In this document: piece by piece, positions 1 to 64,000 of the stretch
How positions within the stretch are numbered: the first letter of the stretch is position 1
How the letters are laid out: every line of letters begins with the position of its first letter
Assembly (NCBI RefSeq): GCF_903970965.1
Contig: NZ_CAJCKW010000008.1
Coordinates: 1-64,000 of the forward strand
Direction of reading: 5' to 3'
Source of the DNA: Aureimonas sp. ME7
GTDB lineage: Bacteria; Pseudomonadota; Alphaproteobacteria; Rhizobiales; Rhizobiaceae
Length of the DNA stretch: 64,000 bases
The notes under the pieces: model-generated
Database searches by the model: none
What the model was told of the DNA's origin: nothing
The model's input: the letters and a program-made list of their open reading frames with translations, nothing else
Position numbers and translations under genes: made by a program

Positions 1-344
1 TTCTCGGCGATGACGTATTCGGGTCGCAGTTCTCCGACGACACGGTACATCTCGGGCCAGAAGTCGAAGGCGACGCGACGACCTCGAGATGCGGTGCTGA
101 ACGGCTGGCAGGGGAAGCCGCCGCATACGACATCCACGGTGATCCCGTCGCGAACAAGTCGAGTTGCCGTAAGGTCTCTGATGTCGGCATAGCGGGGCAC
201 CTCCGGCCAGTGCTTCTCAAGAACGCGGCGGGGGAAATCGGCCACCTCGCAGAAGGCTGCGGTCTTGAAGCCGCCGGTTCGTTCCAAGCCGAGAGCGAAG
301 CCGCCAATCCCGCTGAACAGGTCTAGCGTGCGAAGGCCGCTCAT
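1..344 (-). CDS. C5 cytosine DNA methyltransferase, N-terminal part (runs off the window)
   Basis: Only the first 114 codons are present, because the gene reads leftward out of the window. The translation begins MSGLRTLDLFSGIGGFALGL, the SAM-binding motif I of m5C methyltransferases. It later has VVCGGFPCQPFSTASRGRR, the motif IV PCQ loop with the catalytic Cys, so the product transfers methyl groups to C5 of cytosine in DNA. The ATG at 344 is preceded by GGAGGTGCAGC, a good ribosome site. The gene lies just beyond the 3' end of a tRNA-Val gene, a common integration point, so it may belong to a prophage or genomic island. No partner endonuclease is visible in the window. It could be an orphan (regulatory or anti-restriction) methylase or half of a type II system. 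Confidence 0.93.
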   Translation of the reverse strand, partial: MSGLRTLDLFSGIGGFALGLERTGGFKTAAFCEVADFPRRVLEKHWPEVPRYADIRDLTATRLVRDGITVDVVCGGFPCQPFSTASRGRRVAFDFWPEMYRVVGELRPEYVIAE

Positions 345-402
345 GCTGCACCTCCAGCATAGAGGGCAGAGCCGAGGCCGAAGCAGGCAATTTGGCGTGG
401 GA

Positions 403-446
403 TTGGTACGGTGTACCGAAAGACCCCTACGTTGCGAGCGTACCAA
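403..446. repeat. Nested inverted repeats upstream of the methylase gene
   Basis: TTGGTAC (403-409) and GTACCAA (440-446) form a 7-bp inverted repeat. Inside it lies a tight palindrome, GGTAC-ggt-GTACC (405-417). The site is in the leader or promoter region of the leftward methylase gene, where an operator for a controller or autoregulatory protein would be expected. No protein can be assigned, and the function is inference. Confidence 0.3.
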
Positions 447-471
447 ACGGCAGCGTTTGCAGGGGATCGAA

Positions 472-546
<75 letters not shown>

Positions 547-618
547 ATTCGACGAAGCGGCATAGACCATAGGCGCATCGGGCGGTCAAGCCCGATGCGG
601 GGCGGCCCCGTCAAAAAA

Positions 619-984
619 TCAGGCGGCGTCCTGAAGCATCTTGCCGACCTCTTCCACGAGCTCGCGCAGGTGGAAGGGCTTGGACAGGATCTTGGCGTCC
701 TTCGGGGCCTTGGAGTCCGGGTTGAGCGCGACGGCCGCAAAGCCCGTGATGAACATCACCTTGAGATCGGGGTCGAGCTCGGTGGCGCGGCGCGCCAGCT
801 CGATGCCGTCCATCTCCGGCATCACGATGTCGGTCAGGAGCAGCGAGAAGGGCTCCTCGCGCAGGCGCTCGTAGGCCGAGCCGCCGTTGTCGTAGGAGGT
901 GACCTCGTAGCCCGCCTTTTCCAGCGCCTTGGCCAGGAAGCGGCGCATGTCGTTGTCGTCTTCGGCCAAAAGGATCTTGTACAT
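619..984 (-). CDS. cpdR: Single-domain response regulator CpdR
   Basis: A 121-residue stand-alone receiver domain. It has the acidic pair at D9/D10, the phospho-acceptor D52 in LLLTDIVMPEMDG, the conserved Thr in MFITGFAA, and the K in ILSKPFHLREL. In Caulobacter and Sinorhizobium, CpdR is dephosphorylated through CckA-ChpT and then directs ClpXP to poles and substrates, which controls CtrA turnover. The protein ends in Ala-Ala, as in Caulobacter CpdR, where the tail matters for its own proteolysis. Two adjacent ATG codons (987 and 984) precede MYKILLAEDD. The second is chosen because it gives the family's usual length. The gene is divergent from the N-formylglutamate amidohydrolase, with about 165 bp between them. 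Confidence 0.93.
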   Translation of the reverse strand: MYKILLAEDDNDMRRFLAKALEKAGYEVTSYDNGGSAYERLREEPFSLLLTDIVMPEMDGIELARRATELDPDLKVMFITGFAAVALNPDSKAPKDAKILSKPFHLRELVEEVGKMLQDAA

Positions 985-1151
985 CATCGCATCCGTCGAG
1001 CCGCGGCGCATCCGCCGGGCATGAAACCTTGTCCAAGACGATCCTTTTAGCAGATTGCTTAAGCAAGGGCTAAATGGAATGTTCAAGGGCGGATCGAGCC
1101 CGAATTGATCCCATCCTTGGTTTCGTAAACGTGGAAAAGGGGACGTGCATT

Positions 1152-2054
1152 TTGGCAGCCGGAGCACCGAGCCTCCAAACCGCGGCGGGCCCCTGTCCCG
1201 CCTTCGAGGTGTTCGAGCCGGCGCGCCAGACGACGCCCTTCGTGTTCTGCTCGCCCCATAGCGGGCGCGCCTATCCCGCGCCCTTCCTCGCCCAGACTCG
1301 GCTTTCCTCCTCCGCCATCCGGCGCTCGGAGGACCTCTTCGTCGATCAGCTCTTCGACTTCGTGCCTGCGCTCGGCGCTCCCATGCTCGTGGCGCGGTTT
1401 CCGCGCGCCTATCTCGACGTCAACCGCGAGCCCTACGAGCTCGACCCGGCCATGTTCGAGGGCGCGCTTCCGCCCCGCGTCAACTCGGCCTCCATGCGCG
1501 TGGCCGGCGGGCTTGGCACCATTCCGCGCATCGTCGCCGAGCGCGAGGAGATCTACGCCGGCAAGCTGCCGGCGGCGGAGGCGCTGGAGCGGATCGAGGG
1601 GATCTACATGCCCTTCCACGAGACGCTGGAAGCGCTGATCGAGACGACGCGTCGCCGCTTCGGCCTCGCGATCCTGATCGACTGCCATTCCATGCCGTCT
1701 TCCGTGCGCCCGCTTCCCGGCGGGCCGAAGGCCGACATCGTGGTCGGCGATCGCTTCGGCACCAGCGCCTCGCACCACTACGTTTCCATGGTGACGCACC
1801 GCCTCGCCGCGCTCGGTCTCGATGTGACGCGCAACAAGCCCTATGCCGGCGGCTTCATCACCGAGCGATACGGCCGGCCGCGCTCCGGGGTCCATGCGAT
1901 CCAGCTCGAGATCAACCGGGCGCTCTATGCCGACGAGCGCAACTTCCTGCCGCACCAGGCCTTCGGCGATTTCCGGCGCGTCCTGTGGGAGTTCGTCGCC
2001 TGCTTCTCGGCCGAGGTCGAGGCCGAGCTCCAGCGCCCGGCCGCAGCCGAATAG
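1152..2054 (+). CDS. N-formylglutamate amidohydrolase family protein
   Basis: About 300 residues resembling the N-formylglutamate amidohydrolase (HutG-type deformylase) family, which hydrolyses N-formyl-L-glutamate to glutamate and formate at the end of a histidine degradation route. Family landmarks are FVFCSPHSGRAYP near the N-terminus, VNREPYELDP, LIDCHSMPS and a C-terminal HAIQLEINRALY. The H and D/E residues in these blocks are the expected metal ligands. The proposed start is TTG at 1152, because AAAAGGGGA (1135-1143) sits 8 nt before it. GTG at 1131 or ATG at 1074 would add 7 or 26 residues without family similarity. No other hut genes are nearby, so the physiological substrate is uncertain. 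Confidence 0.85.
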   Translation: MAAGAPSLQTAAGPCPAFEVFEPARQTTPFVFCSPHSGRAYPAPFLAQTRLSSSAIRRSEDLFVDQLFDFVPALGAPMLVARFPRAYLDVNREPYELDPAMFEGALPPRVNSASMRVAGGLGTIPRIVAEREEIYAGKLPAAEALERIEGIYMPFHETLEALIETTRRRFGLAILIDCHSMPSSVRPLPGGPKADIVVGDRFGTSASHHYVSMVTHRLAALGLDVTRNKPYAGGFITERYGRPRSGVHAIQLEINRALYADERNFLPHQAFGDFRRVLWEFVACFSAEVEAELQRPAAAE

Positions 2055-2139
2055 GGCGCCCGGACGGGCATGGGGGCCTCGCCAAGCGGCGGGGCGGCGT
2101 TCATAGAAGGGTCCCGCGCTCACGGAGACCGCCCGCCCC

Positions 2140-2922
2140 ATGTCCATGCTTCCCGATGCCGCCTTCCTGTTTCGTCTCGCCGAGGCCGCCGCCCGCGAAA
2201 CGCTGCCGCGCTTCCGCACCGCGCTCCAGGTCGATTCCAAGCCCAAGGAGGGCGTTTCCTTCGACCCGGTGACGGAAGCCGACCGCGAGGCCGAGCGCGC
2301 GATCCGCGCTCTGATCGAGGCGGAATACCCGACCCACGCGATCCTCGGCGAAGAGTTCGGCCGCTCGGGCTCGGGCGACCATCTCTGGGTGATCGACCCG
2401 GTGGACGGCACGCGCCCCTTCATCTGCGGCCTTCCCGTCTGGGGTACGCTGATCGGGCTGACGGTGCGCGGGCGCGCCGAGATCGGCATCATGAGCCAGC
2501 CCTATACGCGCGAGCGGTTCTGGGCGACGGGCGAGGGGGCGTTTGCCGACGGGCCGATGGGCGAAACGCGCCTTCGGGTGCGCGACGTCGGCGCGCTGGC
2601 GCAGGCGACCGTGTTCTCCTCGGCGCCCGAGCTGTTCCGCGGATCCTTGAAGGAGCGCTTCCAGGCGCTCAGCGACCAGACGCGGCTGACGCGCTTCGGC
2701 GCCGACTGCTATGCCTTCGCGATGCTCGCGGCGGGCCATGTCGACCTGTGCGTCGAGCCGGGCCTCCAGCCCTACGACATCGTCGCCCTCACGCCGATCG
2801 TGGAGCGGGCGGGGGGCATCGTCACCACCTTCTCCGGCGATCGCCCGGAAAACGGCGGCGACATCGTCGCGGCCGCAACGCCTGCCCTGCACGAGGCGGC
2901 GCTGCGCATTCTCAACGGCTGA
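2140..2922 (+). CDS. hisN: Histidinol-phosphatase, inositol monophosphatase type
   Basis: A 260-residue member of the Mg2+-dependent inositol monophosphatase superfamily. Metal-site motifs are DPVTEADREAE, ILGEEFG, WVIDPVDGTRPF and the C-terminal LQPYDIVALTPIVERAGG. The GTRPF-IxGLPVWG block resembles HisN-type histidinol-phosphatases, which remove phosphate from L-histidinol phosphate in histidine biosynthesis, rather than SuhB or CysQ. The gene follows the amidohydrolase on the same strand after 85 bp. Its 3' end overlaps the convergent hydrolase gene by 11 bp. Substrate specificity within the superfamily cannot be proved from motifs alone. Confidence 0.85.
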   Translation: MSMLPDAAFLFRLAEAAARETLPRFRTALQVDSKPKEGVSFDPVTEADREAERAIRALIEAEYPTHAILGEEFGRSGSGDHLWVIDPVDGTRPFICGLPVWGTLIGLTVRGRAEIGIMSQPYTRERFWATGEGAFADGPMGETRLRVRDVGALAQATVFSSAPELFRGSLKERFQALSDQTRLTRFGADCYAFAMLAAGHVDLCVEPGLQPYDIVALTPIVERAGGIVTTFSGDRPENGGDIVAAATPALHEAALRILNG

Positions 2923-3964
2923 GGGGCTCGGTCGCGGGCGTTGCCTCGGCGGCGACCGCGCGCTCCAGCAGCGATTCGTCGACCCTCGGCAGAGGGTCGG
3001 CTTTCGGCAGCGCGCCGGCGAAGAAGGCCTCGATCGCCGCCAACGCCGGCTCGCGAAAGGCGTCCGCCTCCTGCAGGAGTTCGTGCCGGGCGCCGGGTAG
3101 ACGGATGGAATGGCCCGATCGCATGCGCCAGGCGAGGCGCTCGGCCGCCGGCGTCGACACCACGCGGTCGTCGCCGGGCAGGAGAAACAGGGCGGGCAGG
3201 TCCAAGGCGGCGATCCGATCGGAATCGTCGAGGCGGCGCGAGGCCTTGAGGACGGCGCGCAGCCAGGAGGCCGACAGGGCGTCCACGAAGAGGTGGGGCG
3301 CGGCGTCCTGAAGCGCGCGGTTGCGCTCGAAGCGGCCGCCGTCGCTCGTCAGCGCGTTTCCGCCAAGGCTCGAACCGGGGCCGACGCGCCGGGCCCTGCG
3401 CACCGGCAGGAAGCCGAGGCCGCACCCGTGGAGAAGACCCGCCACCAGCCCTTGCGCACGCCGGAGGGCCGGGGAGCCGGGAAGGGCGACGAGCGGCGCG
3501 ATCAGCGCCATGCGCTCCACATGCGGCGACAGGATGCGCGTTGCGGTGAGCGCCACGAGGCCTCCCATGGAATGGGCGAGCACGGCATAGGGGCCGGGGC
3601 AGCGGTCCAGCACCACGTCGGCGAGGAAGCGGTGAAGGTCGCCCTCCAGAAGGGCGAACCGCGGGAGATGCCCGACACGGGGCCAGGGTCCGAGCCGGCC
3701 CGATCCGCCCTGGCCGCGCCAGTCGAACGTGGCGACGGTGAAGCCCAACCGGTTGAGATCGCCGATCGTCTCGAAATACTTCTCGATCGCCTCGTTGCGC
3801 CCCTGAAGCAGGATCACGGTGCCCCGGCTCGTCATCTCGGCGGGCCCGCGGCCGACGGCGTAGCGCAGGCGCACGCCCCGGCCGAGATCGAGAAAGCCGG
3901 TTTCGAGGCCCGCCGGCATGGGGTTGGCCTCGATGGAGGCGAAGGCGTCAAGCGGATCGGGCAC
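2912..3964 (-). CDS. Alpha/beta hydrolase, lysophospholipase (PldB-like)
   Basis: A 350-residue serine hydrolase of the monoglyceride lipase/lysophospholipase branch (Hydrolase_4). The oxyanion region is TVILLQGRNEAIEKYFETI, followed by FDWRGQGGSGR and the nucleophile elbow YAVLAHSMGGLVA. A late Asp is in LFLLPGDDRVV and the His in LPGARHELLQE. It is predicted to act on lysophospholipids or monoacylglycerols. The start is GTG at 3964, preceded by GGAGG. An upstream in-frame ATG at 4093 would read through poorly conserved, Pro/Arg-rich sequence. The 3' end overlaps hisN tail to tail by 11 bp. Confidence 0.85.
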   Translation of the reverse strand: MPDPLDAFASIEANPMPAGLETGFLDLGRGVRLRYAVGRGPAEMTSRGTVILLQGRNEAIEKYFETIGDLNRLGFTVATFDWRGQGGSGRLGPWPRVGHLPRFALLEGDLHRFLADVVLDRCPGPYAVLAHSMGGLVALTATRILSPHVERMALIAPLVALPGSPALRRAQGLVAGLLHGCGLGFLPVRRARRVGPGSSLGGNALTSDGGRFERNRALQDAAPHLFVDALSASWLRAVLKASRRLDDSDRIAALDLPALFLLPGDDRVVSTPAAERLAWRMRSGHSIRLPGARHELLQEADAFREPALAAIEAFFAGALPKADPLPRVDESLLERAVAAEATPATEPLSR

Positions 3965-4374
3965 GGCGCCTCCGTGGGGCGGGCGAGGGGCACGAGCGTT
4001 CGCGCCGGACGGCTTTCGATCTAGCTCACAACGGCGGCGGGTTGAAGGCTTGGCAGGGGCGCTAAAGGAAGGGGTCGAGGTCGAGAGCCCCATATCGAGG
4101 CTCTCGACCCCAAGCGGCCGGGACGGAAGGGACGGGACGCCCTCGGCCGTTCGCGAGATGGGAAAGGGGCAAGCGCTCGCCCCTCCGGGAGAGGGCTCGG
4201 CGCCTTATCCCCATCGACGGGACGCCGCGACTGTCCGGTCGATGGGGCGAACCTACGGGGCGCCAGGTGAACGGCGGCGGAAGGGCGCGTTCATCTGCCG
4301 TTCAGACGAATCCCAGGCTGCAAGCCGTTGAGGGGCGAGGGCGAATATTTTGAGAAAGGATGCCGCGAGGATCG
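3965..4374. other. Hairpin-rich spacer without a gene
   Basis: About 410 bp between the divergent hydrolase and hsp20 genes, with no credible coding frame. It holds at least four strong inverted repeats: a perfect 10-bp stem at 4080-4108, GGGGC/GCCCC at 4166-4183, CCCTC/GAGGG at 4181-4195, and a 15-bp stem with one mismatch at 4209-4247. Promoters for the leftward hydrolase are expected here but none stands out. Confidence 0.6.
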
Positions 4375-4403
4375 CTTGAAGCCACTCTTTGATGCACCCA
4401 TCT
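4375..4403 (+). promoter_or_regulatory. Heat-shock (RpoH, sigma-32 type) promoter of hsp20
   Basis: CTTGAA at 4375-4380 and CACCCATCT at 4395-4403, separated by 14 nt, closely match the sigma-32 consensus (CTTGAA, then CCCCATNT). The expected transcription start is near 4410, giving a leader of about 120 nt before the hsp20 ATG. The location upstream of a small heat-shock gene supports the assignment. Confidence 0.65.
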
Positions 4404-4533
4404 CAGCCTTGCGATCGCCGCCTGGCGGGGTCGCTGGTCCGACCGGTCAAGGCCGCCGCTTGCTTGCGGGGTCACTCGAAAGCCCGGTCCGGCCAAACGC
4501 TGAAAACCGTTGCTTCTGATGGAGAACAAAACC
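4404..4533 (+). promoter_or_regulatory. ROSE-like RNA thermometer in the hsp20 leader
   Basis: The leader is GC-rich and can form several stems, including CCGC-ttgctt-GCGG. Immediately before the start it has TTGCTTCT (4510-4517), which can pair with AGAACAA (4523-4529) when one C is bulged, placing the GGAG ribosome site (4521-4524) in the loop and stem. Rhizobial ROSE elements end in just such a hairpin, with a conserved U-U/C-G-C-U box opposite the ribosome site, and melt on heat shock. The assignment rests on this 3' hairpin and the gene context. The upstream stems were not folded by computation. Confidence 0.5.
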
Positions 4534-4998
4534 ATGCGTCAGTTCGATTTTGCCCCGCTTTACCGCTCCACCGTCGGCTTCGACCGGCTCTTCTCGATGC
4601 TGGATGCCGCCGGCACGGCCGAGAACGCGCAGAGCTACCCGCCCTACAATATCGAGCGCACCGGCGAGAACGCCTATCGCATCACCATGGCGGTGGCGGG
4701 CTTCTCGGAAACCGAGCTTTCGATCGAGTCGCGCGAGAACGCGCTGACCGTGAAGGGCGAGAAGGGCGAGGACGCGGCAGGGGCTTCCGAGTTCCTGTAT
4801 CGCGGGATCGCGGGCCGCGCCTTCGAGCGCCGCTTCCAGCTGGCCGAGCATGTCGAGGTCAAGGGAGCGAGCCTGAAGAACGGGCTCCTTCACATCGACC
4901 TCCAGCGCGTCGTGCCCGAGGCCCTGAAGCCGCGCCGGATCGCGATCGCGACGGCCAATGGCAACGAAACCAAGACGATCGAGGCGAACGCCGCCTGA
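4534..4998 (+). CDS. Small heat-shock protein Hsp20 (IbpA-like)
   Basis: 154 residues of the class A rhizobial Hsp20 type, an ATP-independent holdase that binds unfolding proteins and hands them to DnaK/ClpB. The N-terminus MRQFDFAPLYRSTVGFDRLF is typical of the family. The alpha-crystallin domain runs from about residue 33 (YPPYNIERTGENAYRITMAV) to about 130, with the conserved A-x-x-x-n-G-L-L signature as ASLKNGLLHIDL. A C-terminal extension follows. The ATG at 4534 has GGAG 9 nt upstream. In-frame starts at 4510 (TTG) and 4519 (ATG) lack a ribosome site and would lie inside the thermometer hairpin. A strong terminator follows at 5025-5050. Confidence 0.95.
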   Translation: MRQFDFAPLYRSTVGFDRLFSMLDAAGTAENAQSYPPYNIERTGENAYRITMAVAGFSETELSIESRENALTVKGEKGEDAAGASEFLYRGIAGRAFERRFQLAEHVEVKGASLKNGLLHIDLQRVVPEALKPRRIAIATANGNETKTIEANAA

Positions 4999-5024
4999 TT
5001 TTCTGGGCCGTAGCCTGAATGAGA

Positions 5025-5050
5025 ACGGCGCCCCTCGGGGCGCCGTTTTT
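5025..5050. terminator. Rho-independent terminator between hsp20 and threonine aldolase
   Basis: ACGGCGCCC (5025-5033) pairs perfectly with GGGCGCCGT (5038-5046) around a 4-nt loop and runs into TTTTT. It lies 27 bp after the hsp20 stop and 5 bp beyond the end of the convergent gene, so it may serve both directions. Confidence 0.9.
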
Positions 5051-5054
5051 CGTA

Positions 5055-6104
5055 TCAGGCGATGAGATCGCAGAAGCGGCTGACATCTGCTTCCTCGCTC
5101 GACCAGGAGGTCACGAGGCGGATCAGCTGCTCGCCCTCGCCCACGAGGTCGGGCAGGTCGTGCGGCGCGTTCCAGTCGTAGAAGGTGGCCCCTTCCGCCC
5201 GCAGGCGCTCGGCCACCGGCACCTCCACCACGGCGAAGATCTCGTTGGAGCGCGTGTCCCAGGCTTCGCGCGCATGGCGCGAGCGGCGAAGACCCGCCCT
5301 CAGGTCGTCGGCCATCGCGTTGGCATGGGCGGCGAGCCGCAGCCACAGGCCGTCCTCCAGATAGGCGTCGAACTGCGCGGCCATGAAGCGCGTCTTGGAA
5401 AAGAGCTGGGCGCCGCGCTTGCGGATATAGGGAAACTGCTCGGCCTTGGCCGGATCGAAGAACACCACGGCCTCGGCGCACCAGCAGCCGTTCTTGGTGG
5501 CCCCGAAGCTCAGGATGTCGACGCCCGCGCGCCAGGTCATATCGGCGGGCGAGGCGTTCGTCGCCACCAGCGCGTTGGCGAAGCGCGCCCCGTCCATGTG
5601 GAAGGCGAGCCCGCGCTCGTGCGCGATCTCGCTCAAGGCGGCCACCTCGTCCAATGCGTAGAGCGTTCCCGCTTCCGTCGCCTGGCTGAGCGAGACCGCC
5701 ATCGGCTGGCCGGCATGCACGAAGCCGGGGCGGAAGCGTTCGAGCTCGCGGCGAAGGGCTGCCGGCTCCATCCGCCCGAATGCGCCGTCCACCGGCACCA
5801 TGCGCGCGCCATGCGTGAAGAATTCGGGCGCGCCGCACTCGTCCTGCGCCACATGCGCCTCGCGGTGGCACATGACGACGCCGCCCGGCCGGTTTACCGC
5901 CGCGAACGACAGGGAGTTGGCGGCCGTCCCCGTTCCCACGAAGTAGACGGCGACCTCGCGCTCGAAGATGGCGTTGAAGCGCGCCTCGACCGCCTTGTCG
6001 ATGTCGCTCGCGCCGTAGGCGGCGGCCATGCCCGAGCCATGGCGGACGAGGGATTGCGTGACGGCGGGATGGGCGCCGGACCAGTTGTCGGAAGCGAAGA
6101 TCAT
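5055..6104 (-). CDS. ltaE: Low-specificity L-threonine aldolase
   Basis: A 349-residue PLP enzyme of fold type I that splits L-threonine and allo-threonine to glycine and acetaldehyde. The start MIFASDNWSGAHP, the phosphate-binding VGTGTAANSL, the aromatic/His region CHREAHVAQDECGAPEFF, the cofactor Asp in LAFHMDGARFANAL and the Schiff-base lysine in ILSFGATKNGCW are all in place. The sequence falls in the beta-eliminating lyase/aldolase family rather than serine hydroxymethyltransferase. It is a single gene, separated from gltB by about 330 bp. Confidence 0.92.
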   Translation of the reverse strand: MIFASDNWSGAHPAVTQSLVRHGSGMAAAYGASDIDKAVEARFNAIFEREVAVYFVGTGTAANSLSFAAVNRPGGVVMCHREAHVAQDECGAPEFFTHGARMVPVDGAFGRMEPAALRRELERFRPGFVHAGQPMAVSLSQATEAGTLYALDEVAALSEIAHERGLAFHMDGARFANALVATNASPADMTWRAGVDILSFGATKNGCWCAEAVVFFDPAKAEQFPYIRKRGAQLFSKTRFMAAQFDAYLEDGLWLRLAAHANAMADDLRAGLRRSRHAREAWDTRSNEIFAVVEVPVAERLRAEGATFYDWNAPHDLPDLVGEGEQLIRLVTSWSSEEADVSRFCDLIA

Positions 6105-6431
6105 GAAGGTCCCTAACCCGGCGCGGGCGCGTGCGTCAAAGCCGCCGGCTTTGCGATCGGGACGGAGCCAAGTTAGAACGGGTCTTGCCGGTCGAAAGCA
6201 ATTCTGTCATAAGCGGCGAAATAGGGCAGTAGTGCTGACCTATATGGGCTTCCGGGGTTCCCGGCGGCCGGAGGGATTGCCCGGCAGGGAGAGCCGGTCG
6301 GTCGAAACCAGAGTTTCGGGCATGCGCGGCGCGCGAGGGATCGACTTTCCGGTCGGACCCGCGCGCCAAAACCTTGCCCGCCATGTCATGCCGCCCTTCT
6401 CAGGGGCGACGTTCCGAAAGGGAGACGCGAA
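6105..6431. other. Divergent promoter region between ltaE and gltB
   Basis: About 330 bp with no gene. It contains CGAAAC-caga-GTTTCG near 6303-6318 and a comparatively AT-rich stretch around 6180-6240, where promoters for either gene could lie. A GGGAG ribosome site precedes the gltB ATG. No riboswitch or known binding site is recognisable. Confidence 0.5.
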
Positions 6432-11150
<4,719 letters not shown>

Positions 11151-11161
11151 GGCGACGGCGC

Positions 11162-11182
11162 GCCGACCCGGGGACGGTCGGC
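11162..11182 (+). repeat. Stem-loop just after gltB
   Basis: GCCGACC (11162-11168) and GGTCGGC (11176-11182) form a 7-bp hairpin 11 bp after the gltB stop, with no U-run. It could stabilise or process the gltB-gltD transcript or weaken read-through. Its role is inference. Confidence 0.4.
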
Positions 11183-11389
11183 AGCGGACGGACTGCAGGC
11201 GAACGCCGGACACCCGGCGTGCGCTGACCCCGCCGCGCGAGCTCGCGAAGATTGGACGCGTTCTACTTTCGCGGAATTTGGTGTAAGGCGACGATGATCG
11301 CGACCGGGGCCATGGAGCGACCGGCCGACGTCGCGCCGCGGACGGACACGTCTCGTCTGGATAGGCGTGGACGGAAGACGGAGGGTGCT

Positions 11390-12844
11390 ATGGGCAAGGT
11401 GACGGGCTTTCTCGAGATCGACCGCCAGACGGCGAAATATCAGCCGGCCTCCGACCGAATTCGCCATTTCCGCGAGTTCACCTTGCCGATGTCGGACGAG
11501 GAGGTCGGCAAGCAGGCGGCGCGCTGCATGGATTGCGGCATCCCCTTCTGCCACGGCCCGACCGGCTGCCCCGTCCACAACCAGATCCCGGACTGGAACG
11601 ATCTCGTTTATTCCGGCGACTGGGAAGGGGCGATCCGCAACCTCCATTCCACCAACAACTTTCCCGAATTCACCGGCCGCATCTGCCCCGCCCCGTGCGA
11701 GGAAGCTTGCACCCTGAACCTCGAGGACGCGCCGGTCTCCATCAAGACGGTGGAACAGGCGATAGCCGACAAAGCCTACAAGCTCGGCCTTATCAAGCCG
11801 CAGCCGGCCGAGACGCAGACCGGCAAGCGCGTCGCCGTGATCGGCTCGGGCCCGGCCGGCCTTGCCGCCGCCCAGCAGCTCGGCCGCGCGGGCCATGAGG
11901 TCCATGTCTTCGAGCGCGAAAGCCGCGCTGGCGGCTTGCTGCGCTACGGCATTCCCGACTTCAAGATGGAAAAGCACTGGATCGACAAGCGCGTCGAACA
12001 GATGGAAGGCGAGGGCGTCACCTTCCATTACGGCGTCCATGTCGGCAAGGAAAAGCCGCTCGCCGAATTGCAGGACGAGTTCGACGCCGTTCTCTACTGC
12101 GGCGGCGCCGAGCGCCCGCGCGAGGCCGGCATTCCGACCAACGGCCTCGAAGGCATCCACGACGCGATGCCCTATCTCGTCCAGCAGAACCGGCGCGTCG
12201 GCGGCGAGCCGGTGGCGAGCGCCGGCTGGAACTCCGGCGAGATCTGGGCAGGCGCCAAGCATGTTGTCGTCGTCGGCGGCGGCGACACGGCGTCCGACTG
12301 CGTCGGCACGGCCTTCCGCCAGGGTGCCGTCAAGGTCACCCAGCTCGACATCCGCCCCCAGCCGCCCCGGACCGAGAACAAGCTTGAGGTCTGGCCCTAT
12401 TGGGCGACCAAGATGCGCGTGTCCTCCTCCCAGGCCGAGGGCGCGGTGCGCGAGTTCCAGGTGGCGACGCTCGAATTCATCGGCGAGGACGGCCAGCTGA
12501 CCGGCGTCAAATGCGCCGAGGTGGACGAGCGCCGCAAGCCGATCCCCGGCACCGAGTTCGTTATCCGCGCCGATCTCGCCTTCATCGCCATCGGCTTCGC
12601 CGGCCCGTTCACCGACGGCATTCTGGCGGAAGCCGGCGAGACCCTGGCGCTGAAGGCCGACTCGCGCGGCAACGTCTCGGTGAAGGCCGACGACAAGTCC
12701 TATGCGACCTCGATTGAGGGCGTCTACGCCGCCGGCGACGTGCGCCGCGGCCAGTCGCTCGTGGTCTGGGCGATCCGCGAAGGGCGCCAGGCCGCCCACG
12801 CCATCGATCTCGCCCTCACCGGGCAGACGACGCTGCCGCGCTGA
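11390..12844 (+). CDS. gltD: Glutamate synthase (NADPH), small (beta) subunit
   Basis: A 484-residue beta subunit that takes electrons from NADPH via FAD and two 4Fe-4S clusters and passes them to GltB. The N-terminal cluster ligands are in [16 protein letters not shown] and [14 protein letters not shown]. The FAD fold is [28 protein letters not shown], and the NADPH fold is [23 protein letters not shown] terminal ATG-box is [20 protein letters not shown]. The start at 11390 has GGAGG 5-6 nt upstream. Earlier in-frame starts at 11252-11312 would add non-family sequence. It is probably co-transcribed with gltB. Confidence 0.97.
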
Positions 12845-12903
12845 CATCTTTCGCGAGCGCTTCCGGGCGCTAGTTCGCCTCTCGTCTTGATGCGGGAGGC
12901 GAT

Positions 12904-13554
12904 ATGGACTGGTTCGGGACGATCGACGCCTATTGCGAGCGCGTGGATGCCGGCTTCTGGTCGGAGCCGGTCAACGCCGTCTCCAACCTCGCCTTTCTCG
13001 TCGGCGCCGCCCTGGCGTATCGAGAATGGCGCCGGCGGGGCGGGCACGACGGCGCCAGCCTCTTCCTGATCGCGCTCGTCGCGGTGATCGGGACCGGCTC
13101 CTTCCTCTTCCACACCTTTGCCAACGGCTGGTCGCTCATCGCCGACGTCCTGCCGATCGCCGTCTTCATCTATGGCTTCTTCGGCCTGGCGCTTTATCGC
13201 TTCCTCCGTCTGCATGCGGTGGCCACTATGGCCGGCACGATCCTCTTCGCCGCCCTGGCGCAAGGGGTGGAGCGTCTAGCCGAGCCGCTTCTCGGCTCCT
13301 CCGCATCCTATCTGCCGGCGCTTCTGGCGCTGGGTGGCATCGGCGCGTGGCTGGCATCGCGGGGGAGCGGTGCCGGGCGTCTGCTCCTCTTGGCGGCCGG
13401 CGTGTTCGCTGTCTCGCTCACCCTACGCACGCTAGACGGCCCGCTCTGCGCCGCTTGGCCGCTCGGCACCCATTTCCTCTGGCACATCCTCAACGCCGCG
13501 ACGCTGACGCTCTGTCTTCTGGCCGCGATCCGCTTTCCCCGCATGAAGGCTTGA
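12904..13554 (+). CDS. Ceramidase-domain integral membrane protein
   Basis: 216 residues with about six to seven predicted membrane segments. The sequence resembles the alkaline ceramidase (CREST superfamily, PF05875) proteins, membrane hydrolases that use Zn bound by Ser/His/Asp residues. Diagnostic blocks are [13 protein letters not shown] near residue 20, [23 protein letters not shown] around 64-86 with the conserved S-x-x-x-H and later D, and [11 protein letters not shown] near the C-terminus. Bacterial members are uncharacterised and may cleave amide or ester lipids rather than ceramides. The ATG at 12904 has GGGAGG upstream. The gene follows gltD by 59 bp and could be co-transcribed. 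Confidence 0.8.
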
Positions 13555-13563
13555 AGGCGCCAA

Positions 13564-13603
13564 GAAAAAGGGCCGGACGCTTCCCCCGAAGCATCCGGCC
13601 CTC
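13564..13603 (-). terminator. Terminator of the L,D-transpeptidase gene
   Basis: On the minus strand GGGCCGGATGCTT pairs with AAGCGTCCGGCCC (13570-13601) around five bases, with one G-T wobble, and is followed by CTTTTTC. It lies 27 bp after the leftward gene's stop. It sits 10 bp beyond the ceramidase-like gene and may act on both. Confidence 0.85.
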
Positions 13604-13629
13604 AGCGGTCCCCCGCTGGAAGCAGTCGG

Positions 13630-14400
13630 TCAGCTCTGCGGTGCGTTGCGGCGGCGATCGGCCAGCCGTTCCTTGCCTTGGAGCACGACCACGCGCGCGT
13701 TCATCGGAACGCGCTCGTAGAGATCCATGATGTCCTGGTTCATCAGGCGGATGCAGCCGGACGACACGGACTTGCCAATCGACCACCATTCCGGCGTGCC
13801 GTGCAGGCGGTAGAGCGTGTCCTTGTTGCCCTGGTAGAGGTAGAGGGCGCGCGCGCCGAGCGGGTTCTGGAGGCCCGGATTCATGCCGACCTCGTTGCCG
13901 TAGGGCTTGAGCTCGGGGCGGCGCGCGATCATCTCGACCGGCGGAAACCACTTCGGCCAGTGCTGCTTGTCCTTGATCTCGGCCTCGCCGGCCCAGGAGA
14001 AGCCGGCCTTGCCGACGCCGATGCCGTAGCGCATCGCCGTGCCCTGCGGCTCGACAACGTAGAGGAAATGATTGGCGGTATCCACGACCACCGTGCCCGG
14101 CTCCATGCCTTCGGCGCTGTAGACGACGCGCTGGCGGCGGAACTTCTCGTCGACCTTGGAGATCGGGATCGCGGGCAGCTTGAAGCCGCCGTCCTCGACC
14201 GAATCGTAGGCCGTCAGTTCGACCGGGCCGAGCGGGCCGCCGGAGATCACGGTCTCCACCGGCGCGACATAGGCCTGCGCCATCGGAACCGCCGTCGGGC
14301 TGATCATGGCGCGCTGCTGCGACTGCGTGGTGCAGCCGGCGATGGCAGCCAGGGCGGCGAGCGAGACGCCGAGAAGAAAAGGATGCGAGCGGGTGTTCAT
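13630..14400 (-). CDS. L,D-transpeptidase (YkuD/ErfK family), lipoprotein
   Basis: 256 residues with an N-terminal signal peptide ending in the lipobox LAAIAGC, so the mature protein is probably a periplasmic lipoprotein. The YkuD domain occupies about residues 110-245 and carries the catalytic motif HGTPEWWSIGKSVSSGCIRLMNQD, where the Cys is the nucleophile. Such enzymes form 3-3 crosslinks in peptidoglycan or anchor proteins to it, the dominant peptidoglycan mode of polar-growing Hyphomicrobiales. The start at 14400 is chosen because it gives the signal peptide directly. Upstream in-frame Met codons would bury it 88 residues inside. Confidence 0.9.
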   Translation of the reverse strand: MNTRSHPFLLGVSLAALAAIAGCTTQSQQRAMISPTAVPMAQAYVAPVETVISGGPLGPVELTAYDSVEDGGFKLPAIPISKVDEKFRRQRVVYSAEGMEPGTVVVDTANHFLYVVEPQGTAMRYGIGVGKAGFSWAGEAEIKDKQHWPKWFPPVEMIARRPELKPYGNEVGMNPGLQNPLGARALYLYQGNKDTLYRLHGTPEWWSIGKSVSSGCIRLMNQDIMDLYERVPMNARVVVLQGKERLADRRRNAPQS

Positions 14401-14642
14401 GAAGCGTCCGGTGCGGCTGCGAGGGCAAGAACGGCCAGGCTGACGGGCTTCCGGGACAAGCATCCCCCGTCGGAGGCCTCCTGTCTCTGGTACGCCCATG
14501 CCCGAGGCGTGGCAACGGACCCGAGTAGACCCTCTTATGGTTAAGATCGGGTTTGTTGCCCACGCACCACAGTTGACGCTGGGCTCTGCCGCGACATGTC
14601 TGTCCCCAGCGGCAAAAATTCGAAGGATTACGGGGACTTCGG

Positions 14643-15053
14643 ATGAATATCGGAGAAGCGGCAAGGCGGTCCGGACTGCCGGCGAAGACGATCCGGCACT
14701 ACGAGGATCTCGGTCTCGTCGCGCCCGCGCGTAAGGCCAACGGCTACCGCGAATACGGGGAGCGGGACCTGCATGTCCTGCGCTTTCTCCAGCGCTCCTG
14801 CTCGCTCGGCTTCTCCATCGACGAGACGCGCCGCCTCCTGTCGTTCTACGGACCGGGCGCCCGGCGCGACGAGGCGCGCAAGGTCGCGCTGCGCCGCCTC
14901 GTCGAGATCGAGCGCAAGATGGAGGAGCTGGAAACCCTGAAGCGCGCCGTGGCAGCGCTCACCGACGAGGCGGGCGAGGGCGCCCGCCGGGAATGGCCGG
15001 TGCTGGACGAGGTGCGCAACGAAGGCGCCCGCATGCCGCGTCCGGCATTCTGA
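14643..15053 (+). CDS. MerR-family transcriptional regulator, CueR/HmrR-like without metal cysteines
   Basis: 136 residues with an N-terminal MerR winged helix (MNIGEAARRSGLPAKTIRHYEDLGLV) and a dimerisation coiled coil (residues about 80-112). The closest known architecture is the copper regulator CueR/HmrR. However, the C-terminal metal loop, which in CueR carries two Cys eight residues apart, here reads DEAGEGARREWPVLDEV with no Cys. The only Cys is in the DNA-binding half (QRSCSLGF). The protein therefore probably does not sense Cu(I). No copper efflux gene is adjacent. The start is set by the family's N-terminus. Confidence 0.87.
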   Translation: MNIGEAARRSGLPAKTIRHYEDLGLVAPARKANGYREYGERDLHVLRFLQRSCSLGFSIDETRRLLSFYGPGARRDEARKVALRRLVEIERKMEELETLKRAVAALTDEAGEGARREWPVLDEVRNEGARMPRPAF

Positions 15054-15982
15054 CGAACCTTGCGAACGTGCGGAGGCAGGTTGAACCCTCTGCGCGCAAA
15101 CCCTAAAGCGGCGAGGTGTCTCGGAATCCAGCGCTTTGGCCTCCACTGACGCCTGTGTGTGCGACGTGCTGACGTTCAGTGCTTGTCCACAACGGGAATC
15201 GCTCAAGGCTTGCCGTGCGCGGCGGCCCGCCGCCGGGCCGGAGCCCCGCCCCGAAGCAAAACCGACGCGAACGGCCAGTGATCCTGAATGAGTCAGGGTC
15301 GGACGGACCCTTGTGATGCCGAAGGCCGTTCGGACGATCTCGGAGATTGTTTCGAACGTCGGGCGCGCCGGCTGACCGGTTCTCTCCCGCCGCGTCGCTT
15401 CGGAGCGAGATACGGATCTCGTCCGTCCTCCGGACGTGTCGCCGATGCTTGCCTTGCATCGACTGCGTTCGACCCTCGGCGGTGCGGCGACGACTGCTCG
15501 CCGATCCTCCGTCGGGAACTCCCGAAACCGTCCTTGGGAACGCTGCGAAGACCAACGCGTCGATCAGGTCGGCGGCTTCGGTATCTCGCCGAGCTACGTC
15601 GGGGCAGGGTACCCATGTAGGCCGACTTTCGAACCTCCATCCGGTGCCCCTCGGATGACCGCCGCCGAAGCTTGAACCTGTATAGAGGCGCGGGGACCGG
15701 CATCCGACGCGGACCCGATCCGGACGCCTTCGAATATGCGCCGGCAAGGGCGAATTCGCCCCAAGGCCGAACACGGGATCATCGCAGGATCTGTCCCGAA
15801 GGAAACGGCCAAGGGCCTTCGGCCGACCCGCGCGGCGCTTGGAGCATGTGGGCTCGGTCCGGCATGGGTCGGTCAGCCCGCAAGTCCGACCCTGGCATTC
15901 GTGCCGCGACGGATCGGCGCGTTGCCGTTTTGTTTCTCACCCGAGCTTGATTCGGCTCCACTTTCTTGCTTTTCCGTACCCC
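15054..15982. other. 929-bp stretch with no recognisable gene, dense in short inverted repeats
   Basis: No frame on either strand gives a recognisable protein. Translations are Arg/Ser/Gly-rich and lack ribosome sites. The sequence carries a run of short perfect inverted repeats: 15406-15421, 15420-15436, 15443-15461, 15476-15504, 15512-15525, 15569-15592, 15638-15657, the 14-bp palindrome centred on GAATTC at 15748-15761, and 15866-15892 with 7-bp arms. It might contain a structured RNA or a decayed element. The 70 bp before mmcB must hold that gene's promoter. Confidence 0.5.
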
Positions 15983-16480
15983 ATGCCTCTCGTTTCCCCC
16001 TTCCGCCGCGATCCGCTCGTCGACGGGCGCCAGTCCGAGCGCGCCATGCTGGTGCGCCGCGGTGTCCAGCGGCTGATGATCCAGATGCGCGTGTCGGTGC
16101 TGCCCGAGATCCCGCTCGTGTCGGGGCGGCGGGCCGATCTTCTCTGCCTGTCGGAAAAGGGCGAGTTCTCGATCGTCGAGATCAAGTCCTCGATCGAGGA
16201 CTTCCGTGTCGATCGCAAGTGGCCGGAATACCGGCTCCACTGCGACCGTCTGTATTTCGCGACGCACCCGGGCGTCCCGCTCGACATCTTTCCCGAAGAC
16301 TGCGGGCTGATCCTGTCGGACGGCTACGGCGCCGAAATCCTGCGCGAGGCGCCGGAGGAAAAGCTGGCCAGCGCTACGCGCAAGGCGCTGACGCTGCGCT
16401 TCGCGCGGCTGTCGGCCGACCGGCTTCTCCAGGCGGAATGGGTCGCCAACCCCTACCTGACCGGCGGGGACGGCGAATAG
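15983..16480 (+). CDS. mmcB: MmcB family DNA repair protein
   Basis: 165 residues of the MmcB family (PF06319), found in alphaproteobacteria. In Caulobacter, MmcB is linked to survival of mitomycin C and UV damage and is SOS-regulated. The fold is PD-(D/E)XK-like: GRRADLLCLSEKGEFSIVEIKSS supplies the D and the E-x-K catalytic residues, so a nuclease role is inferred. The start MPLVSPFRRDP at 15983 matches the family. An upstream in-frame ATG would add 48 unrelated residues. It converges with actR, with 13 bp between the stops. No obvious SOS box was identified upstream. Confidence 0.9.
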   Translation: MPLVSPFRRDPLVDGRQSERAMLVRRGVQRLMIQMRVSVLPEIPLVSGRRADLLCLSEKGEFSIVEIKSSIEDFRVDRKWPEYRLHCDRLYFATHPGVPLDIFPEDCGLILSDGYGAEILREAPEEKLASATRKALTLRFARLSADRLLQAEWVANPYLTGGDGE

Positions 16481-16493
16481 CCGAGCGTCTCGT

Positions 16494-17066
16494 TCAGCGC
16501 GGCGCGCGCTTGGCGAGAATGCGCTGCAGGGTGCGCCGGTGCATGGACAGGCGCCGAGCGGTTTCCGACACGTTGCGGTCGCACAGCTCGTAGATGCGCT
16601 GGATGTGCTCCCAACGGATGCGATCCGCCGACATCGGGTTTTCCGGCGGCTCGGCCTTGGTTTCGGGATCGCGCAGGAGCGCAGCCAGCACTTCGTCGGC
16701 GTCCGCAGGCTTGGCGAGATAATCGATCGCGCCTAGCTTCACGGCGTTCACCGCGGTCGCGATGTTGCCGTAGCCGGTCAGGACAACGGCGCGGGCGCTC
16801 GGACGCTGGCGCCGCAGGGCCTCGATCACGTCGAGCCCGTTGCCGAGGCCGAGGCGCAGGTCCACCACGGCATAGGCAGGCGCGCCCGAACGCAGCGCCG
16901 ACAGGCCCTCGGCGACGCTTTCCGCCGTCTTGACCTCGAAGCCGCGCTGCTCGAAGGCGCGCGCCAGACGGCCGACGAACGGGCGGTCGTCGTCGACCAG
17001 CAGCATGGTACGGTCTTGCGAAGAGGAAGGCGCCCGCGTGGACGCATCGTGGGGATCGGCCAGCAT
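16494..17066 (-). CDS. actR: Redox response regulator ActR/RegA
   Basis: 190 residues. The receiver domain has phospho-acceptor Asp in AVVDLRLGLGNG and the K in DYLAKPAD. After a short proline-containing linker comes a Fis-type helix-turn-helix at the C-terminus (YELCDRNVSETARRLSMHRRTLQRILAKRAPR), nearly invariant in RegA/ActR/PrrA. The regulator controls respiration, carbon and nitrogen fixation, and acid or redox responses in alphaproteobacteria. It lies downstream of the sensor gene actS across 75 bp that contain a strong hairpin. AAGGAAC precedes its ATG, so it can be translated independently. Confidence 0.95.
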   Translation of the reverse strand: MLADPHDASTRAPSSSQDRTMLLVDDDRPFVGRLARAFEQRGFEVKTAESVAEGLSALRSGAPAYAVVDLRLGLGNGLDVIEALRRQRPSARAVVLTGYGNIATAVNAVKLGAIDYLAKPADADEVLAALLRDPETKAEPPENPMSADRIRWEHIQRIYELCDRNVSETARRLSMHRRTLQRILAKRAPR

Positions 17067-17092
17067 GATGAATGTTCCTTCTTTGATCTCAA

Positions 17093-17116
17093 GATAAGTC
17101 GTTTCCCCGACTTATC
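17093..17116 (-). repeat. Perfect 9-bp stem-loop between actS and actR
   Basis: GATAAGTCG (17093-17101) and CGACTTATC (17108-17116) flank a 6-nt loop. The element sits 25 bp after the actS stop and 26 bp before the actR start. It lacks a following U-run, so it is more likely a processing or stability element, or an operator, than a terminator. Confidence 0.5.
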
Positions 17117-17141
17117 AACCGACCGATCGGGTCGCGCCTCG

Positions 17142-18533
17142 CTATCCCAGCGGGGGCGGTGCGAGATCGAGGATTTCGGCTTCCGTCGCGGGTGCGATGG
17201 TGAGGCGGTCGAGGCTTTCGGTCGGCCAGGACACGGCGACGCGCGCACCCGGCCCGTCGGCCTCCGCCCGGTTGGAAAAGCGGATGCGCGCGCCCGAGCG
17301 CTCCAGCAGCGTCTTGGCGATGAAGAGCCCAAGCCCGAGGCCCCCGCCGGACTGGCGCTTGTCGCCCTCGCGCGTCGACATGTACGGGTCGCCGATCCGC
17401 GCCAGCACCTCCGGTGAGAAGCCGTTGCCGTCGTCGACGATGTCGATCTCGACGCGGTCCGGCCGCCAGGACATGCACACGACGACCTCGACGCTGGCGA
17501 AATCCACCGCGTTCTCGATCAGGTTGCCGAGCCCGTAGATCACCCCGGCATTGCGCTTGAGGACAGGTTCGGGGCCGATCGCCTCCAGCTTGCGCACGCG
17601 GATTGCGATGCCGAAGTCGCGGTGCGGGGCGACGGCTTCCTCCACCAGCGAGGACAGGGGAAGGCGCGCCAGATGCTCCTCTGACACGGAGGACAGGGAC
17701 GCGAGCTGGCGCAGGATGCCCCGGCAGCGCTCCGACTGGGTGACGAGAAGGTCGATGTCCTCGCGCATCGGATGATCGAGCGGCACGGCGCGACCCATTT
17801 CCTTGGATACGAGGGCGATCGTGGCGAGCGGCGTGCCGAGCTCGTGGGCGGCGGCGGCCGCGAGGCCGTCGAGCGCCGACAGGTGCTGCTCGCGCTGGAG
17901 CATCAGTTCGGTCGCAGCCAGCGCGTCCGACAGGGTGCGCGCCTCGGCCGCGACGCGGTAGATGTAGAAGGTCGAGAAGATCAGCGTCGTGACCAGCGCG
18001 AACCACATGCCCCCCAGATAGGAGAAGGGCAGGACGAAGCTGGCTTCCGGCGGCCAGGGGATCGGCAGATGGACGAAAGCGAGAACGGTGGCGCAGGCGA
18101 CCGCCAACGTTCCGAGACCCACCGAGACGCGGGCGGGCTGCGTCGCCGCCGCGATCATGGCGGGCACCACGAGAAACACCGCGAACGGGTTCTGGATGCC
18201 GCCGGTCAGGAACAGGAGGCCGCTCGGCTGAATGATGTCGAAGGCGAGGATCGCCGCCATCTGTCGTTCGGACAGCCGCTCGGCCTTGCGGAAGCGAAGG
18301 GTCAACCAGATGTTGAGGCAGACGGACACGCCGATCAGCGCGAAGCAGGCGAAGACCGGATAAGGGTACCACAGCCCCCAGGCGACGAAGACGCAGGCCG
18401 CCGTCTGGCCGGCTATCGACAGCCAGCGAAGGCGCGTCAGCGTCGCCAGACGCACCCTCTGCCCCTCGCGCGACAGCCGCCCTTCCAGCGGAAGGTCCGT
18501 ATCCCAGTCCAGGCCTTGAGCGATCGTCATCAT
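17142..18533 (-). CDS. actS: Redox sensor histidine kinase ActS/RegB
   Basis: 463 residues. Six membrane segments fill about residues 30-190 and include GGIQNPF, the quinone-sensing loop conserved in RegB. The dimerisation/phosphoacceptor helix contains LAAAAAHELGTPLATIALVSKEM with the phosphorylated His. The conserved redox-active Cys is in QSERCRGILRQLASLS, and the ATPase domain has NLIENAVDFA, DDGNGFSPEVL and GGGLGLGLFIAKTLLERSGA. It phosphorylates ActR according to quinone redox state. Two adjacent ATG codons at 18533/18530 fit the family N-terminus better than the ATG at 18578. The kinase and regulator genes are adjacent and co-directional, as in most rhizobia. Confidence 0.94.
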   Translation of the reverse strand: MMTIAQGLDWDTDLPLEGRLSREGQRVRLATLTRLRWLSIAGQTAACVFVAWGLWYPYPVFACFALIGVSVCLNIWLTLRFRKAERLSERQMAAILAFDIIQPSGLLFLTGGIQNPFAVFLVVPAMIAAATQPARVSVGLGTLAVACATVLAFVHLPIPWPPEASFVLPFSYLGGMWFALVTTLIFSTFYIYRVAAEARTLSDALAATELMLQREQHLSALDGLAAAAAHELGTPLATIALVSKEMGRAVPLDHPMREDIDLLVTQSERCRGILRQLASLSSVSEEHLARLPLSSLVEEAVAPHRDFGIAIRVRKLEAIGPEPVLKRNAGVIYGLGNLIENAVDFASVEVVVCMSWRPDRVEIDIVDDGNGFSPEVLARIGDPYMSTREGDKRQSGGGLGLGLFIAKTLLERSGARIRFSNRAEADGPGARVAVSWPTESLDRLTIAPATEAEILDLAPPPLG

Positions 18534-18599
18534 GTCAAGCGAATTAGGTGCGCCCGTGCTTTCGCATAGATGCGGCACCGCAACGCAGCGCCGTCCCCG

Positions 18600-21080
18600 C
18601 TAGCTCCGCGGCTTGGCGCGGCTCGTGGGGGCGGCGGTCGCGGGGTCCTCCGGCCAAGGGTGGCGGGGGTAGCGGCCGCGAAGGTCGGCGCGCACGTCGG
18701 CCCAGGAGCCCCGCCAGAAGCCCGGCAGGTCGCGGGTGATCTGGATCGGCCGGTGGGCGGGCGACAGGAGTTCCAGGATCAGCGGCAGACGGCCGTCGGC
18801 GATGCTCGGATGCCGGGCGAGGCCGAACAGTTCCTGGACGCGCACCGCCAGGACCGGGCCTTCCGCCTCGTAGCGGATCGGCAGGTGCGAGCCGGTCGGC
18901 GCGGTGAAGTGGGTGGGGGCGAGCGCGTCGAGGCGCCGTGCCTCGCCGGGCGGCAGGCGGGACAGGAGGGCCTGTCGCAGCACGTCCTCGCCGATCTGCG
19001 ACAGGGCGCTCGCGCCCGGCACGAAGGGCAGGAGCCAGTCGTCGAGTTCGGCCAGAAGCGTTTCTTCGCTGAAATCCGGCCAGCCGGCCGAGGAGCCATA
19101 GGCGGGCCCGAGAAAGCGCAGGCGCGCCAGAAGGCGCTCGCCCTCCCGGCCCCAGGGCAGGGCGCGAAGGCCGAGGGTGCGAACGCCCGCCATCAGCGCG
19201 CGCACCGTCGCCTCGCCCGGCGGTGTCGGCAGGGGCGCCTCGGCCAGAACCGCGCGGCCGAGGCGGCGGACGCGCCGCGCGCGCACCGAACGGCTGGGCG
19301 GGTCGAAGAAAAGCGTGTCCTCCTCCACGATGCGGGCCTGGAGGAGCGCGTCGAGGCGTGCCCTGTCGATCGCCGCCGCGCTGCGGATGCGCCCGGTGCG
19401 CGGGCCGGGGCCCGCCGCAACGCCCTGAAGGTCGGCCACCACCAGCGCCGCCTCGCGCGACAGAGCGTGCTCGCGCTCCAGCGTCCCGCCCCGCCCGTTG
19501 GCGAGGACGAACGAGCCGGGGGCCCCTCGTGCCAGGGCCACCCGGTCGGGATAGGCGAGCGACAGAAGCGCGCCCGCGTCCTCGTCGTCCACCGCGTCGG
19601 ACAGGGGAGGCGCCTGCGCCGCGATCCGATCGGCGAGCGCCAGCGCCGAACGGGCGCGAGGGCTCCGGTCGGCGCGCCACAGGCGCAGGCGCTCGGCGAG
19701 ATCCACCGCCGGACCGCCGAGGCCCGGCTCGGTGAGGAGCACGGCGAGGCGCGCCGCCGCCTTTCTCGCCGGCCCGGGCCGGGCGCCCGCCACCATCCGC
19801 GCGAGGCGCGGGGGGAGGGGCAGGTCGCGCATCGCCTCGCCCGCCGGCGTCATCCGCCCGTCCGCGTCCAGCGCGCCGAGGTCGAGAAGGAGCGCGCGCG
19901 CTTCCGCGACGGCGGGGGCAGGGGGCGGATCGAGGAAGCGCAGCGAGGCCGGGTCGGACACGCCGAAGGCGAGCGCGTCGAGCACCAGGGCCGACAGGTC
20001 GCTCGACAGGATCTCGGGCCGGTCGAAGGCGTCCAGCGCCCCGGTCTGCTCCGGCCGCCACAGGCGGATCACCTCGCCCGGCGCGGTGCGCCCGGCGCGC
20101 CCGGCCCGCTGGTCGGCCGAAGCCCGGGACACGCGCACCGTTTCCAGGCGCTGGAGGCCGGTCGCCGGCTCGAACACCGGCTGACGCTTCAGGCCGGAAT
20201 CGATCACCGTGGTCACCCCGTCGATGGTGATCGAGGTTTCCGCGATCGTGGTGGCGAGCACGACCTTGCGCTTTCCCGCTAGGGCGGGGCGGATCGCCAG
20301 ATCCTGCGCGGCGCCCTCCAGCCTGCCGTAGAGCGGGGCAAGGAGGACATCGGCCGGCAGTCGCCCGTCCAGGCGCTCCAATGTGCGCTCGATCTCGCGC
20401 TGCCCCGGCAGAAAGGCGAGGATCGAGCCGGAGCCCGCCCCGATCTCTTCGCGCACCGCGCGCGCCACGGCATCCTCCACCGGCTCGTCCGGCGTCCGGT
20501 CGCGGTAGCGCACGGCGACGGGAAAGGCCCGGCCCCGGCTTTCCACCACCGGCGCGTCGCCGAGCAGCGATGCGACCCGCGCCCCGTCGAGCGTCGCGGA
20601 CATGACGAGGAGCTTGAGGTCGGGGCGCAGCGCCTCGCGCACGTCGAGGGCCAGCGCCAGCGCGAAGTCGCCGTCGAGCGAGCGTTCGTGGAACTCGTCG
20701 AAGAGGATGGCGGCGATGCCGGCCAACTCGGGGTCCGAGAGGATCATGCGCGTCGCCACGCCTTCCGTGACGACCTCGATGCGGGTGCGGGCCGAGACGC
20801 GCGTGTCGAGGCGCATGCGCCAGCCGACCGTTTCGCCGGGTTTCTCGCCGAGGATGTCGGCCATGCGCGCGGCGGCGGCGCGCGCGGCGAGCCGGCGCGG
20901 CTCGACCAGGATGATGCGTCCTTGGCTCAGAACCGACAGGAGATGGAGCGGCACCAGCGTCGTCTTGCCGGCGCCCGGCGGGGCGACGAGGACCGCCGCC
21001 CCGTTCGCCGCCAGCGCTCGGCCCAGCGGCTCGAGCACTTCGGAAACGGGCAGCATGGGAAGGACGGGCGCGCGGGTCAT
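18600..21080 (-). CDS. hrpB: ATP-dependent helicase HrpB
   Basis: 826 residues, a DEAH-type superfamily 2 helicase of the HrpB family. Motif I is APPGAGKTTLVPLHLL, motif Ia VEPRRLAARAAA, motif II DEFHERSLDGD (DE-F-H variant), motif III MSATLDG and motif VI QRAGRAGR. The HrpB C-terminal domain follows. HrpB is widespread, but its cellular substrate is poorly known. It is often assumed to act on RNA or RNA-DNA. The start MTRAPVLPMLPVSEVL at 21080 removes a 12-residue extension without family similarity. The gene is leftward, 39 bp from the DUF1345 gene upstream of it. Confidence 0.93.
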   Translation of the reverse strand: MTRAPVLPMLPVSEVLEPLGRALAANGAAVLVAPPGAGKTTLVPLHLLSVLSQGRIILVEPRRLAARAAAARMADILGEKPGETVGWRMRLDTRVSARTRIEVVTEGVATRMILSDPELAGIAAILFDEFHERSLDGDFALALALDVREALRPDLKLLVMSATLDGARVASLLGDAPVVESRGRAFPVAVRYRDRTPDEPVEDAVARAVREEIGAGSGSILAFLPGQREIERTLERLDGRLPADVLLAPLYGRLEGAAQDLAIRPALAGKRKVVLATTIAETSITIDGVTTVIDSGLKRQPVFEPATGLQRLETVRVSRASADQRAGRAGRTAPGEVIRLWRPEQTGALDAFDRPEILSSDLSALVLDALAFGVSDPASLRFLDPPPAPAVAEARALLLDLGALDADGRMTPAGEAMRDLPLPPRLARMVAGARPGPARKAAARLAVLLTEPGLGGPAVDLAERLRLWRADRSPRARSALALADRIAAQAPPLSDAVDDEDAGALLSLAYPDRVALARGAPGSFVLANGRGGTLEREHALSREAALVVADLQGVAAGPGPRTGRIRSAAAIDRARLDALLQARIVEEDTLFFDPPSRSVRARRVRRLGRAVLAEAPLPTPPGEATVRALMAGVRTLGLRALPWGREGERLLARLRFLGPAYGSSAGWPDFSEETLLAELDDWLLPFVPGASALSQIGEDVLRQALLSRLPPGEARRLDALAPTHFTAPTGSHLPIRYEAEGPVLAVRVQELFGLARHPSIADGRLPLILELLSPAHRPIQITRDLPGFWRGSWADVRADLRGRYPRHPWPEDPATAAPTSRAKPRS

Positions 21081-21119
21081 CGTCCGCTTATGGCTCCGAG
21101 CCCCGAGCCCGTCCACCGC

Positions 21120-21794
21120 TCAGATCGCGCTCGCCCCGACATTGACGGCGAGCGCCAGGACCGTGGTGTTGAACAGGAAGGCAAGGATCGTGTGGGCCAG
21201 CACCAGTTCGCGCATCGCCCGGCTCGTCACCGCGACGTCCGAGGTCTGGCAGGCGGCGCCCATGGTGAAGGCGAAGTAGAGGAAGTCGAGATAGTTCGGG
21301 GAGCGCTTGTCGCCGGGAAAGTCCAGCCCGCCCTCGTCGTCGGGCACGCGAAAGAAGGCGCCGGCATAGTGCAGCGCCATCATCACCTGCGTCACCGTCC
21401 AGGACAGGAGGATGGTGGCGCCGCTGAGGGCCAGCCGCCAGACATTGGGATTGTGCTCGTCGAGCCCGTGCAGCTCGATCGCGATCGCGCCGAAGGAGGC
21501 GAAGATGGCGAGCCCCGTGAGGACAAGGATCGTGCGCCGCCCTTCGTCTTGGCGCCGCGCTCGGCGGCGGATATCGCCGGTGTCGGAGCGGCGCATCATC
21601 AGGGCGACCGAGACCAGATAGAACAGGACGCCGCAGTCCCAGCCGACAAGGATGCGCGTCGAAAGCCTCAAGGCCGAGGGCAGGAGAAGCGCGACGCCGA
21701 CCGTCAGCGCCACGGCGATCAGAAGGCGCGGGCGCGCCCTGACGCCTCGGATCAGCGCGCGGTGAAACGTGTGGGTGCCGGGCTTGGGCGCCAT
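21120..21794 (-). CDS. DUF1345 membrane protein
   Basis: 224 residues with about five membrane segments, matching the DUF1345 family. Conserved features are WDCGVLFYLVSVALMM early on, HYAGAFFRV with a preceding TVTQVMMAL segment, and a C-terminal LDFLYFAFTMGAACQTSDVAVTSRAMR block, which is highly typical. The function is unknown. It lies directly upstream of hrpB on the same strand and may be co-transcribed. Confidence 0.85.
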   Translation of the reverse strand: MAPKPGTHTFHRALIRGVRARPRLLIAVALTVGVALLLPSALRLSTRILVGWDCGVLFYLVSVALMMRRSDTGDIRRRARRQDEGRRTILVLTGLAIFASFGAIAIELHGLDEHNPNVWRLALSGATILLSWTVTQVMMALHYAGAFFRVPDDEGGLDFPGDKRSPNYLDFLYFAFTMGAACQTSDVAVTSRAMRELVLAHTILAFLFNTTVLALAVNVGASAI

Positions 21795-21956
21795 CGCCGG
21801 AACGTCCTTCCCAATTTACCCCGGTTTCCCGAACATCCGGGCGTTCGCTTGGGGGAAAGGATCGGCTAAAGGAAAGGATGCGTCTCGGCAACCAGCCGGG
21901 CGCCCCATGCCGTCCCCGCGCCTGCAGCCCCACCCGCAGCCCCAAGGTCCCGCCCC

Positions 21957-22745
21957 ATGTCGAACGCTCCCGCCGTCGATGCGCCCATCCCGCCCGCCAG
22001 CGGTCGCGACGCCCGCCCGACCCTGGTCCTGACCGGCGCCTCGCGCGGCATCGGGCATGCCACGGTGAAGCGCTTCTCGCGCGAGGGCTGGCGCGTCATC
22101 ACATGCTCGCGGCAGGACTTCGCGGCCGACTGCCCCTGGCCGGCGGGGCCGGAGGACCACATCAAGGTGGATCTGTCGGACCCGGAGGACGTCGGCTACG
22201 CCGTGTCCGAGATCCGCCAGCGCCTCCAGGCCAACGGCGGGCGCTTAAGCGCCCTCGTCAACAACGCCGCGATCAGCCCCAAGGCGGAAAAGGGCGCGCG
22301 CATGGATTCCATCCGAACGCCCATGCATGTCTGGCGCGACGTGTTCCAGGTCAACTTCTTCGCGCCGATCATGCTGGCGCGGGGCCTCCATACCGAGCTT
22401 TCCACCGCCAAGGGTTCGATCGTCAACGTCACCTCGATCGTCGGCAGCCGGGTCCACCCGTTCGCCGGCACCGCCTATGCGACCTCGAAGGCGGCGCTGG
22501 CTTCGCTGACGCGCGAGATGGCGGCCGACTTCGGGCCGGACGGCATCCGCGTCAACGCCATCGCGCCGGGCGAGATCGACACGGCCATCCTGTCGCCGGG
22601 CACGGAAAAGATCGTCGAGCAGATCCCGATGCGCCGCCTCGGCAAAACGGCGGAGGTTGCCGACATCATCTATTTCCTGTGCTCGGACCAGTCATCCTAC
22701 GTCAACGGTGCCGAGATCCACATCAACGGCGGCCAGCACGTCTAG
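21957..22745 (+). CDS. Short-chain dehydrogenase/reductase
   Basis: 262 residues, a classical SDR. The cofactor motif is LTGASRGIGHA, then LVNNAAIS, an active Ser in NVTSIVGS, the catalytic YATSK and the late INGGQHV. The Arg in ASRGIG and the Ser-Arg pair after the second strand (TCSRQ) suggest NADP(H). A 20-residue N-terminal extension precedes the fold. The substrate cannot be told from sequence. The gene is divergent from DUF1345 and convergent with the flavin reductase. Confidence 0.88.
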   Translation: MSNAPAVDAPIPPASGRDARPTLVLTGASRGIGHATVKRFSREGWRVITCSRQDFAADCPWPAGPEDHIKVDLSDPEDVGYAVSEIRQRLQANGGRLSALVNNAAISPKAEKGARMDSIRTPMHVWRDVFQVNFFAPIMLARGLHTELSTAKGSIVNVTSIVGSRVHPFAGTAYATSKAALASLTREMAADFGPDGIRVNAIAPGEIDTAILSPGTEKIVEQIPMRRLGKTAEVADIIYFLCSDQSSYVNGAEIHINGGQHV

Positions 22746-22770
22746 CCGGGCCGCCTTGGCCTTCCAGCGC

Positions 22771-23346
22771 TCAAGGCTGGCGGGCGAGCGCCCGCGCGTG
22801 GTCGAGAAGCCGGTCGACGAAGGCGTCGAGGCGCTCGCCGTCCGCCGGGTCGGCAAAGCGCCCCTTGGCGTCGAAGCCGGGCTCGCCGCTCGTCAGATGG
22901 AACTCCAGCGTCATCACCTCGGCGCCGAGCGCGCCAAGCGTCGCGCGAAGCTGGCTCGCCGCCTGGGGGCTGCGGCGCGCGTCGCCACCGATCGCCAGCG
23001 CCACAACGAGACGGGCGAAGGGCTGCCCGATCCGCTCGGCGGCGCCCGCCGCATGCGCGATCCAGTCGATCGCGTTGACGAGGGCCGGCGGCGGCGCGGC
23101 GTGGATTTCCGGGCAGACGAGCAGCACCGCGTCCTGAAGCGCGAGGCGCTGGGCGAGGAGCTTGGCGTTCTGCGGGATGTCGCCGGCCAGCCCGTCCTCG
23201 AAGAAGGGCAGGGGATAGTCGGCAAGATCGGCCGCGGTGAGCGCGACATCGCTGACGCCGAGCGCACGCGTCGCTTCGCCCGACAAACGGGCGGCGGGGC
23301 GGCCCGGCGCGGCGCCGCTCAAGAGAACCAGGATGCGAGGGGTCAA
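22771..23346 (-). CDS. NAD(P)H-dependent FMN reductase family protein
   Basis: 191 residues with a flavodoxin-like fold of the FMN_red family. The usual flavin-binding block PEYNGSPPGALKNAIDW is present in altered form as PEIHAAPPPALVNAIDW, so the frame of the site is kept but the Tyr, Asn and Ser are lost. Flavin affinity may differ. The start codon overlaps the pmtA stop (ATGA at 23343-23346), implying translational coupling. It is the last gene of a leftward run dnaJ-pmtA-pmtA-reductase. Confidence 0.82.
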   Translation of the reverse strand: MTPRILVLLSGAAPGRPAARLSGEATRALGVSDVALTAADLADYPLPFFEDGLAGDIPQNAKLLAQRLALQDAVLLVCPEIHAAPPPALVNAIDWIAHAAGAAERIGQPFARLVVALAIGGDARRSPQAASQLRATLGALGAEVMTLEFHLTSGEPGFDAKGRFADPADGERLDAFVDRLLDHARALARQP

Positions 23347-23966
23347 TGGCGCGGCGCGGGGCTCGGCGCGCCGGCCTGCGAATAGATCCAGACGCGCGCC
23401 GGGGGAATGTTGTCCCAGACGATCGGCGAGGCCGACACGTCGAAGAGTTCGGGCACCGCCTTCACCGGCGGCTTCCAGAGATAGGACAGCTGCGTGAGGT
23501 TGCCGCCCGGCCGGAGCCGCTCGAAATAGCGGCGGAACAGGGCCTGACGTTCCTCTTGCGCAAAATTGACGATCGGAATGGCGAAGAGGATCGCGGCGAA
23601 CTTCGTCGCGCCGCCGTCGCCCAAGGTCTTGTCGAGGTCGAACCCGTCGCCCTGGATGACGTTGACGGCGGGGAAGCGTTCTTTCAGGAGGCGCGCGAAC
23701 TCCGCGTCGTACTCGATCGAGGTGATGCGCGCGGGCTCGACGCCGGCATCCAGAAGCGCGCGTGTGACGCAGCCGAGGCCCGGCCCGAGCTCCAGGATCG
23801 GCCCGTCCAACCCGGTCGTGGCCGAGGCCACCATGGTCGCGCAGTAGCGGGCGGAGGAGGGGGCGACGGCCCCCATCTTCACCGGGCTGCGCATCCAGGT
23901 TCCGAAGAAGCGGGCGAGGTCGCGCCGCTTCTCGCCGGCCTTCGCGTGTGTCGCCTGGTTCGTCAT
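23343..23966 (-). CDS. pmtA: PmtA-type phospholipid N-methyltransferase, copy 1
   Basis: 207 residues, a SAM-dependent methyltransferase of the rhizobial PmtA kind, which methylates phosphatidylethanolamine stepwise toward phosphatidylcholine. The N-terminus FFGTWMRSPVKMGAVAPSS is the membrane-binding amphipathic helix plus substrate motif. SAM motif I is ILELGPGLGCVTRALLDAGV, with the acidic residue in SIEYDAEF and the post-motif VIQGDGFDLD. The late YLWKPPVKAV and IPPARVW are also family features. A closely related gene lies immediately upstream at 24018-24668. The start is ATG at 23966. Confidence 0.85.
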   Translation of the reverse strand: MTNQATHAKAGEKRRDLARFFGTWMRSPVKMGAVAPSSARYCATMVASATTGLDGPILELGPGLGCVTRALLDAGVEPARITSIEYDAEFARLLKERFPAVNVIQGDGFDLDKTLGDGGATKFAAILFAIPIVNFAQEERQALFRRYFERLRPGGNLTQLSYLWKPPVKAVPELFDVSASPIVWDNIPPARVWIYSQAGAPSPAPRH

Positions 23967-24017
23967 GGCGTGTCGCCTTCCTCGTCGGTTTGGTCGTGGC
24001 CGCGTCGGTCTAGCGCG

Positions 24018-24668
24018 TCATTTTGGCAAGGAGGTGAAGGCCGGCAACCCCGGTGCCGCGATCGTGCGGGGCTCGAAGCGTCGATAGGTCAGGACGCGGG
24101 CCGGCGGCAGGTTGCGCTTGATCCAGGGGGAGATGGCGACGAGCGCGCCCACCCGTTCGGGCCGCACCGGCGGCGCGAAGGCATAGGAAAACTGGATGAA
24201 GGGCGCACCCGGTGGAAGCCGTTCGAGATAACGCGAAACGGCATGGCTCCGCTCCCCCTCCGGCCGCGTCATCAGCGGCAGGGAGGACACCACGGCGCGG
24301 ATCGGCCGTTCGCCGACGAGGCGCCAGAGTGCTTCCGGCGGATCGTAGGCGTCCCCTTGCAGGACGTGGATGCCGGGAAAGCGGGCTCGCAGGAGCGTGC
24401 AGAATTCGGGTGCGTATTCCAGGCACACGAGATCGTCCGGCTCGATCCTGCGCTGGAGGAGACAGGCGGTGACGGCGCCCGTCCCGGGGCCGAGTTCCAC
24501 CACCACGCCATTCGACGGCCCGTCCGGCACCGCTTCGGCCATGTGGCGGCCGAGCGCGCGGGAGGAGGGCGACACGGCCCCCACCTTCAACGGGTTCCGC
24601 AGCCAGTTGCGCAGGAAGGCCGCTTCGCCGGGCTCGCGGCAAAAGGGTTTCTCCTGGTGTCGACCCAT
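24018..24668 (-). CDS. PmtA-type phospholipid N-methyltransferase, copy 2
   Basis: 216 residues, paralogous to the next gene downstream. The shared plan is FLRNWLRNPLKVGAVSPSS, VVELGPGTGAVTACLLQRRI, CLEYAPEF and VLQGDAYD, then FSYAFAPPV and LPPARVLTY. Conservation of the N-terminal membrane helix and the SAM pocket implies an active lipid methyltransferase. Duplicate enzymes may divide the three methylation steps or head groups. It lies 41 bp after dnaJ and 51 bp before copy 1, so the three are probably co-transcribed. Confidence 0.83.
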   Translation of the reverse strand: MGRHQEKPFCREPGEAAFLRNWLRNPLKVGAVSPSSRALGRHMAEAVPDGPSNGVVVELGPGTGAVTACLLQRRIEPDDLVCLEYAPEFCTLLRARFPGIHVLQGDAYDPPEALWRLVGERPIRAVVSSLPLMTRPEGERSHAVSRYLERLPPGAPFIQFSYAFAPPVRPERVGALVAISPWIKRNLPPARVLTYRRFEPRTIAAPGLPAFTSLPK

Positions 24669-24709
24669 GCCGTCCTCCCGTCAGCTTGGCCCTCGGATGC
24701 CTCGGACCC

Positions 24710-25873
24710 CTAGTCGCTGAGGCCTTCGAAGAAGTCCTTCATGCGGGAAAAGAAGCCGGTCGACTGCGGCGAGTTTTCCGAGGAGGAAATGTCCTCGAAC
24801 TCCTGCAGAAGCTCGCGCTGGCGGCGCGACAGGCTTTGCGGCGTCTCGATCGAGATCTGGATGAAGAGATCGCCGGTCTGGGTGGAGCGCAGGACCGGCA
24901 TGCCCTTGCCCTTGACGCGGAACTGCTTTCCGAACTGCGTGCCCTCGGGCACCTTCACGCGCGACTTCGCCCCGTCCAGCGTCGTCACCTCGAACGAGCC
25001 GCCCAGCGCCGCCGTCGTCATCGAGATCGGCACCTTGCAGAAGAGGTCCGCCCCGTCGCGCTGGAAGAACTCGTGCGGCTTCACCGAGAGGAAGATGTAG
25101 AGATCGCCCGCCGGTCCGCCGCGAAGCCCGGCCTCGCCTTCGCCGGCGAGGCGGATGCGCGTTCCGTCCTCGATGCCGGCCGGGATCGAGACCGACAGGT
25201 TGCGCTCCTCGGGCAGGCGCCCGTCGCCGCCGCACTTGCCGCACGGGTCGGCGATGATCTCGCCGCGCCCCTGGCAGGTCGGGCAGGTGCGCTCGATGGA
25301 GAAGAAGCCCTGCGCCGCGCGCACGCGCCCGATGCCGCCGCAGGTCGGGCAGGTCTTGGGCGCGGTGCCCGCCTTGGCGCCCGTGCCCTGGCACTGGTCG
25401 CACTGGATCGTGGTGGGAACGCCGATCTCGGCGGTCTTGCCGAGAAACGCCTCTTCCAGGCTGATTTCCATGTTGTAGCGCAGGTCCGATCCGCGCTCGC
25501 GCCCGCCCCCGGCACCCGCACGGCGCCCGGCACCGGCCGCGCCGCCGCCTGCGCGCCCGCCCATCATCTCGCCGAAGATGTCGTCGAAGATATCGGCCAT
25601 GGAGGAGGCGAAGTCGCCGCGCCCGGCGCCTGCGCCCGCCCCGTTCTGAAAGGCGGCATGTCCGAAGCGGTCGTAGGCGGCGCGCTTCTGCGGGTCCTTG
25701 AGGACCTCGTAGGCTTCGCCGATTTCCTTGAACTTGATCTCGGCCGTGTGATCGCCGGGATTCTTGTCCGGGTGATACTGCATGGCGAGCTTGCGGAACG
25801 CGACTTTCAGGGTCTTGTCGTCGCAACCCTTCACGACGCCGAGCGTCTCGTAGTAATCGACCTTGACGGACAC
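24710..25873 (-). CDS. dnaJ: Chaperone protein DnaJ
   Basis: 387 residues, a type I Hsp40. The J domain has the HPD tripeptide in [12 protein letters not shown]. It is followed by a long Gly/Ala-rich G/F region (about residues 80-150) and four CxxCxGxG zinc-finger repeats starting at CDQCQGTG and CPTCGGIG. The C-terminal substrate domains come next. DnaJ stimulates DnaK ATPase and presents substrates. The start is GTG at 25873. It is separated from dnaK by a chemoreceptor gene and two terminators, so it must have its own promoter in 25874-26190. Two pmtA-type genes and a reductase follow closely. Confidence 0.97.
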
Positions 25874-26240
25874 GGGTTCTGGAACTCGTTTCTTCGGGTG
25901 TCTCTTGAGAACGGGCGATAGGAGCCGCGTGGCGAACGCGCCCGATATGGGAACGGCTGTGCGCGGTTACCATAGGCGGCCCGCGCGCGAAAGATCGGGC
26001 CGGTCGGGCTTGCCAGGGGTCGGCACAATTCGAGAAACGGCTTCGGACCTCCCTCAATGGACGGTCGACGGCGGATCCCGGTCCTTCCTGGCGGCCGATG
26101 ATGCGCCGAGGTCGTGTCTTGCGCCGGATCGGAAGGACGGACGGCCGAGCGGACCCCGACGCAGCTCTGGTCGCGTCTTTTGGAAACGCGAAAAGGTCCG
26201 GCGTCGCCGCCGGGCCTTGGATCGCATAGGTTTTCAGGGA
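25874..26240. other. Region between dnaJ and the chemoreceptor gene
   Basis: About 370 bp holding the chemoreceptor terminator at 26191-26218 and, by necessity, the leftward dnaJ promoter. I could not find a convincing RpoH-type promoter here. No gene is seen. Confidence 0.5.
26191..26218 (-). terminator. Terminator of the chemoreceptor gene
   Basis: On the minus strand AAGGCCCGGCG pairs with CGCCGGACCTT (one mismatch) around a 4-nt loop and runs into TTTTCG. It lies 23 bp after the chemoreceptor stop and isolates dnaJ from upstream transcription. Confidence 0.75.
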
Positions 26241-28430
26241 TCAGGCGGCGCGTCGATTCGTGCGTACCGGGGCGGAAACGGCGGTGTTGCCCGTATCGAA
26301 GTGCGATACCAGCGAGCGAAGCTCGCCCGCCTCGTTGCGCAGCGCCTCGGCCGCCGCCGCCGCTTCCTCCAGCATCGCCGCGTTCTGCTGGGTCACCTGG
26401 TCGATATGGCCGACCGCGGTGTTGATCTCCTTGATGCCGGTGGACTGCTCGCCCGCGCCGCGCGCGATGGCGACCACCTTCTCGTCGATCTCCAGGACCT
26501 GCGCCGCGATCTTCTTCAAAGATTCGCCCGCGCGCTCCACGAAGTCGACCCCTTCCTCCACCTCGCGCGAGGCGTTGGAGATGAGGTCCTTGATCTGGCG
26601 CGCGGCGTCGGCCGAGCGCTGGGCGAGCCCGCGCACTTCGGTGGCCACCACGGCGAAGCCGCGTCCCGCCTCGCCGGCGCGCGCCGCCTCGACGCCGGCG
26701 TTGAGCGCCAGGAGGTTGGTCTGGAAGGCGATCTCGTCGATCACCCCGATGATCTTGCCGATCTGCGAGGAGGAGCGCTCGATCGCGCGCATCGCCTCGA
26801 TCGCCTGGCGCACCACCTCGTCGGAAGCCTGCGCGTCGCGGCAGGCGGACTTGACGGTCGTGGCGGCCGACGAGGCGAAGGAGGCGCTCTGGTTGACGCG
26901 CGCGGTGATCTCGCCGAGCGCGGCCGAGGTTTCCTCGAGGCTTGCCGCCTGTCCCTCGATGCGGCGCGCCATTTCCTGCGCGGCGTGGGAAATCTCGCCG
27001 GTGCCCGTGTCGATGCTGGCGACCGATTCCATCACGGAGCGGATGGTGGACTGGAGCGTTCCCACCGCCGAGTTGAAGTCCTCGCGGATCTGGCCGTAGG
27101 AACCGGTGATCTCGTTCGAAAGCGAGCAGGTCAGGTCGCCCGAGGACAGGCGGGCCAGATTGGCGCCGAGCGCCTGGACGACACGAGCCTGCACGGCGGC
27201 GCTCGTCTGCCGCTCCGTTTCCGTCTCGACGCGGGCGGCTTCCGCCTTCACGCGTTCCTGCGCGGCCACCGCCTCGGCATGCCGGCCGGAGGCGAGCGCA
27301 TGGCGGAAGCCTTCCAGCGACACGGCGAGCGCGCCGATCTCGTCGCGGCTGTCCTGCCCCTCCACCGGCTGGCCGTAGTCGCCCGCGCTCAAGTGCTCCA
27401 CGTCGTCCAGGAGACGCTGCATCGGCTTGCGGATCACGAAGCGCGCCGTTGCGGCGAGCGCCCCCAGAACCGCGAGAAGGAGAACCACGCCCCCGCCCAG
27501 GAGCAGCGTGAGCTGCTCGTTGACCGGACCCGTCACCACGGCGGCCGGCACGTCGATCAACGTCGCCCAGACCGTGTCGAAGCCGGTCACCTTGAAGGGA
27601 AGGACGAGGCGCATCGCGCCGTCGGGAAGGGTGCCGAGAACGTGCGGCTGCATGTCGGCCACCGCCTTGACCAGCTCCGACGCACCGACGTCCTCATAGG
27701 GCTTGGTACGCAGCTGCGCATCGGGCGCCACCAGCCAGTTTCCGTCGCCCGACACCAGAAGCGCCCGGCCCGAACCGAAGGGTTTCAGGAGCGCAACGCT
27801 TTCGGCCAGATCGTTCATGCCGATGTCGATGCCGGCCACACCGACGAGCTTGCCGTCGGCCACCACGGGAAAGCCGACGGAGGACATGAGGACCCCGGTT
27901 TCCGACAGGTAGGGCGCCGTCAGGTAGCCTTTGCCGGTGGCAACCGGAATCTTGTACCAATCCGCGTCGTACTTCGCGGTGAAGGTGCTGTATTTCGGGG
28001 GGCCGCCCGCCGTCTTGGTCCAGTAGGGCGTGAAGACGCCCGTCCCGTTGGCGCCGACCGCGTTCGGGTCGGTCGTGCCGTCGATGCCGCCGGGCGCCTC
28101 GGCGATCCACGAGCCGAAGATGTTGGGATAGGAGCCGATCGCCGGCTTCAAAAGCTCCACATAGGCCTGCCGGTCGCGCAAGCCCACCGAATGGAGGGCG
28201 GCGATCGTGCCGGTCATCGTGCTCGCCGTGGCCGTGGACTGGGCAAGGCCGATGCCGATCGAGTTCGAGACCGCCTCGGCCTCGGTCTTGGCCTGATCCA
28301 GCACCATGGATTCGATCCGGCTGGTGGTGGCCAGCGAGGAAAGGGTGATGGCACCGGCCAGAATCAGGGCGATCGTGCCGCCGGCGGCCAGGATCAGCTT
28401 GGCGGATAGGGATGCGGGGAAAGGCTTCAT
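26241..28430 (-). CDS. Methyl-accepting chemotaxis protein with periplasmic Cache domain
   Basis: 729 residues. A membrane helix at about 11-33 is followed by a periplasmic dCache-like sensor (about 35-300; motifs SWIAEAPGGIDG and YLSETGVLMSSVGFPV), a second membrane helix at about 307-329, a HAMP domain, and the cytoplasmic signalling hairpin whose tip reads DEIAFQTNLLALNAGVEAAR. Cache domains bind small ligands such as amino or carboxylic acids. The C-terminus has no CheR-docking pentapeptide. The start at 28430 gives the membrane anchor immediately. The gene sits between dnaK and dnaJ with terminators on both sides, an unusual position for a chemoreceptor. Confidence 0.93.
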   Translation of the reverse strand: MKPFPASLSAKLILAAGGTIALILAGAITLSSLATTSRIESMVLDQAKTEAEAVSNSIGIGLAQSTATASTMTGTIAALHSVGLRDRQAYVELLKPAIGSYPNIFGSWIAEAPGGIDGTTDPNAVGANGTGVFTPYWTKTAGGPPKYSTFTAKYDADWYKIPVATGKGYLTAPYLSETGVLMSSVGFPVVADGKLVGVAGIDIGMNDLAESVALLKPFGSGRALLVSGDGNWLVAPDAQLRTKPYEDVGASELVKAVADMQPHVLGTLPDGAMRLVLPFKVTGFDTVWATLIDVPAAVVTGPVNEQLTLLLGGGVVLLLAVLGALAATARFVIRKPMQRLLDDVEHLSAGDYGQPVEGQDSRDEIGALAVSLEGFRHALASGRHAEAVAAQERVKAEAARVETETERQTSAAVQARVVQALGANLARLSSGDLTCSLSNEITGSYGQIREDFNSAVGTLQSTIRSVMESVASIDTGTGEISHAAQEMARRIEGQAASLEETSAALGEITARVNQSASFASSAATTVKSACRDAQASDEVVRQAIEAMRAIERSSSQIGKIIGVIDEIAFQTNLLALNAGVEAARAGEAGRGFAVVATEVRGLAQRSADAARQIKDLISNASREVEEGVDFVERAGESLKKIAAQVLEIDEKVVAIARGAGEQSTGIKEINTAVGHIDQVTQQNAAMLEEAAAAAEALRNEAGELRSLVSHFDTGNTAVSAPVRTNRRAA

Positions 28431-28530
28431 GTCGCTCGCGGGAGAACGGAGGAATTCTCGGGGGATGCCTGCTGCCTCCCGTTGTAGCCACGACCCGATA
28501 AGAAACCGTTCGCGCACATGGTGTGGAACG

Positions 28531-28565
28531 AAAAAAGCCCCGGCGGTGGTCCCGCCGGGGCTTTT
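28531..28565. terminator. Terminator of dnaK
   Basis: AAAAGCCCCGGCGG and CCGCCGGGGCTTTT flank a short loop, a perfect 14-bp stem with A- and T-runs on both sides. It lies 22 bp after the dnaK stop on the minus strand and can act in both directions. It ends the dnaK transcript before the chemoreceptor gene. Confidence 0.92.
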
Positions 28566-28587
28566 CAGTTTCGAAGGATCGAAAGGA

Positions 28588-30513
<1,926 letters not shown>

Positions 30514-30643
30514 AGTGCATCTCTCCTTCTTGAGCGTGAGGCCCGGACCCTCGAACGAGGCGTTCCGTATGGCATCACCTTGCGGGTCTGAAATTCGGGT
30601 CGCCGGCAGGCCTCTCCTTCGGCCGTCCCGGCGGGCTGAGGGC

Positions 30644-30673
30644 TATATATGAATGGGCTTTCGGGGGCGCAAG
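30644..30673 (-). promoter_or_regulatory. Candidate RpoH-type promoter of dnaK
   Basis: On the minus strand CTTGCG (30673-30668) is followed after 16 nt by CATATATA (30651-30644). The CTTG core with a TATAT-like -10 agrees with the alphaproteobacterial RpoH consensus. The expected start lies about 125 nt before the dnaK ATG. Confidence 0.5.
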
Positions 30674-30901
30674 ACGGCAAGCGGCGCCCGTGCTTTCGAT
30701 CCCTCGCCGATCCTTTCGAGGTCGCCGGACGCGTGGGCTCCCAAACGCAAAAGCGGCAACCCTGTGGCGAAATCGGGAACCCTGCGGCCCGATCGCGGTT
30801 GAGACCCCACGAACGGCGCAAAGGTCAGGATGTCGCATGGCGTACCGGCCCGCCCGCCCGAACCGAAGCTCGAGACGAACCGAACGCAAGAAGGCGGATC
30901 C

Positions 30902-30976
30902 ATGCACAGTATCATCTATCTCATCGGCTTGATCGTGGTCGTTCTCGCCATTCTGTCGTTTCTCGGTCTGAACTGA
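30902..30976 (+). CDS. 24-residue single-pass membrane peptide
   Basis: A very short gene whose product is almost entirely one hydrophobic helix. It starts MHSIIYLIGLIVV, continues with more Val/Leu/Ile, and ends with LSFLGLN. AAGGCGG lies just before the ATG. The stop is 14 bp before the next gene and overlaps the spacer that carries that gene's AAGGAGG site, so it is the first gene of the stress cassette that follows. I believe similar tiny peptides occur in related rhizobia, but the function is unknown. The family should be checked by a short-protein search. Confidence 0.65.
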   Translation: MHSIIYLIGLIVVVLAILSFLGLN

Positions 30977-30990
30977 AGGAGGCCCCTCGC

Positions 30991-31866
30991 ATGTCTTCCA
31001 CCACGACCCCGACGGGGGGCGCGTCCAGCCCCACCGAGGACCGCAAGGCGGTCGAACAGACGGTGAGCCGTGAGGCTGGCTCGGCCCGCGCCGAGGCCGG
31101 CAAGGCAGCCGAGACGGTCAAGGACGAGGCGGCGGGCCTTGCCGCCACCGCCAAGCAGAAGGCGATCGAGGGCGTCGAGCAGGGCAAGTCGGTCGCCGCC
31201 TCCAGCCTGTCGGATTTCACCGCCGCGATCCGCAAGGCATCCGACGAGCTCGGCGAGCGCGATCAGTCGCTGGCCGCCGGTCTCGCGCGTCAGGCGGCAT
31301 CCGGCCTCGAGCAGGCCGCCGATGCGATCAGCGGGCAGAGCGTCCAGGATCTGACGCGTTCCGTCGCCGATTTCGCCCGCCGCCAGCCGACGGCGTTTCT
31401 TCTTGGCGCCGCGCTTGCGGGCGTCGCGCTCGGGCGTTTCGCCCGCGCGTCCAGCGACCACGCCGATCCGTTCCGCTCGGGCGACCGATACCGGGACGAA
31501 GACTGGCGCCGCGAGAATGTCGGGGGCGGGGCTCCCCGCTCCAACGCAGATCGCCCGGTGGGGGCTTCGGATCGCGGCTACACCTCTTATGGCGGTTTCG
31601 AGGGCCGGTCTGGTGCATCCTCGACCGGCTCCTCCTCGCCCAGCGGCTCCTCGCTGAACCGGGCCGGCGCATCCGGCTCCACCGACACGAGCGGTCTCAG
31701 CCGTTCCAACCCAGCGGCCGGTTCCTCTCAAGGTGACGCGCTGGGCGGCCAGCGCACCACGACCGGCAGCGCCTCGCCGATCGATTCGGCCTTGAACAAG
31801 CCCGGCGCTTCGGGCTCCAGCACGCCGTCCACCTCCGGTTCCTCCACCTCGGGAGAGCGTCCATGA
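30991..31866 (+). CDS. Nutrient-deprivation-induced-like stress protein
   Basis: 291 residues. Residues about 15-85 form an Ala/Lys/Glu-rich amphipathic helical region (ARAEAGKAAETVKDEAAGLA). Residues 110-150 include a membrane segment, FARRQPTAFLLGAALAGVAL, followed by a basic RFARASS. This matches proteins annotated in rhizobia as nutrient-deprivation-induced. The C-terminal 140 residues are disordered, rich in Ser/Gly/Thr, with repeated PGASGSS/RAGASGS-like motifs. AAGGAGG precedes the ATG by 8 nt. The stop overlaps the start of the holin-family gene (ATGA), indicating coupled translation. Confidence 0.75.
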   Translation: MSSTTTPTGGASSPTEDRKAVEQTVSREAGSARAEAGKAAETVKDEAAGLAATAKQKAIEGVEQGKSVAASSLSDFTAAIRKASDELGERDQSLAAGLARQAASGLEQAADAISGQSVQDLTRSVADFARRQPTAFLLGAALAGVALGRFARASSDHADPFRSGDRYRDEDWRRENVGGGAPRSNADRPVGASDRGYTSYGGFEGRSGASSTGSSSPSGSSLNRAGASGSTDTSGLSRSNPAAGSSQGDALGGQRTTTGSASPIDSALNKPGASGSSTPSTSGSSTSGERP

Positions 31867-32258
31867 GCGTCGATCCGCAACCCAGCCGCTCGGTTCCCGA
31901 TCTTCTCGGCGACCTCCTGCGGGAAACCACCGAACTCTTCCGAACCGAAGGCCGCCTGATCCGCGCCGAAATCTCGGAAAAGATCACGCAGGTCCAGATC
32001 GGCGGCGGCTCGATCGCCGCCGGCGCGATCTGCCTTCTCGTCGCGCTGATCGTGCTGGCCCAGGCTTTGGTGATCGCGCTCGCCCATGTGGTCGGGGCCG
32101 GATGGTCGGCACTGATCGTCGGCATCCTCGTCGCCGTGGTCGGCGTTCTCCTGCTCGCCAAGGGCAAGAAGGACCTCGAAGTCGTCAATCTCGCGCCCGA
32201 TCGCACGCTGGACCAGCTGCAGAAGGACGGCCGTCTCGTGAAGGAGCAGACACGATGA
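31863..32258 (+). CDS. Phage holin family (PF07332-type) membrane protein
   Basis: 131 residues. An N-terminal amphipathic region (VPDLLGDLLRETTELFRTEGRLIRAE) is followed by two membrane helices (about 48-75 and 78-100) and a charged tail. This is the 'phage holin family' group that in rhizobia is chromosomal and sits with DUF3618 genes. It is not evidence of a prophage. It overlaps its neighbours at both ends by ATGA, so the three proteins are probably made in fixed ratio and may form an inner-membrane complex active under stress. Confidence 0.85.
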   Translation: MSVDPQPSRSVPDLLGDLLRETTELFRTEGRLIRAEISEKITQVQIGGGSIAAGAICLLVALIVLAQALVIALAHVVGAGWSALIVGILVAVVGVLLLAKGKKDLEVVNLAPDRTLDQLQKDGRLVKEQTR

Positions 32259-33415
32259 GCACTGAAACCGACCGTCTCGCTCGCGAAGCCGAGCAGCGCC
32301 GTTCCAGCCTCGATCAGACGCTGGAGAACCTGAAGGGCAAGCTCTCCGTCGGCCAGATCGTCGACGAGCTTTCCGACTATGTCCGCGAGGGGCAGGGCGC
32401 CGACATGGTCCGCAACCTCAACAACCAGGTGCGCGACAACCCGCTCGCCCTCGGGCTGATCGGGGCGGGCGCCGCATGGCTCCTGCTCGGTCAGGGCGTT
32501 CGCGACAACGCACGATCCGCGACGCGCCGCGTGTCGGAGCGCTACGACGACTGGCGCGGCGAGAACACCCGCGACTGGGATACCGGCGGCTGGGCCGAGG
32601 ACGATCGCGACAACCGCTTCGAGGGCGCCGGCTCGGCTGCACGCTTCGAGGGTGACCGCACGCGCGGCGTGACGTCGGGCGGCTATCCCGGCTCGGCCGG
32701 CGGCTCCTCCTCGTCCAGCATCGGCTCCAGCCTGTCGGGCGCGGCCTCTTCGGTTCGCTCGGGCGCTTCCAGCGCGGCCTCCGGCGTCGGGTCGGCGGCC
32801 TCGAACGCCGCGTCCTCGGTCGGCTCCGCCGCTTCGGGCGCGGCTTCCAGCGTGGGCTCGGCCGCATCCAACGCGGCGGGCGCCGTGTCGGACGCCGCCT
32901 CGCGCGCCGGATCGGCGATCTCGGACGCCGCGTCGTCGGCTTCCGACCGCGCCAACCAGCTTTCGCACGATGCGCGCGATGCCGCCTACCGCGCGGGCGA
33001 TGCGTCCTATCGCACTCTGTCGCAGGCGGGCGACCGCGCGGCCTATTATGGCCGGCGCGCGCGCCGCACCTTCCTTGACACGCTGCAGGACGAACCGCTG
33101 GTGCTCGGCGCCGTCGCGGTTGCCATCGGCGCGGCGATCGGGGCGGCCCTGCCGTCCACCCGCACGGAGGACGAATGGCTCGGCGAAACGCGTGACCGCC
33201 TGCGTGACGAAGCGGTCGGTTACGGCCGCGAGGCTTTGGACAAGGCTGGTACCGTCGCGCAGAAGGCCTACGAGGCCGGCAGCGCCGAGGCCGAGGCCAA
33301 GGGGCTGAAGCCGGAAGGCGGCAGCGGCGAGACGTTGGCCGAAAAGGTGTCTTCCGTCGCGCAGGCCGCCTACGGCACCGCCAAGGAGGAAGCCAAGAAG
33401 GAAAGCAAGTCCTAA
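32255..33415 (+). CDS. DUF3618 protein with 11-residue repeats
   Basis: 386 residues. The N-terminal DUF3618 domain (about 1-80; LAREAEQRRSSLDQTLENL) ends in a membrane segment (LALGLIGAGAAWLLLG). Residues 157-233 are tandem 11-mers such as GSAASNAASSV, GSAASGAASSV and GSAASNAAGAV, and weaker repeats run on to about residue 266. A second membrane segment lies at about 282-299 (LVLGAVAVAIGAAIGAAL), with a helical tail behind it. Repeats of 11 residues are a hallmark of amphipathic surface-lying helices in LEA-like and apolipoprotein-like proteins. The start overlaps the holin-family stop (ATGA). A terminator follows at 33443. Confidence 0.82.
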   Translation: MSTETDRLAREAEQRRSSLDQTLENLKGKLSVGQIVDELSDYVREGQGADMVRNLNNQVRDNPLALGLIGAGAAWLLLGQGVRDNARSATRRVSERYDDWRGENTRDWDTGGWAEDDRDNRFEGAGSAARFEGDRTRGVTSGGYPGSAGGSSSSSIGSSLSGAASSVRSGASSAASGVGSAASNAASSVGSAASGAASSVGSAASNAAGAVSDAASRAGSAISDAASSASDRANQLSHDARDAAYRAGDASYRTLSQAGDRAAYYGRRARRTFLDTLQDEPLVLGAVAVAIGAAIGAALPSTRTEDEWLGETRDRLRDEAVGYGREALDKAGTVAQKAYEAGSAEAEAKGLKPEGGSGETLAEKVSSVAQAAYGTAKEEAKKESKS

Positions 33416-33442
33416 GGGACCGACGCCACTTTCATGAATGCG

Positions 33443-33474
33443 AAAAGGCCGCCGGTGCGAACCGGCGGCCTTTT
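33443..33474. terminator. Terminator between the stress cassette and the PBP1A gene
   Basis: AAAAGGCCGCCGGT and ACCGGCGGCCTTTT pair perfectly over 14 bp around GCGA. It lies 27 bp after the DUF3618 gene and 45 bp after the convergent penicillin-binding protein gene, and is well placed to end both transcripts. Confidence 0.92.
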
Positions 33475-33519
33475 GGTTTGAAGCGTCGACGTCAGCTCAA
33501 CCGAAGCGTCGAGGTCGGC

Positions 33520-36165
33520 TCAGCCGCCGAAGAGGCCGCGAAACAGCGAACGGTCGCTTTCCCGCCCGCCCCCGGCCGGCCCTTCCAGGACGGCGTCCGG
33601 CGGCAGCTGGTCCGGGCGGACGCGGATCGCCGGGCCTTCCAGCACCGCGTCGGGCGGAAGCTGGCCCCGCGCCACGGTGCGTGGCGGGCCGATATCGGCG
33701 GGCGGCCGCATGCGGGCGGGCTCGCCGTAGTCGTATTCGGGCGGTGCCCCGCCATAGCGCTCGTCGCCATAGGGATCCTCGTCCGCCGGGTCCGGACGGC
33801 GGGCATAGGCGGGTTCTTCATCGGCAGGCGGCAGGCGGTAGCCCGGCGTGCGGCGATAGCCAGGCTCGACGCCTTGCGGCGAGCGGGGCGGCTGCGAGGC
33901 ATAGTTGTCGTTGCCCGGCACGATACCGCCGGGCGCGGCCATCGGCGGAAGGCTGCCGTCCTGCGTTGTCGCCGGCTGGCCGCCGTCGGAGCCGGGGCCC
34001 GGCAGCTCGTTGCTCTCGTAGACCGGGTTGCCGTCGGCGTCGTAGCCGATGATCCGGTCGCCGTAGCCCGAAGCCATCGGCTGGTTGCCGGGGTCGCCGA
34101 TCGTGTAGTTGCCCGGCAGCGGCATCGCCGGCAGGCCTTCGTGGGCGGCGGTCATGAAGTCCTTCCAGGCGTCGGCCGGCAGCGAGCCGCCGGTCACCTG
34201 TCGCATCGGCTTGCCGTTGTCGTTGCCGAGCCACACGCCGGTGGTCAGGTTGGCGGTGAAACCGACGAACCAGGCGTCCTTGAAGTCCTGCGTCGTGCCG
34301 CTCTTGCCCGCCACCTGCCAGCCCTTCAGCGCCGCGCGGCGCCCGGTGCCGGACGAGACGACCCGCGTCATCATCGCGTCCATCATGCCGACGATGTCCG
34401 AGGTGACGATGATCGGCGGCACCGCGTCGTCGCGCTCGTAGAGCACCTTGCCGGACGCGGTGGTGACCTTGTTCACGAGATGGGGCGTCGCCTGATACCC
34501 GCCGTTGGCGAAGGGCGCGTAGGCGCCCGTCAGCTCCAGAAGCGAGACCTCGGACGTGCCGAGCGCGATCGAGGCGTTGTCGGCGAGCGGCGACTGGATG
34601 CCCATGCGCTTGGCCGTCTCGATCACGGCGGCGGGACCGACCTGCGCGGTCAGCTGCGCGGCGATCGTGTTGAGCGAGCGCATCAGGGCGTCGGCCACCG
34701 TGACGGGGCCGCGGAAGCGGTTGTCGTAGTTCGACGGCGACCAGTTGCCGATGCGCACGGGCGCGTCGTTCATCACGGTTTCGGGCCGGACGCCGAATTC
34801 CAGCGCCGTCTGGTAGACGAAGGGCTTGAACGACGAGCCCGGCTGGCGCTTGGCGTCCACGGCCCGGTTGAACTGCGAGGTCGCATAGTCTCGCCCGCCA
34901 ACGATGGCGCGGATCGCGCCCGTCCCGTCGATGGAGACCAGCGCGCCTTGCGTGACGTTCTGCGTCGCGCGGTCGATCGTCTTGGCGATCGCGTCCTGCG
35001 CCTTCTTTTCCAGCCCGAGGTCGATCGTGGTTTCCACCACGACGTCCTCCTTGATCTCGCCGCCGACGAGAAGCGGCAGGTCGCGCATCACCATGTCGGC
35101 GGCGTAGTGCTCGGCGCCCGTCCAGAAGCTCTTGGCCTTGGTCGGCTTGGAAGCGAGCGCGTCGTCGAACTCGGCCTTGGTGATCTTGCCCTCGTCCAGC
35201 ATGGCCTGGAGGACGACGCCGGCCCGGCCGCGCGCCGCCTCCGGGTCGCGCACCGGCGACAGTCGCGAGGGCGCCTTCAGGAGGCCGGCGAGCGTCGCCG
35301 ATTCGATGAGGTTCAATTCGTCGGCGTTCTTGTCGTAGTAGCGCCGCGCGGCGGCCTGGATGCCGGTCGCGCCCGAGCCGAAATAAACGCGGTTGAGATA
35401 CATCTCCAGGATCTGGTCCTTGGAGAACTTGGTCTCCAGCCAGAGCGCCAGGATCGCCTCCTGCACCTTGCGCTGCAGGGTCTGGTCGGGGGTGAGGAAG
35501 ATGTTCTTGGCGAGCTGCTGGGTCAGCGTCGAGCCGCCCTGCACCGTGTCGCCGGCCGAGAGGTTCTGCGTCGCCGCGCGGATGATGCCGACGGGGTCGA
35601 CGCCCCAGTGCGAATAGAAGCGCCGGTCCTCGATCGCCATCACGGCCTGGGGCACGTAGGGGCTGATGCGGTCGAGCGCGACCGCCTCGCCGCCCGTGGT
35701 GCCCCGGTCGGCCAGAAGGTCGCCCGACACCGACACGATCTTGACGTTGGGCGGCCGGTCCGGGATCGCCCAGGCCTCCTGCGGCAGCTTCACCGCGAAA
35801 TAGCCGATGACCCCGAGACCTGCGATCCCGCCCCAGAACACGAGAAGGAAGGCGAGGCGGAACAGGTGTCCGATGAAGGAGCGCCGCCGGCGCGGACGGC
35901 GCCGGCCGAAGAAGCCGCCGCCACCGCCGTTATCGTTGCCGTCGCCACCGCCGTTGCGCCCGCCGCCACGCCGGTCGCTGCCGAGATCGCGCGAAGCGGA
36001 GGAGCGCCGAACGGCCTCGCCGTCGATGTCCTTGGTCTTTCGGCGCGTGCGCGAGTTCGAGACGGCAACGGGGCGGTCGTCGGCCGACACGCGGATCTCG
36101 CTGTCGTCCCGATCGGACCCGCCGAAGCTCGGCTCGATTCGCTCGCCCTTGCGCCTCGCGGCCAT
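33520..36165 (-). CDS. Class A penicillin-binding protein 1A
   Basis: 881 residues, a bifunctional peptidoglycan glycosyltransferase and D,D-transpeptidase. A basic, Gly-rich cytoplasmic region (1-95) precedes the membrane helix at 97-121. The glycosyltransferase domain has catalytic E179 in AIEDRRFYSHWGVDP and QGGSTLTQQLAKN. The transpeptidase has S444-x-x-K447 (PGSSFKPF), S497-L-N and K621-S-G-T. From about residue 700 the protein continues as a Pro/Gly/Asp-rich tail of 180 residues that contains QLPPDAVLEGPA twice (835-846, 853-864). Such tails are periplasmic and disordered and may bind partners. The gene is monocistronic. Confidence 0.95.
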   Translation of the reverse strand: MAARRKGERIEPSFGGSDRDDSEIRVSADDRPVAVSNSRTRRKTKDIDGEAVRRSSASRDLGSDRRGGGRNGGGDGNDNGGGGGFFGRRRPRRRRSFIGHLFRLAFLLVFWGGIAGLGVIGYFAVKLPQEAWAIPDRPPNVKIVSVSGDLLADRGTTGGEAVALDRISPYVPQAVMAIEDRRFYSHWGVDPVGIIRAATQNLSAGDTVQGGSTLTQQLAKNIFLTPDQTLQRKVQEAILALWLETKFSKDQILEMYLNRVYFGSGATGIQAAARRYYDKNADELNLIESATLAGLLKAPSRLSPVRDPEAARGRAGVVLQAMLDEGKITKAEFDDALASKPTKAKSFWTGAEHYAADMVMRDLPLLVGGEIKEDVVVETTIDLGLEKKAQDAIAKTIDRATQNVTQGALVSIDGTGAIRAIVGGRDYATSQFNRAVDAKRQPGSSFKPFVYQTALEFGVRPETVMNDAPVRIGNWSPSNYDNRFRGPVTVADALMRSLNTIAAQLTAQVGPAAVIETAKRMGIQSPLADNASIALGTSEVSLLELTGAYAPFANGGYQATPHLVNKVTTASGKVLYERDDAVPPIIVTSDIVGMMDAMMTRVVSSGTGRRAALKGWQVAGKSGTTQDFKDAWFVGFTANLTTGVWLGNDNGKPMRQVTGGSLPADAWKDFMTAAHEGLPAMPLPGNYTIGDPGNQPMASGYGDRIIGYDADGNPVYESNELPGPGSDGGQPATTQDGSLPPMAAPGGIVPGNDNYASQPPRSPQGVEPGYRRTPGYRLPPADEEPAYARRPDPADEDPYGDERYGGAPPEYDYGEPARMRPPADIGPPRTVARGQLPPDAVLEGPAIRVRPDQLPPDAVLEGPAGGGRESDRSLFRGLFGG

Positions 36166-36359
36166 TGCGATCGTCCCCTCGTTTCCAGAACCCGCGCCGG
36201 GAGCCCTAATGCCCGCCGGCTGAACGCGCGCTGAATTCCGCGCGGGCGGAATCGGTTCGCGGGTCGCTCAATCCCGACCATCGCCTGAACAGTAAATACG
36301 GCGATTTAACGGGGCGTTAACGAAGGCTGACGATGGATTAAGGGGCTGGTAACGACCCC

Positions 36360-37181
36360 TTAGGAGCGCGCGAAGGCGACGAGATCGTCGAGGAGGCGAT
36401 CCTGCTCGGTGTAGTGGAGACCGTGCGGCGCGCCCTCGTAGATCTTGAGCTCGGCACCCGCGATCGCCTCCGCCGACTTCGCACCCGAAACGTCCAGCGG
36501 GACGGTCTGGTCGGACGAGCCGTGGATCACCAGCGCGGGCACCCGCACGGCGGCGACATCCGCCCGGAAGTCGGTTTCCGAAAACGCGCGCACGCAGGCG
36601 AGCGTCGAGCGCAGCGAGGCCTGGAGCGCCAGATCGCTCGTGTATTCGAGATACTCGGAGGACACCGCGAAGTTGAGAAGGCCGGCGCCGTAGAACTTCT
36701 TGCCGAAGGAGGCGAGGAAGCTCGGCCGGTCCGACTTCAGCTGCTCGACGAACTCGTCGAAGGTCGAGCGGTCGACGCCGTCCGGGTTCGAGGCGTCCTT
36801 GAGGAGATAGGGCGGGACGGCCGAGACGAGGACCGCCTTGGCGACGCGCTCCGAGCCGAAGCGCGAGAGGTAGCGCACCACTTCGCCCCCGCCCATGGAA
36901 AAGCCGACCAGAACCACGTCGCGAAGGTCGAGCTTATCCAGAAGGGACGCCAGATCGGCGGCGAACGTGTCGTAGTCGTAGCCCGAGCCCGGCTGATCGG
37001 AGCGGCCGAACCCGCGCCGGTCGTAGGAGATGGCGCGAAAGCCTTTGTCGGCCAGCGCGTTGGCGTGGAAGTCCCACATGTCGGCGTTGAGCGGCCAGCC
37101 GTGGATGAGGACTACGGGGCGGCCCTGGCCCCAGTCCTTGTAGAATAGCTTGGTTCCGTCCTGGGCTTCGAAGGTGCTCAC
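36360..37181 (-). CDS. Alpha/beta hydrolase, non-heme haloperoxidase-like
   Basis: 273 residues. The oxyanion strand is VVLIHGWPLNADMWDF, then YDRRGFGRSDQP, the nucleophile VLVGFSMGGGEVVRYLSRFG, the Asp in LVIHGSSDQTVP and the His in GAPHGLHYTEQDRL. This pattern is that of bacterial cofactor-free haloperoxidases/esterases (perhydrolases). The start is GTG at 37181, with AAGGGA 9 nt before it. The next in-frame ATG lies far upstream in unrelated sequence. The stop is at the tip of a 7-bp inverted repeat (36339-36362). Its physiological substrate is unknown. Confidence 0.87.
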   Translation of the reverse strand: MSTFEAQDGTKLFYKDWGQGRPVVLIHGWPLNADMWDFHANALADKGFRAISYDRRGFGRSDQPGSGYDYDTFAADLASLLDKLDLRDVVLVGFSMGGGEVVRYLSRFGSERVAKAVLVSAVPPYLLKDASNPDGVDRSTFDEFVEQLKSDRPSFLASFGKKFYGAGLLNFAVSSEYLEYTSDLALQASLRSTLACVRAFSETDFRADVAAVRVPALVIHGSSDQTVPLDVSGAKSAEAIAGAELKIYEGAPHGLHYTEQDRLLDDLVAFARS

Positions 37182-37255
37182 GGAGGCTTTTCCCTTGACC
37201 GTTGCGTCTCCCGGCAATGGACCGCGCGCCGGGAATGTTCCCGGGAAGCCCAGAC

Positions 37256-37292
37256 AAAAAAGGCCCCGGCTGCGCGGGGCAGCCGGGGCCTT
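37256..37292 (-). terminator. Terminator of the MipA/OmpV gene
   Basis: AAGGCCCCGGCTGC and GCAGCCGGGGCCTT pair around CCGC as read leftward and run into TTTTTTG. It lies 25 bp after the stop of the leftward outer-membrane gene. Confidence 0.9.
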
Positions 37293-37317
37293 GAAGCGTT
37301 CATGGAGCCGGTTCGGC

Positions 37318-38148
37318 CTAGAACAGGTCGAACGAGAAGCGCTTGGACAGGCCGATGCCGGCGAAGAACTGGTCGCGCGATCCGACCTTGGCGATCGGGG
37401 ACTCCTCGGCATCGCCCACCAGCCGCTCGTAGGTGGCGTTGGCGTTGAGGAACCAGTCCGGGCGGAACTCGTAGCGCGCCGAAGCGTCGACGCCGACCGA
37501 CTTGAAGCCGCCGCCCGCCTGGAAGGCGGCGAGGCGACCGCTGGAGCCGAGCGATTCCAGCGGGGTGATGCCGAAATAGGTGCTCATGTAGTCGGAATCG
37601 GCAAAGGTGGTGCGGGGGCCGAGCTTCAACTCCCAGGGCTCGCTCGGGCGCGAGATGAAGTCGATGCCGGCTTCGCCCACGAAGCCCTCGCCCTCGTTGA
37701 ACGCATAGCGCGCCGCGCCGTAGACCTCGGCGTTCAGCGTGTCGTAGAGCGGGAACTCGTAGCCGACGCGAAGGCCGACCTGATAGCTCTCGTCCAGCGG
37801 CAGCGTGCCCGTGAGTTCCTCGTACTTGGCGGCGTTGCGCTTATCCATGAACTGGAGCGAGGGCGCGATGCGCAGGCCGCCTTGGCTTTCGTCCGGCGAG
37901 CCGATCGTGAAGAGGCCGGGAATGTTGAGGTACTGGAGCGAGAAGATCGGGAAGCCCGAAACGTCGTAGTCCTTGGCGCCCTCGTAGGACGGCTCCACGG
38001 ACACGCCGCCGCCGAGTTCGATGATGATGTCGGCGTTGTTGACGACGGCGACCTCGCTCGTGTCCACAGTCGGATAGTCGGCCGCCAGCGCGGGAAGGCT
38101 GAACAGCGTGCCGGCGGCGAAAAGGCCGGCGAGAAGGCGATGCGACAT
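37318..38148 (-). CDS. MipA/OmpV family outer-membrane protein
   Basis: 276 residues with a signal peptide cleaved after about residue 22 (SLPALAA). The mature protein has the MipA/OmpV pattern: an early ELGGGVSVEPSYEGAKDYDVSGFP block, alternating hydrophobic beta-strands, LGPRTTFADSDYMSTYFGIT, and a C-terminal aromatic FSFDLF, the usual signal for outer-membrane barrel insertion. Family members scaffold peptidoglycan enzymes (E. coli MipA) or act as porin-like proteins. It stands alone with its own terminator. Confidence 0.87.
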   Translation of the reverse strand: MSHRLLAGLFAAGTLFSLPALAADYPTVDTSEVAVVNNADIIIELGGGVSVEPSYEGAKDYDVSGFPIFSLQYLNIPGLFTIGSPDESQGGLRIAPSLQFMDKRNAAKYEELTGTLPLDESYQVGLRVGYEFPLYDTLNAEVYGAARYAFNEGEGFVGEAGIDFISRPSEPWELKLGPRTTFADSDYMSTYFGITPLESLGSSGRLAAFQAGGGFKSVGVDASARYEFRPDWFLNANATYERLVGDAEESPIAKVGSRDQFFAGIGLSKRFSFDLF

Positions 38149-38376
38149 GACGTGAACTCCAGCCGGCGGTCTCGAGGCCGCCTTTCATGTTCCCATGTTT
38201 CGCAGGGCGCCTTCCATTTCAATCGTTCGCGAGGCTTCGGGAATGCTTCGCCGGCCTACCGTTGCCAAAGCAACACAAAGGCGTGAGGCACCTGCCGAGC
38301 CCCGGTCGCTTCCGTCCGGGCGATTGCGTGGGCATCCGGCGGCGTCCATTCTTCCGCGGAAACGGAGGAGGACATC

Positions 38377-39354
38377 ATGAACGCTTTCACCAACGCCCTG
38401 AGCGCGCTCGGCGCGCTGGCCCTTGCGGCCGGTGCCGTGCCGGCCGGCGCCCAAACCTTTCCCGAGCGCCCGGTGACGCTGGTCGTGCCGTTCGCGGCCG
38501 GCGGCTCCACCGATCTCGTGGCGCGCACGATCGCCCAGAAGATGAGCGAGACGCTCGGCCAGCAGGTGCTCGTCGACAACAAGGGCGGGGCGGGCGGAAA
38601 CCTCGGGGCGACCTTCGTCGCCCAGGCGCCGGCCGACGGCTACACGATCCTGATGGGCACGATCGCGACCCATGCGCTCTCGGCCTCGCTCTATGCGACG
38701 CCCCCCTTCGACCCGGTGGAGGACTTCGCGCCCATCACCTGGCTCGTCACCGTCCCCAACGTCCTCACCGTCAACAAGGACTATCCGGCGAAGGACGTGA
38801 AGGAGCTGATCGCGCGGCTGAAGGAGAAACCCGGCGAGGAAATCTACTCGTCCTCCGGCAACGGCACGCCGCTGCACCTGTCGGGCGAGCTCTTCAAGTC
38901 GATGACCGGCACCGACATGGTGCACGTGCCCTATCAGGGTTCGGGCCCGGCGCTGGTGGACGCCATCTCGGGCGCGGTGCCGATCAACTTCGACAATCTC
39001 CCGAGCTCCACCGAGTTCATCAAGTCCGGCGCCTTGCGCGCGCTCGCCGTGACCACCAAGGAGCGGGCCGCGAACTTCCCCGACATTCCGACCATGGAAG
39101 AGGCGGGCGTGCCGGGCTACGAGACCAACACCTGGAACGCCTTCTTCGCGCCCGCCGGAACGCCGCCGGAGATCGTCGCCATCCTCAACAAGTCAGCCAA
39201 CGAGGCGATCAGCGACGAGGCGGTGAAGGCGCGCCTCGCCGAGGTCGGGGCGGCCGTCGTCGGCGGCACGCCGGAGGAACTGGCGGCGCACGTGAAGAGC
39301 GAGGTCGCCCGCTGGAAGCCGGTGATCGAGCAGGCGGGCGCCAAGATCGAGTAG
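38377..39354 (+). CDS. Tripartite tricarboxylate transporter substrate-binding protein (TctC/Bug family)
   Basis: 325 residues with a signal peptide (to about residue 25, VPAGAQ). The mature start TFPERPVTLVVPFAAGGSTDLVAR is the classic Bug carboxylate-binding loop. VPYQGSGPALVDAISGAVPINFDNLPSS and ALAVTTKERAANFPDIPTMEEAGVPGYE are equally typical. Such periplasmic proteins bind dicarboxylates or tricarboxylates and deliver them to TctAB permeases. No tctA or tctB gene is adjacent, so it is an orphan receptor, a common situation in this family. Confidence 0.92.
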   Translation: MNAFTNALSALGALALAAGAVPAGAQTFPERPVTLVVPFAAGGSTDLVARTIAQKMSETLGQQVLVDNKGGAGGNLGATFVAQAPADGYTILMGTIATHALSASLYATPPFDPVEDFAPITWLVTVPNVLTVNKDYPAKDVKELIARLKEKPGEEIYSSSGNGTPLHLSGELFKSMTGTDMVHVPYQGSGPALVDAISGAVPINFDNLPSSTEFIKSGALRALAVTTKERAANFPDIPTMEEAGVPGYETNTWNAFFAPAGTPPEIVAILNKSANEAISDEAVKARLAEVGAAVVGGTPEELAAHVKSEVARWKPVIEQAGAKIE

Positions 39355-39424
39355 AGCGCACGCGTCCAGGACGATAGGAAGGGCGCAAGCGATTCGCCCT
39401 TTCCCTTGCTTCGGGACGCCCCCC

Positions 39425-39772
39425 ATGACCACGACGCTCTACGGCATCCGCAACTGCGACACGGTGAAGAAGGCGAGGAACTGGCTGGACGGACGGGGCA
39501 TCCCTTACGCGTTCCACGACTTCAAGACCCAAGGGGTCGGCCGCGAGCAACTGGCCGCCTGGTGCGAGGCGGTCGGCTGGGAGGTGCTTCTCAACCGCGC
39601 CGGCACGACGTTCCGCAAGCTGCCGGAGGCGGACAAGGCGGACCTCGATCGGGAGAAGGCGATCGCGCTGATGCTGGCCAACCCATCCGCCATCAAGCGC
39701 CCGGTGGTGGAGACCGGCGGCACGGTCTCGGTCGGCTTCAAGCCGGAAGCGTTCGAGAAGGCCTTCGGCTGA
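39425..39772 (+). CDS. ArsC/Spx family reductase (YffB-like)
   Basis: 115 residues of the thioredoxin-fold ArsC family, YffB subgroup. It has GIRNCDTVKKARNWLD with a single Cys in the active-site position, then FKTQGVGREQLAAW and the conserved IKRPVVETGG. YffB-like proteins bind glutathione and are thought to act as thiol reductases. Arsenate reduction is unlikely, because the second and third Cys of arsenate reductases and a nearby ars operon are missing. Confidence 0.87.
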   Translation: MTTTLYGIRNCDTVKKARNWLDGRGIPYAFHDFKTQGVGREQLAAWCEAVGWEVLLNRAGTTFRKLPEADKADLDREKAIALMLANPSAIKRPVVETGGTVSVGFKPEAFEKAFG

Positions 39773-39779
39773 CGAGGCG

Positions 39780-40520
39780 TCAGGGGGCCGCGAAGATCGC
39801 GTCGAGATCGGCCGCCGTGAGGCGTCGGATCGCGCCGGGTTCGAGATCGGGCGGCAGGGCAAGGCCGCCGACCGCCTCGCGGTGCAACGCCTCCACGTGA
39901 TTGCCGGCGGCTGCGAACATCCGGCGCACCTGATGGTAGCGCCCTTCGTGGACCGTCAGCCGCGCCTCGCGCTCGCCTGCGACCTCGAGCTCGGCCGGGG
40001 CCAGCGGCTTGTCTTCGCCGTCCAGCATCAGCGTTCCGCTGGCAAACAGCGCGCCCTCGTCGCCCGAAAGCGGGCGGGCCAGATGGGCGCGGTAGACCTT
40101 CGGCACGTGGCGGCTCGGCGCGATGATGCGGTGGAGCAGCGCGCCGTCGTCGGTCAGGAGAAGCAGCCCCGAGGTTTCCTTGTCGAGCCGGCCGACCGTC
40201 GAGATCGCCGGCTCGCGCCGCCGCCAGCGGGACGGCAGGAGATCGTAGACGAGGGCGCCGGCTTCCTTGCGCGAGCACGTCACCCCCAGCGGCTTGTTCA
40301 GCATCAAGGCAAAGCCGGGCAGAGGGTCCAGCGCCTCGCCGTCCACCACCAGCCTCGTTTCGAGATCGGGCGTCAGCGCGATGCGCTCGTCCGCCCCCTT
40401 CATCGGCGCCCCGTCGAGCCGGATGCGCCCGGCTTTCGCCAGGAATTGGATCTCACGCCGCGAGGCATAGCCCATGTTGGCGAGAAGCTTGTCGAGGCGG
40501 GACGTCGGCACCTTGGTCAC
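39780..40520 (-). CDS. 16S rRNA pseudouridine synthase, RsuA family
   Basis: 246 residues. An N-terminal S4 RNA-binding domain (SRLDKLLANMGYASRREIQFLAKAGRI) precedes the catalytic domain. There the active Asp is in STVGRLDKETSGLLLLTDDG, and the KVYRAHLARPL and EGRYHQVRRMFAAAGNHVEALHRE blocks are characteristic. It isomerises a uridine in 16S rRNA (U516 in E. coli RsuA). The start is GTG at 40520, which overlaps the stop of the upstream methyltransferase gene as GTGA, so the two rRNA modification genes are translationally coupled. Confidence 0.9.
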   Translation of the reverse strand: MTKVPTSRLDKLLANMGYASRREIQFLAKAGRIRLDGAPMKGADERIALTPDLETRLVVDGEALDPLPGFALMLNKPLGVTCSRKEAGALVYDLLPSRWRRREPAISTVGRLDKETSGLLLLTDDGALLHRIIAPSRHVPKVYRAHLARPLSGDEGALFASGTLMLDGEDKPLAPAELEVAGEREARLTVHEGRYHQVRRMFAAAGNHVEALHREAVGGLALPPDLEPGAIRRLTAADLDAIFAAP

Positions 40521-41440
40521 TTGCGCGCCTCGAAGATCTTGTAGCCCGCTTCCTCGGCGACGGTCTTCATGGATCGGAACTCGGCGCGCAGCACCTCCTC
40601 GTAGGGCATGTGCCGGTTGGCGACGAGAAGAAGCGTGCCCGAGCGGCGCAGCATGCGCGCCGCCGCCTTGATGAAGCTCTGGCCGAGCCCACGATCCTCG
40701 ATCCCTTCCGCATGGAAGGGCGGGTTCGACACCGCGAAGTCGAGATCGACGAGCCCCGTTTCGCGCGCGTCCGCCCAGAGAAAACGCGCGCGGCTGTCCG
40801 ATACGTTGTGCTGGGATGCCTCCACGGCGCGCCGGTCGATTTCCACCAGCGTCAGCGCCTCCACTTGGGGGCTGGTGAGAACCGCCCGCGACAGGATGCC
40901 GAGCCCGGAGCCGAGATCGGCGCCCCTTCCTGAAAACGCCGGGAGATGGCGCAGGAGAAGGGCGCTTCCCGGATCCACCCGGTTCCACGAGAAGATGCCC
41001 GGCTGCGAGCGCAACCCCGCATCCTCCAGCGTGACCGGAGCCCCCTCGTCGATCGCCGTCTGAACACCCTGCACCTCGTCCGGCCGCCGGACCGTGCAGA
41101 TGCGCTGGCGCGCCTTGAAGCGCTCCGCCACCTCGCAGCCGAACGCTTCGAGCTCCGCCCGCAGCCGCTGCCCGCCCCGGTCCTTCGCCGCCGACACGAC
41201 GGCGACGCCCCCTGGCGCCAAGGCCCGCAACGCATGCGCCAGCACGAACCGCCGCTCGATCGACCCCGCCGGCGCCGCCACCACGATCGCCCGGAGCGAC
41301 CCGTCACCCAACGCTTCCAACGCCTCCGCCCCCGGCCGCAACGGCGAAAGCTGCACGGCCCCCTCCGGCACCTCCACGAGGTCGTCGGGCGGAACGCCGT
41401 AAACGGCGGAGCGAAGCGAAAGCGGATCGATCTCAAACAC
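40517..41440 (-). CDS. RsmC-like rRNA guanine-N2 methyltransferase
   Basis: 307 residues with two halves, as in RsmC. The N-terminal half is a degenerate methyltransferase fold. The active half has PGIFSWNRVDPGSALLLRHLP, the SAM motif GRGADLGSGLGILSRAVL, and FAVSNPPFHAEG, where N-P-P-F is the catalytic signature of base N-methyltransferases. The likely reaction is m2G formation in 16S rRNA (G1207 in E. coli). It is the first gene of a two-gene leftward unit with the pseudouridine synthase. Confidence 0.88.
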   Translation of the reverse strand: MFEIDPLSLRSAVYGVPPDDLVEVPEGAVQLSPLRPGAEALEALGDGSLRAIVVAAPAGSIERRFVLAHALRALAPGGVAVVSAAKDRGGQRLRAELEAFGCEVAERFKARQRICTVRRPDEVQGVQTAIDEGAPVTLEDAGLRSQPGIFSWNRVDPGSALLLRHLPAFSGRGADLGSGLGILSRAVLTSPQVEALTLVEIDRRAVEASQHNVSDSRARFLWADARETGLVDLDFAVSNPPFHAEGIEDRGLGQSFIKAAARMLRRSGTLLLVANRHMPYEEVLRAEFRSMKTVAEEAGYKIFEARK

Positions 41441-41497
41441 GCCCGCTCATAGCAGCATCGGCCCGGGCGCTGGAAGCTCCGGGTCGGACGGAAAGAC

Positions 41498-41674
41498 GCA
41501 GGGGCGCTGCCCCTGCACCCCGCCAGGGACATGATGTCCCTGGACCCTCCTCATTTGGGGATGTGTCCCAACAGAAAGGGGGCCAGCGGCCCCCTTTCTG
41601 TTGGGAAAAGCCTTCAAACGAAAAGAAGGGTTCGGGAATTCATTCCCGAGCGGGGACCGGGGCGGCAGCCCCGC
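41498..41674. repeat. Multi-hairpin intergenic repeat, copy 1
   Basis: About 177 bp between the RsmC-like and M20 genes, composed of five consecutive hairpins. A is 41498-41516 (GCAGGGGC/GCCCCTGC). B is 41523-41543 (CCAGGGACAT/ATGTCCCTGG region). C is 41567-41605, an 18-bp perfect stem with loop AGC. D is 41632-41649 (TCGGGAAT/ATTCCCGA). E is 41659-41672 (GGGGC/GCCCC). Copy 2 at 46498 has the same order and spacing. D, E and the sequence between C and E are almost identical in the copies, whereas stems B and C differ but still pair. No coding function is evident. Confidence 0.88.
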
Positions 41675-41678
41675 CGTC

Positions 41679-43067
41679 TCACCGAGCGCCCAAAGCCGCC
41701 AGCACGCGGGCCCAGGAGCGTTGGCCTTTGGCGAAGGAGGTGAGTTCGTATTTTTCGTTGGGCGAATGGATGCGGTCGTCGCCGAGGCCGAAGCCAATGA
41801 GGAGGGAGGGCATGCCGAGGCGTCGCTTGAACTCGCCGACGACGGGGATGGAGCCGCCCATGCCGATCATCACGGCGGGCTTGGGCCATTCGTCGGAGAG
41901 GGCCTGTTTGGCGGCTTGGAGGACAGGGGAATCGAAGGGAAGCTGGATGGCGGGGGAGCCGCCGTGCTCGTGGAACTCGGCCTCGCAGTCGGCGGGCAGG
42001 CGTTCACGCACGAAGGCGCGGAAGGCTTCGCGGATTTGCGATGGGTCCTGGTCGAAGACGAGGCGGAAGGAGACCTTGGCATGGGCTTCGGCCGCGATCA
42101 CGGTCTTGAAGCCCTTGCCGGTGTAGCCGCCTTCGATCCCGTTGACCTCGGCTGTGGGGCGCGACCAGGTCTGCTCGAGGACGGAGCGGCCCTTTTCGCC
42201 GGCCGGCACCGAGAGGCCGACGGCGCCGAGGAATTCCTTCTCGGAGAAGGGGAGTTCGCTCCAGACCTTGCGGATGTCGTCGGGGAGTTCGGGGACGCCG
42301 TCGTAGAAGCCGGGCAGGGTGACGCGGCCGGTTTCGTCGTGGAGGTCGGCTAGGATTTTGGCGAGGACGTGGATCGGGTTGGCGGCGGCGCCGCCGAAAT
42401 AGCCGGAATGGAGGTCCATGGAGGCGGCGCGGATGGTGACCTGTTCACCGACGAGGCCGCGCAGGCCGGTGGAAATCGCGGGCGTTTCGCGGTCCCACAT
42501 GTTGGTGTCGCAGATCAGCGCGACGTCGGCGGAGAGTTCCTCGCGGTTGGCGTCGAGGAAGGGCAGGAGCGAGGGCGAGCCAGACTCTTCCTCGCCTTCC
42601 AGGAAGATGGTGACGGTGCAGGGCAGGCCGCCGGTTTCGGCGATGAAGGCGCGGCAGGCCTCCACGAAGGTCATCAACTGACCCTTGTCGTCCGAGGTGC
42701 CGCGCCCGGTCAGGCGGCGCGAGCCGTCGCCTTGCGTCGCGACCTTGGGGTCGAAGGGGTCGGCGTCCCAGAGCTCCAGCGGATCGACCGGCTGGACGTC
42801 GTAGTGGCCGTAGAAGAGGACGTGCGGGGATCCGGCAGGGCCTTCGCGGCGCGCGATCACCATCGGGTGGCCGGCGGTCTCGGCGACGCGCGCTTCGAAG
42901 CCGATGGCCGACAGATCGCCCTGCAGCCATTCGGCGGCGCGCCGGCAGTCGCTCGCATAGGCGGGGTCAGTGGAGATCGAGGGAATGCGCAGGAGATCGA
43001 AGAGCCGCTCCACCGAACGGTCGAGGTTGAGATCGAGACAGGCGAGCACGCTGTCGAGTTCGGCCAT
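41679..43067 (-). CDS. M20 family metallopeptidase (dipeptidase)
   Basis: 462 residues, a di-zinc exopeptidase of the M20 family, carnosinase/CNDP-like branch. Metal ligands are in VLFYGHYDVQPVDP (H, then D), LTGRGTSDDKGQ (bridging D), TIFLEGEEESGSP (catalytic E and ligand E) and the late GDDRIHSPNEKYEL. A lid/dimerisation domain (residues about 200-370) contains SMDLHSGYFGGAAANP. It is predicted to cleave dipeptides or N-acyl amino acids in the cytoplasm. The start at 43067 has GAAGGA 7-9 nt upstream. The stop lies only 5 bp from repeat copy 1. Confidence 0.92.
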   Translation of the reverse strand: MAELDSVLACLDLNLDRSVERLFDLLRIPSISTDPAYASDCRRAAEWLQGDLSAIGFEARVAETAGHPMVIARREGPAGSPHVLFYGHYDVQPVDPLELWDADPFDPKVATQGDGSRRLTGRGTSDDKGQLMTFVEACRAFIAETGGLPCTVTIFLEGEEESGSPSLLPFLDANREELSADVALICDTNMWDRETPAISTGLRGLVGEQVTIRAASMDLHSGYFGGAAANPIHVLAKILADLHDETGRVTLPGFYDGVPELPDDIRKVWSELPFSEKEFLGAVGLSVPAGEKGRSVLEQTWSRPTAEVNGIEGGYTGKGFKTVIAAEAHAKVSFRLVFDQDPSQIREAFRAFVRERLPADCEAEFHEHGGSPAIQLPFDSPVLQAAKQALSDEWPKPAVMIGMGGSIPVVGEFKRRLGMPSLLIGFGLGDDRIHSPNEKYELTSFAKGQRSWARVLAALGAR

Positions 43068-43571
43068 GGGAGCATCCTTCGGTCGCAGAGGGGCGAGGCA
43101 CATGCCGCCCGTTGCGCTCTGCGATAGCGCGGAGCGCGCGCGGACGCAAAATCGTTCGTTGCCCGAACCGATCTGTCGCTGGAAGGACACAGAGTTTGGA
43201 AGGATGGAAAAGGGGAGAGTGAAAAGAGCCGTCGCGGACTGGAGGGGGGTTGTCGCGACGGCTCCTTCTCAGTAGAGCGGGATCCCGTGAGGGGGGATGG
43301 GATCGTCCGCTCCGGACATTCGGCTTAAAGCGGGGGACGAGCTTTTGGGCCGAACACGACGTCATCGTGTGCGTCGTTGTCGAGAAAATGCGCTTTGCCA
43401 GCTTTGAGTTCAATGGGTTTCGATCACGAAAGCGTGATTGGACGCATTAAACCTTTGTAAGGTGGGCTCGAGCGAAGGCCAGCCCCGATTTCATCGCGAA
43501 ATCCCTGGCGAAAACGAGCCGCCTGTCGGCTTCCATGGACAGGACGCGCGGCCCGCGATACCACCCTTTCC
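43068..43571. other. Intergenic region between the M20 and polA genes
   Basis: About 500 bp without a protein gene. It carries the promoters of two divergent genes and, on the minus strand, the candidate anti-SD sRNA described separately (about 43222-43379). A further hairpin ATCACG-aaag-CGTGAT lies near 43422-43438, upstream of polA. Confidence 0.6.
43222..43379 (-). ncRNA. Candidate trans-acting sRNA with C-rich (anti-Shine-Dalgarno) loops
   Basis: Read leftward the region can form three hairpins with C-rich loops. They are AAAGC/GCTTT with loop TCGTCCCCC (43345-43327), GATCCC/GGGATC with loop ATCCCCCCTCAC (43304-43281), and an 11-bp stem GAGCCGTCGCG/CGCGACGGCTC with loop ACAACCCCCCTCCAGTC (43264-43226). 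The last is followed at once by TTTT, a Rho-independent end. The CCCCCCTCC loop is complementary to ribosome-binding sites. Alphaproteobacterial sRNAs of the alpha-r14/NfeR1 and CcsR kinds share this design. A possible promoter is TTGAAC (43413-43408) with CATTTT (43390-43385), 17 nt apart. The 5' end and the family assignment are inferred. Confidence 0.5.
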
Positions 43572-46481
43572 ATGCAAAAGGGCGATCATCTCTTTCTCGT
43601 CGACGGCTCGGCCTACATCTTCCGAGCCTATCATGCGCTTCCCCCTCTCACGCGCAAGTCGGACGGGATGCCGGTGGGCGCCGTGTCGGGCTTCTGCAAC
43701 ATGTTGTGGAAGCTGGTGGAGGAATCGCGCGACACCTCGGTCGGCGTCGCGCCGACGCATTTCGCCGTCATCTTCGACCATTCCTCGACGACCTTCCGCA
43801 ACGCCCTCTACGACCAGTACAAGGCGAACCGGCAGGCGCCACCTGAGGACCTGAAGCCGCAGTTCGCGCTGATCCGCGAAGCGGTGCGCGCCTTCGACCT
43901 CGCTTGCGTCGAAAAGGAAGGCTTCGAAGCGGACGACCTGATCGCGACCTATACGCGGCTGGCGCGCGAGGCCGGCGGCGACGTCACCATCGTCTCCTCC
44001 GACAAGGACCTGATGCAGCTCGTCGGGCCGGGCGTCATCCTCTACGATCAGATGAAGGACAAGCGCCTCGGGCCGGAGGAGGTGCGCGAGAAGTTCGGCG
44101 TCCTCCCCGAAAAGATGATCGACCTCCAGGCGCTGGTCGGCGATAGTTCCGACAACGTGCCCGGCATTCCCGGCATCGGGCCGAAGACGGCGGCCGAGCT
44201 TCTGGAAACCTTCGGAACGCTCGACGCTCTTCTGGAACGTGCCGGCGAGATCAAGCAGGCCAAGCGCCGCGAGAACATCATCGCCCATGCCGATCAGGCC
44301 CGCCTGTCGCGCCAGCTCGTCACGCTCGACCAGAACACGCCGCTCGACGTCTCCCTCGACGATCTCTTCATCCACGAGCCGGATGGCGAGAAGCTCGTCG
44401 CCTACCTCAAGGCGATGGAGTTCACCACGCTGACGCGCCGCGTCGCCGCCAAGCTCGGCACCGACGCCTCGGAGGTGGAAGCCGCCAAGGTTGATACCAA
44501 GGCGCCGGCACGTGGGCCCGATCTCGACGCCAGTCAGACGTCGGGCGAGGACGCGCCGGCCGGCACGCCGCAGGCGCTGGCCGCTGCGCGGTTGGCGGAG
44601 GCGTCGGGCCAGGCCGTGGACCGGACGAAATATGAGACGGTCCGCGAGGAGGCGCATCTTCAGCGCTGGATCGCGCGCGCCTACGAGACCGGCATCCTCG
44701 CCTTCGACACCGAGACCAATTCGCTCGACGCGATGAAGGCCGATCTCGTCGGCCTGTCCTTCGCCGTCGCGCCGAACGAGGCCGCCTATGTCCCGATCGC
44801 CCATGTCGGCGAAGGGGCGGGCGATCTCCTGTCCGGCAGCGACGCGAAGGAAGGCGTCGGCGAGCAGATCCCGCTCGGGTGCGTTCTCGACCTTCTGAAG
44901 CCGGTCCTCACCGACCCCTCGATCCTCAAGATCGGGCAGAACGTCAAATACGACTATCTCGTCATGCTCCGGCACGACATCGCGCTTCAGCCCTTCGACG
45001 ACACGATGCTGATCTCCTACGTGCTCGACGCCTCGTCGTCGCTCGAAGGCCACGGCATGGACGAGTTGTCGGAGCGCTTCCTCGGGCACAAGCCGATCAG
45101 CTACAAGGAGCTGACCGGCACCGGCAAGGCGGCCCGGCCCATCGCCGCCTGCCCGATCGACAAGGTCACCGAATACGCCGCCGAGGACGCCGACGTGACG
45201 CTGCGTCTCTGGCGCGTGCTGAAACCCCGGCTCGCCGCCGAAGGGATGACCGCCGTCTACGAGCGGCTGGAGCGCCCGCTGGTGCCCGTGCTCGCCCGCA
45301 TGGAAGAACGCGGCATCCGCGCCGACCGGCAGATCCTGTCGCGCCTGTCCGGCCGTTTCGCCCAGAAGGCGGCCGGCCTCGAGGCCGACATCCACGTCAT
45401 GGCCGGCGAGCCGTTCAACATCGGCTCGCCCAAGCAGCTCGGCGAAATCCTCTTCGGCAAGCTCGGCCTGCCCGGCGCCAAGAAAACCAAGACCGGGCAA
45501 TGGGCGACCGACGCCAAGCTCCTCGAAGACCTCGCCACGCAAGGCCACGACCTGCCGCGCCGCATCGTCGACTGGCGCCAGATCACCAAGCTCAAGGGCA
45601 CCTATACCGACGCGCTCCCGACCTACATGGACGGGCACGAGCGCATCCACACGTCCTATTCCATGGCGTCCACCACCACCGGGCGCCTGTCCTCCTCCGA
45701 GCCGAACCTCCAGAACATCCCGGTCCGCACGCAGGAGGGCCGCGAAATCCGCACCGCCTTCGTGGCACCCTCCGGCCACAAGCTCCTGTCGGCCGACTAC
45801 TCACAGATCGAGCTGCGCCTTCTCGCCCACATGGCCGAGATCCCGCAGCTTGTGGAAGCCTTCCAGGCCGGCCAGGATATCCACGCCACGACGGCCTCCG
45901 AAATGTTCGGCGTGCCCGTCGAAGGGATGCCCGCCGACGTGCGACGCCGCGCCAAGGCGATCAACTTCGGCATCGTCTACGGCATCTCCGCCTTCGGCCT
46001 CGCCGCCCAGCTCGCCATCCCACAAGGCGAGGCCGCCAGCTACATCAAGCGCTACTTCGAGCGCTTCCCCGGCATCCGCGACTTCATGGACCGCACCAAG
46101 GCCTTCGCCAAGGAAACCGGCTACGTCGAAACTCTCTTCGGCCGCCGCGCCCACTATCCCGACATCAAGTCCTCCAACCCCCAGGTGCGCGCCGCCGTCG
46201 AGCGCGCCGCTCTCAACGCCCCCATCCAGGGCACCGCCGCCGACATCATCCGCCGCGCCATGATCCGCATGGAAGACGCGCTTCAGGCCGAGCGCCTCTC
46301 CGCCCGCATGCTCCTCCAGGTCCACGACGAACTCGTCTTCGAAGTCCCCGACGAGGAAATCGACGCCACCATCCCCATCATCCGCCACGTCATGGAAACC
46401 GCAGCCGACCCGGTCGTCGACCTCGTCGTGCCGCTGGTCGTCGACGCGCGCGCGGCGGGCAACTGGGACGAGGCGCATTGA
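43572..46481 (+). CDS. polA: DNA polymerase I
   Basis: 969 residues with all three domains. The N-terminal 5'-3' exonuclease (1-300) has [34 protein letters not shown] and the helix-hairpin-helix [22 protein letters not shown]. The 3'-5' proofreading exonuclease (about 350-550) keeps the DEDD residues, with [17 protein letters not shown] and [13 protein letters not shown]. The polymerase domain has [38 protein letters not shown], the O-helix [16 protein letters not shown] and the terminal [11 protein letters not shown]. It fills gaps and removes RNA primers. Repeat copy 2 begins 17 bp after its stop. Confidence 0.99.
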
Positions 46482-46497
46482 GGCTCGGGCGGGCAGG

Positions 46498-46677
46498 GCA
46501 GGGGCGCTGCCCCTGCACCCCGCCAGGGGAAATGATTTCCCCTGGACCCCTCGTCACTTGAAGTGTGTCCGAGATCGGAGAGGGCCAACGGCCCTCTCCG
46601 ATCTCGGAAAAACAGTCCAAACGAAAAGAAGGGTTCGGGAATTCATTCCCGAGCGGGGACCGGGGCGGCAGCCCCGC
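46498..46677. repeat. Multi-hairpin intergenic repeat, copy 2
   Basis: About 180 bp between polA and pyrF in the same orientation as copy 1. Hairpin A (46498-46516) is identical to copy 1. B (46523-46545) is CCAGGGGAAAT/ATTTCCCCTGG, a changed but fully paired stem. C (46569-46607) is again an 18-bp perfect stem, loop AAC, with a sequence largely unlike copy 1. D (46635-46652) and E (46662-46675) and the bases between them are identical. The right end lies 34 bp before the pyrF ATG, so the element is probably within or next to the pyrF leader. Confidence 0.88.
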
Positions 46678-46710
46678 TCCTGCACCACCCGCCCAAGGAG
46701 CCACGACCCG

Positions 46711-47409
46711 ATGACCCATCTCGAAGCGCGTGACCGGCTGATCGTCGGGCTGGACGTGTCCAGCCGGGGGGAGGCGGAGGCGATCGTGGCGGAGCTCGGG
46801 GATGCGATCGACTTTTATAAGGTCGGGTATCAGCTGGGGTTTGCGGGGGGGCTGGACTTCGTCCGGGAGCTGTCAGGGATGGGCAAGAGGGTGTTTCTGG
46901 ACCTGAAGCTGCACGACATCGCCAACACGGTGGAGCGGGGGATCGAGAGCATCGCGAAGCTCGGCGTGGCGATGACGACGGTGCATGCCTATCCGCAGGT
47001 GATGCGGGCGGCAGCGAAGGGTGCACAAGGATCGGGGCTGACGGTTCTGGGCGTCACGGTGCTGACGTCGCTGGGGGACGAGGATCTCGGCGAGGCGGGC
47101 TATGGCGGGTCGGTGTCCGATCTCGTCGAGCTTCGGGCGCGGCAGGCGTCGGAGATCGGGATCGGAGGCATCGTGGCTTCGGCGCAGGAAGCGGCGCTGG
47201 TGGCCGAGATCCTGATGCCCGGCATGGCGCTGGTGACACCGGGTATCCGGCCGAGCGGGGCGGATGCGGGAGACCAGAAGCGCGTGGTGACGCCGGGGGA
47301 GGCGCTTCGCAATGGAGCGACGCATCTGGTGGTGGCGCGCCCGATCATCGGGGCGAAGGATCGCCTCGGCGCGGCGCGCGCCATTCTGGCAGAAATGGAA
47401 GCCGCCTGA
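46711..47409 (+). CDS. pyrF: Orotidine 5'-phosphate decarboxylase
   Basis: 232 residues, a TIM-barrel enzyme that decarboxylates OMP to UMP, the last step of pyrimidine synthesis. [17 protein letters not shown] begins the barrel. The catalytic tetrad is in [19 protein letters not shown] (D-x-K-x-x-D), and the phosphate site is [12 protein letters not shown] with the late [11 protein letters not shown]. The ATG at 46711 has AAGGAG about 10 nt upstream. An in-frame extension back to 46558 would be translated from repeat copy 2 and is rejected. The small DUF1330 gene follows after 27 bp. Confidence 0.97.
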
Positions 47410-47436
47410 ACGGCGGATGGAGAAGGACGGATCGAA

Positions 47437-47733
47437 ATGCCCAAGGCCTATTGGATCGCCCGCGTCGATGTGCGCGACCCCGAGCGCTACCCGGACTATG
47501 TGACGACGGCCGCGCCCGCGATGCAGCGCTACGGCGCGCGCTTTCTGGCGCGGGGCGGGCCGTTTCAGGCGTTGGAGGGCTCCTCGCGCACTCGCAACGT
47601 GGTGATCGAGTTCGCCAGCATGGAGGACGCGCTCGCCTGCTACAACTCGCCCGAATACCAGGAGGCCAAGGCGATCCGCGAAGGGGTGTCGGAGGCCGAT
47701 ATCGTGATCGTCGAGGGCTACGAACCCGGTTGA
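47437..47733 (+). CDS. DUF1330 protein
   Basis: 98 residues of the dimeric alpha/beta (ferredoxin-like) DUF1330 family: AYWIARVDVRDPERYPDYVTTAAPAM, YGARFLARGG, VVIEFASMEDALACYNSPEYQEA and the terminal IVIVEGYEP are all typical. No enzymatic role is established for the family. The gene follows pyrF by 27 bp and precedes an acetyltransferase by 23 bp, so the three probably form one unit. Confidence 0.92.
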   Translation: MPKAYWIARVDVRDPERYPDYVTTAAPAMQRYGARFLARGGPFQALEGSSRTRNVVIEFASMEDALACYNSPEYQEAKAIREGVSEADIVIVEGYEPG

Positions 47734-47756
47734 ACGGGCGCAAGGCGTTCAAGGGC

Positions 47757-48299
47757 ATGGCGCCGGACGGCATCCACATCCGCATGATGGAGCCGGGCGA
47801 GGCGGAAGCCTTGCGCGCGATCGACGGGCGGGCGGGGCGGCTTTTGGCGGAAGCAGGTCATCTCTTCGACGCCGAGCCGGCTTCCATCCCCGAGTTCGTC
47901 GCCTTTCTGCTGCGCCACGAGGTGTTCGTGGCGGAGGAAAAGGGTGGCGGGCCGGTGGGTTTTGCCGCCGCTGCGGATCTCGGCTCGCTGACGGACGATC
48001 CTGCAGGGAGCGGCTGCTATTGGTTGTCCGGATTGTCGGTGGACCCGGCGCATGGGCGGCGTGGCATCGGCTCGGCGCTGCTCGGGGCGGTGGTGAAACG
48101 CGCCGGGTGGTTCTTTCACCGCGCGGTCGGCTTGTCGACCGCGAGGGATATTCCCTTCAACGAGGGCTTCTATGCCGCGCGGGGCTTCCTTCGGGTGGAG
48201 GCGGCGGACTGGACGCCGCCGCTGGCCGCCCGCTTTGCGGCCGAAGTGCCGCGCGGCGTCGATCCGGCGCGGCGCGTCGTCATGGTGCGCTGGATTTGA
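47757..48299 (+). CDS. GNAT family N-acetyltransferase
   Basis: 180 residues with a GCN5-type fold. The acetyl-CoA loop is LSVDPAHGRRGIGSALLGAVVKRA, and the late FNEGFYAARGFLRVE is the usual C-terminal strand-helix. The N-terminal half (IRMMEPGEAEALRAID) is typical of small-substrate acetyltransferases. The substrate is unknown. ATG at 47757 was chosen. A TTG at 47730 overlapping the DUF1330 stop would add nine residues and cannot be excluded. Confidence 0.85.
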   Translation: MAPDGIHIRMMEPGEAEALRAIDGRAGRLLAEAGHLFDAEPASIPEFVAFLLRHEVFVAEEKGGGPVGFAAAADLGSLTDDPAGSGCYWLSGLSVDPAHGRRGIGSALLGAVVKRAGWFFHRAVGLSTARDIPFNEGFYAARGFLRVEAADWTPPLAARFAAEVPRGVDPARRVVMVRWI

Positions 48300-48414
48300 T
48301 GGCGCGGCGCAACATCTCTTGTAGGACAATTAACGGAAAGACGCGCATCCTCAAGCCGTGTTCCGAACGGCTGACGGCGCCGGCTCCGTTCCGCGACCCC
48401 TGAAACGGGAGTGC

Positions 48415-49941
48415 ATGTTGTACGAACTCTACGAGTGGAACCACGCGGTTCTCGCCCCCTTCCGCGCCGTCGCCGACGCGACGAAGGCGCTCTACCAGAA
48501 CCCCTTGAACCCGATCGCCCATACCGAGATGGGGCGCACCGTGGCGGCGATGGCCGAGCTCTTCGAGCGCACGACGCGCGTCTACGGCAAGCCCGCCTTC
48601 GACATCCACGACACGTTCGTGGACGGGATGCGCGTGCCGGTAGTGGACAAGCCGGTCTGGGAAAAGCCCTTCGCGACGCTCCTTCATTTCGAGCGCGAGC
48701 TGCGAAAGGGGCGCGCGAGCGACCCGACGTTCCTGATCGTCGCGCCGATGTCGGGCCACTACGCCACGCTCCTGCGCGGCACGGTGGAGGCGCTCCTGCC
48801 CTATGGCGAGGTCTACATCACCGATTGGCACGACGCGCGCACCGTGCCGCTCAGCGAAGGGCGCTTCGACCTCGACACCTATGTCGACTACGTCATCGAG
48901 ATGCTGCGCTTCCTGGGGCCGAGCGTGAACGTCGTCGGCGTCTGCCAGCCGGCAGTGCCGGTGATGATGGCGACCGCCCGCATGGAGGAGGACGAGGACC
49001 CCTGCGCGCCGGCCACGATGACGCTGATGGGCGGCCCGATCGACACGCGCGTCAACCCGACCGCGGTCAACAAGCTGGCCGAGGATCGCGGGATCGACTG
49101 GTTCCGCGACAACGTCATCATGAAGGTACCGTTTCCCCAACCCGGCTTCATGCGCGAGGTCTATCCCGGCTTCCTGCAACTCACCGGCTTCATGTCGATG
49201 AACCTCGACCGGCACCTGATCGCGCACAAGGACTTCTTCTGGCACCTCGTGAAGAACGACGGCGACGGGGCCGAGAAGCACCGTGCCTTCTACGACGAAT
49301 ACAACGCGGTGATGGACCTCACGGCCGAGTTCTACCTCCAGACGGTGGAGGAGGTGTTCATCAAGCACTCGCTGCCGAAGGGCACGATCACCCATCACGG
49401 CCACCGGCTGGACATGGGAAAGATCCGCCGCACCGCGCTTCTGACGGTGGAAGGCGAGAACGACGACATTTCTGGCGTCGGCCAGACGCGCGCGGCGCAC
49501 GACCTTTGCCGCAACATTCCGGACGAGAAGCGCGTCCACTATCTCCAGCCTAAGGTCGGCCATTACGGCGTCTTCAACGGCTCGCGCTTCCGCGCCGAGA
49601 TCGCGCCGCGCATCGTCGACTTCGCCCTGACGCACGGGCACCGGGCGGAGGCGCGGGCACCGGTCGCGGCCGAGGCGAAGGGCGAGCAAACCTTGGTGCC
49701 GCCGGAGGCGCTGGAGGGCGCGCCGCTCGGGGAGGAGGCGGCCGCCTCCGCCCTGGCGCTCGCAGGCGCCTCGGTGAGCGAAGGCCATGCGGCGACGCAC
49801 GGACCCCACGATCTGCCGGCCACCGATGTTCTGTCGGCCGGCGTCGTGCTGCCGGCGCCCGCCGAGGGCGAGGCGACCGGCAAGCCTGCGGGCGCGTCCA
49901 TCCTCACCAAAGCCCTGTCCAAGGTGAAGCGACCGAGTTGA
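48415..49941 (+). CDS. phaZ: Intracellular polyhydroxyalkanoate depolymerase
   Basis: 508 residues. It belongs to the intracellular PHB depolymerases that use a cysteine nucleophile: the lipase-box-like VVGVCQPAVPVMMA places C177. The N-terminus MLYELYEWNHAVLAPFRAVADA and the YITDWHDARTVPL and LQPKVGHYGVFNGSRFR blocks (the His of the triad in the last) are characteristic. It degrades stored PHB granules to hydroxybutyrate. About 100 C-terminal residues after FALTHGH are Ala/Glu/Gly-rich and have no counterpart in typical members of about 400-430 residues. The start at 48415 has GGGAG upstream. Confidence 0.93.
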   Translation: MLYELYEWNHAVLAPFRAVADATKALYQNPLNPIAHTEMGRTVAAMAELFERTTRVYGKPAFDIHDTFVDGMRVPVVDKPVWEKPFATLLHFERELRKGRASDPTFLIVAPMSGHYATLLRGTVEALLPYGEVYITDWHDARTVPLSEGRFDLDTYVDYVIEMLRFLGPSVNVVGVCQPAVPVMMATARMEEDEDPCAPATMTLMGGPIDTRVNPTAVNKLAEDRGIDWFRDNVIMKVPFPQPGFMREVYPGFLQLTGFMSMNLDRHLIAHKDFFWHLVKNDGDGAEKHRAFYDEYNAVMDLTAEFYLQTVEEVFIKHSLPKGTITHHGHRLDMGKIRRTALLTVEGENDDISGVGQTRAAHDLCRNIPDEKRVHYLQPKVGHYGVFNGSRFRAEIAPRIVDFALTHGHRAEARAPVAAEAKGEQTLVPPEALEGAPLGEEAAASALALAGASVSEGHAATHGPHDLPATDVLSAGVVLPAPAEGEATGKPAGASILTKALSKVKRPS

Positions 49942-50032
49942 CGCGCTCGTCACCGGAATCTCGTTGAACGCGCGTTCGGCCGTTCCCATCTGTGATTCGG
50001 GATCCTCGCCCGCTTCCCATGGGCTCTGGTTG

Positions 50033-50476
50033 ATGGACACCGACATGACGTCTCAAGCTTTGATCCGCCCGGCCTGGACGCCGGCGACGATTGCCCTGAT
50101 GGTTCTGGGCTTCATGGCCTATTGGCCGCTGGGCCTCGCCGTTCTGGCCTATATCCTGTGGGGCGACCGGCTCGAGGTCTTCCGCCGCGACGTCGGCCGG
50201 GCGACGGACCGCGTCGCCGCCGGCTTCCGCCGCTCGGGCGCGCGCATGCCGTTTGCGGCCGAGCGCACCGGCAACGTCGCGTTCGACGATTGGCGCGAGG
50301 CCGAGCTGAAGCGCCTCGACGAGGAGCGCGCCCGCCTGCAGGAGATGAGCGCCGAGTTCGAGACCTATGCGCGCGAGCTTCGCCGCGCCAAGGACCAGGA
50401 AGACTTCGACCGCTTCATGTCGCACCGCAAGCGTCGGGGCGACGTGGTGGACGCCGAGTTCGTCGACGCCAACTGA
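50033..50476 (+). CDS. DUF2852 protein
   Basis: 147 residues. One or two N-terminal membrane segments (ATIALMVLGFMAYWPLGLAVLAYILWG) are followed by a charged helical region (DDWREAELKRLDEERARLQEMSAEFE) and FDRFMSHRKR. This is the DUF2852 family of alphaproteobacteria, of unknown function. Starts at 50033 and 50045 are both possible, and neither has a strong ribosome site. A strong terminator follows at 50498. Confidence 0.83.
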   Translation: MDTDMTSQALIRPAWTPATIALMVLGFMAYWPLGLAVLAYILWGDRLEVFRRDVGRATDRVAAGFRRSGARMPFAAERTGNVAFDDWREAELKRLDEERARLQEMSAEFETYARELRRAKDQEDFDRFMSHRKRRGDVVDAEFVDAN

Positions 50477-50497
50477 TCGGGCGGACGGGTATCTTCG

Positions 50498-50528
50498 AGG
50501 CCGCCGGCATCCGTGCCGGCGGCCTTTT
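50498..50528 (+). terminator. Terminator after the DUF2852 gene
   Basis: GGCCGCCGGCA and TGCCGGCGGCC pair perfectly around TCCG and run into TTTTT. It lies 22 bp after the DUF2852 stop. Confidence 0.93.
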
Positions 50529-50567
50529 TCGTGAAGGCCGCGTTGCCTGCGCGCCCGGGCGGGGCGT

Positions 50568-51374
50568 ATGGGAAACGGCAAGGGGCGAAGCTTTGCGGCG
50601 GGGCGCATGATCGAATCCATCCTGGAGCGCTGGTCGGGGCGCAAACGGGCCGCGCCGACGCCCGCCTGGCCGGCGAGCGTTTCCATCGCCGATCGCGCGG
50701 TGCCGCTCGAAGTGCGCGAGCATCCGACGGCCCGGCGCATCGTGATGCGCCTTGCCCCCGGCGGCACGGCGCTCCGCCTCACCGTTCCCCGCAAGACCCC
50801 GCCGCGCATCGTTCTGGCCTTTCTGGAGCGCCATCGCAGCTGGGCGGAGGAGCGTTTGGCCGGCGCGACGGGGCGCATCGTGGTGGGGGCGGGAACCTGC
50901 CTTCCTCTGAGGGGCGAACCCTGGCGCATCCTCCACGACCCGTCCGCCCGCAGCGCCCGCCTGGAGCGGGACGAAAGCGGGAATGCCCTTCGGCTCGGCG
51001 GGGACGGGGCGCATCTCGCCCGCCGCGCGGCGGACTTCCTGAAGCGCGAGGCGCGGCGCGACCTTCAGGCGGCGGTGGACCGCCATGCCGGCGCGGTTGG
51101 GCTCGGGCCCCGCTCGCTCGCGCTCAAGGACACGGTGAGCCGCTGGGGCTCGTGCACGGTCGATCGCCGCCTCGCCTTTTCCTGGCGGGTCGTCATGGCG
51201 CCGCCCTTCGTGCTCGACTATCTCGCTGCCCACGAGGTCGCCCACTTCCGGGAGATGAACCACGGGCCGGCCTTCTGGGCGCTGTGCCGGGAGCTTTGCC
51301 CCGACATGGATCGCGGACGCCAGTGGCTGAAGCGCGAGGGCGCATCGCTCCACGCCTACGACTTCGGCGCCTGA
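50568..51374 (+). CDS. YgjP-type metallopeptidase (M48 / DUF45)
   Basis: 268 residues. The C-terminal half carries SRWGSCTVDRRLAFSWRVVMAP followed by LAAHEVAHFREMNHGPAFWALC, the H-E-x-x-H zinc site with the third His in N-H-x-x-x-F-W, typical of YgjP-like (DUF45, PF01863) proteins. An N-terminal beta-rich region precedes it. The family's biological role is unclear. It is predicted to be a cytoplasmic zinc protease. ATG at 50607 (MIESILERW) is an alternative start. Confidence 0.87.
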   Translation: MGNGKGRSFAAGRMIESILERWSGRKRAAPTPAWPASVSIADRAVPLEVREHPTARRIVMRLAPGGTALRLTVPRKTPPRIVLAFLERHRSWAEERLAGATGRIVVGAGTCLPLRGEPWRILHDPSARSARLERDESGNALRLGGDGAHLARRAADFLKREARRDLQAAVDRHAGAVGLGPRSLALKDTVSRWGSCTVDRRLAFSWRVVMAPPFVLDYLAAHEVAHFREMNHGPAFWALCRELCPDMDRGRQWLKREGASLHAYDFGA

Positions 51375-51463
51375 CCGTTTGCCTTGAGGGGCTTCGCCTT
51401 TACAGCGGCCCCGCTTCGGCGCGATAAGACCGCTTCCATTCTTTCAAGGCTTTGCGAACCATC

Positions 51464-52153
51464 GTGAACCGCCCGCATATCAAGATCTGCGGCCTCAAGA
51501 CCGAAGGCCATATCGACACGGTGCTGGACCGCGGCGGCGCCGAGATCGGGTTCGTGCATTTCGAGAAGAGCCCCCGGCACCTTTCGATCGAGGACATGAT
51601 CCGCTTGCGCGCCCATGTCGGCGGCCGTGCGCTGGTGACGCTCGTCCTGGTGGATGCGGACGACGACCTTCTGAAGCGTTTGAGCGCAAGGGTGCGGCCC
51701 GACGTCCTGCAATTGCATGGAAGCGAGAGTGTCGCGCGGGTCGCCGAGATTTCGGCGCTGACGGGCGTGACGGTGATGAAGGCGATTCCCGTCGCGACAG
51801 GCGCGGATCTCACCGAGATCGATCGCTTTCGCCCGGTGGCCGATCGCATTCTTCTGGACGCGCGTGCTCCAAAGAACGCGAAACTTCCCGGCGGCAACGG
51901 CGTTTCCTTCGACTGGGGCATCCTCGATGCCCTGCCGGAGCGGGACTTCATCCTGTCCGGCGGCATCAACCCGTCCACGGTGGAGATGGCGGTGCGCCGC
52001 GTGCAGCCCTACGGCCTCGATATTTCCTCCGGCGTCGAGGTGTCGCCCGGCGTCAAGGACGACGGGCTGATCCACCACCTGTTCGACGCCTTCGAAGCGG
52101 CCGTGGACGCCGGCCCCCTCCCGCAAACCATTGAAGCCCGCAGGTTCGCATGA
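51464..52153 (+). CDS. trpF: Phosphoribosylanthranilate isomerase
   Basis: 229 residues, a TIM barrel for the third step of tryptophan synthesis. The catalytic Cys is in [22 protein letters not shown] forms the substrate region, the general acid Asp is in [17 protein letters not shown], and the phosphate site is [12 protein letters not shown] with [15 protein letters not shown]. The GTG at 51464 places the CGLK motif at the normal distance from the start. TTG at 51452 is possible. The stop overlaps the trpB start (ATGA). Confidence 0.95.
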
Positions 52154-53373
52154 CCGAGATCCCGACCCCCAACTCCTTCCGCCTGGGGCCCGACGAAAGC
52201 GGTCTGTTCGGCCAGTTCGGCGGGCGCTTCGTCGCCGAAACGCTGATGCCGATCATCCTCGATCTGGAGGAAGCCTACACGACCGCCAAGGGCGATCCGG
52301 CGTTCCGCGCCGAACTGGACGGCCTCCAGACGCACTACACCGGCCGCCCGAGCCCGCTCTACTTCGCCGAGCGCCTGACCGAGCACTTCGGCGGCGCGCG
52401 GGTGTATCTGAAGCGTGAGGAGCTGAACCACACTGGCTCGCACAAGATCAACAATTGTCTCGGGCAGATCCTCCTCGCCCGGCGCATGGGCAAGACGCGC
52501 ATCATCGCCGAAACCGGCGCCGGCCAACACGGCGTCGCCACCGCCACCGTTTGCGCGCGCTTCGGCATGCCCTGCGTCGTCTTCATGGGCGCGACGGACG
52601 TGGAGCGCCAGAAGCCCAACGTCTTCCGCATGAAGCTGCTCGGCGCCGAGGTGCGCGCCGTGACGGCAGGCGCAGGTACGCTGAAGGACGCGATGAACGA
52701 GGCGCTGCGCGACTGGGTCACCAACGTTTCCGACACCTACTACCTGATCGGCACCGCCGCCGGGCCGCACCCCTATCCCGCCATGGTGCGCGACTTCCAG
52801 CAGGTAATCGGCGACGAGACGCGGGCGCAGATGCTGGAGGAAACGGGCGCACTGCCCGATGCCGTCGTCGCGTGCGTCGGCGGCGGGTCCAACGCCATCG
52901 GCATGTTCCGCGCCTTCCTGGACGATCCCACCGTCGCGATCTACGGCGCGGAAGCGGGCGGCCACGGATTGTCGATCGAGAACGGCCATGCCGCTTCCAT
53001 GAGCGGTGGGCGGCCGGGCGTTCTTCACGGCAACCGCACCTATCTCCTGCAGGACGCGAACGGGCAGATCCTGGAAGGCCACTCGATCTCGGCCGGCCTC
53101 GACTATCCCGGCGTCGGCCCCGAGCATTCCTGGCTGCGCGACACCGGCCGCGTCTCCTACGTGCCCGTCACCGACGACGAGGCGGTGGACGCGTTCCACC
53201 TCTGCACTCGCCTCGAAGGCATCATCCCGGCGCTGGAGTCGGCCCACGGCCTCGCTCACGTCGCCAAGATCGCGCCGACCATGGGACGCGAACAGTCCAT
53301 CGTCCTCTGCCTGTCCGGCCGAGGCGACAAGGACGTCCACACGATCGCCGGGCGCATGGGAATGGAGCTTTGA
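52150..53373 (+). CDS. trpB: Tryptophan synthase beta subunit
   Basis: 407 residues, the PLP enzyme joining indole and serine. The Schiff-base lysine is in [25 protein letters not shown] is the substrate carboxylate loop, the phosphate cup is [12 protein letters not shown], and YGAEAGGHG and [13 protein letters not shown] are standard. It begins [23 protein letters not shown], typical of alphaproteobacteria. It is translationally coupled to trpF and, through TTGA at 53370, to the next small gene. Confidence 0.98.
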
Positions 53374-53834
53374 GCGCCTGCGCGCGAGCGGCGGATCCGG
53401 CACCGGAGACGTTTCGCCCGCGCGCCTTCGCCTTCCACGGCCTTTGGCGCCCGCGCGGTGCGGCGCTGAAGCTCTATTCGATCCGGGCCGGCGAGGGCCC
53501 GATCGATCCCGTGCTCTTCGATGACGCCGAACGGGTCGTCTCGGGTAGCGCACCCACCGATGCTCCCGTCGGCTCCGTCGTCCTCCATCGCGGCGAGGAA
53601 GCCGTCTGGCTGCTCCTCCTCTGGTGGATGCCGGGCGGCATCCTGGCCGAGCGCCTGTGGCGCCGCCCGCTGGACGGGGCGACCGGTTTCGAGCCGGTTG
53701 AGCGTCCGCTGATGGCCTGCGTCTGGGAACTGTCGGTGATCGGTTTCGAGCGCGACGCCTATGTCGCGACGGTCATGGCGGGCGGAACGCAAAATGCCTA
53801 TCTCGACCGAACCCTGCCGGAGGGTGAGTATTGA
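53370..53834 (+). CDS. Conserved-looking protein of unknown function between trpB and cutA
   Basis: 154 residues that I do not recognise. The start is TTG at 53370, overlapping the trpB stop (TTGA). The protein contains [19 protein letters not shown], then a hydrophobic [42 protein letters not shown] and a short acidic end. No clear membrane segment or catalytic motif is seen. Its coupling on both sides (TTGA again at the cutA start) and codon use like its neighbours argue that it is a real gene of the trp operon. Confidence 0.7.
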
Positions 53835-54184
53835 CGGCGGCGAGCGTGCTCGATGTTTGGGTCTCCTGCCCCGACGGGGCGACGGCGCGAGAGATCGCCG
53901 ACGCCCTTCTGGGTAAGCGCCTTGCAGCCTGCTGCCAGATCGGCGCGCCGATCGAAAGCCGGTACCGCTGGAACGGGGCGATCGAGCGGGCCGGCGAAGT
54001 GCCGCTCCTAGTGAAGACGTGGCCCGAACTCTTCGGCGCGGTGGCGGAGACCATCCGCCTCCTGCACCCCTACGAGACCCCCGCGATTACGGGAACGCAA
54101 GTCCTGTGCGACGCTGCCACCTTGAGATGGATCGAGGAGGCCTGTATCGCATCGGCTGAACCAGAGGCCGGGGCGGAACCATGA
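53831..54184 (+). CDS. cutA: CutA1 divalent-ion tolerance protein
   Basis: 117 residues of the trimeric CutA1 family: [54 protein letters not shown] and [11 protein letters not shown] are diagnostic. CutA1 was named for copper tolerance, but its general role is unsettled. The start is TTG at 53831, with GGAGG 8 nt upstream, overlapping the previous stop. The stop overlaps the trpA ATG. It is thus embedded in the trp operon, between trpB and trpA. Confidence 0.93.
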
Positions 54185-55008
54185 CCACACGCATCGAAAC
54201 GCGCTTTGCCGAATTGAGAAGCCAAGAGCGCCCCGCGCTCGTCACCTTCGTCATGGCGGGCGACCCGGACGCCGAGACGACGCTCGCCGTCCTCAAAGCC
54301 CTGCCGGAAGCCGGCGCCGACCTCATCGAGCTCGGCATGCCGTTTTCCGACCCGATGGCGGACGGCCCCGCGATCCAGCGTGCCGGCCTGCGCGCGCTGG
54401 AAGCGGGCGAAACGCTGGCGCGAACGCTGGACACGGTGCGCGCCTTCCGCTCGGGCGACGGGGCGACGCCCATCATTCTGATGGGCTACTACAACCCAGT
54501 CTTCATCTACGGTGTCGAGCGTTTCGTGGCCGATGCGAAGGCGGCCGGCGTCGATGGGCTCATCGTCGTCGACCTGCCGCCCGAGATGGACGGCGAACTT
54601 TGTCTGCCGGCGCTCGCCGGGGGCTTGAACTTCGTGCGTCTGGCGACGCCCACCACCGACGAGAAGCGCCTGCCGGCCGTTCTCTCCAACACGTCGGGCT
54701 TCGTCTACTACGTTTCGGTCAACGGCATCACCGGCTCGGCCGCGCCCGACACCACGGCCGTCGCTGCCGCCGTCACCCGCATCAAGGCCAAGACCGACCT
54801 GCCGGTCTGCGTCGGCTTCGGCGTGCGCACGGCCGAACAGGCGGCCGCGATCGGGCGCCACGCCGACGGCGTCGTGGTCGGCTCGGCGCTGGTGTCCGCC
54901 ATCGAAGGCGCACAGGGCCAGGGAACGGCGGCGGCCGTCGAGGCGGTGTCCTCTCTGGTGCGCGAACTCGCCCAAGGGCTGCGCGAGGCCAGGCTTGCGG
55001 CGGCCTGA
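54181..55008 (+). CDS. trpA: Tryptophan synthase alpha subunit
   Basis: 275 residues, the TIM-barrel subunit that releases indole from indole-3-glycerol phosphate. The catalytic Glu is in [19 protein letters not shown], the catalytic Asp in [11 protein letters not shown], and the phosphate site in [12 protein letters not shown] and [12 protein letters not shown]. The start overlaps the cutA stop (ATGA). accD follows after 93 bp. The enzyme works as an alpha2beta2 complex with TrpB. Confidence 0.98.
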
Positions 55009-55101
55009 GGGCGCCGCCATCTCTTCCATCACGTCCGTCGGCTTCGGTCGCTCTCCCAGCGCCGCCGTCGGTCCATCACTCCTCGAGAACGAGACCCGCC
55101 C

Positions 55102-56007
55102 GTGAACTGGATCACCAACTACGTTCGCCCGAAGATCACGAGCCTTCTCGGCCAGCAGCCGCGCGAGGTGCCCGAGAATCTCTGGATCAAGTGCCCGGAA
55201 ACGGGCGAGATGGTGTTCCACAAGGATCTCGAAGCCAATCAGTTCGTCATCCCGTCCTCGAACTTCCACATGCGCATCGGCGCGCGCGACCGGCTGACCA
55301 GCTTCTTCGACGGCGGCCTGTTCGAGGAAGTGGCGCTGGAAAAGGTGCCGGTGGACCCGTTGAAGTTCCGCGACGAGCGGCGCTATGTCGACCGCCTCAA
55401 GGATTCGCGCGCCAAGACCGGCATGGAGGATTCGGTTCTCGTCGCCTGCGGCGAGATCGAGACGCTGCCGATCGTCGCCGCCGTGCAGGACTTCGCCTTC
55501 ATGGGCGGCTCGCTCGGCATGGCGGCGGGTGAGGCGATCGTGACGGCCGCCGAAACCGCGGTGGAGCGGCATCGCCCGCTCGTTCTCTTCGCCTCGTCGG
55601 GCGGCGCTCGCATGCAGGAGGGCATCTTGTCGCTGATGCAGCTGCCGCGCACCACGGTCGCGGTGGACATGGTGAAGGAAGCGGGGCTTCCCTACGTCGT
55701 CGTCCTCACCAACCCGACGACGGGCGGTGTCACCGCGTCCTACGCGATGCTGGGCGATGTCCACATCGCCGAACCTGGCGCTTTGATCGGCTTTGCCGGC
55801 CCGCGCGTCATCGAGCAGACGATCCGCGAAAAGCTGCCCGAGGGCTTCCAGCGCTCCGAATACCTGATGGAGCATGGTATGGTGGACATGGTGGTCCACC
55901 GGCACGAGCTGAAGGCCACCATCGCCAAGCTCCTCAAGGTTCTGACCAAGGCGCCGCTGCCGGCCTTGCCCGCGCCCGAAAGCGCGCCGGCCGAAGCCGC
56001 CGCTTAG
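55102..56007 (+). CDS. accD: Acetyl-CoA carboxylase carboxyltransferase beta subunit
   Basis: 301 residues. It transfers the carboxyl group from biotin-BCCP to acetyl-CoA, together with AccA, at the start of fatty acid synthesis. [39 protein letters not shown] and [16 protein letters not shown] are crotonase-fold motifs. The N-terminal zinc ribbon, four Cys in E. coli, is reduced here to one Cys ([15 protein letters not shown], then [12 protein letters not shown]), so no zinc is expected. The last 15 residues are Ala/Pro-rich. folC follows after 8 bp. Confidence 0.97.
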
Positions 56008-56015
56008 ATCCCGCC

Positions 56016-57353
56016 GTGAACGCGCCCAGCCTTGCGAGCGTCGAGATCGACCGGCTGCTCGACCGCTTTCCCAAGGGTTTCGATCTGAAGCTCGACCGGA
56101 TCACCCGGCTCCTCGGCGCCTTGAGCGATCCGCACCGGCGCCTCGCGCCGGTGATCCATGTCGCGGGCACCAACGGCAAGGGCTCCACCGTCGCCTTCTC
56201 GCGCGCCATCCTGGAAGCGATGGGCCGGGGCGTTCATGTCCACACCTCGCCCCATCTCGTGGACTGGCACGAACGCTATCGGCTTGCCGGCACGGGGGGC
56301 GCGGCCGGGGCGCTCGTCGGCGACGAGGCACTGGCGGAGGCCGTCGCGCGAGCGCTCGCGGCGAACGGCGAGAACGCGATCACCGTGTTCGAGCTCCTGA
56401 CCGCCGTCGCCTTTCTCCTGTTCGCCGAGCATCCGGCCGACGCGGTGCTGCTCGAGGTGGGCCTCGGTGGGCGCTTCGACGCCACCAATGTCGTGGAAAA
56501 GCCGGCGGTGACCGCCGTCACCTCGATCTCGCTCGACCATCAGGCCTATCTCGGCGACCGGGTGGAACTGATCGCGGCCGAGAAAGCCGGCATCTTCAAG
56601 CGCGGCACGCCGGTCGTGATCGGGCCGCAGACGGAGAGCGGCGCGCTGGAGGTCCTGAAGACGCAAGGCGCACGCACGGGCGCCAGGGTCTCGACCTATG
56701 GCGAGGACTTCTTCGCCTTTTCCGAACACGGCCGCTTCGTCTACCAGGACGAGAGCGGGCTTCTCGACCTGACCCTGCCGCGCCTGCCGGGACGCCACCA
56801 GATCGGCAATGCGGCGACCGCGATCGCGGCGCTTCGCGCCGGCGGCTTCGCGCCGACGAACGCGGAGATCGAGCGCGGCATCCAGGCCGCCGAATGGCCG
56901 GGCCGCCTCCAGCGCATCACCTCCGGCCCGCTGGTGGAACTGGCTGCGCCGGGATCCGAAATCTGGCTCGACGGCGGGCATAATCCGGGCGCCGGCCTCG
57001 TCGTCGCGGAAAGCCTCGCCGACATGGAGGACCGGGTGTCCCGGCCCTTGTTCCTGATCTCGGGCATGTTGAACACCAAGGAGCCGGTCGGCTTCTTCGA
57101 AGCCTTCGCCGGCATGGCGCGCCATGTCTTCACCGTGCCGATCCGCTCGTCGGACGCCGGCGTCAGCCCAGTCGATCTGGCTGACGCCGCGATGGAGGCC
57201 GGGCTCGACGCCGAACCGGCGGAGAGCGTGGAAGCCGCCATCCGCCGGGTTTCGGCGGGCTGGGCCGGCGGCCCCGCGCCGCGCTTCCTGATCTGCGGCT
57301 CGCTCTATCTCGTCGGCGACGTTCTCAAGGCGAGCGGTCTGGCGCCGCGCTGA
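56016..57353 (+). CDS. folC: Folylpolyglutamate synthase / dihydrofolate synthase
   Basis: 445 residues of the Mur ligase superfamily. The P-loop is VIHVAGTNGKGSTVAFSRAIL, then HTSPHLVDWHERY, the magnesium/ADP region is VLLEVGLGGRFDATNVV, the carbamoylated lysine is expected in LIAAEKAGIFKRGTPVVIG, and WLDGGHNPGAGLVVAE closes the C-terminal domain. It adds glutamate to dihydropteroate and to folates. It starts with GTG at 56016, 8 bp after accD, and is probably the last gene of the trp-accD-folC unit. Confidence 0.97.
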   Translation: MNAPSLASVEIDRLLDRFPKGFDLKLDRITRLLGALSDPHRRLAPVIHVAGTNGKGSTVAFSRAILEAMGRGVHVHTSPHLVDWHERYRLAGTGGAAGALVGDEALAEAVARALAANGENAITVFELLTAVAFLLFAEHPADAVLLEVGLGGRFDATNVVEKPAVTAVTSISLDHQAYLGDRVELIAAEKAGIFKRGTPVVIGPQTESGALEVLKTQGARTGARVSTYGEDFFAFSEHGRFVYQDESGLLDLTLPRLPGRHQIGNAATAIAALRAGGFAPTNAEIERGIQAAEWPGRLQRITSGPLVELAAPGSEIWLDGGHNPGAGLVVAESLADMEDRVSRPLFLISGMLNTKEPVGFFEAFAGMARHVFTVPIRSSDAGVSPVDLADAAMEAGLDAEPAESVEAAIRRVSAGWAGGPAPRFLICGSLYLVGDVLKASGLAPR

Positions 57354-57358
57354 ATATG

Positions 57359-57393
57359 AAAAGGCCCGCGACCGTTCTCGGTGCGGGCCTTTC
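57359..57393. terminator. Convergent terminator between folC and trxA
   Basis: AAAGGCCCGCGACC and GGTGCGGGCCTTT pair with one bulged base, flanked by A-rich and T-rich runs. It lies just after the folC stop and about 20 bp after the end of the leftward thioredoxin gene, so it serves both. Confidence 0.88.
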
Positions 57394-57413
57394 TTGTCGA
57401 AATCCGAAAAGGA

Positions 57414-57737
57414 TCAGGCGGCGACGTTCGAGTTGATCCAGGCGAGGAGCTTGGACTTCGGTGCCGCGCCGACCTGGACGCTCGCCTGCTGACCATCCTT
57501 GAACAGCATCAGCGTCGGGATCGAGCGCACGCCGAACTGGGCGGCGAGGTCCGGGTTCTCGTCGATATTGACCTTGACGATCTCCACGGCATCCGACTCC
57601 TCGGAAATCTCCTCGAGGCTCGGCGCGATCATCTTGCACGGGCCGCACCACTCGGCCCAGAAATCGACGACCACGGGCTTGGACGCTTGGAGGACATCGG
57701 CCTGGAACGAGGCGTTGTCGGTTTTCTTGGTGGCCAT
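57414..57737 (-). CDS. trxA: Thioredoxin
   Basis: 107 residues with the active site [18 protein letters not shown], the buried [14 protein letters not shown] loop ([14 protein letters not shown]) and the cis-proline in [12 protein letters not shown]. It reduces protein disulfides, with electrons from thioredoxin reductase. The start [11 protein letters not shown] at 57737 was chosen because it gives the normal length. The reading frame is open further upstream. It follows addB-addA on the same strand after about 145 bp, the usual rhizobial order. Confidence 0.97.
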
Positions 57738-57882
57738 GGGGCGCTCCGCTGGCACGGCGCCGGCTGGGGTGGACCCCCGGGCGGAACGCCGCGTGTTGGT
57801 TCGACAAGGGGAACAGGTCAGCGGGGAATCGCCCGCCCGCCCTGTCCGGTTGCACCATAGGTAGATGGGAGGGGGGACGGGT

Positions 57883-60800
57883 TCAAGCCGCCCCGCCCGC
57901 CGCCAGCGCTCGCGCTTCCCGCTCGGCCAGTGCGGCACGCAGCGCATCGTCCGGAATCTCGACGAGGCGCGGACCCTCGCTATAGAGAAGCGCCGCCCGG
58001 ATGCGGCGCTCGGGAAACAGCGGGCGGATCAGCTCGGCATAAAGCGCCATCTGGAGGACGTGCCCGCCCGGTACGTCGCTCAAGTCCTGCGGGCAGGGCC
58101 GCGTCGTCTTGTAGTCGAGGATGTGGACGGTGTCGGCCGAAAGGGCGAGCCGGTCGATCGCGCCGTTCACCGCGTATCGGCGGCCGGCAAACGCGATCTC
58201 GCCGGACACCGCGACCTCGGCGCGATTGCCGGGCGCGAAATAGGCGGCAAAGGCCGGGTCCTCCAGGATGGCGAGCGCCTGCGCGGCGATAGCGTCCGCC
58301 TCGGTCTCGCCCAGCGCTTCGCCCGAGCGCGCGGCAAAGGCGTAGGCTGCGGCCTCGCGCTCGGGAGGGGGGAGATCGGGCAACGCCTGGAGCAGGCGGT
58401 GCAGGAGTACGCCGCGACGGATGCCGGTGCCGGGACGCGCACCGGCCCCCAGCACGGGCGAGACGATGCGCGCGCCCGTTTCGTCCTCCGCGATCACCTC
58501 GATCCGGTTGCCGCCAGCGGCCGTCGAGGGCTGGAGCGGGCGGGGCGGAAGCTCTTCGGGGGGGAGGGGCGACAGGTCGATCTCGCGAAAGCGGGGGGCC
58601 GCCGGCGCGTCTTCGCCCTCCATACGCTCCGCCACAGGATCGACCCCGAGGCGCCAGCTCAGCGTTTCGCCCGTTTCCGGGTCGCGGATCTCGCGCGCGG
58701 CGGGCTTCAGGGCGGCTTCCACGCGGCTCAGCCAGGAGTTCTCGTCCGGCCCGCGCAGGCCCGACAGGCCGCACACGACGAGGCGGTCGGCAGCGCGCGT
58801 CAGCCCGACATAAAGGAGCCGGCGATACTCGTCCTCGGCGCGCGCGCGCTCGGTTTCGCGCAGCGCGGCGATCGCCTCGCCCTTGGTGGCCGTGTCCGGG
58901 CACCAGAGAAAGCCCGGCGGCGTATCGGGGGGCAGGCCCGGCATGTCGGTCCATTCCATCAGCTTGGCGCCGTGGGAATGGCTGAACGGGGCGGAGCCGG
59001 GATCGACCAGAAACACGACAGGCGCTTCGAGGCCCTTGGAGGCGTGCGTCGTCATGATGCGGACCTCGCCGCGCCCGTGCTCCATCTCGCGCTTGATCTC
59101 CGGCGGCGAGGCGGCGAGATCGGCGAGGAACGCTTCCAGCCCGCCGCGCCCGGCCTCTTCCTCGGCGAGCGCCAGATCGAGGAACGCGTCCACCACGTCG
59201 CCGGCATCACGCCCGAGCCGGGCGACGAGCTTTTCGCGGCCCCCTTCCGGGCCGAGGATGCGGGCGAAGAAGGTGAACACGGTCTCGAAACCGGCGCGGC
59301 GGCGCAACTCCTCCAGCCGGTCGAACGCCTTCGCGGCCTTCTCGCGCAAAGTCTCTCGCGCCGCGCCCTCGACGAAGGGGGGGATGCGCTCCTCCCCGCC
59401 GGGGCGGGCGAGGCGGCGGAGCGCGAAGTAGAGCGCTTCCGGTCGGCGCAGGTTTTTCCGCGACAGGGCGAGGGCCAGGAGGTCGTCGTCGGAAAAGCCG
59501 AAGAGCGGGCTTTTCAGGACGGCGGCGAGCGACAGCTCGTCCTCGGCGTTGGAGACCGTGCGGCCGAGCGCCATCAGGTCCTCGGCGGCGATATGCTGGG
59601 TGATCACCAGGCGGTCGGCGCCCGCCACGCGAATGCCGGCCTCGCGCAGCGCCGAGCCCATGGCCGCGACGAAGCCGGAGCGCTTGCGCACGAGAACGAT
59701 GACGTCGCCGGCGTTCAACGGGCGCAGTACGCCCTTGACGCGGATCGGCTGGCCGAGCCAACCGCGAATGGTGGCGGCGATGCGGCGAGCCAGACGGTTG
59801 GCGGGCGAGAACTCGGGCTGGTGGTCGATCGGCTCCAGCCAGTCCTCGTTCTGCGGGACGGCGGCCGGCGTCACCACGGGCCAGACCTCGATCAGGCCGG
59901 GGTCGCGCCCGCGCGCCGAAACGTGCACCGGCGGCTCGTCGCCGGACTGGAGGCCGCGCCGGTCCGCCGGCTCGGCGAAGACACGGTCCACCGCCTCCAG
60001 GATGTCAGGCACGGAGCGGAAGGACTGGTGCAGCTCGACGCGCGAGAAGGGGCGCTCGCCGCCTTCCGCGATCCGTTGCAGATGGTCTCGCTCGCGCGCG
60101 AACATTTCGGGCGAGGCGCCTTGGAAGGAATAGATCGACTGCTTCTCGTCGCCGACCGCGAAGACGGTGCGCGGACGAACGGAGGCCGAGGCGCCGGCGA
60201 AGAACTCCTCCACCAACTGGCGCACCACCTGCCACTGACGCGGGCTCGTGTCCTGCGCCTCGTCGACGAGAACGTGGTCGATGCCCCGGTCGAGCTTGTA
60301 GTGGACCCAAGCCGACGCGTCCGAGCGCAGAAGCAGATCGGCGGTGCGCACGATCAGATCCTCGAAATCGAGCCGGCCGCGACGGCGCTTGAGCGCGGCG
60401 TAGTCGGCCTCGAGCTTTTCGGCGATGGTCAGCGCGGCGGCGCTGGCGCGCGCGAGGCGCACGGTGGCGAGGCGCTCGCGCCGCTCCTCGACGAAGGCGG
60501 CGAGGTCTTCCAGCCGCTCGGCGAAGTCGGGGAAGCCGTCGCTCACCGCCTTGGTGGCGACGCTGGAGGATTTGTAGCGACCGCCGTCCGCCTTGATGAC
60601 GATCGAGGACAGGGCCTCGAAGCGCGCCTCCGGCGTCCCGGACGCTTCCACGAGGGCGAGCTTGGCGGCGAGCTTGGCGTCGGTCGCCTTGCCCGAGCGC
60701 TCGGCGGCTTCCGCCAGCACTTCGCGGAACGAGTCCTCGAAGCCCGGCGGGTCTATGGCTTCCCTGAGAACGCTCACTTCGTCCTCGCCCGGCCGCAGGC

Positions 60801-61509
60801 CGAGGGCGCGGCGAAGACGCGCTTCGGCTTTCTCTCGGCCGCCCATCGCATCCAGATGGCGGCGCAGGCGGTCGCGACGCTGAACGATCTCGCCGAGCAG
60901 CGCGTCGAGCCCCCATTCCCCGGCCATCGACAGGGCGTCGGCGAAGGCTTTCGCCAATGCTGCGTCTTCCGCGTCCTGGCCGCCGAGGGCGGTCGGGGTG
61001 GTGCGCGCGCCCGAGATCAGCATGCGCCTCGCCTCGGCCAGAAGGAGCGCGCTTTCCGTCTCGTCCATCACCTCGAAATGGCCGGGAATGTTGGCTTCCA
61101 GCGGGAACTGGTGGAGCACCGCCTCGCAGAAGGCGTGGATCGTCTGGATCTTGAGCCCGCCCGGCGTTTCCAGCGCGCTGGCGAAGAGGCGCCGGGCCTG
61201 GGCGAGGCGCTCCGTCGAGGGCCGGCGCCGGTCCAGCGCCTCGATCGCCTTTCGCAACTCCGCCTCGTCCATCATTGCCCAGGCCGACAGACGGGCGAAG
61301 ACGCGGGCCTGCATCTCGGCGGCGGCCGCCTTGGTGTAGGTGAGGCAAAGGATCTTGGACGGCTCGGCGCCCGCCAGAAGCAGGCGCACCACGCGCTCGG
61401 TGAGGACATGGGTCTTGCCCGAGCCCGCGTTGGCGGCGACGAACACCGAGCGCTCGGGGTCGGAGGCGATGCGCTGCGCGTCGATCGTGGCCGGCAGGAC
61501 TTCGCTCAT
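57883..61509 (-). CDS. addA: Double-strand break repair helicase-nuclease AddA
   Basis: 1208 residues, a UvrD-type superfamily 1 helicase fused to a RecB-family nuclease. Walker A is [19 protein letters not shown], motif Ia [13 protein letters not shown], motif [17 protein letters not shown], motif [19 protein letters not shown], and motif V/VI include [17 protein letters not shown] and [17 protein letters not shown]. The C-terminal nuclease has the D and the D-x-K in [22 protein letters not shown]. With AddB it resects broken DNA ends for RecA loading. The start overlaps the addB stop (ATGA). Confidence 0.97.
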
Positions 61510-64000
61510 TCCGAACCCTCCTCACCGACGCCCGCCACCGCCCATTCGCGGGCCCGGGCGAGATGGTCGTAGGGGCCGGAAAAGTCGCCGGCGAGAAACG
61601 GCCGCGCGCGAGACAGGTAGCCCCTTGTAGGCACGCGATACGCCGCCGCCAGCCGTCGGAAGGCACCGAGCGCCCCGTCCGACAGGTCGTCTCCCGTTTG
61701 CGGCTCGCCGGTGCGCCCGCCGCCGTGGGCGAGGCGCTCCTCGTAGAAGTCGCGCTCGCGCAGTCGGACATAGACGAGGTCGCGCACCGTGCCGACGCGC
61801 CCCAGCCCTTCGAAGCCGCCGAGACGCGCCATCGCTCCTTCCAGCGGCAGCTGCGGGCTGAGAAGCGTGCGCGCCTGTTTTACCGACGGCGTGGTGCCGG
61901 TCTTGTAGTCGATGATCTCCACCGAGCCGTCGCGCATTCGATCGATGCGATCGGCATAGCCGTGGAAGCCGACGCCGATGTCGGGCAGGTCGTAGGCACC
62001 CTTCACCTCCGTCAGGCGTTCGGCGACGTCCGGCCAGCGTTCGACCTCCCAGGCGATCATGTTGGTGGCCAGCGTTTCCATGCGCGGCCACCACACCGCT
62101 TCGATCTCGGGCGGCAGGGACGCCTCGTCGAACGCCTCGCGTGCGATGGCAAGAAGCGCGTCGCGGGCGTCCGGCGCGTTCGGGTCGATCCCGGCGTCCA
62201 CGAAGCGATGGAGGATCGCGTGGTAGAGATCGCCGCGCTCGGGCGCGCCGGGGGCGCGGATGATCTCGGGCAGCGGATCGAGCCGCAGGATGCGCCGGGC
62301 GTGGACGGCATAGGGGTCGCGCACCAGGGTTTCGACCTCGGTGAAGGAATGGCGCACCGGGCGCACCTCCACCGGGGGCCTCGGCTCCGGACGGCGCGCG
62401 GCCGGCACCATCGGCGCCTCGTCGAGGCGGCGGGCGTGGTGGAGATAGGTTTCGCCGCGCTCGCGCAGCGCCCGCGTGCCGTCCGGGCCGGCGAGCGTCA
62501 GGATGCGCTGCAGCCAGCGCGAGGCGATGGCGGGCGCCCCGCCCGCGCGGTGCGAGCGCGCGAGAACCACGCGTCGGCACCCCATCGCCATCCAGATGTC
62601 GTGGGCGGCGAGGCCGATGCGCCGCTCCGGCGGGTCGAGGTCGAGGTCGGCGCGCATCAGGCGCGACAGGAACGCGTCGGAGCGCGCCGTGCTCGGCCAG
62701 GTTCCCTCGTTCATGCCGCCCAAGATCATCACGTCGACGCTCTGGAGCCGCGCTTCCAGGGCGCCCCAGACGAAGACGCGCTGCGACAGGCCGCCGCGCG
62801 GGCGAACGTCCGTGCCGCTCATCAAGGCGCGCGCGACGTCCGGAAGCTCTTCCGGCACGAAGGCGAAGCCGGTTTCGGGAGCGGCCACCCAAGACCGCAG
62901 GAGATCGCGCAGCGCCGCGCCCGCTTCCTCGGCATAGAGCGCGGTCGGCGCGCCGTCCTCGTCCGCCGCCAAGGCTTCCAGGACACGGGTCAGGGCCTCG
63001 GCATAGGGCGCGAGCTCGCCTTCGCCCGCCCCGCGCAATTGGCCGAGCGGGCGGAGCGCCGCTTCCAGCCGCTCGGCGAGGACGCCCGCCCGGTCGCGGT
63101 CCTCCGCCTCGATCAGCTGGATCGGGCGGGGCACGCGCGCGCCCTCCGCCTCCGAGGCCGCGCGCCGCACCCGGAAAAGCTCGTGCAGCGTCGCCCCGTC
63201 GGCGACGCCGGTGCCGCCGCGAAGAGCGATCAGTTCGATCGTGCGCGCGCCCTCGCGCGCTTCGCCCGGCCGGAACCCCAGCCGCAGGAGCGGGTGCTTG
63301 AGGAGCGACAGGAGCGCGATCGGGTCGCTCGGCAGGAGCGCGACCTCCAGCGCCAAAGCCATGAACGTGCCGGGCGCCGTCGCATGCAGCGGACGGCCGG
63401 CGGAATCGTTGGCCGAAACGCCGAAGCGTTCCAGCTCGGCGACGACGCGCCGGGCGAGGTTGCGGTCGGGCGTCGTCAACGCCACCGTGGCCCCCGGCTC
63501 GCTCAGGGCATCGCGGATCGCCACCGTGATCGCCAGCGCCTCCTCGCGCTCGTCCGCCGCCTCGATCAGCTCCAGCCCGTCCAGCGCCTCGCCGCCGTGG
63601 CGCCGGCTGGCCTCCGGCCAGACGTCGGTCGTCTCGGACGGGCGCAGCGCATCCGACAGGAAGCGCTCGCGCGCGAGCAACGGGTCGCCTTCGCCCGGGC
63701 CAAGCTGTTCGATGCCGCCACGATCCACCAGCAGCCCTTGCAGAATGCGTTTCAGCCCATGCTGCGGGTGGCCGGGCGCGGCGATCGAGCGCGAGCGGTC
63801 GATCGCGTCGAAGCTTAGGCTGTCGAGATGGCAATCCACCCCCGGCAGCACCACCGCGCCGTTGGAGAGACCCGCCACCGCGCGCAGGAAGCGCAGCGTC
63901 GAGGGCGCCGTCGCCGTCGAGCCCGCGACCAGGATCGGCTCGACCGATCCCATTGCCCGCAGCCGGTCGGCCTCCGCGTCGAACCACGCGCGGCGCAGCA
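61506..64000 (-). CDS. addB: Double-strand break repair protein AddB (N-terminus beyond the window)
   Basis: The frame is open to the right edge of the window, giving 831 codons of the C-terminal part. Visible features are an inactivated helicase-like region (VMILGGMNEGTWPSTARSDAFLSRLMRADLDL) and the C-terminal RecB-type nuclease with GFHGYADRIDRMRDGSVEIIDYKTGTTPS, where D and D-x-K are catalytic. The 4Fe-4S Cys residues known in Gram-positive AddB are not evident, as in alphaproteobacterial members. It pairs with AddA, whose start it overlaps. Confidence 0.96.
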   Translation of the reverse strand, partial: LRRAWFDAEADRLRAMGSVEPILVAGSTATAPSTLRFLRAVAGLSNGAVVLPGVDCHLDSLSFDAIDRSRSIAAPGHPQHGLKRILQGLLVDRGGIEQLGPGEGDPLLARERFLSDALRPSETTDVWPEASRRHGGEALDGLELIEAADEREEALAITVAIRDALSEPGATVALTTPDRNLARRVVAELERFGVSANDSAGRPLHATAPGTFMALALEVALLPSDPIALLSLLKHPLLRLGFRPGEAREGARTIELIALRGGTGVADGATLHELFRVRRAASEAEGARVPRPIQLIEAEDRDRAGVLAERLEAALRPLGQLRGAGEGELAPYAEALTRVLEALAADEDGAPTALYAEEAGAALRDLLRSWVAAPETGFAFVPEELPDVARALMSGTDVRPRGGLSQRVFVWGALEARLQSVDVMILGGMNEGTWPSTARSDAFLSRLMRADLDLDPPERRIGLAAHDIWMAMGCRRVVLARSHRAGGAPAIASRWLQRILTLAGPDGTRALRERGETYLHHARRLDEAPMVPAARRPEPRPPVEVRPVRHSFTEVETLVRDPYAVHARRILRLDPLPEIIRAPGAPERGDLYHAILHRFVDAGIDPNAPDARDALLAIAREAFDEASLPPEIEAVWWPRMETLATNMIAWEVERWPDVAERLTEVKGAYDLPDIGVGFHGYADRIDRMRDGSVEIIDYKTGTTPSVKQARTLLSPQLPLEGAMARLGGFEGLGRVGTVRDLVYVRLRERDFYEERLAHGGGRTGEPQTGDDLSDGALGAFRRLAAAYRVPTRGYLSRARPFLAGDFSGPYDHLARAREWAVAGVGEEGSE

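Follow-up and report, generated by a model that had tools for sequence, protein, structure and literature searches.

Segment 43222-43379 on the minus strand is probably a diverged alpha-r7 (ar7) small RNA gene that is likely to hinder translation in trans, by means of C-rich hairpin loops acting on G-rich ribosome-binding sites. It is located in the window, i.e. the whole stretch of 64,000 nucleotides from Aureimonas sp. ME7 which was analysed. The gene was identified by a covariance match, its position and the covariation of its stems; its transcription, mRNA binding and a lowered translation in ME7 we infer. The gene, its parts and its neighbors are:

43222..43379, minus strand: alpha-r7 (ar7) sRNA gene, 158 nt, predicted 5' end 43379, predicted 3' end 43222 (RF02342 match, match to model R2, fold)
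43320..43353, minus strand: hairpin 1, with loop 1 UCGUCCCCC at 43340-43332 (fold; covariation helices 1 and 2; GUCCCCC in 70/70 homologues)
43275..43312, minus strand: hairpin 2, with loop 2 AUCCCCCCUCAC at 43298-43287 (fold; covariation helix 3)
43222..43265, minus strand: hairpin 3, the predicted intrinsic terminator, with loop 3 AACCCCCCUCCA at 43251-43240 (covariation helix 4)
43572..46481, plus strand: polA, DNA polymerase I, 969 aa (ORF; Pfam DNA_pol_A, 521 bits)
41679..43067, minus strand: M20 peptidase gene, the next gene in the direction of the sRNA (Pfam Peptidase_M20, 111 bits)

The covariance match decided the family. In a permissive Rfam scan of 801 bases around the locus the ar7 model RF02342 aligned over its full length (model positions 1-145) to 43379-43223 with 55.5 bits (E = 7.3e-10). 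The models ar14 and CcsR1 scored 22.5 and 13.3 bits at the same place. Genome-wide, the segment was the single ar7 match at E ≤ 1 (E = 9.6e-10). Among 14 control genomes, five had ar7 matches at E ≤ 1, none of them above the cut-off, and at E ≤ 0.001 none of the 14 had a match. The score of 55.5 bits is below the Rfam gathering cut-off of 60 for RF02342, which is a calibration by the curators and no biological trait; at gathering thresholds tRNA was the sole family in the window. Membership in alpha-r7 is kept despite this score because other characteristics of the family are present: a full-length match, a divergent position beside polA, and three hairpins with C-rich loops, the last of which is the terminator.

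The first-pass annotation had suggested alpha-r14/NfeR1 or CcsR for the segment, a reading in which its anti-Shine-Dalgarno loops would be functionally identical to theirs. Three C-loop hairpins and a terminator are compatible with this, and a weak alignment to the full ar14 model exists. Yet its 22.5 bits are 33 bits below ar7 and far from the ar14 cut-off of 58.8, the ar14 hallmark CCUCCUCCC is missing from 43222-43379 and from all 34 aligned sequences, and three real ar14 genes with 66.5-73 bits reside elsewhere in the ME7 genome. The 13.3 bits of CcsR1 compare with a cut-off of 65.3, and its best match in the genome (20.3 bits) is at another place. Further, a position beside polA is typical of alpha-r7. 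Membership in alpha-r14 or CcsR is refuted by score, loop sequence and position, and we give this assignment next to no weight. The covariance search with alpha-r14 and related models, which had been suggested as a check, thus returned ar7 as the best family.

The three alpha-r14 (NfeR-type) genes of ME7 are at C12:729-846 (L099), C3:309096-309210 (L100) and C9:90543-90654 (L101). L100 has a 77-aa ORF with a DUF1127 domain (53.7 bits), and its sRNA begins 8 nt downstream of this ORF; L101 looked alike by eye. In Rhodobacter, CcsR is downstream of a DUF1127-type gene.

Is the sub-threshold ar7 score a property of the lineage? The ME7 polA is 91% identical to that of an uncultured Aureimonas. 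The seven nearest named polA loci (L013-L019) belong to Aureimonas, Aurantimonas, Antarcticirhabdus and Jiella, all Aurantimonadaceae. None of these seven loci was above the Rfam ar7 cut-off, and with ME7 included all eight Aurantimonadaceae loci examined score below it. A second model, R2, was built from 25 homologues without L013-L019, without the ME7 locus and without the diverged L024 and L092. R2 recognized the ME7 locus with 71.5 bits (E = 8.8e-13 genome-wide; the runner-up place in the genome had 21.0 bits) and found the other Aurantimonadaceae loci in seven of seven cases with 37.0-70.0 bits. Because a model blind to this lineage finds the ME7 locus and its seven relatives, the segment is, by sequence criteria, a diverged branch of alpha-r7 and not a chance match.

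By position, strand and family the segment is the ME7 counterpart of Sinorhizobium meliloti SmrC7/sra03/SmelC023, and SmrC7 is what we take to be the alpha-r7 of S. meliloti. The RNA of S. meliloti (SmrC7 = sra03 = sm13 = SmelC023) shares with that of ME7 the divergent position beside polA, the relative strand, terminator, C-rich loops, covarying stems and a single copy. Its gene order is polA< sRNA> SMc02851>, and Northern blots displayed bands of about 140 and about 90 nt (PMC2573895); the mapped length of SmelC023 is 147 nt (PMC2873474). A three-hairpin fold was proposed (PMC2245857), the loops of SmelC023 are described as highly conserved and the stems as varying (PMC3927594, section 19), and in nodules the level of SmrC7 rises about 13-fold (PMC2780559, section 6). 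ME7 differs from the known alpha-r7 of RF02342 by the score of 55.5 bits, below 60, and by a loop 3 which, by eye, is longer than in most relatives.

The start of polA is 193 nt from the predicted sRNA 5' end 43379 on the opposite strand, i.e. the two are divergent. On the other side, the predicted 3' end 43222 is 155 nt upstream of the M20 start codon (43067) on the same strand. This vicinity would fit a cis-acting 5' leader of the M20 peptidase gene, an attenuator or riboswitch and no trans-acting sRNA, and among the 69 named loci with the sRNA, 35 do have an M20 start within 400 nt downstream. However, M20 is farther away (596-2197 nt) in 24 of the 69 and outside of the sequence examined in 10, and the sRNA is kept. 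No Rfam riboswitch matched above its cut-off, and for the S. meliloti counterpart two separate RNA species, about 140 and about 90 nt long, are reported (PMC2573895). As 34 of the 69 loci have no M20 start in the 400 nt downstream, the leader reading is weakened, and we consider it very unlikely.

In the predicted fold the alpha-r7 segment also has a small 5' hairpin ahead of the three larger ones, and the stem of hairpin 3 passes directly into UUUU. The fold of 171 nt had -70.3 kcal/mol compared to -46.9 ± 3.9 for shuffled sequences (z = -6.0; 0 of 200 were equally stable). Of the individual hairpins, the third (z = -5.9) and the second (z = -2.6) exceeded their shuffles in stability; hairpin 1 (z = -1.0) and the 5' hairpin (z = -0.3) were no more stable than shuffles. 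Because hairpin 1 is not outstanding in the fold alone, its support comes from covariation. Of 70 strong homologues, 66 have a TTT no more than 20 nt beyond the point where the model stops. Sequence and fold accordingly agree with the prediction of a leftward sRNA-type gene with three C-loop hairpins, terminator and promoter of its own, as initially annotated.

Covariation was evaluated on a MAFFT alignment of 34 sequences, which was not structure-fitted and from which the consensus structure itself was derived. Here, 25 of 31 consensus pairs were changed on both sides. Paired cells amounted to 93.8%, compared to 79.2% in shuffled and at most 41.7% in slid alignments. Mean column identities, calculated over columns with at most 30% gaps, were 0.915 for loop 1 (9 columns), 0.828 for loop 2 (13 columns) and 0.618 for loop 3 (9 columns), with 0.733 for stems (62 columns) and 0.509 for other unpaired positions (41 columns). 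Compared to the stems, loops 1 and 2 are more conserved and loop 3 is less so. A loss of the C-rich loops in close relatives that keep the stems had been named as an argument against the gene. Such a loss was not seen, and GUCCCCC was present in all 70 strong matches; five deeper relatives with weaker matches have lost or altered single loops. Judged by eye, loop 1 is UCUCCCCAA in L068 and L075, which are without GUCCCCCG, and UUCCCCCG in L039; all three keep loop 2 CCCCUCUCC and have a loop 3 which is not C-rich. In L027, GUCCCCCG and a C-rich loop 3 are kept and loop 2 is not C-rich. L033 has UUCCCCUGG as loop 1, without GUCCCCCG, a C-rich loop 3 and a loop 2 that is not C-rich (also by eye). 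Because at least two C-rich loops are left in each of these deep relatives (L027, L033, L039, L068, L075), the loops look partly redundant.

How might such an RNA operate? We propose that the displayed C-rich hairpin loops would pair with G-rich ribosome-binding sites of mRNAs and thus hinder translation. The loops would be partly redundant; most likely, loop 3 (CCCUCC) would be a real anti-Shine-Dalgarno element and loops 1 (GUCCCCCG) and 2 (CCCCUC) would serve other G-rich sites. Pairing with start regions was examined in the own contig, using 52 of the 162 called genes which have a fairly unambiguous ATG, with starts set by a simple rule; the test sizes were 25 genes, which was too small, then 26 and 52. 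For loops 2 and 3, pairing was better at positions -20 to -3 than in control regions (p about 1e-5 for either loop, n = 52); for loop 1 p was 0.018. Compared to 20 shuffled loops, loop 3 was beyond all and loops 1 and 2 were within range. The positive control, the 16S anti-Shine-Dalgarno sequence, had p = 4e-7, yet was within the range of its own shuffles. Because the true 16S sequence also fails, the shuffle test is low-powered. Translation repression with loop 3 as the anti-Shine-Dalgarno element is favoured. Of the three loops, the third agrees most with the anti-Shine-Dalgarno role initially suggested; the sequence of loop 1, GUCCCCCG, is no standard Shine-Dalgarno complement. Loop 3, the best mimic, is yet less conserved (0.618) than the stems (0.733).

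A different function could be that of a sponge or protein decoy, in which the C-rich loops would mainly titrate a G-rich sRNA or an RNA-binding protein and not ribosome-binding sites. The most conserved loop 1 lacks complementarity to the Shine-Dalgarno sequence, and no preference for the Shine-Dalgarno region beyond composition was seen. Also, a Caulobacter sRNA family with an anti-Shine-Dalgarno motif is inactivated through pairing with a sponge RNA whose loop is G/A-rich (PMC12559287). On the other hand, the similarly designed sX13 acts on mRNAs (PMC3771888). We regard predominant action as a sponge or decoy as unlikely and prefer translation repression. A more elaborate reading, which we hold to be less likely than not, takes alpha-r7 for a modular reader of G-rich sites with two codes. 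The near-fixed loop 1 (GUCCCCCG), not an anti-Shine-Dalgarno sequence, might bind a single conserved partner of its own, either a protein or a G-rich RNA; loops 2 and 3, of anti-Shine-Dalgarno type and singly lost in deep relatives, might be exchangeable, and one regulator might act on TTAC/GTAA and TCAC/GTGA repeats across the Rhizobiaceae.

The sole published target idea in the accessible literature is the zapA operon, matched by loop 2 (PMC2245857). In ME7 an exact complement of loop 2 is absent upstream of zapA, and the idea was not reproduced. The openly readable literature, to which the search was confined with subscription papers outside its scope, yielded no experimentally tested alpha-r7 target.

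Several known sRNAs invite comparison. In Xanthomonas, sX13 has three C-rich loops, is located beside polA and acts as a repressor of mRNAs in which G-rich motifs lie close to the start codon (PMC3771888). Its likeness to alpha-r7, without sequence similarity, is stated in section 23 of that paper, in which the SmrC7 paper is cited for alpha-r7 at polA. Like alpha-r7, sX13 adjoins polA and forms three stem-loops, with loops of 4C/5C; unlike alpha-r7, it is from another class of bacteria, and it is likened here by description, not by sequence. Alpha-r14/NfeR1 (RF02344) occurs in the same genome and shares three hairpins and C-rich loops with the alpha-r7 of ME7, but has an identical CCUCCUCCC in every loop (PMC10746234) and several copies per genome at other loci. 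Alpha-R8/SisA-D of Caulobacter and CcsR of Rhodobacter (RF02791) carry motifs of the anti-Shine-Dalgarno type, a likely common feature with alpha-r7; SisA-D differ by a single-stranded UUUCCUCCCU stretch (PMC12559287).

Upstream of the gene, promoter elements and two repeats were recognized:

43408..43413, minus strand: -35 element TTGAAC (CC[CA]TTGA in 60/70 homologues, no farther than 60 nt ahead of the model start)
43385..43390, minus strand: -10 element CATTTT, after a 17-nt spacer
43423..43438, minus strand: candidate operator, inverted repeat ATCACG-CTTT-CGTGAT
43447..43460, minus strand: second candidate operator TTACAAAGGTTTAA, of the TTAC/GTAA type

The promoter TTGAAC-17-CATTTT had been called plausible in the first-pass annotation. 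It is present and resembles that of relatives; it ends 5 nt before the predicted 5' end and not about 8. We aligned 70 promoters on TTG[AT], which fixes TTG by construction and leaves the flanks free. A C precedes TTG in 96% and an A follows in 97%, and a -10 element resembling CAAATN or CATTTN comes after a spacer of 16-18 nt, mostly 17. In the Aurantimonadaceae the -10 element is CATTTT in five of eight loci.

The pattern TCAC-N5/6-GT[GT]A occurred in 49 of 70 upstream regions against 0.55 expected from mononucleotide shuffles, and TTAC-N5-7-[GT]TAA in 62 of 70 against 0.75 expected likewise, counts which are not independent as the sequences are related. Both types were together in 44 of 70. 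Seven of the eight Aurantimonadaceae loci have a TCAC/GTGA-type repeat upstream; L014 has neither repeat. Judged by sequence, the repeats at 43423-43460 are a candidate regulator site, and a regulator bound there would set the level of alpha-r7. The published motifs set against the repeats were those of ChvI and LsrB. The ChvI motifs given in the accessible part of PMC9731502 (TTGC-N3-GCAA; N-GCC-N8-GCC) are unlike them, as is the LsrB box of NfeR1, TGCA-N6-GCAT (PMC10746234), and ChvI was rejected as the regulator.

The distribution of the gene was examined with model R1, built from 34 sequences including the ME7 locus. Of the 80 named polA loci, 69 reached at least 55 bits with R1; its training set included 31 of them. 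Sixty-three of the 70 strong matches, ME7 included, are within 500 nt of polA. Eleven named loci were below 55 bits (L027, L029, L030, L033, L039, L061, L062, L068, L075, L086, L090). Weaker matches on the expected strand were found in L027 (39.7 bits), L033 (23.9 bits) and L039 (25.8 bits), and, with filters off, in L075 (14.6 bits) and L068 (12.0 bits), 157 nt from polA. Six of the 80 named loci were without a convincing copy (L029, L030, L061, L062, L086 and L090, the latter with 409 nt of upstream sequence). With Rfam ar7 at E ≤ 0.001, 12 of 297 genomes of the order had a match, and every one of them is from the own family, which has 13 genomes in the list. R1 at E ≤ 0.01 detected the gene in 169 of 199 genomes of this family; a few had two matches each. 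In the class, with stricter filters which lose weak matches, R1 at E ≤ 0.01 was positive in 2 of 289 genomes, the own genome and G336. The match in G336, which is from another family (L094, C1:730014-730136; 35.4 bits), contains CAGUCCCCCGCUG and CUCCCCUCC stretches and is not beside polA.

For SmelC023, a previous survey gives relatives in Rhizobiaceae, Brucellaceae and Phyllobacteriaceae (PMC3927594). In Mesorhizobium huakuii NBRC 15243 we observed a clear alpha-r7 (L054, 3688-3825; 116.2 bits). The accessible part of PMC5596092, in contrast, states that no Smr7C had been discovered in M. huakuii 7653R. The accessible text of PMC5107571, a paper that names Aureimonas and sRNA, lists homologues of Paracoccus sRNAs and mentions neither ar7 nor polA.

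An ancient polA-linked C-loop sRNA across the Alphaproteobacteria was considered as well and was not supported by class-wide hairpin scans. The class sample comprised 86 genomes, 78 with a polA match; 30 polA loci were kept, of which 27 were scanned (all but two partial matches and the locus of the own genome). A crude scan of 600-nt flanks detected a strong C-loop hairpin pair in none of these 27. When a looser scan was run on their 1.5-kb flanks, L117, L119 and L122 emerged, all three as weak candidates; in L110 and L117 the downstream side was short and the scan there covered part of their polA. As positive controls of the crude scan, two of three hairpins were seen in the ME7 locus and in five of six relatives and none in L066, where about 1 kb separates the sRNA from polA. 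With the looser scan the ME7 locus itself went undetected. Because the scans partly failed on positive controls the class-wide negative is weak. In L122, from another alphaproteobacterial family, a terminator-like CCCCC-loop hairpin follows a CCUCCCC-loop hairpin on the divergent strand in the 1.5-kb flank upstream of polA; the two may be a polA-linked analogue.

For alpha-r7, the family itself, the location next to polA and the C-rich loops have been published before. New are the Aurantimonadaceae branch of alpha-r7, the distinction of nearly fixed from drifting parts, and the conserved upstream repeats. In the broad alignment loops 1 and 2, the -35 element and the upstream repeats are nearly fixed; the stems and loop 3 drift. 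For annotation, the family is corrected from alpha-r14 to alpha-r7. The targets and the transcriptional regulator of a widely kept sRNA, which is nodule-induced in the model symbiont, are now directly testable.
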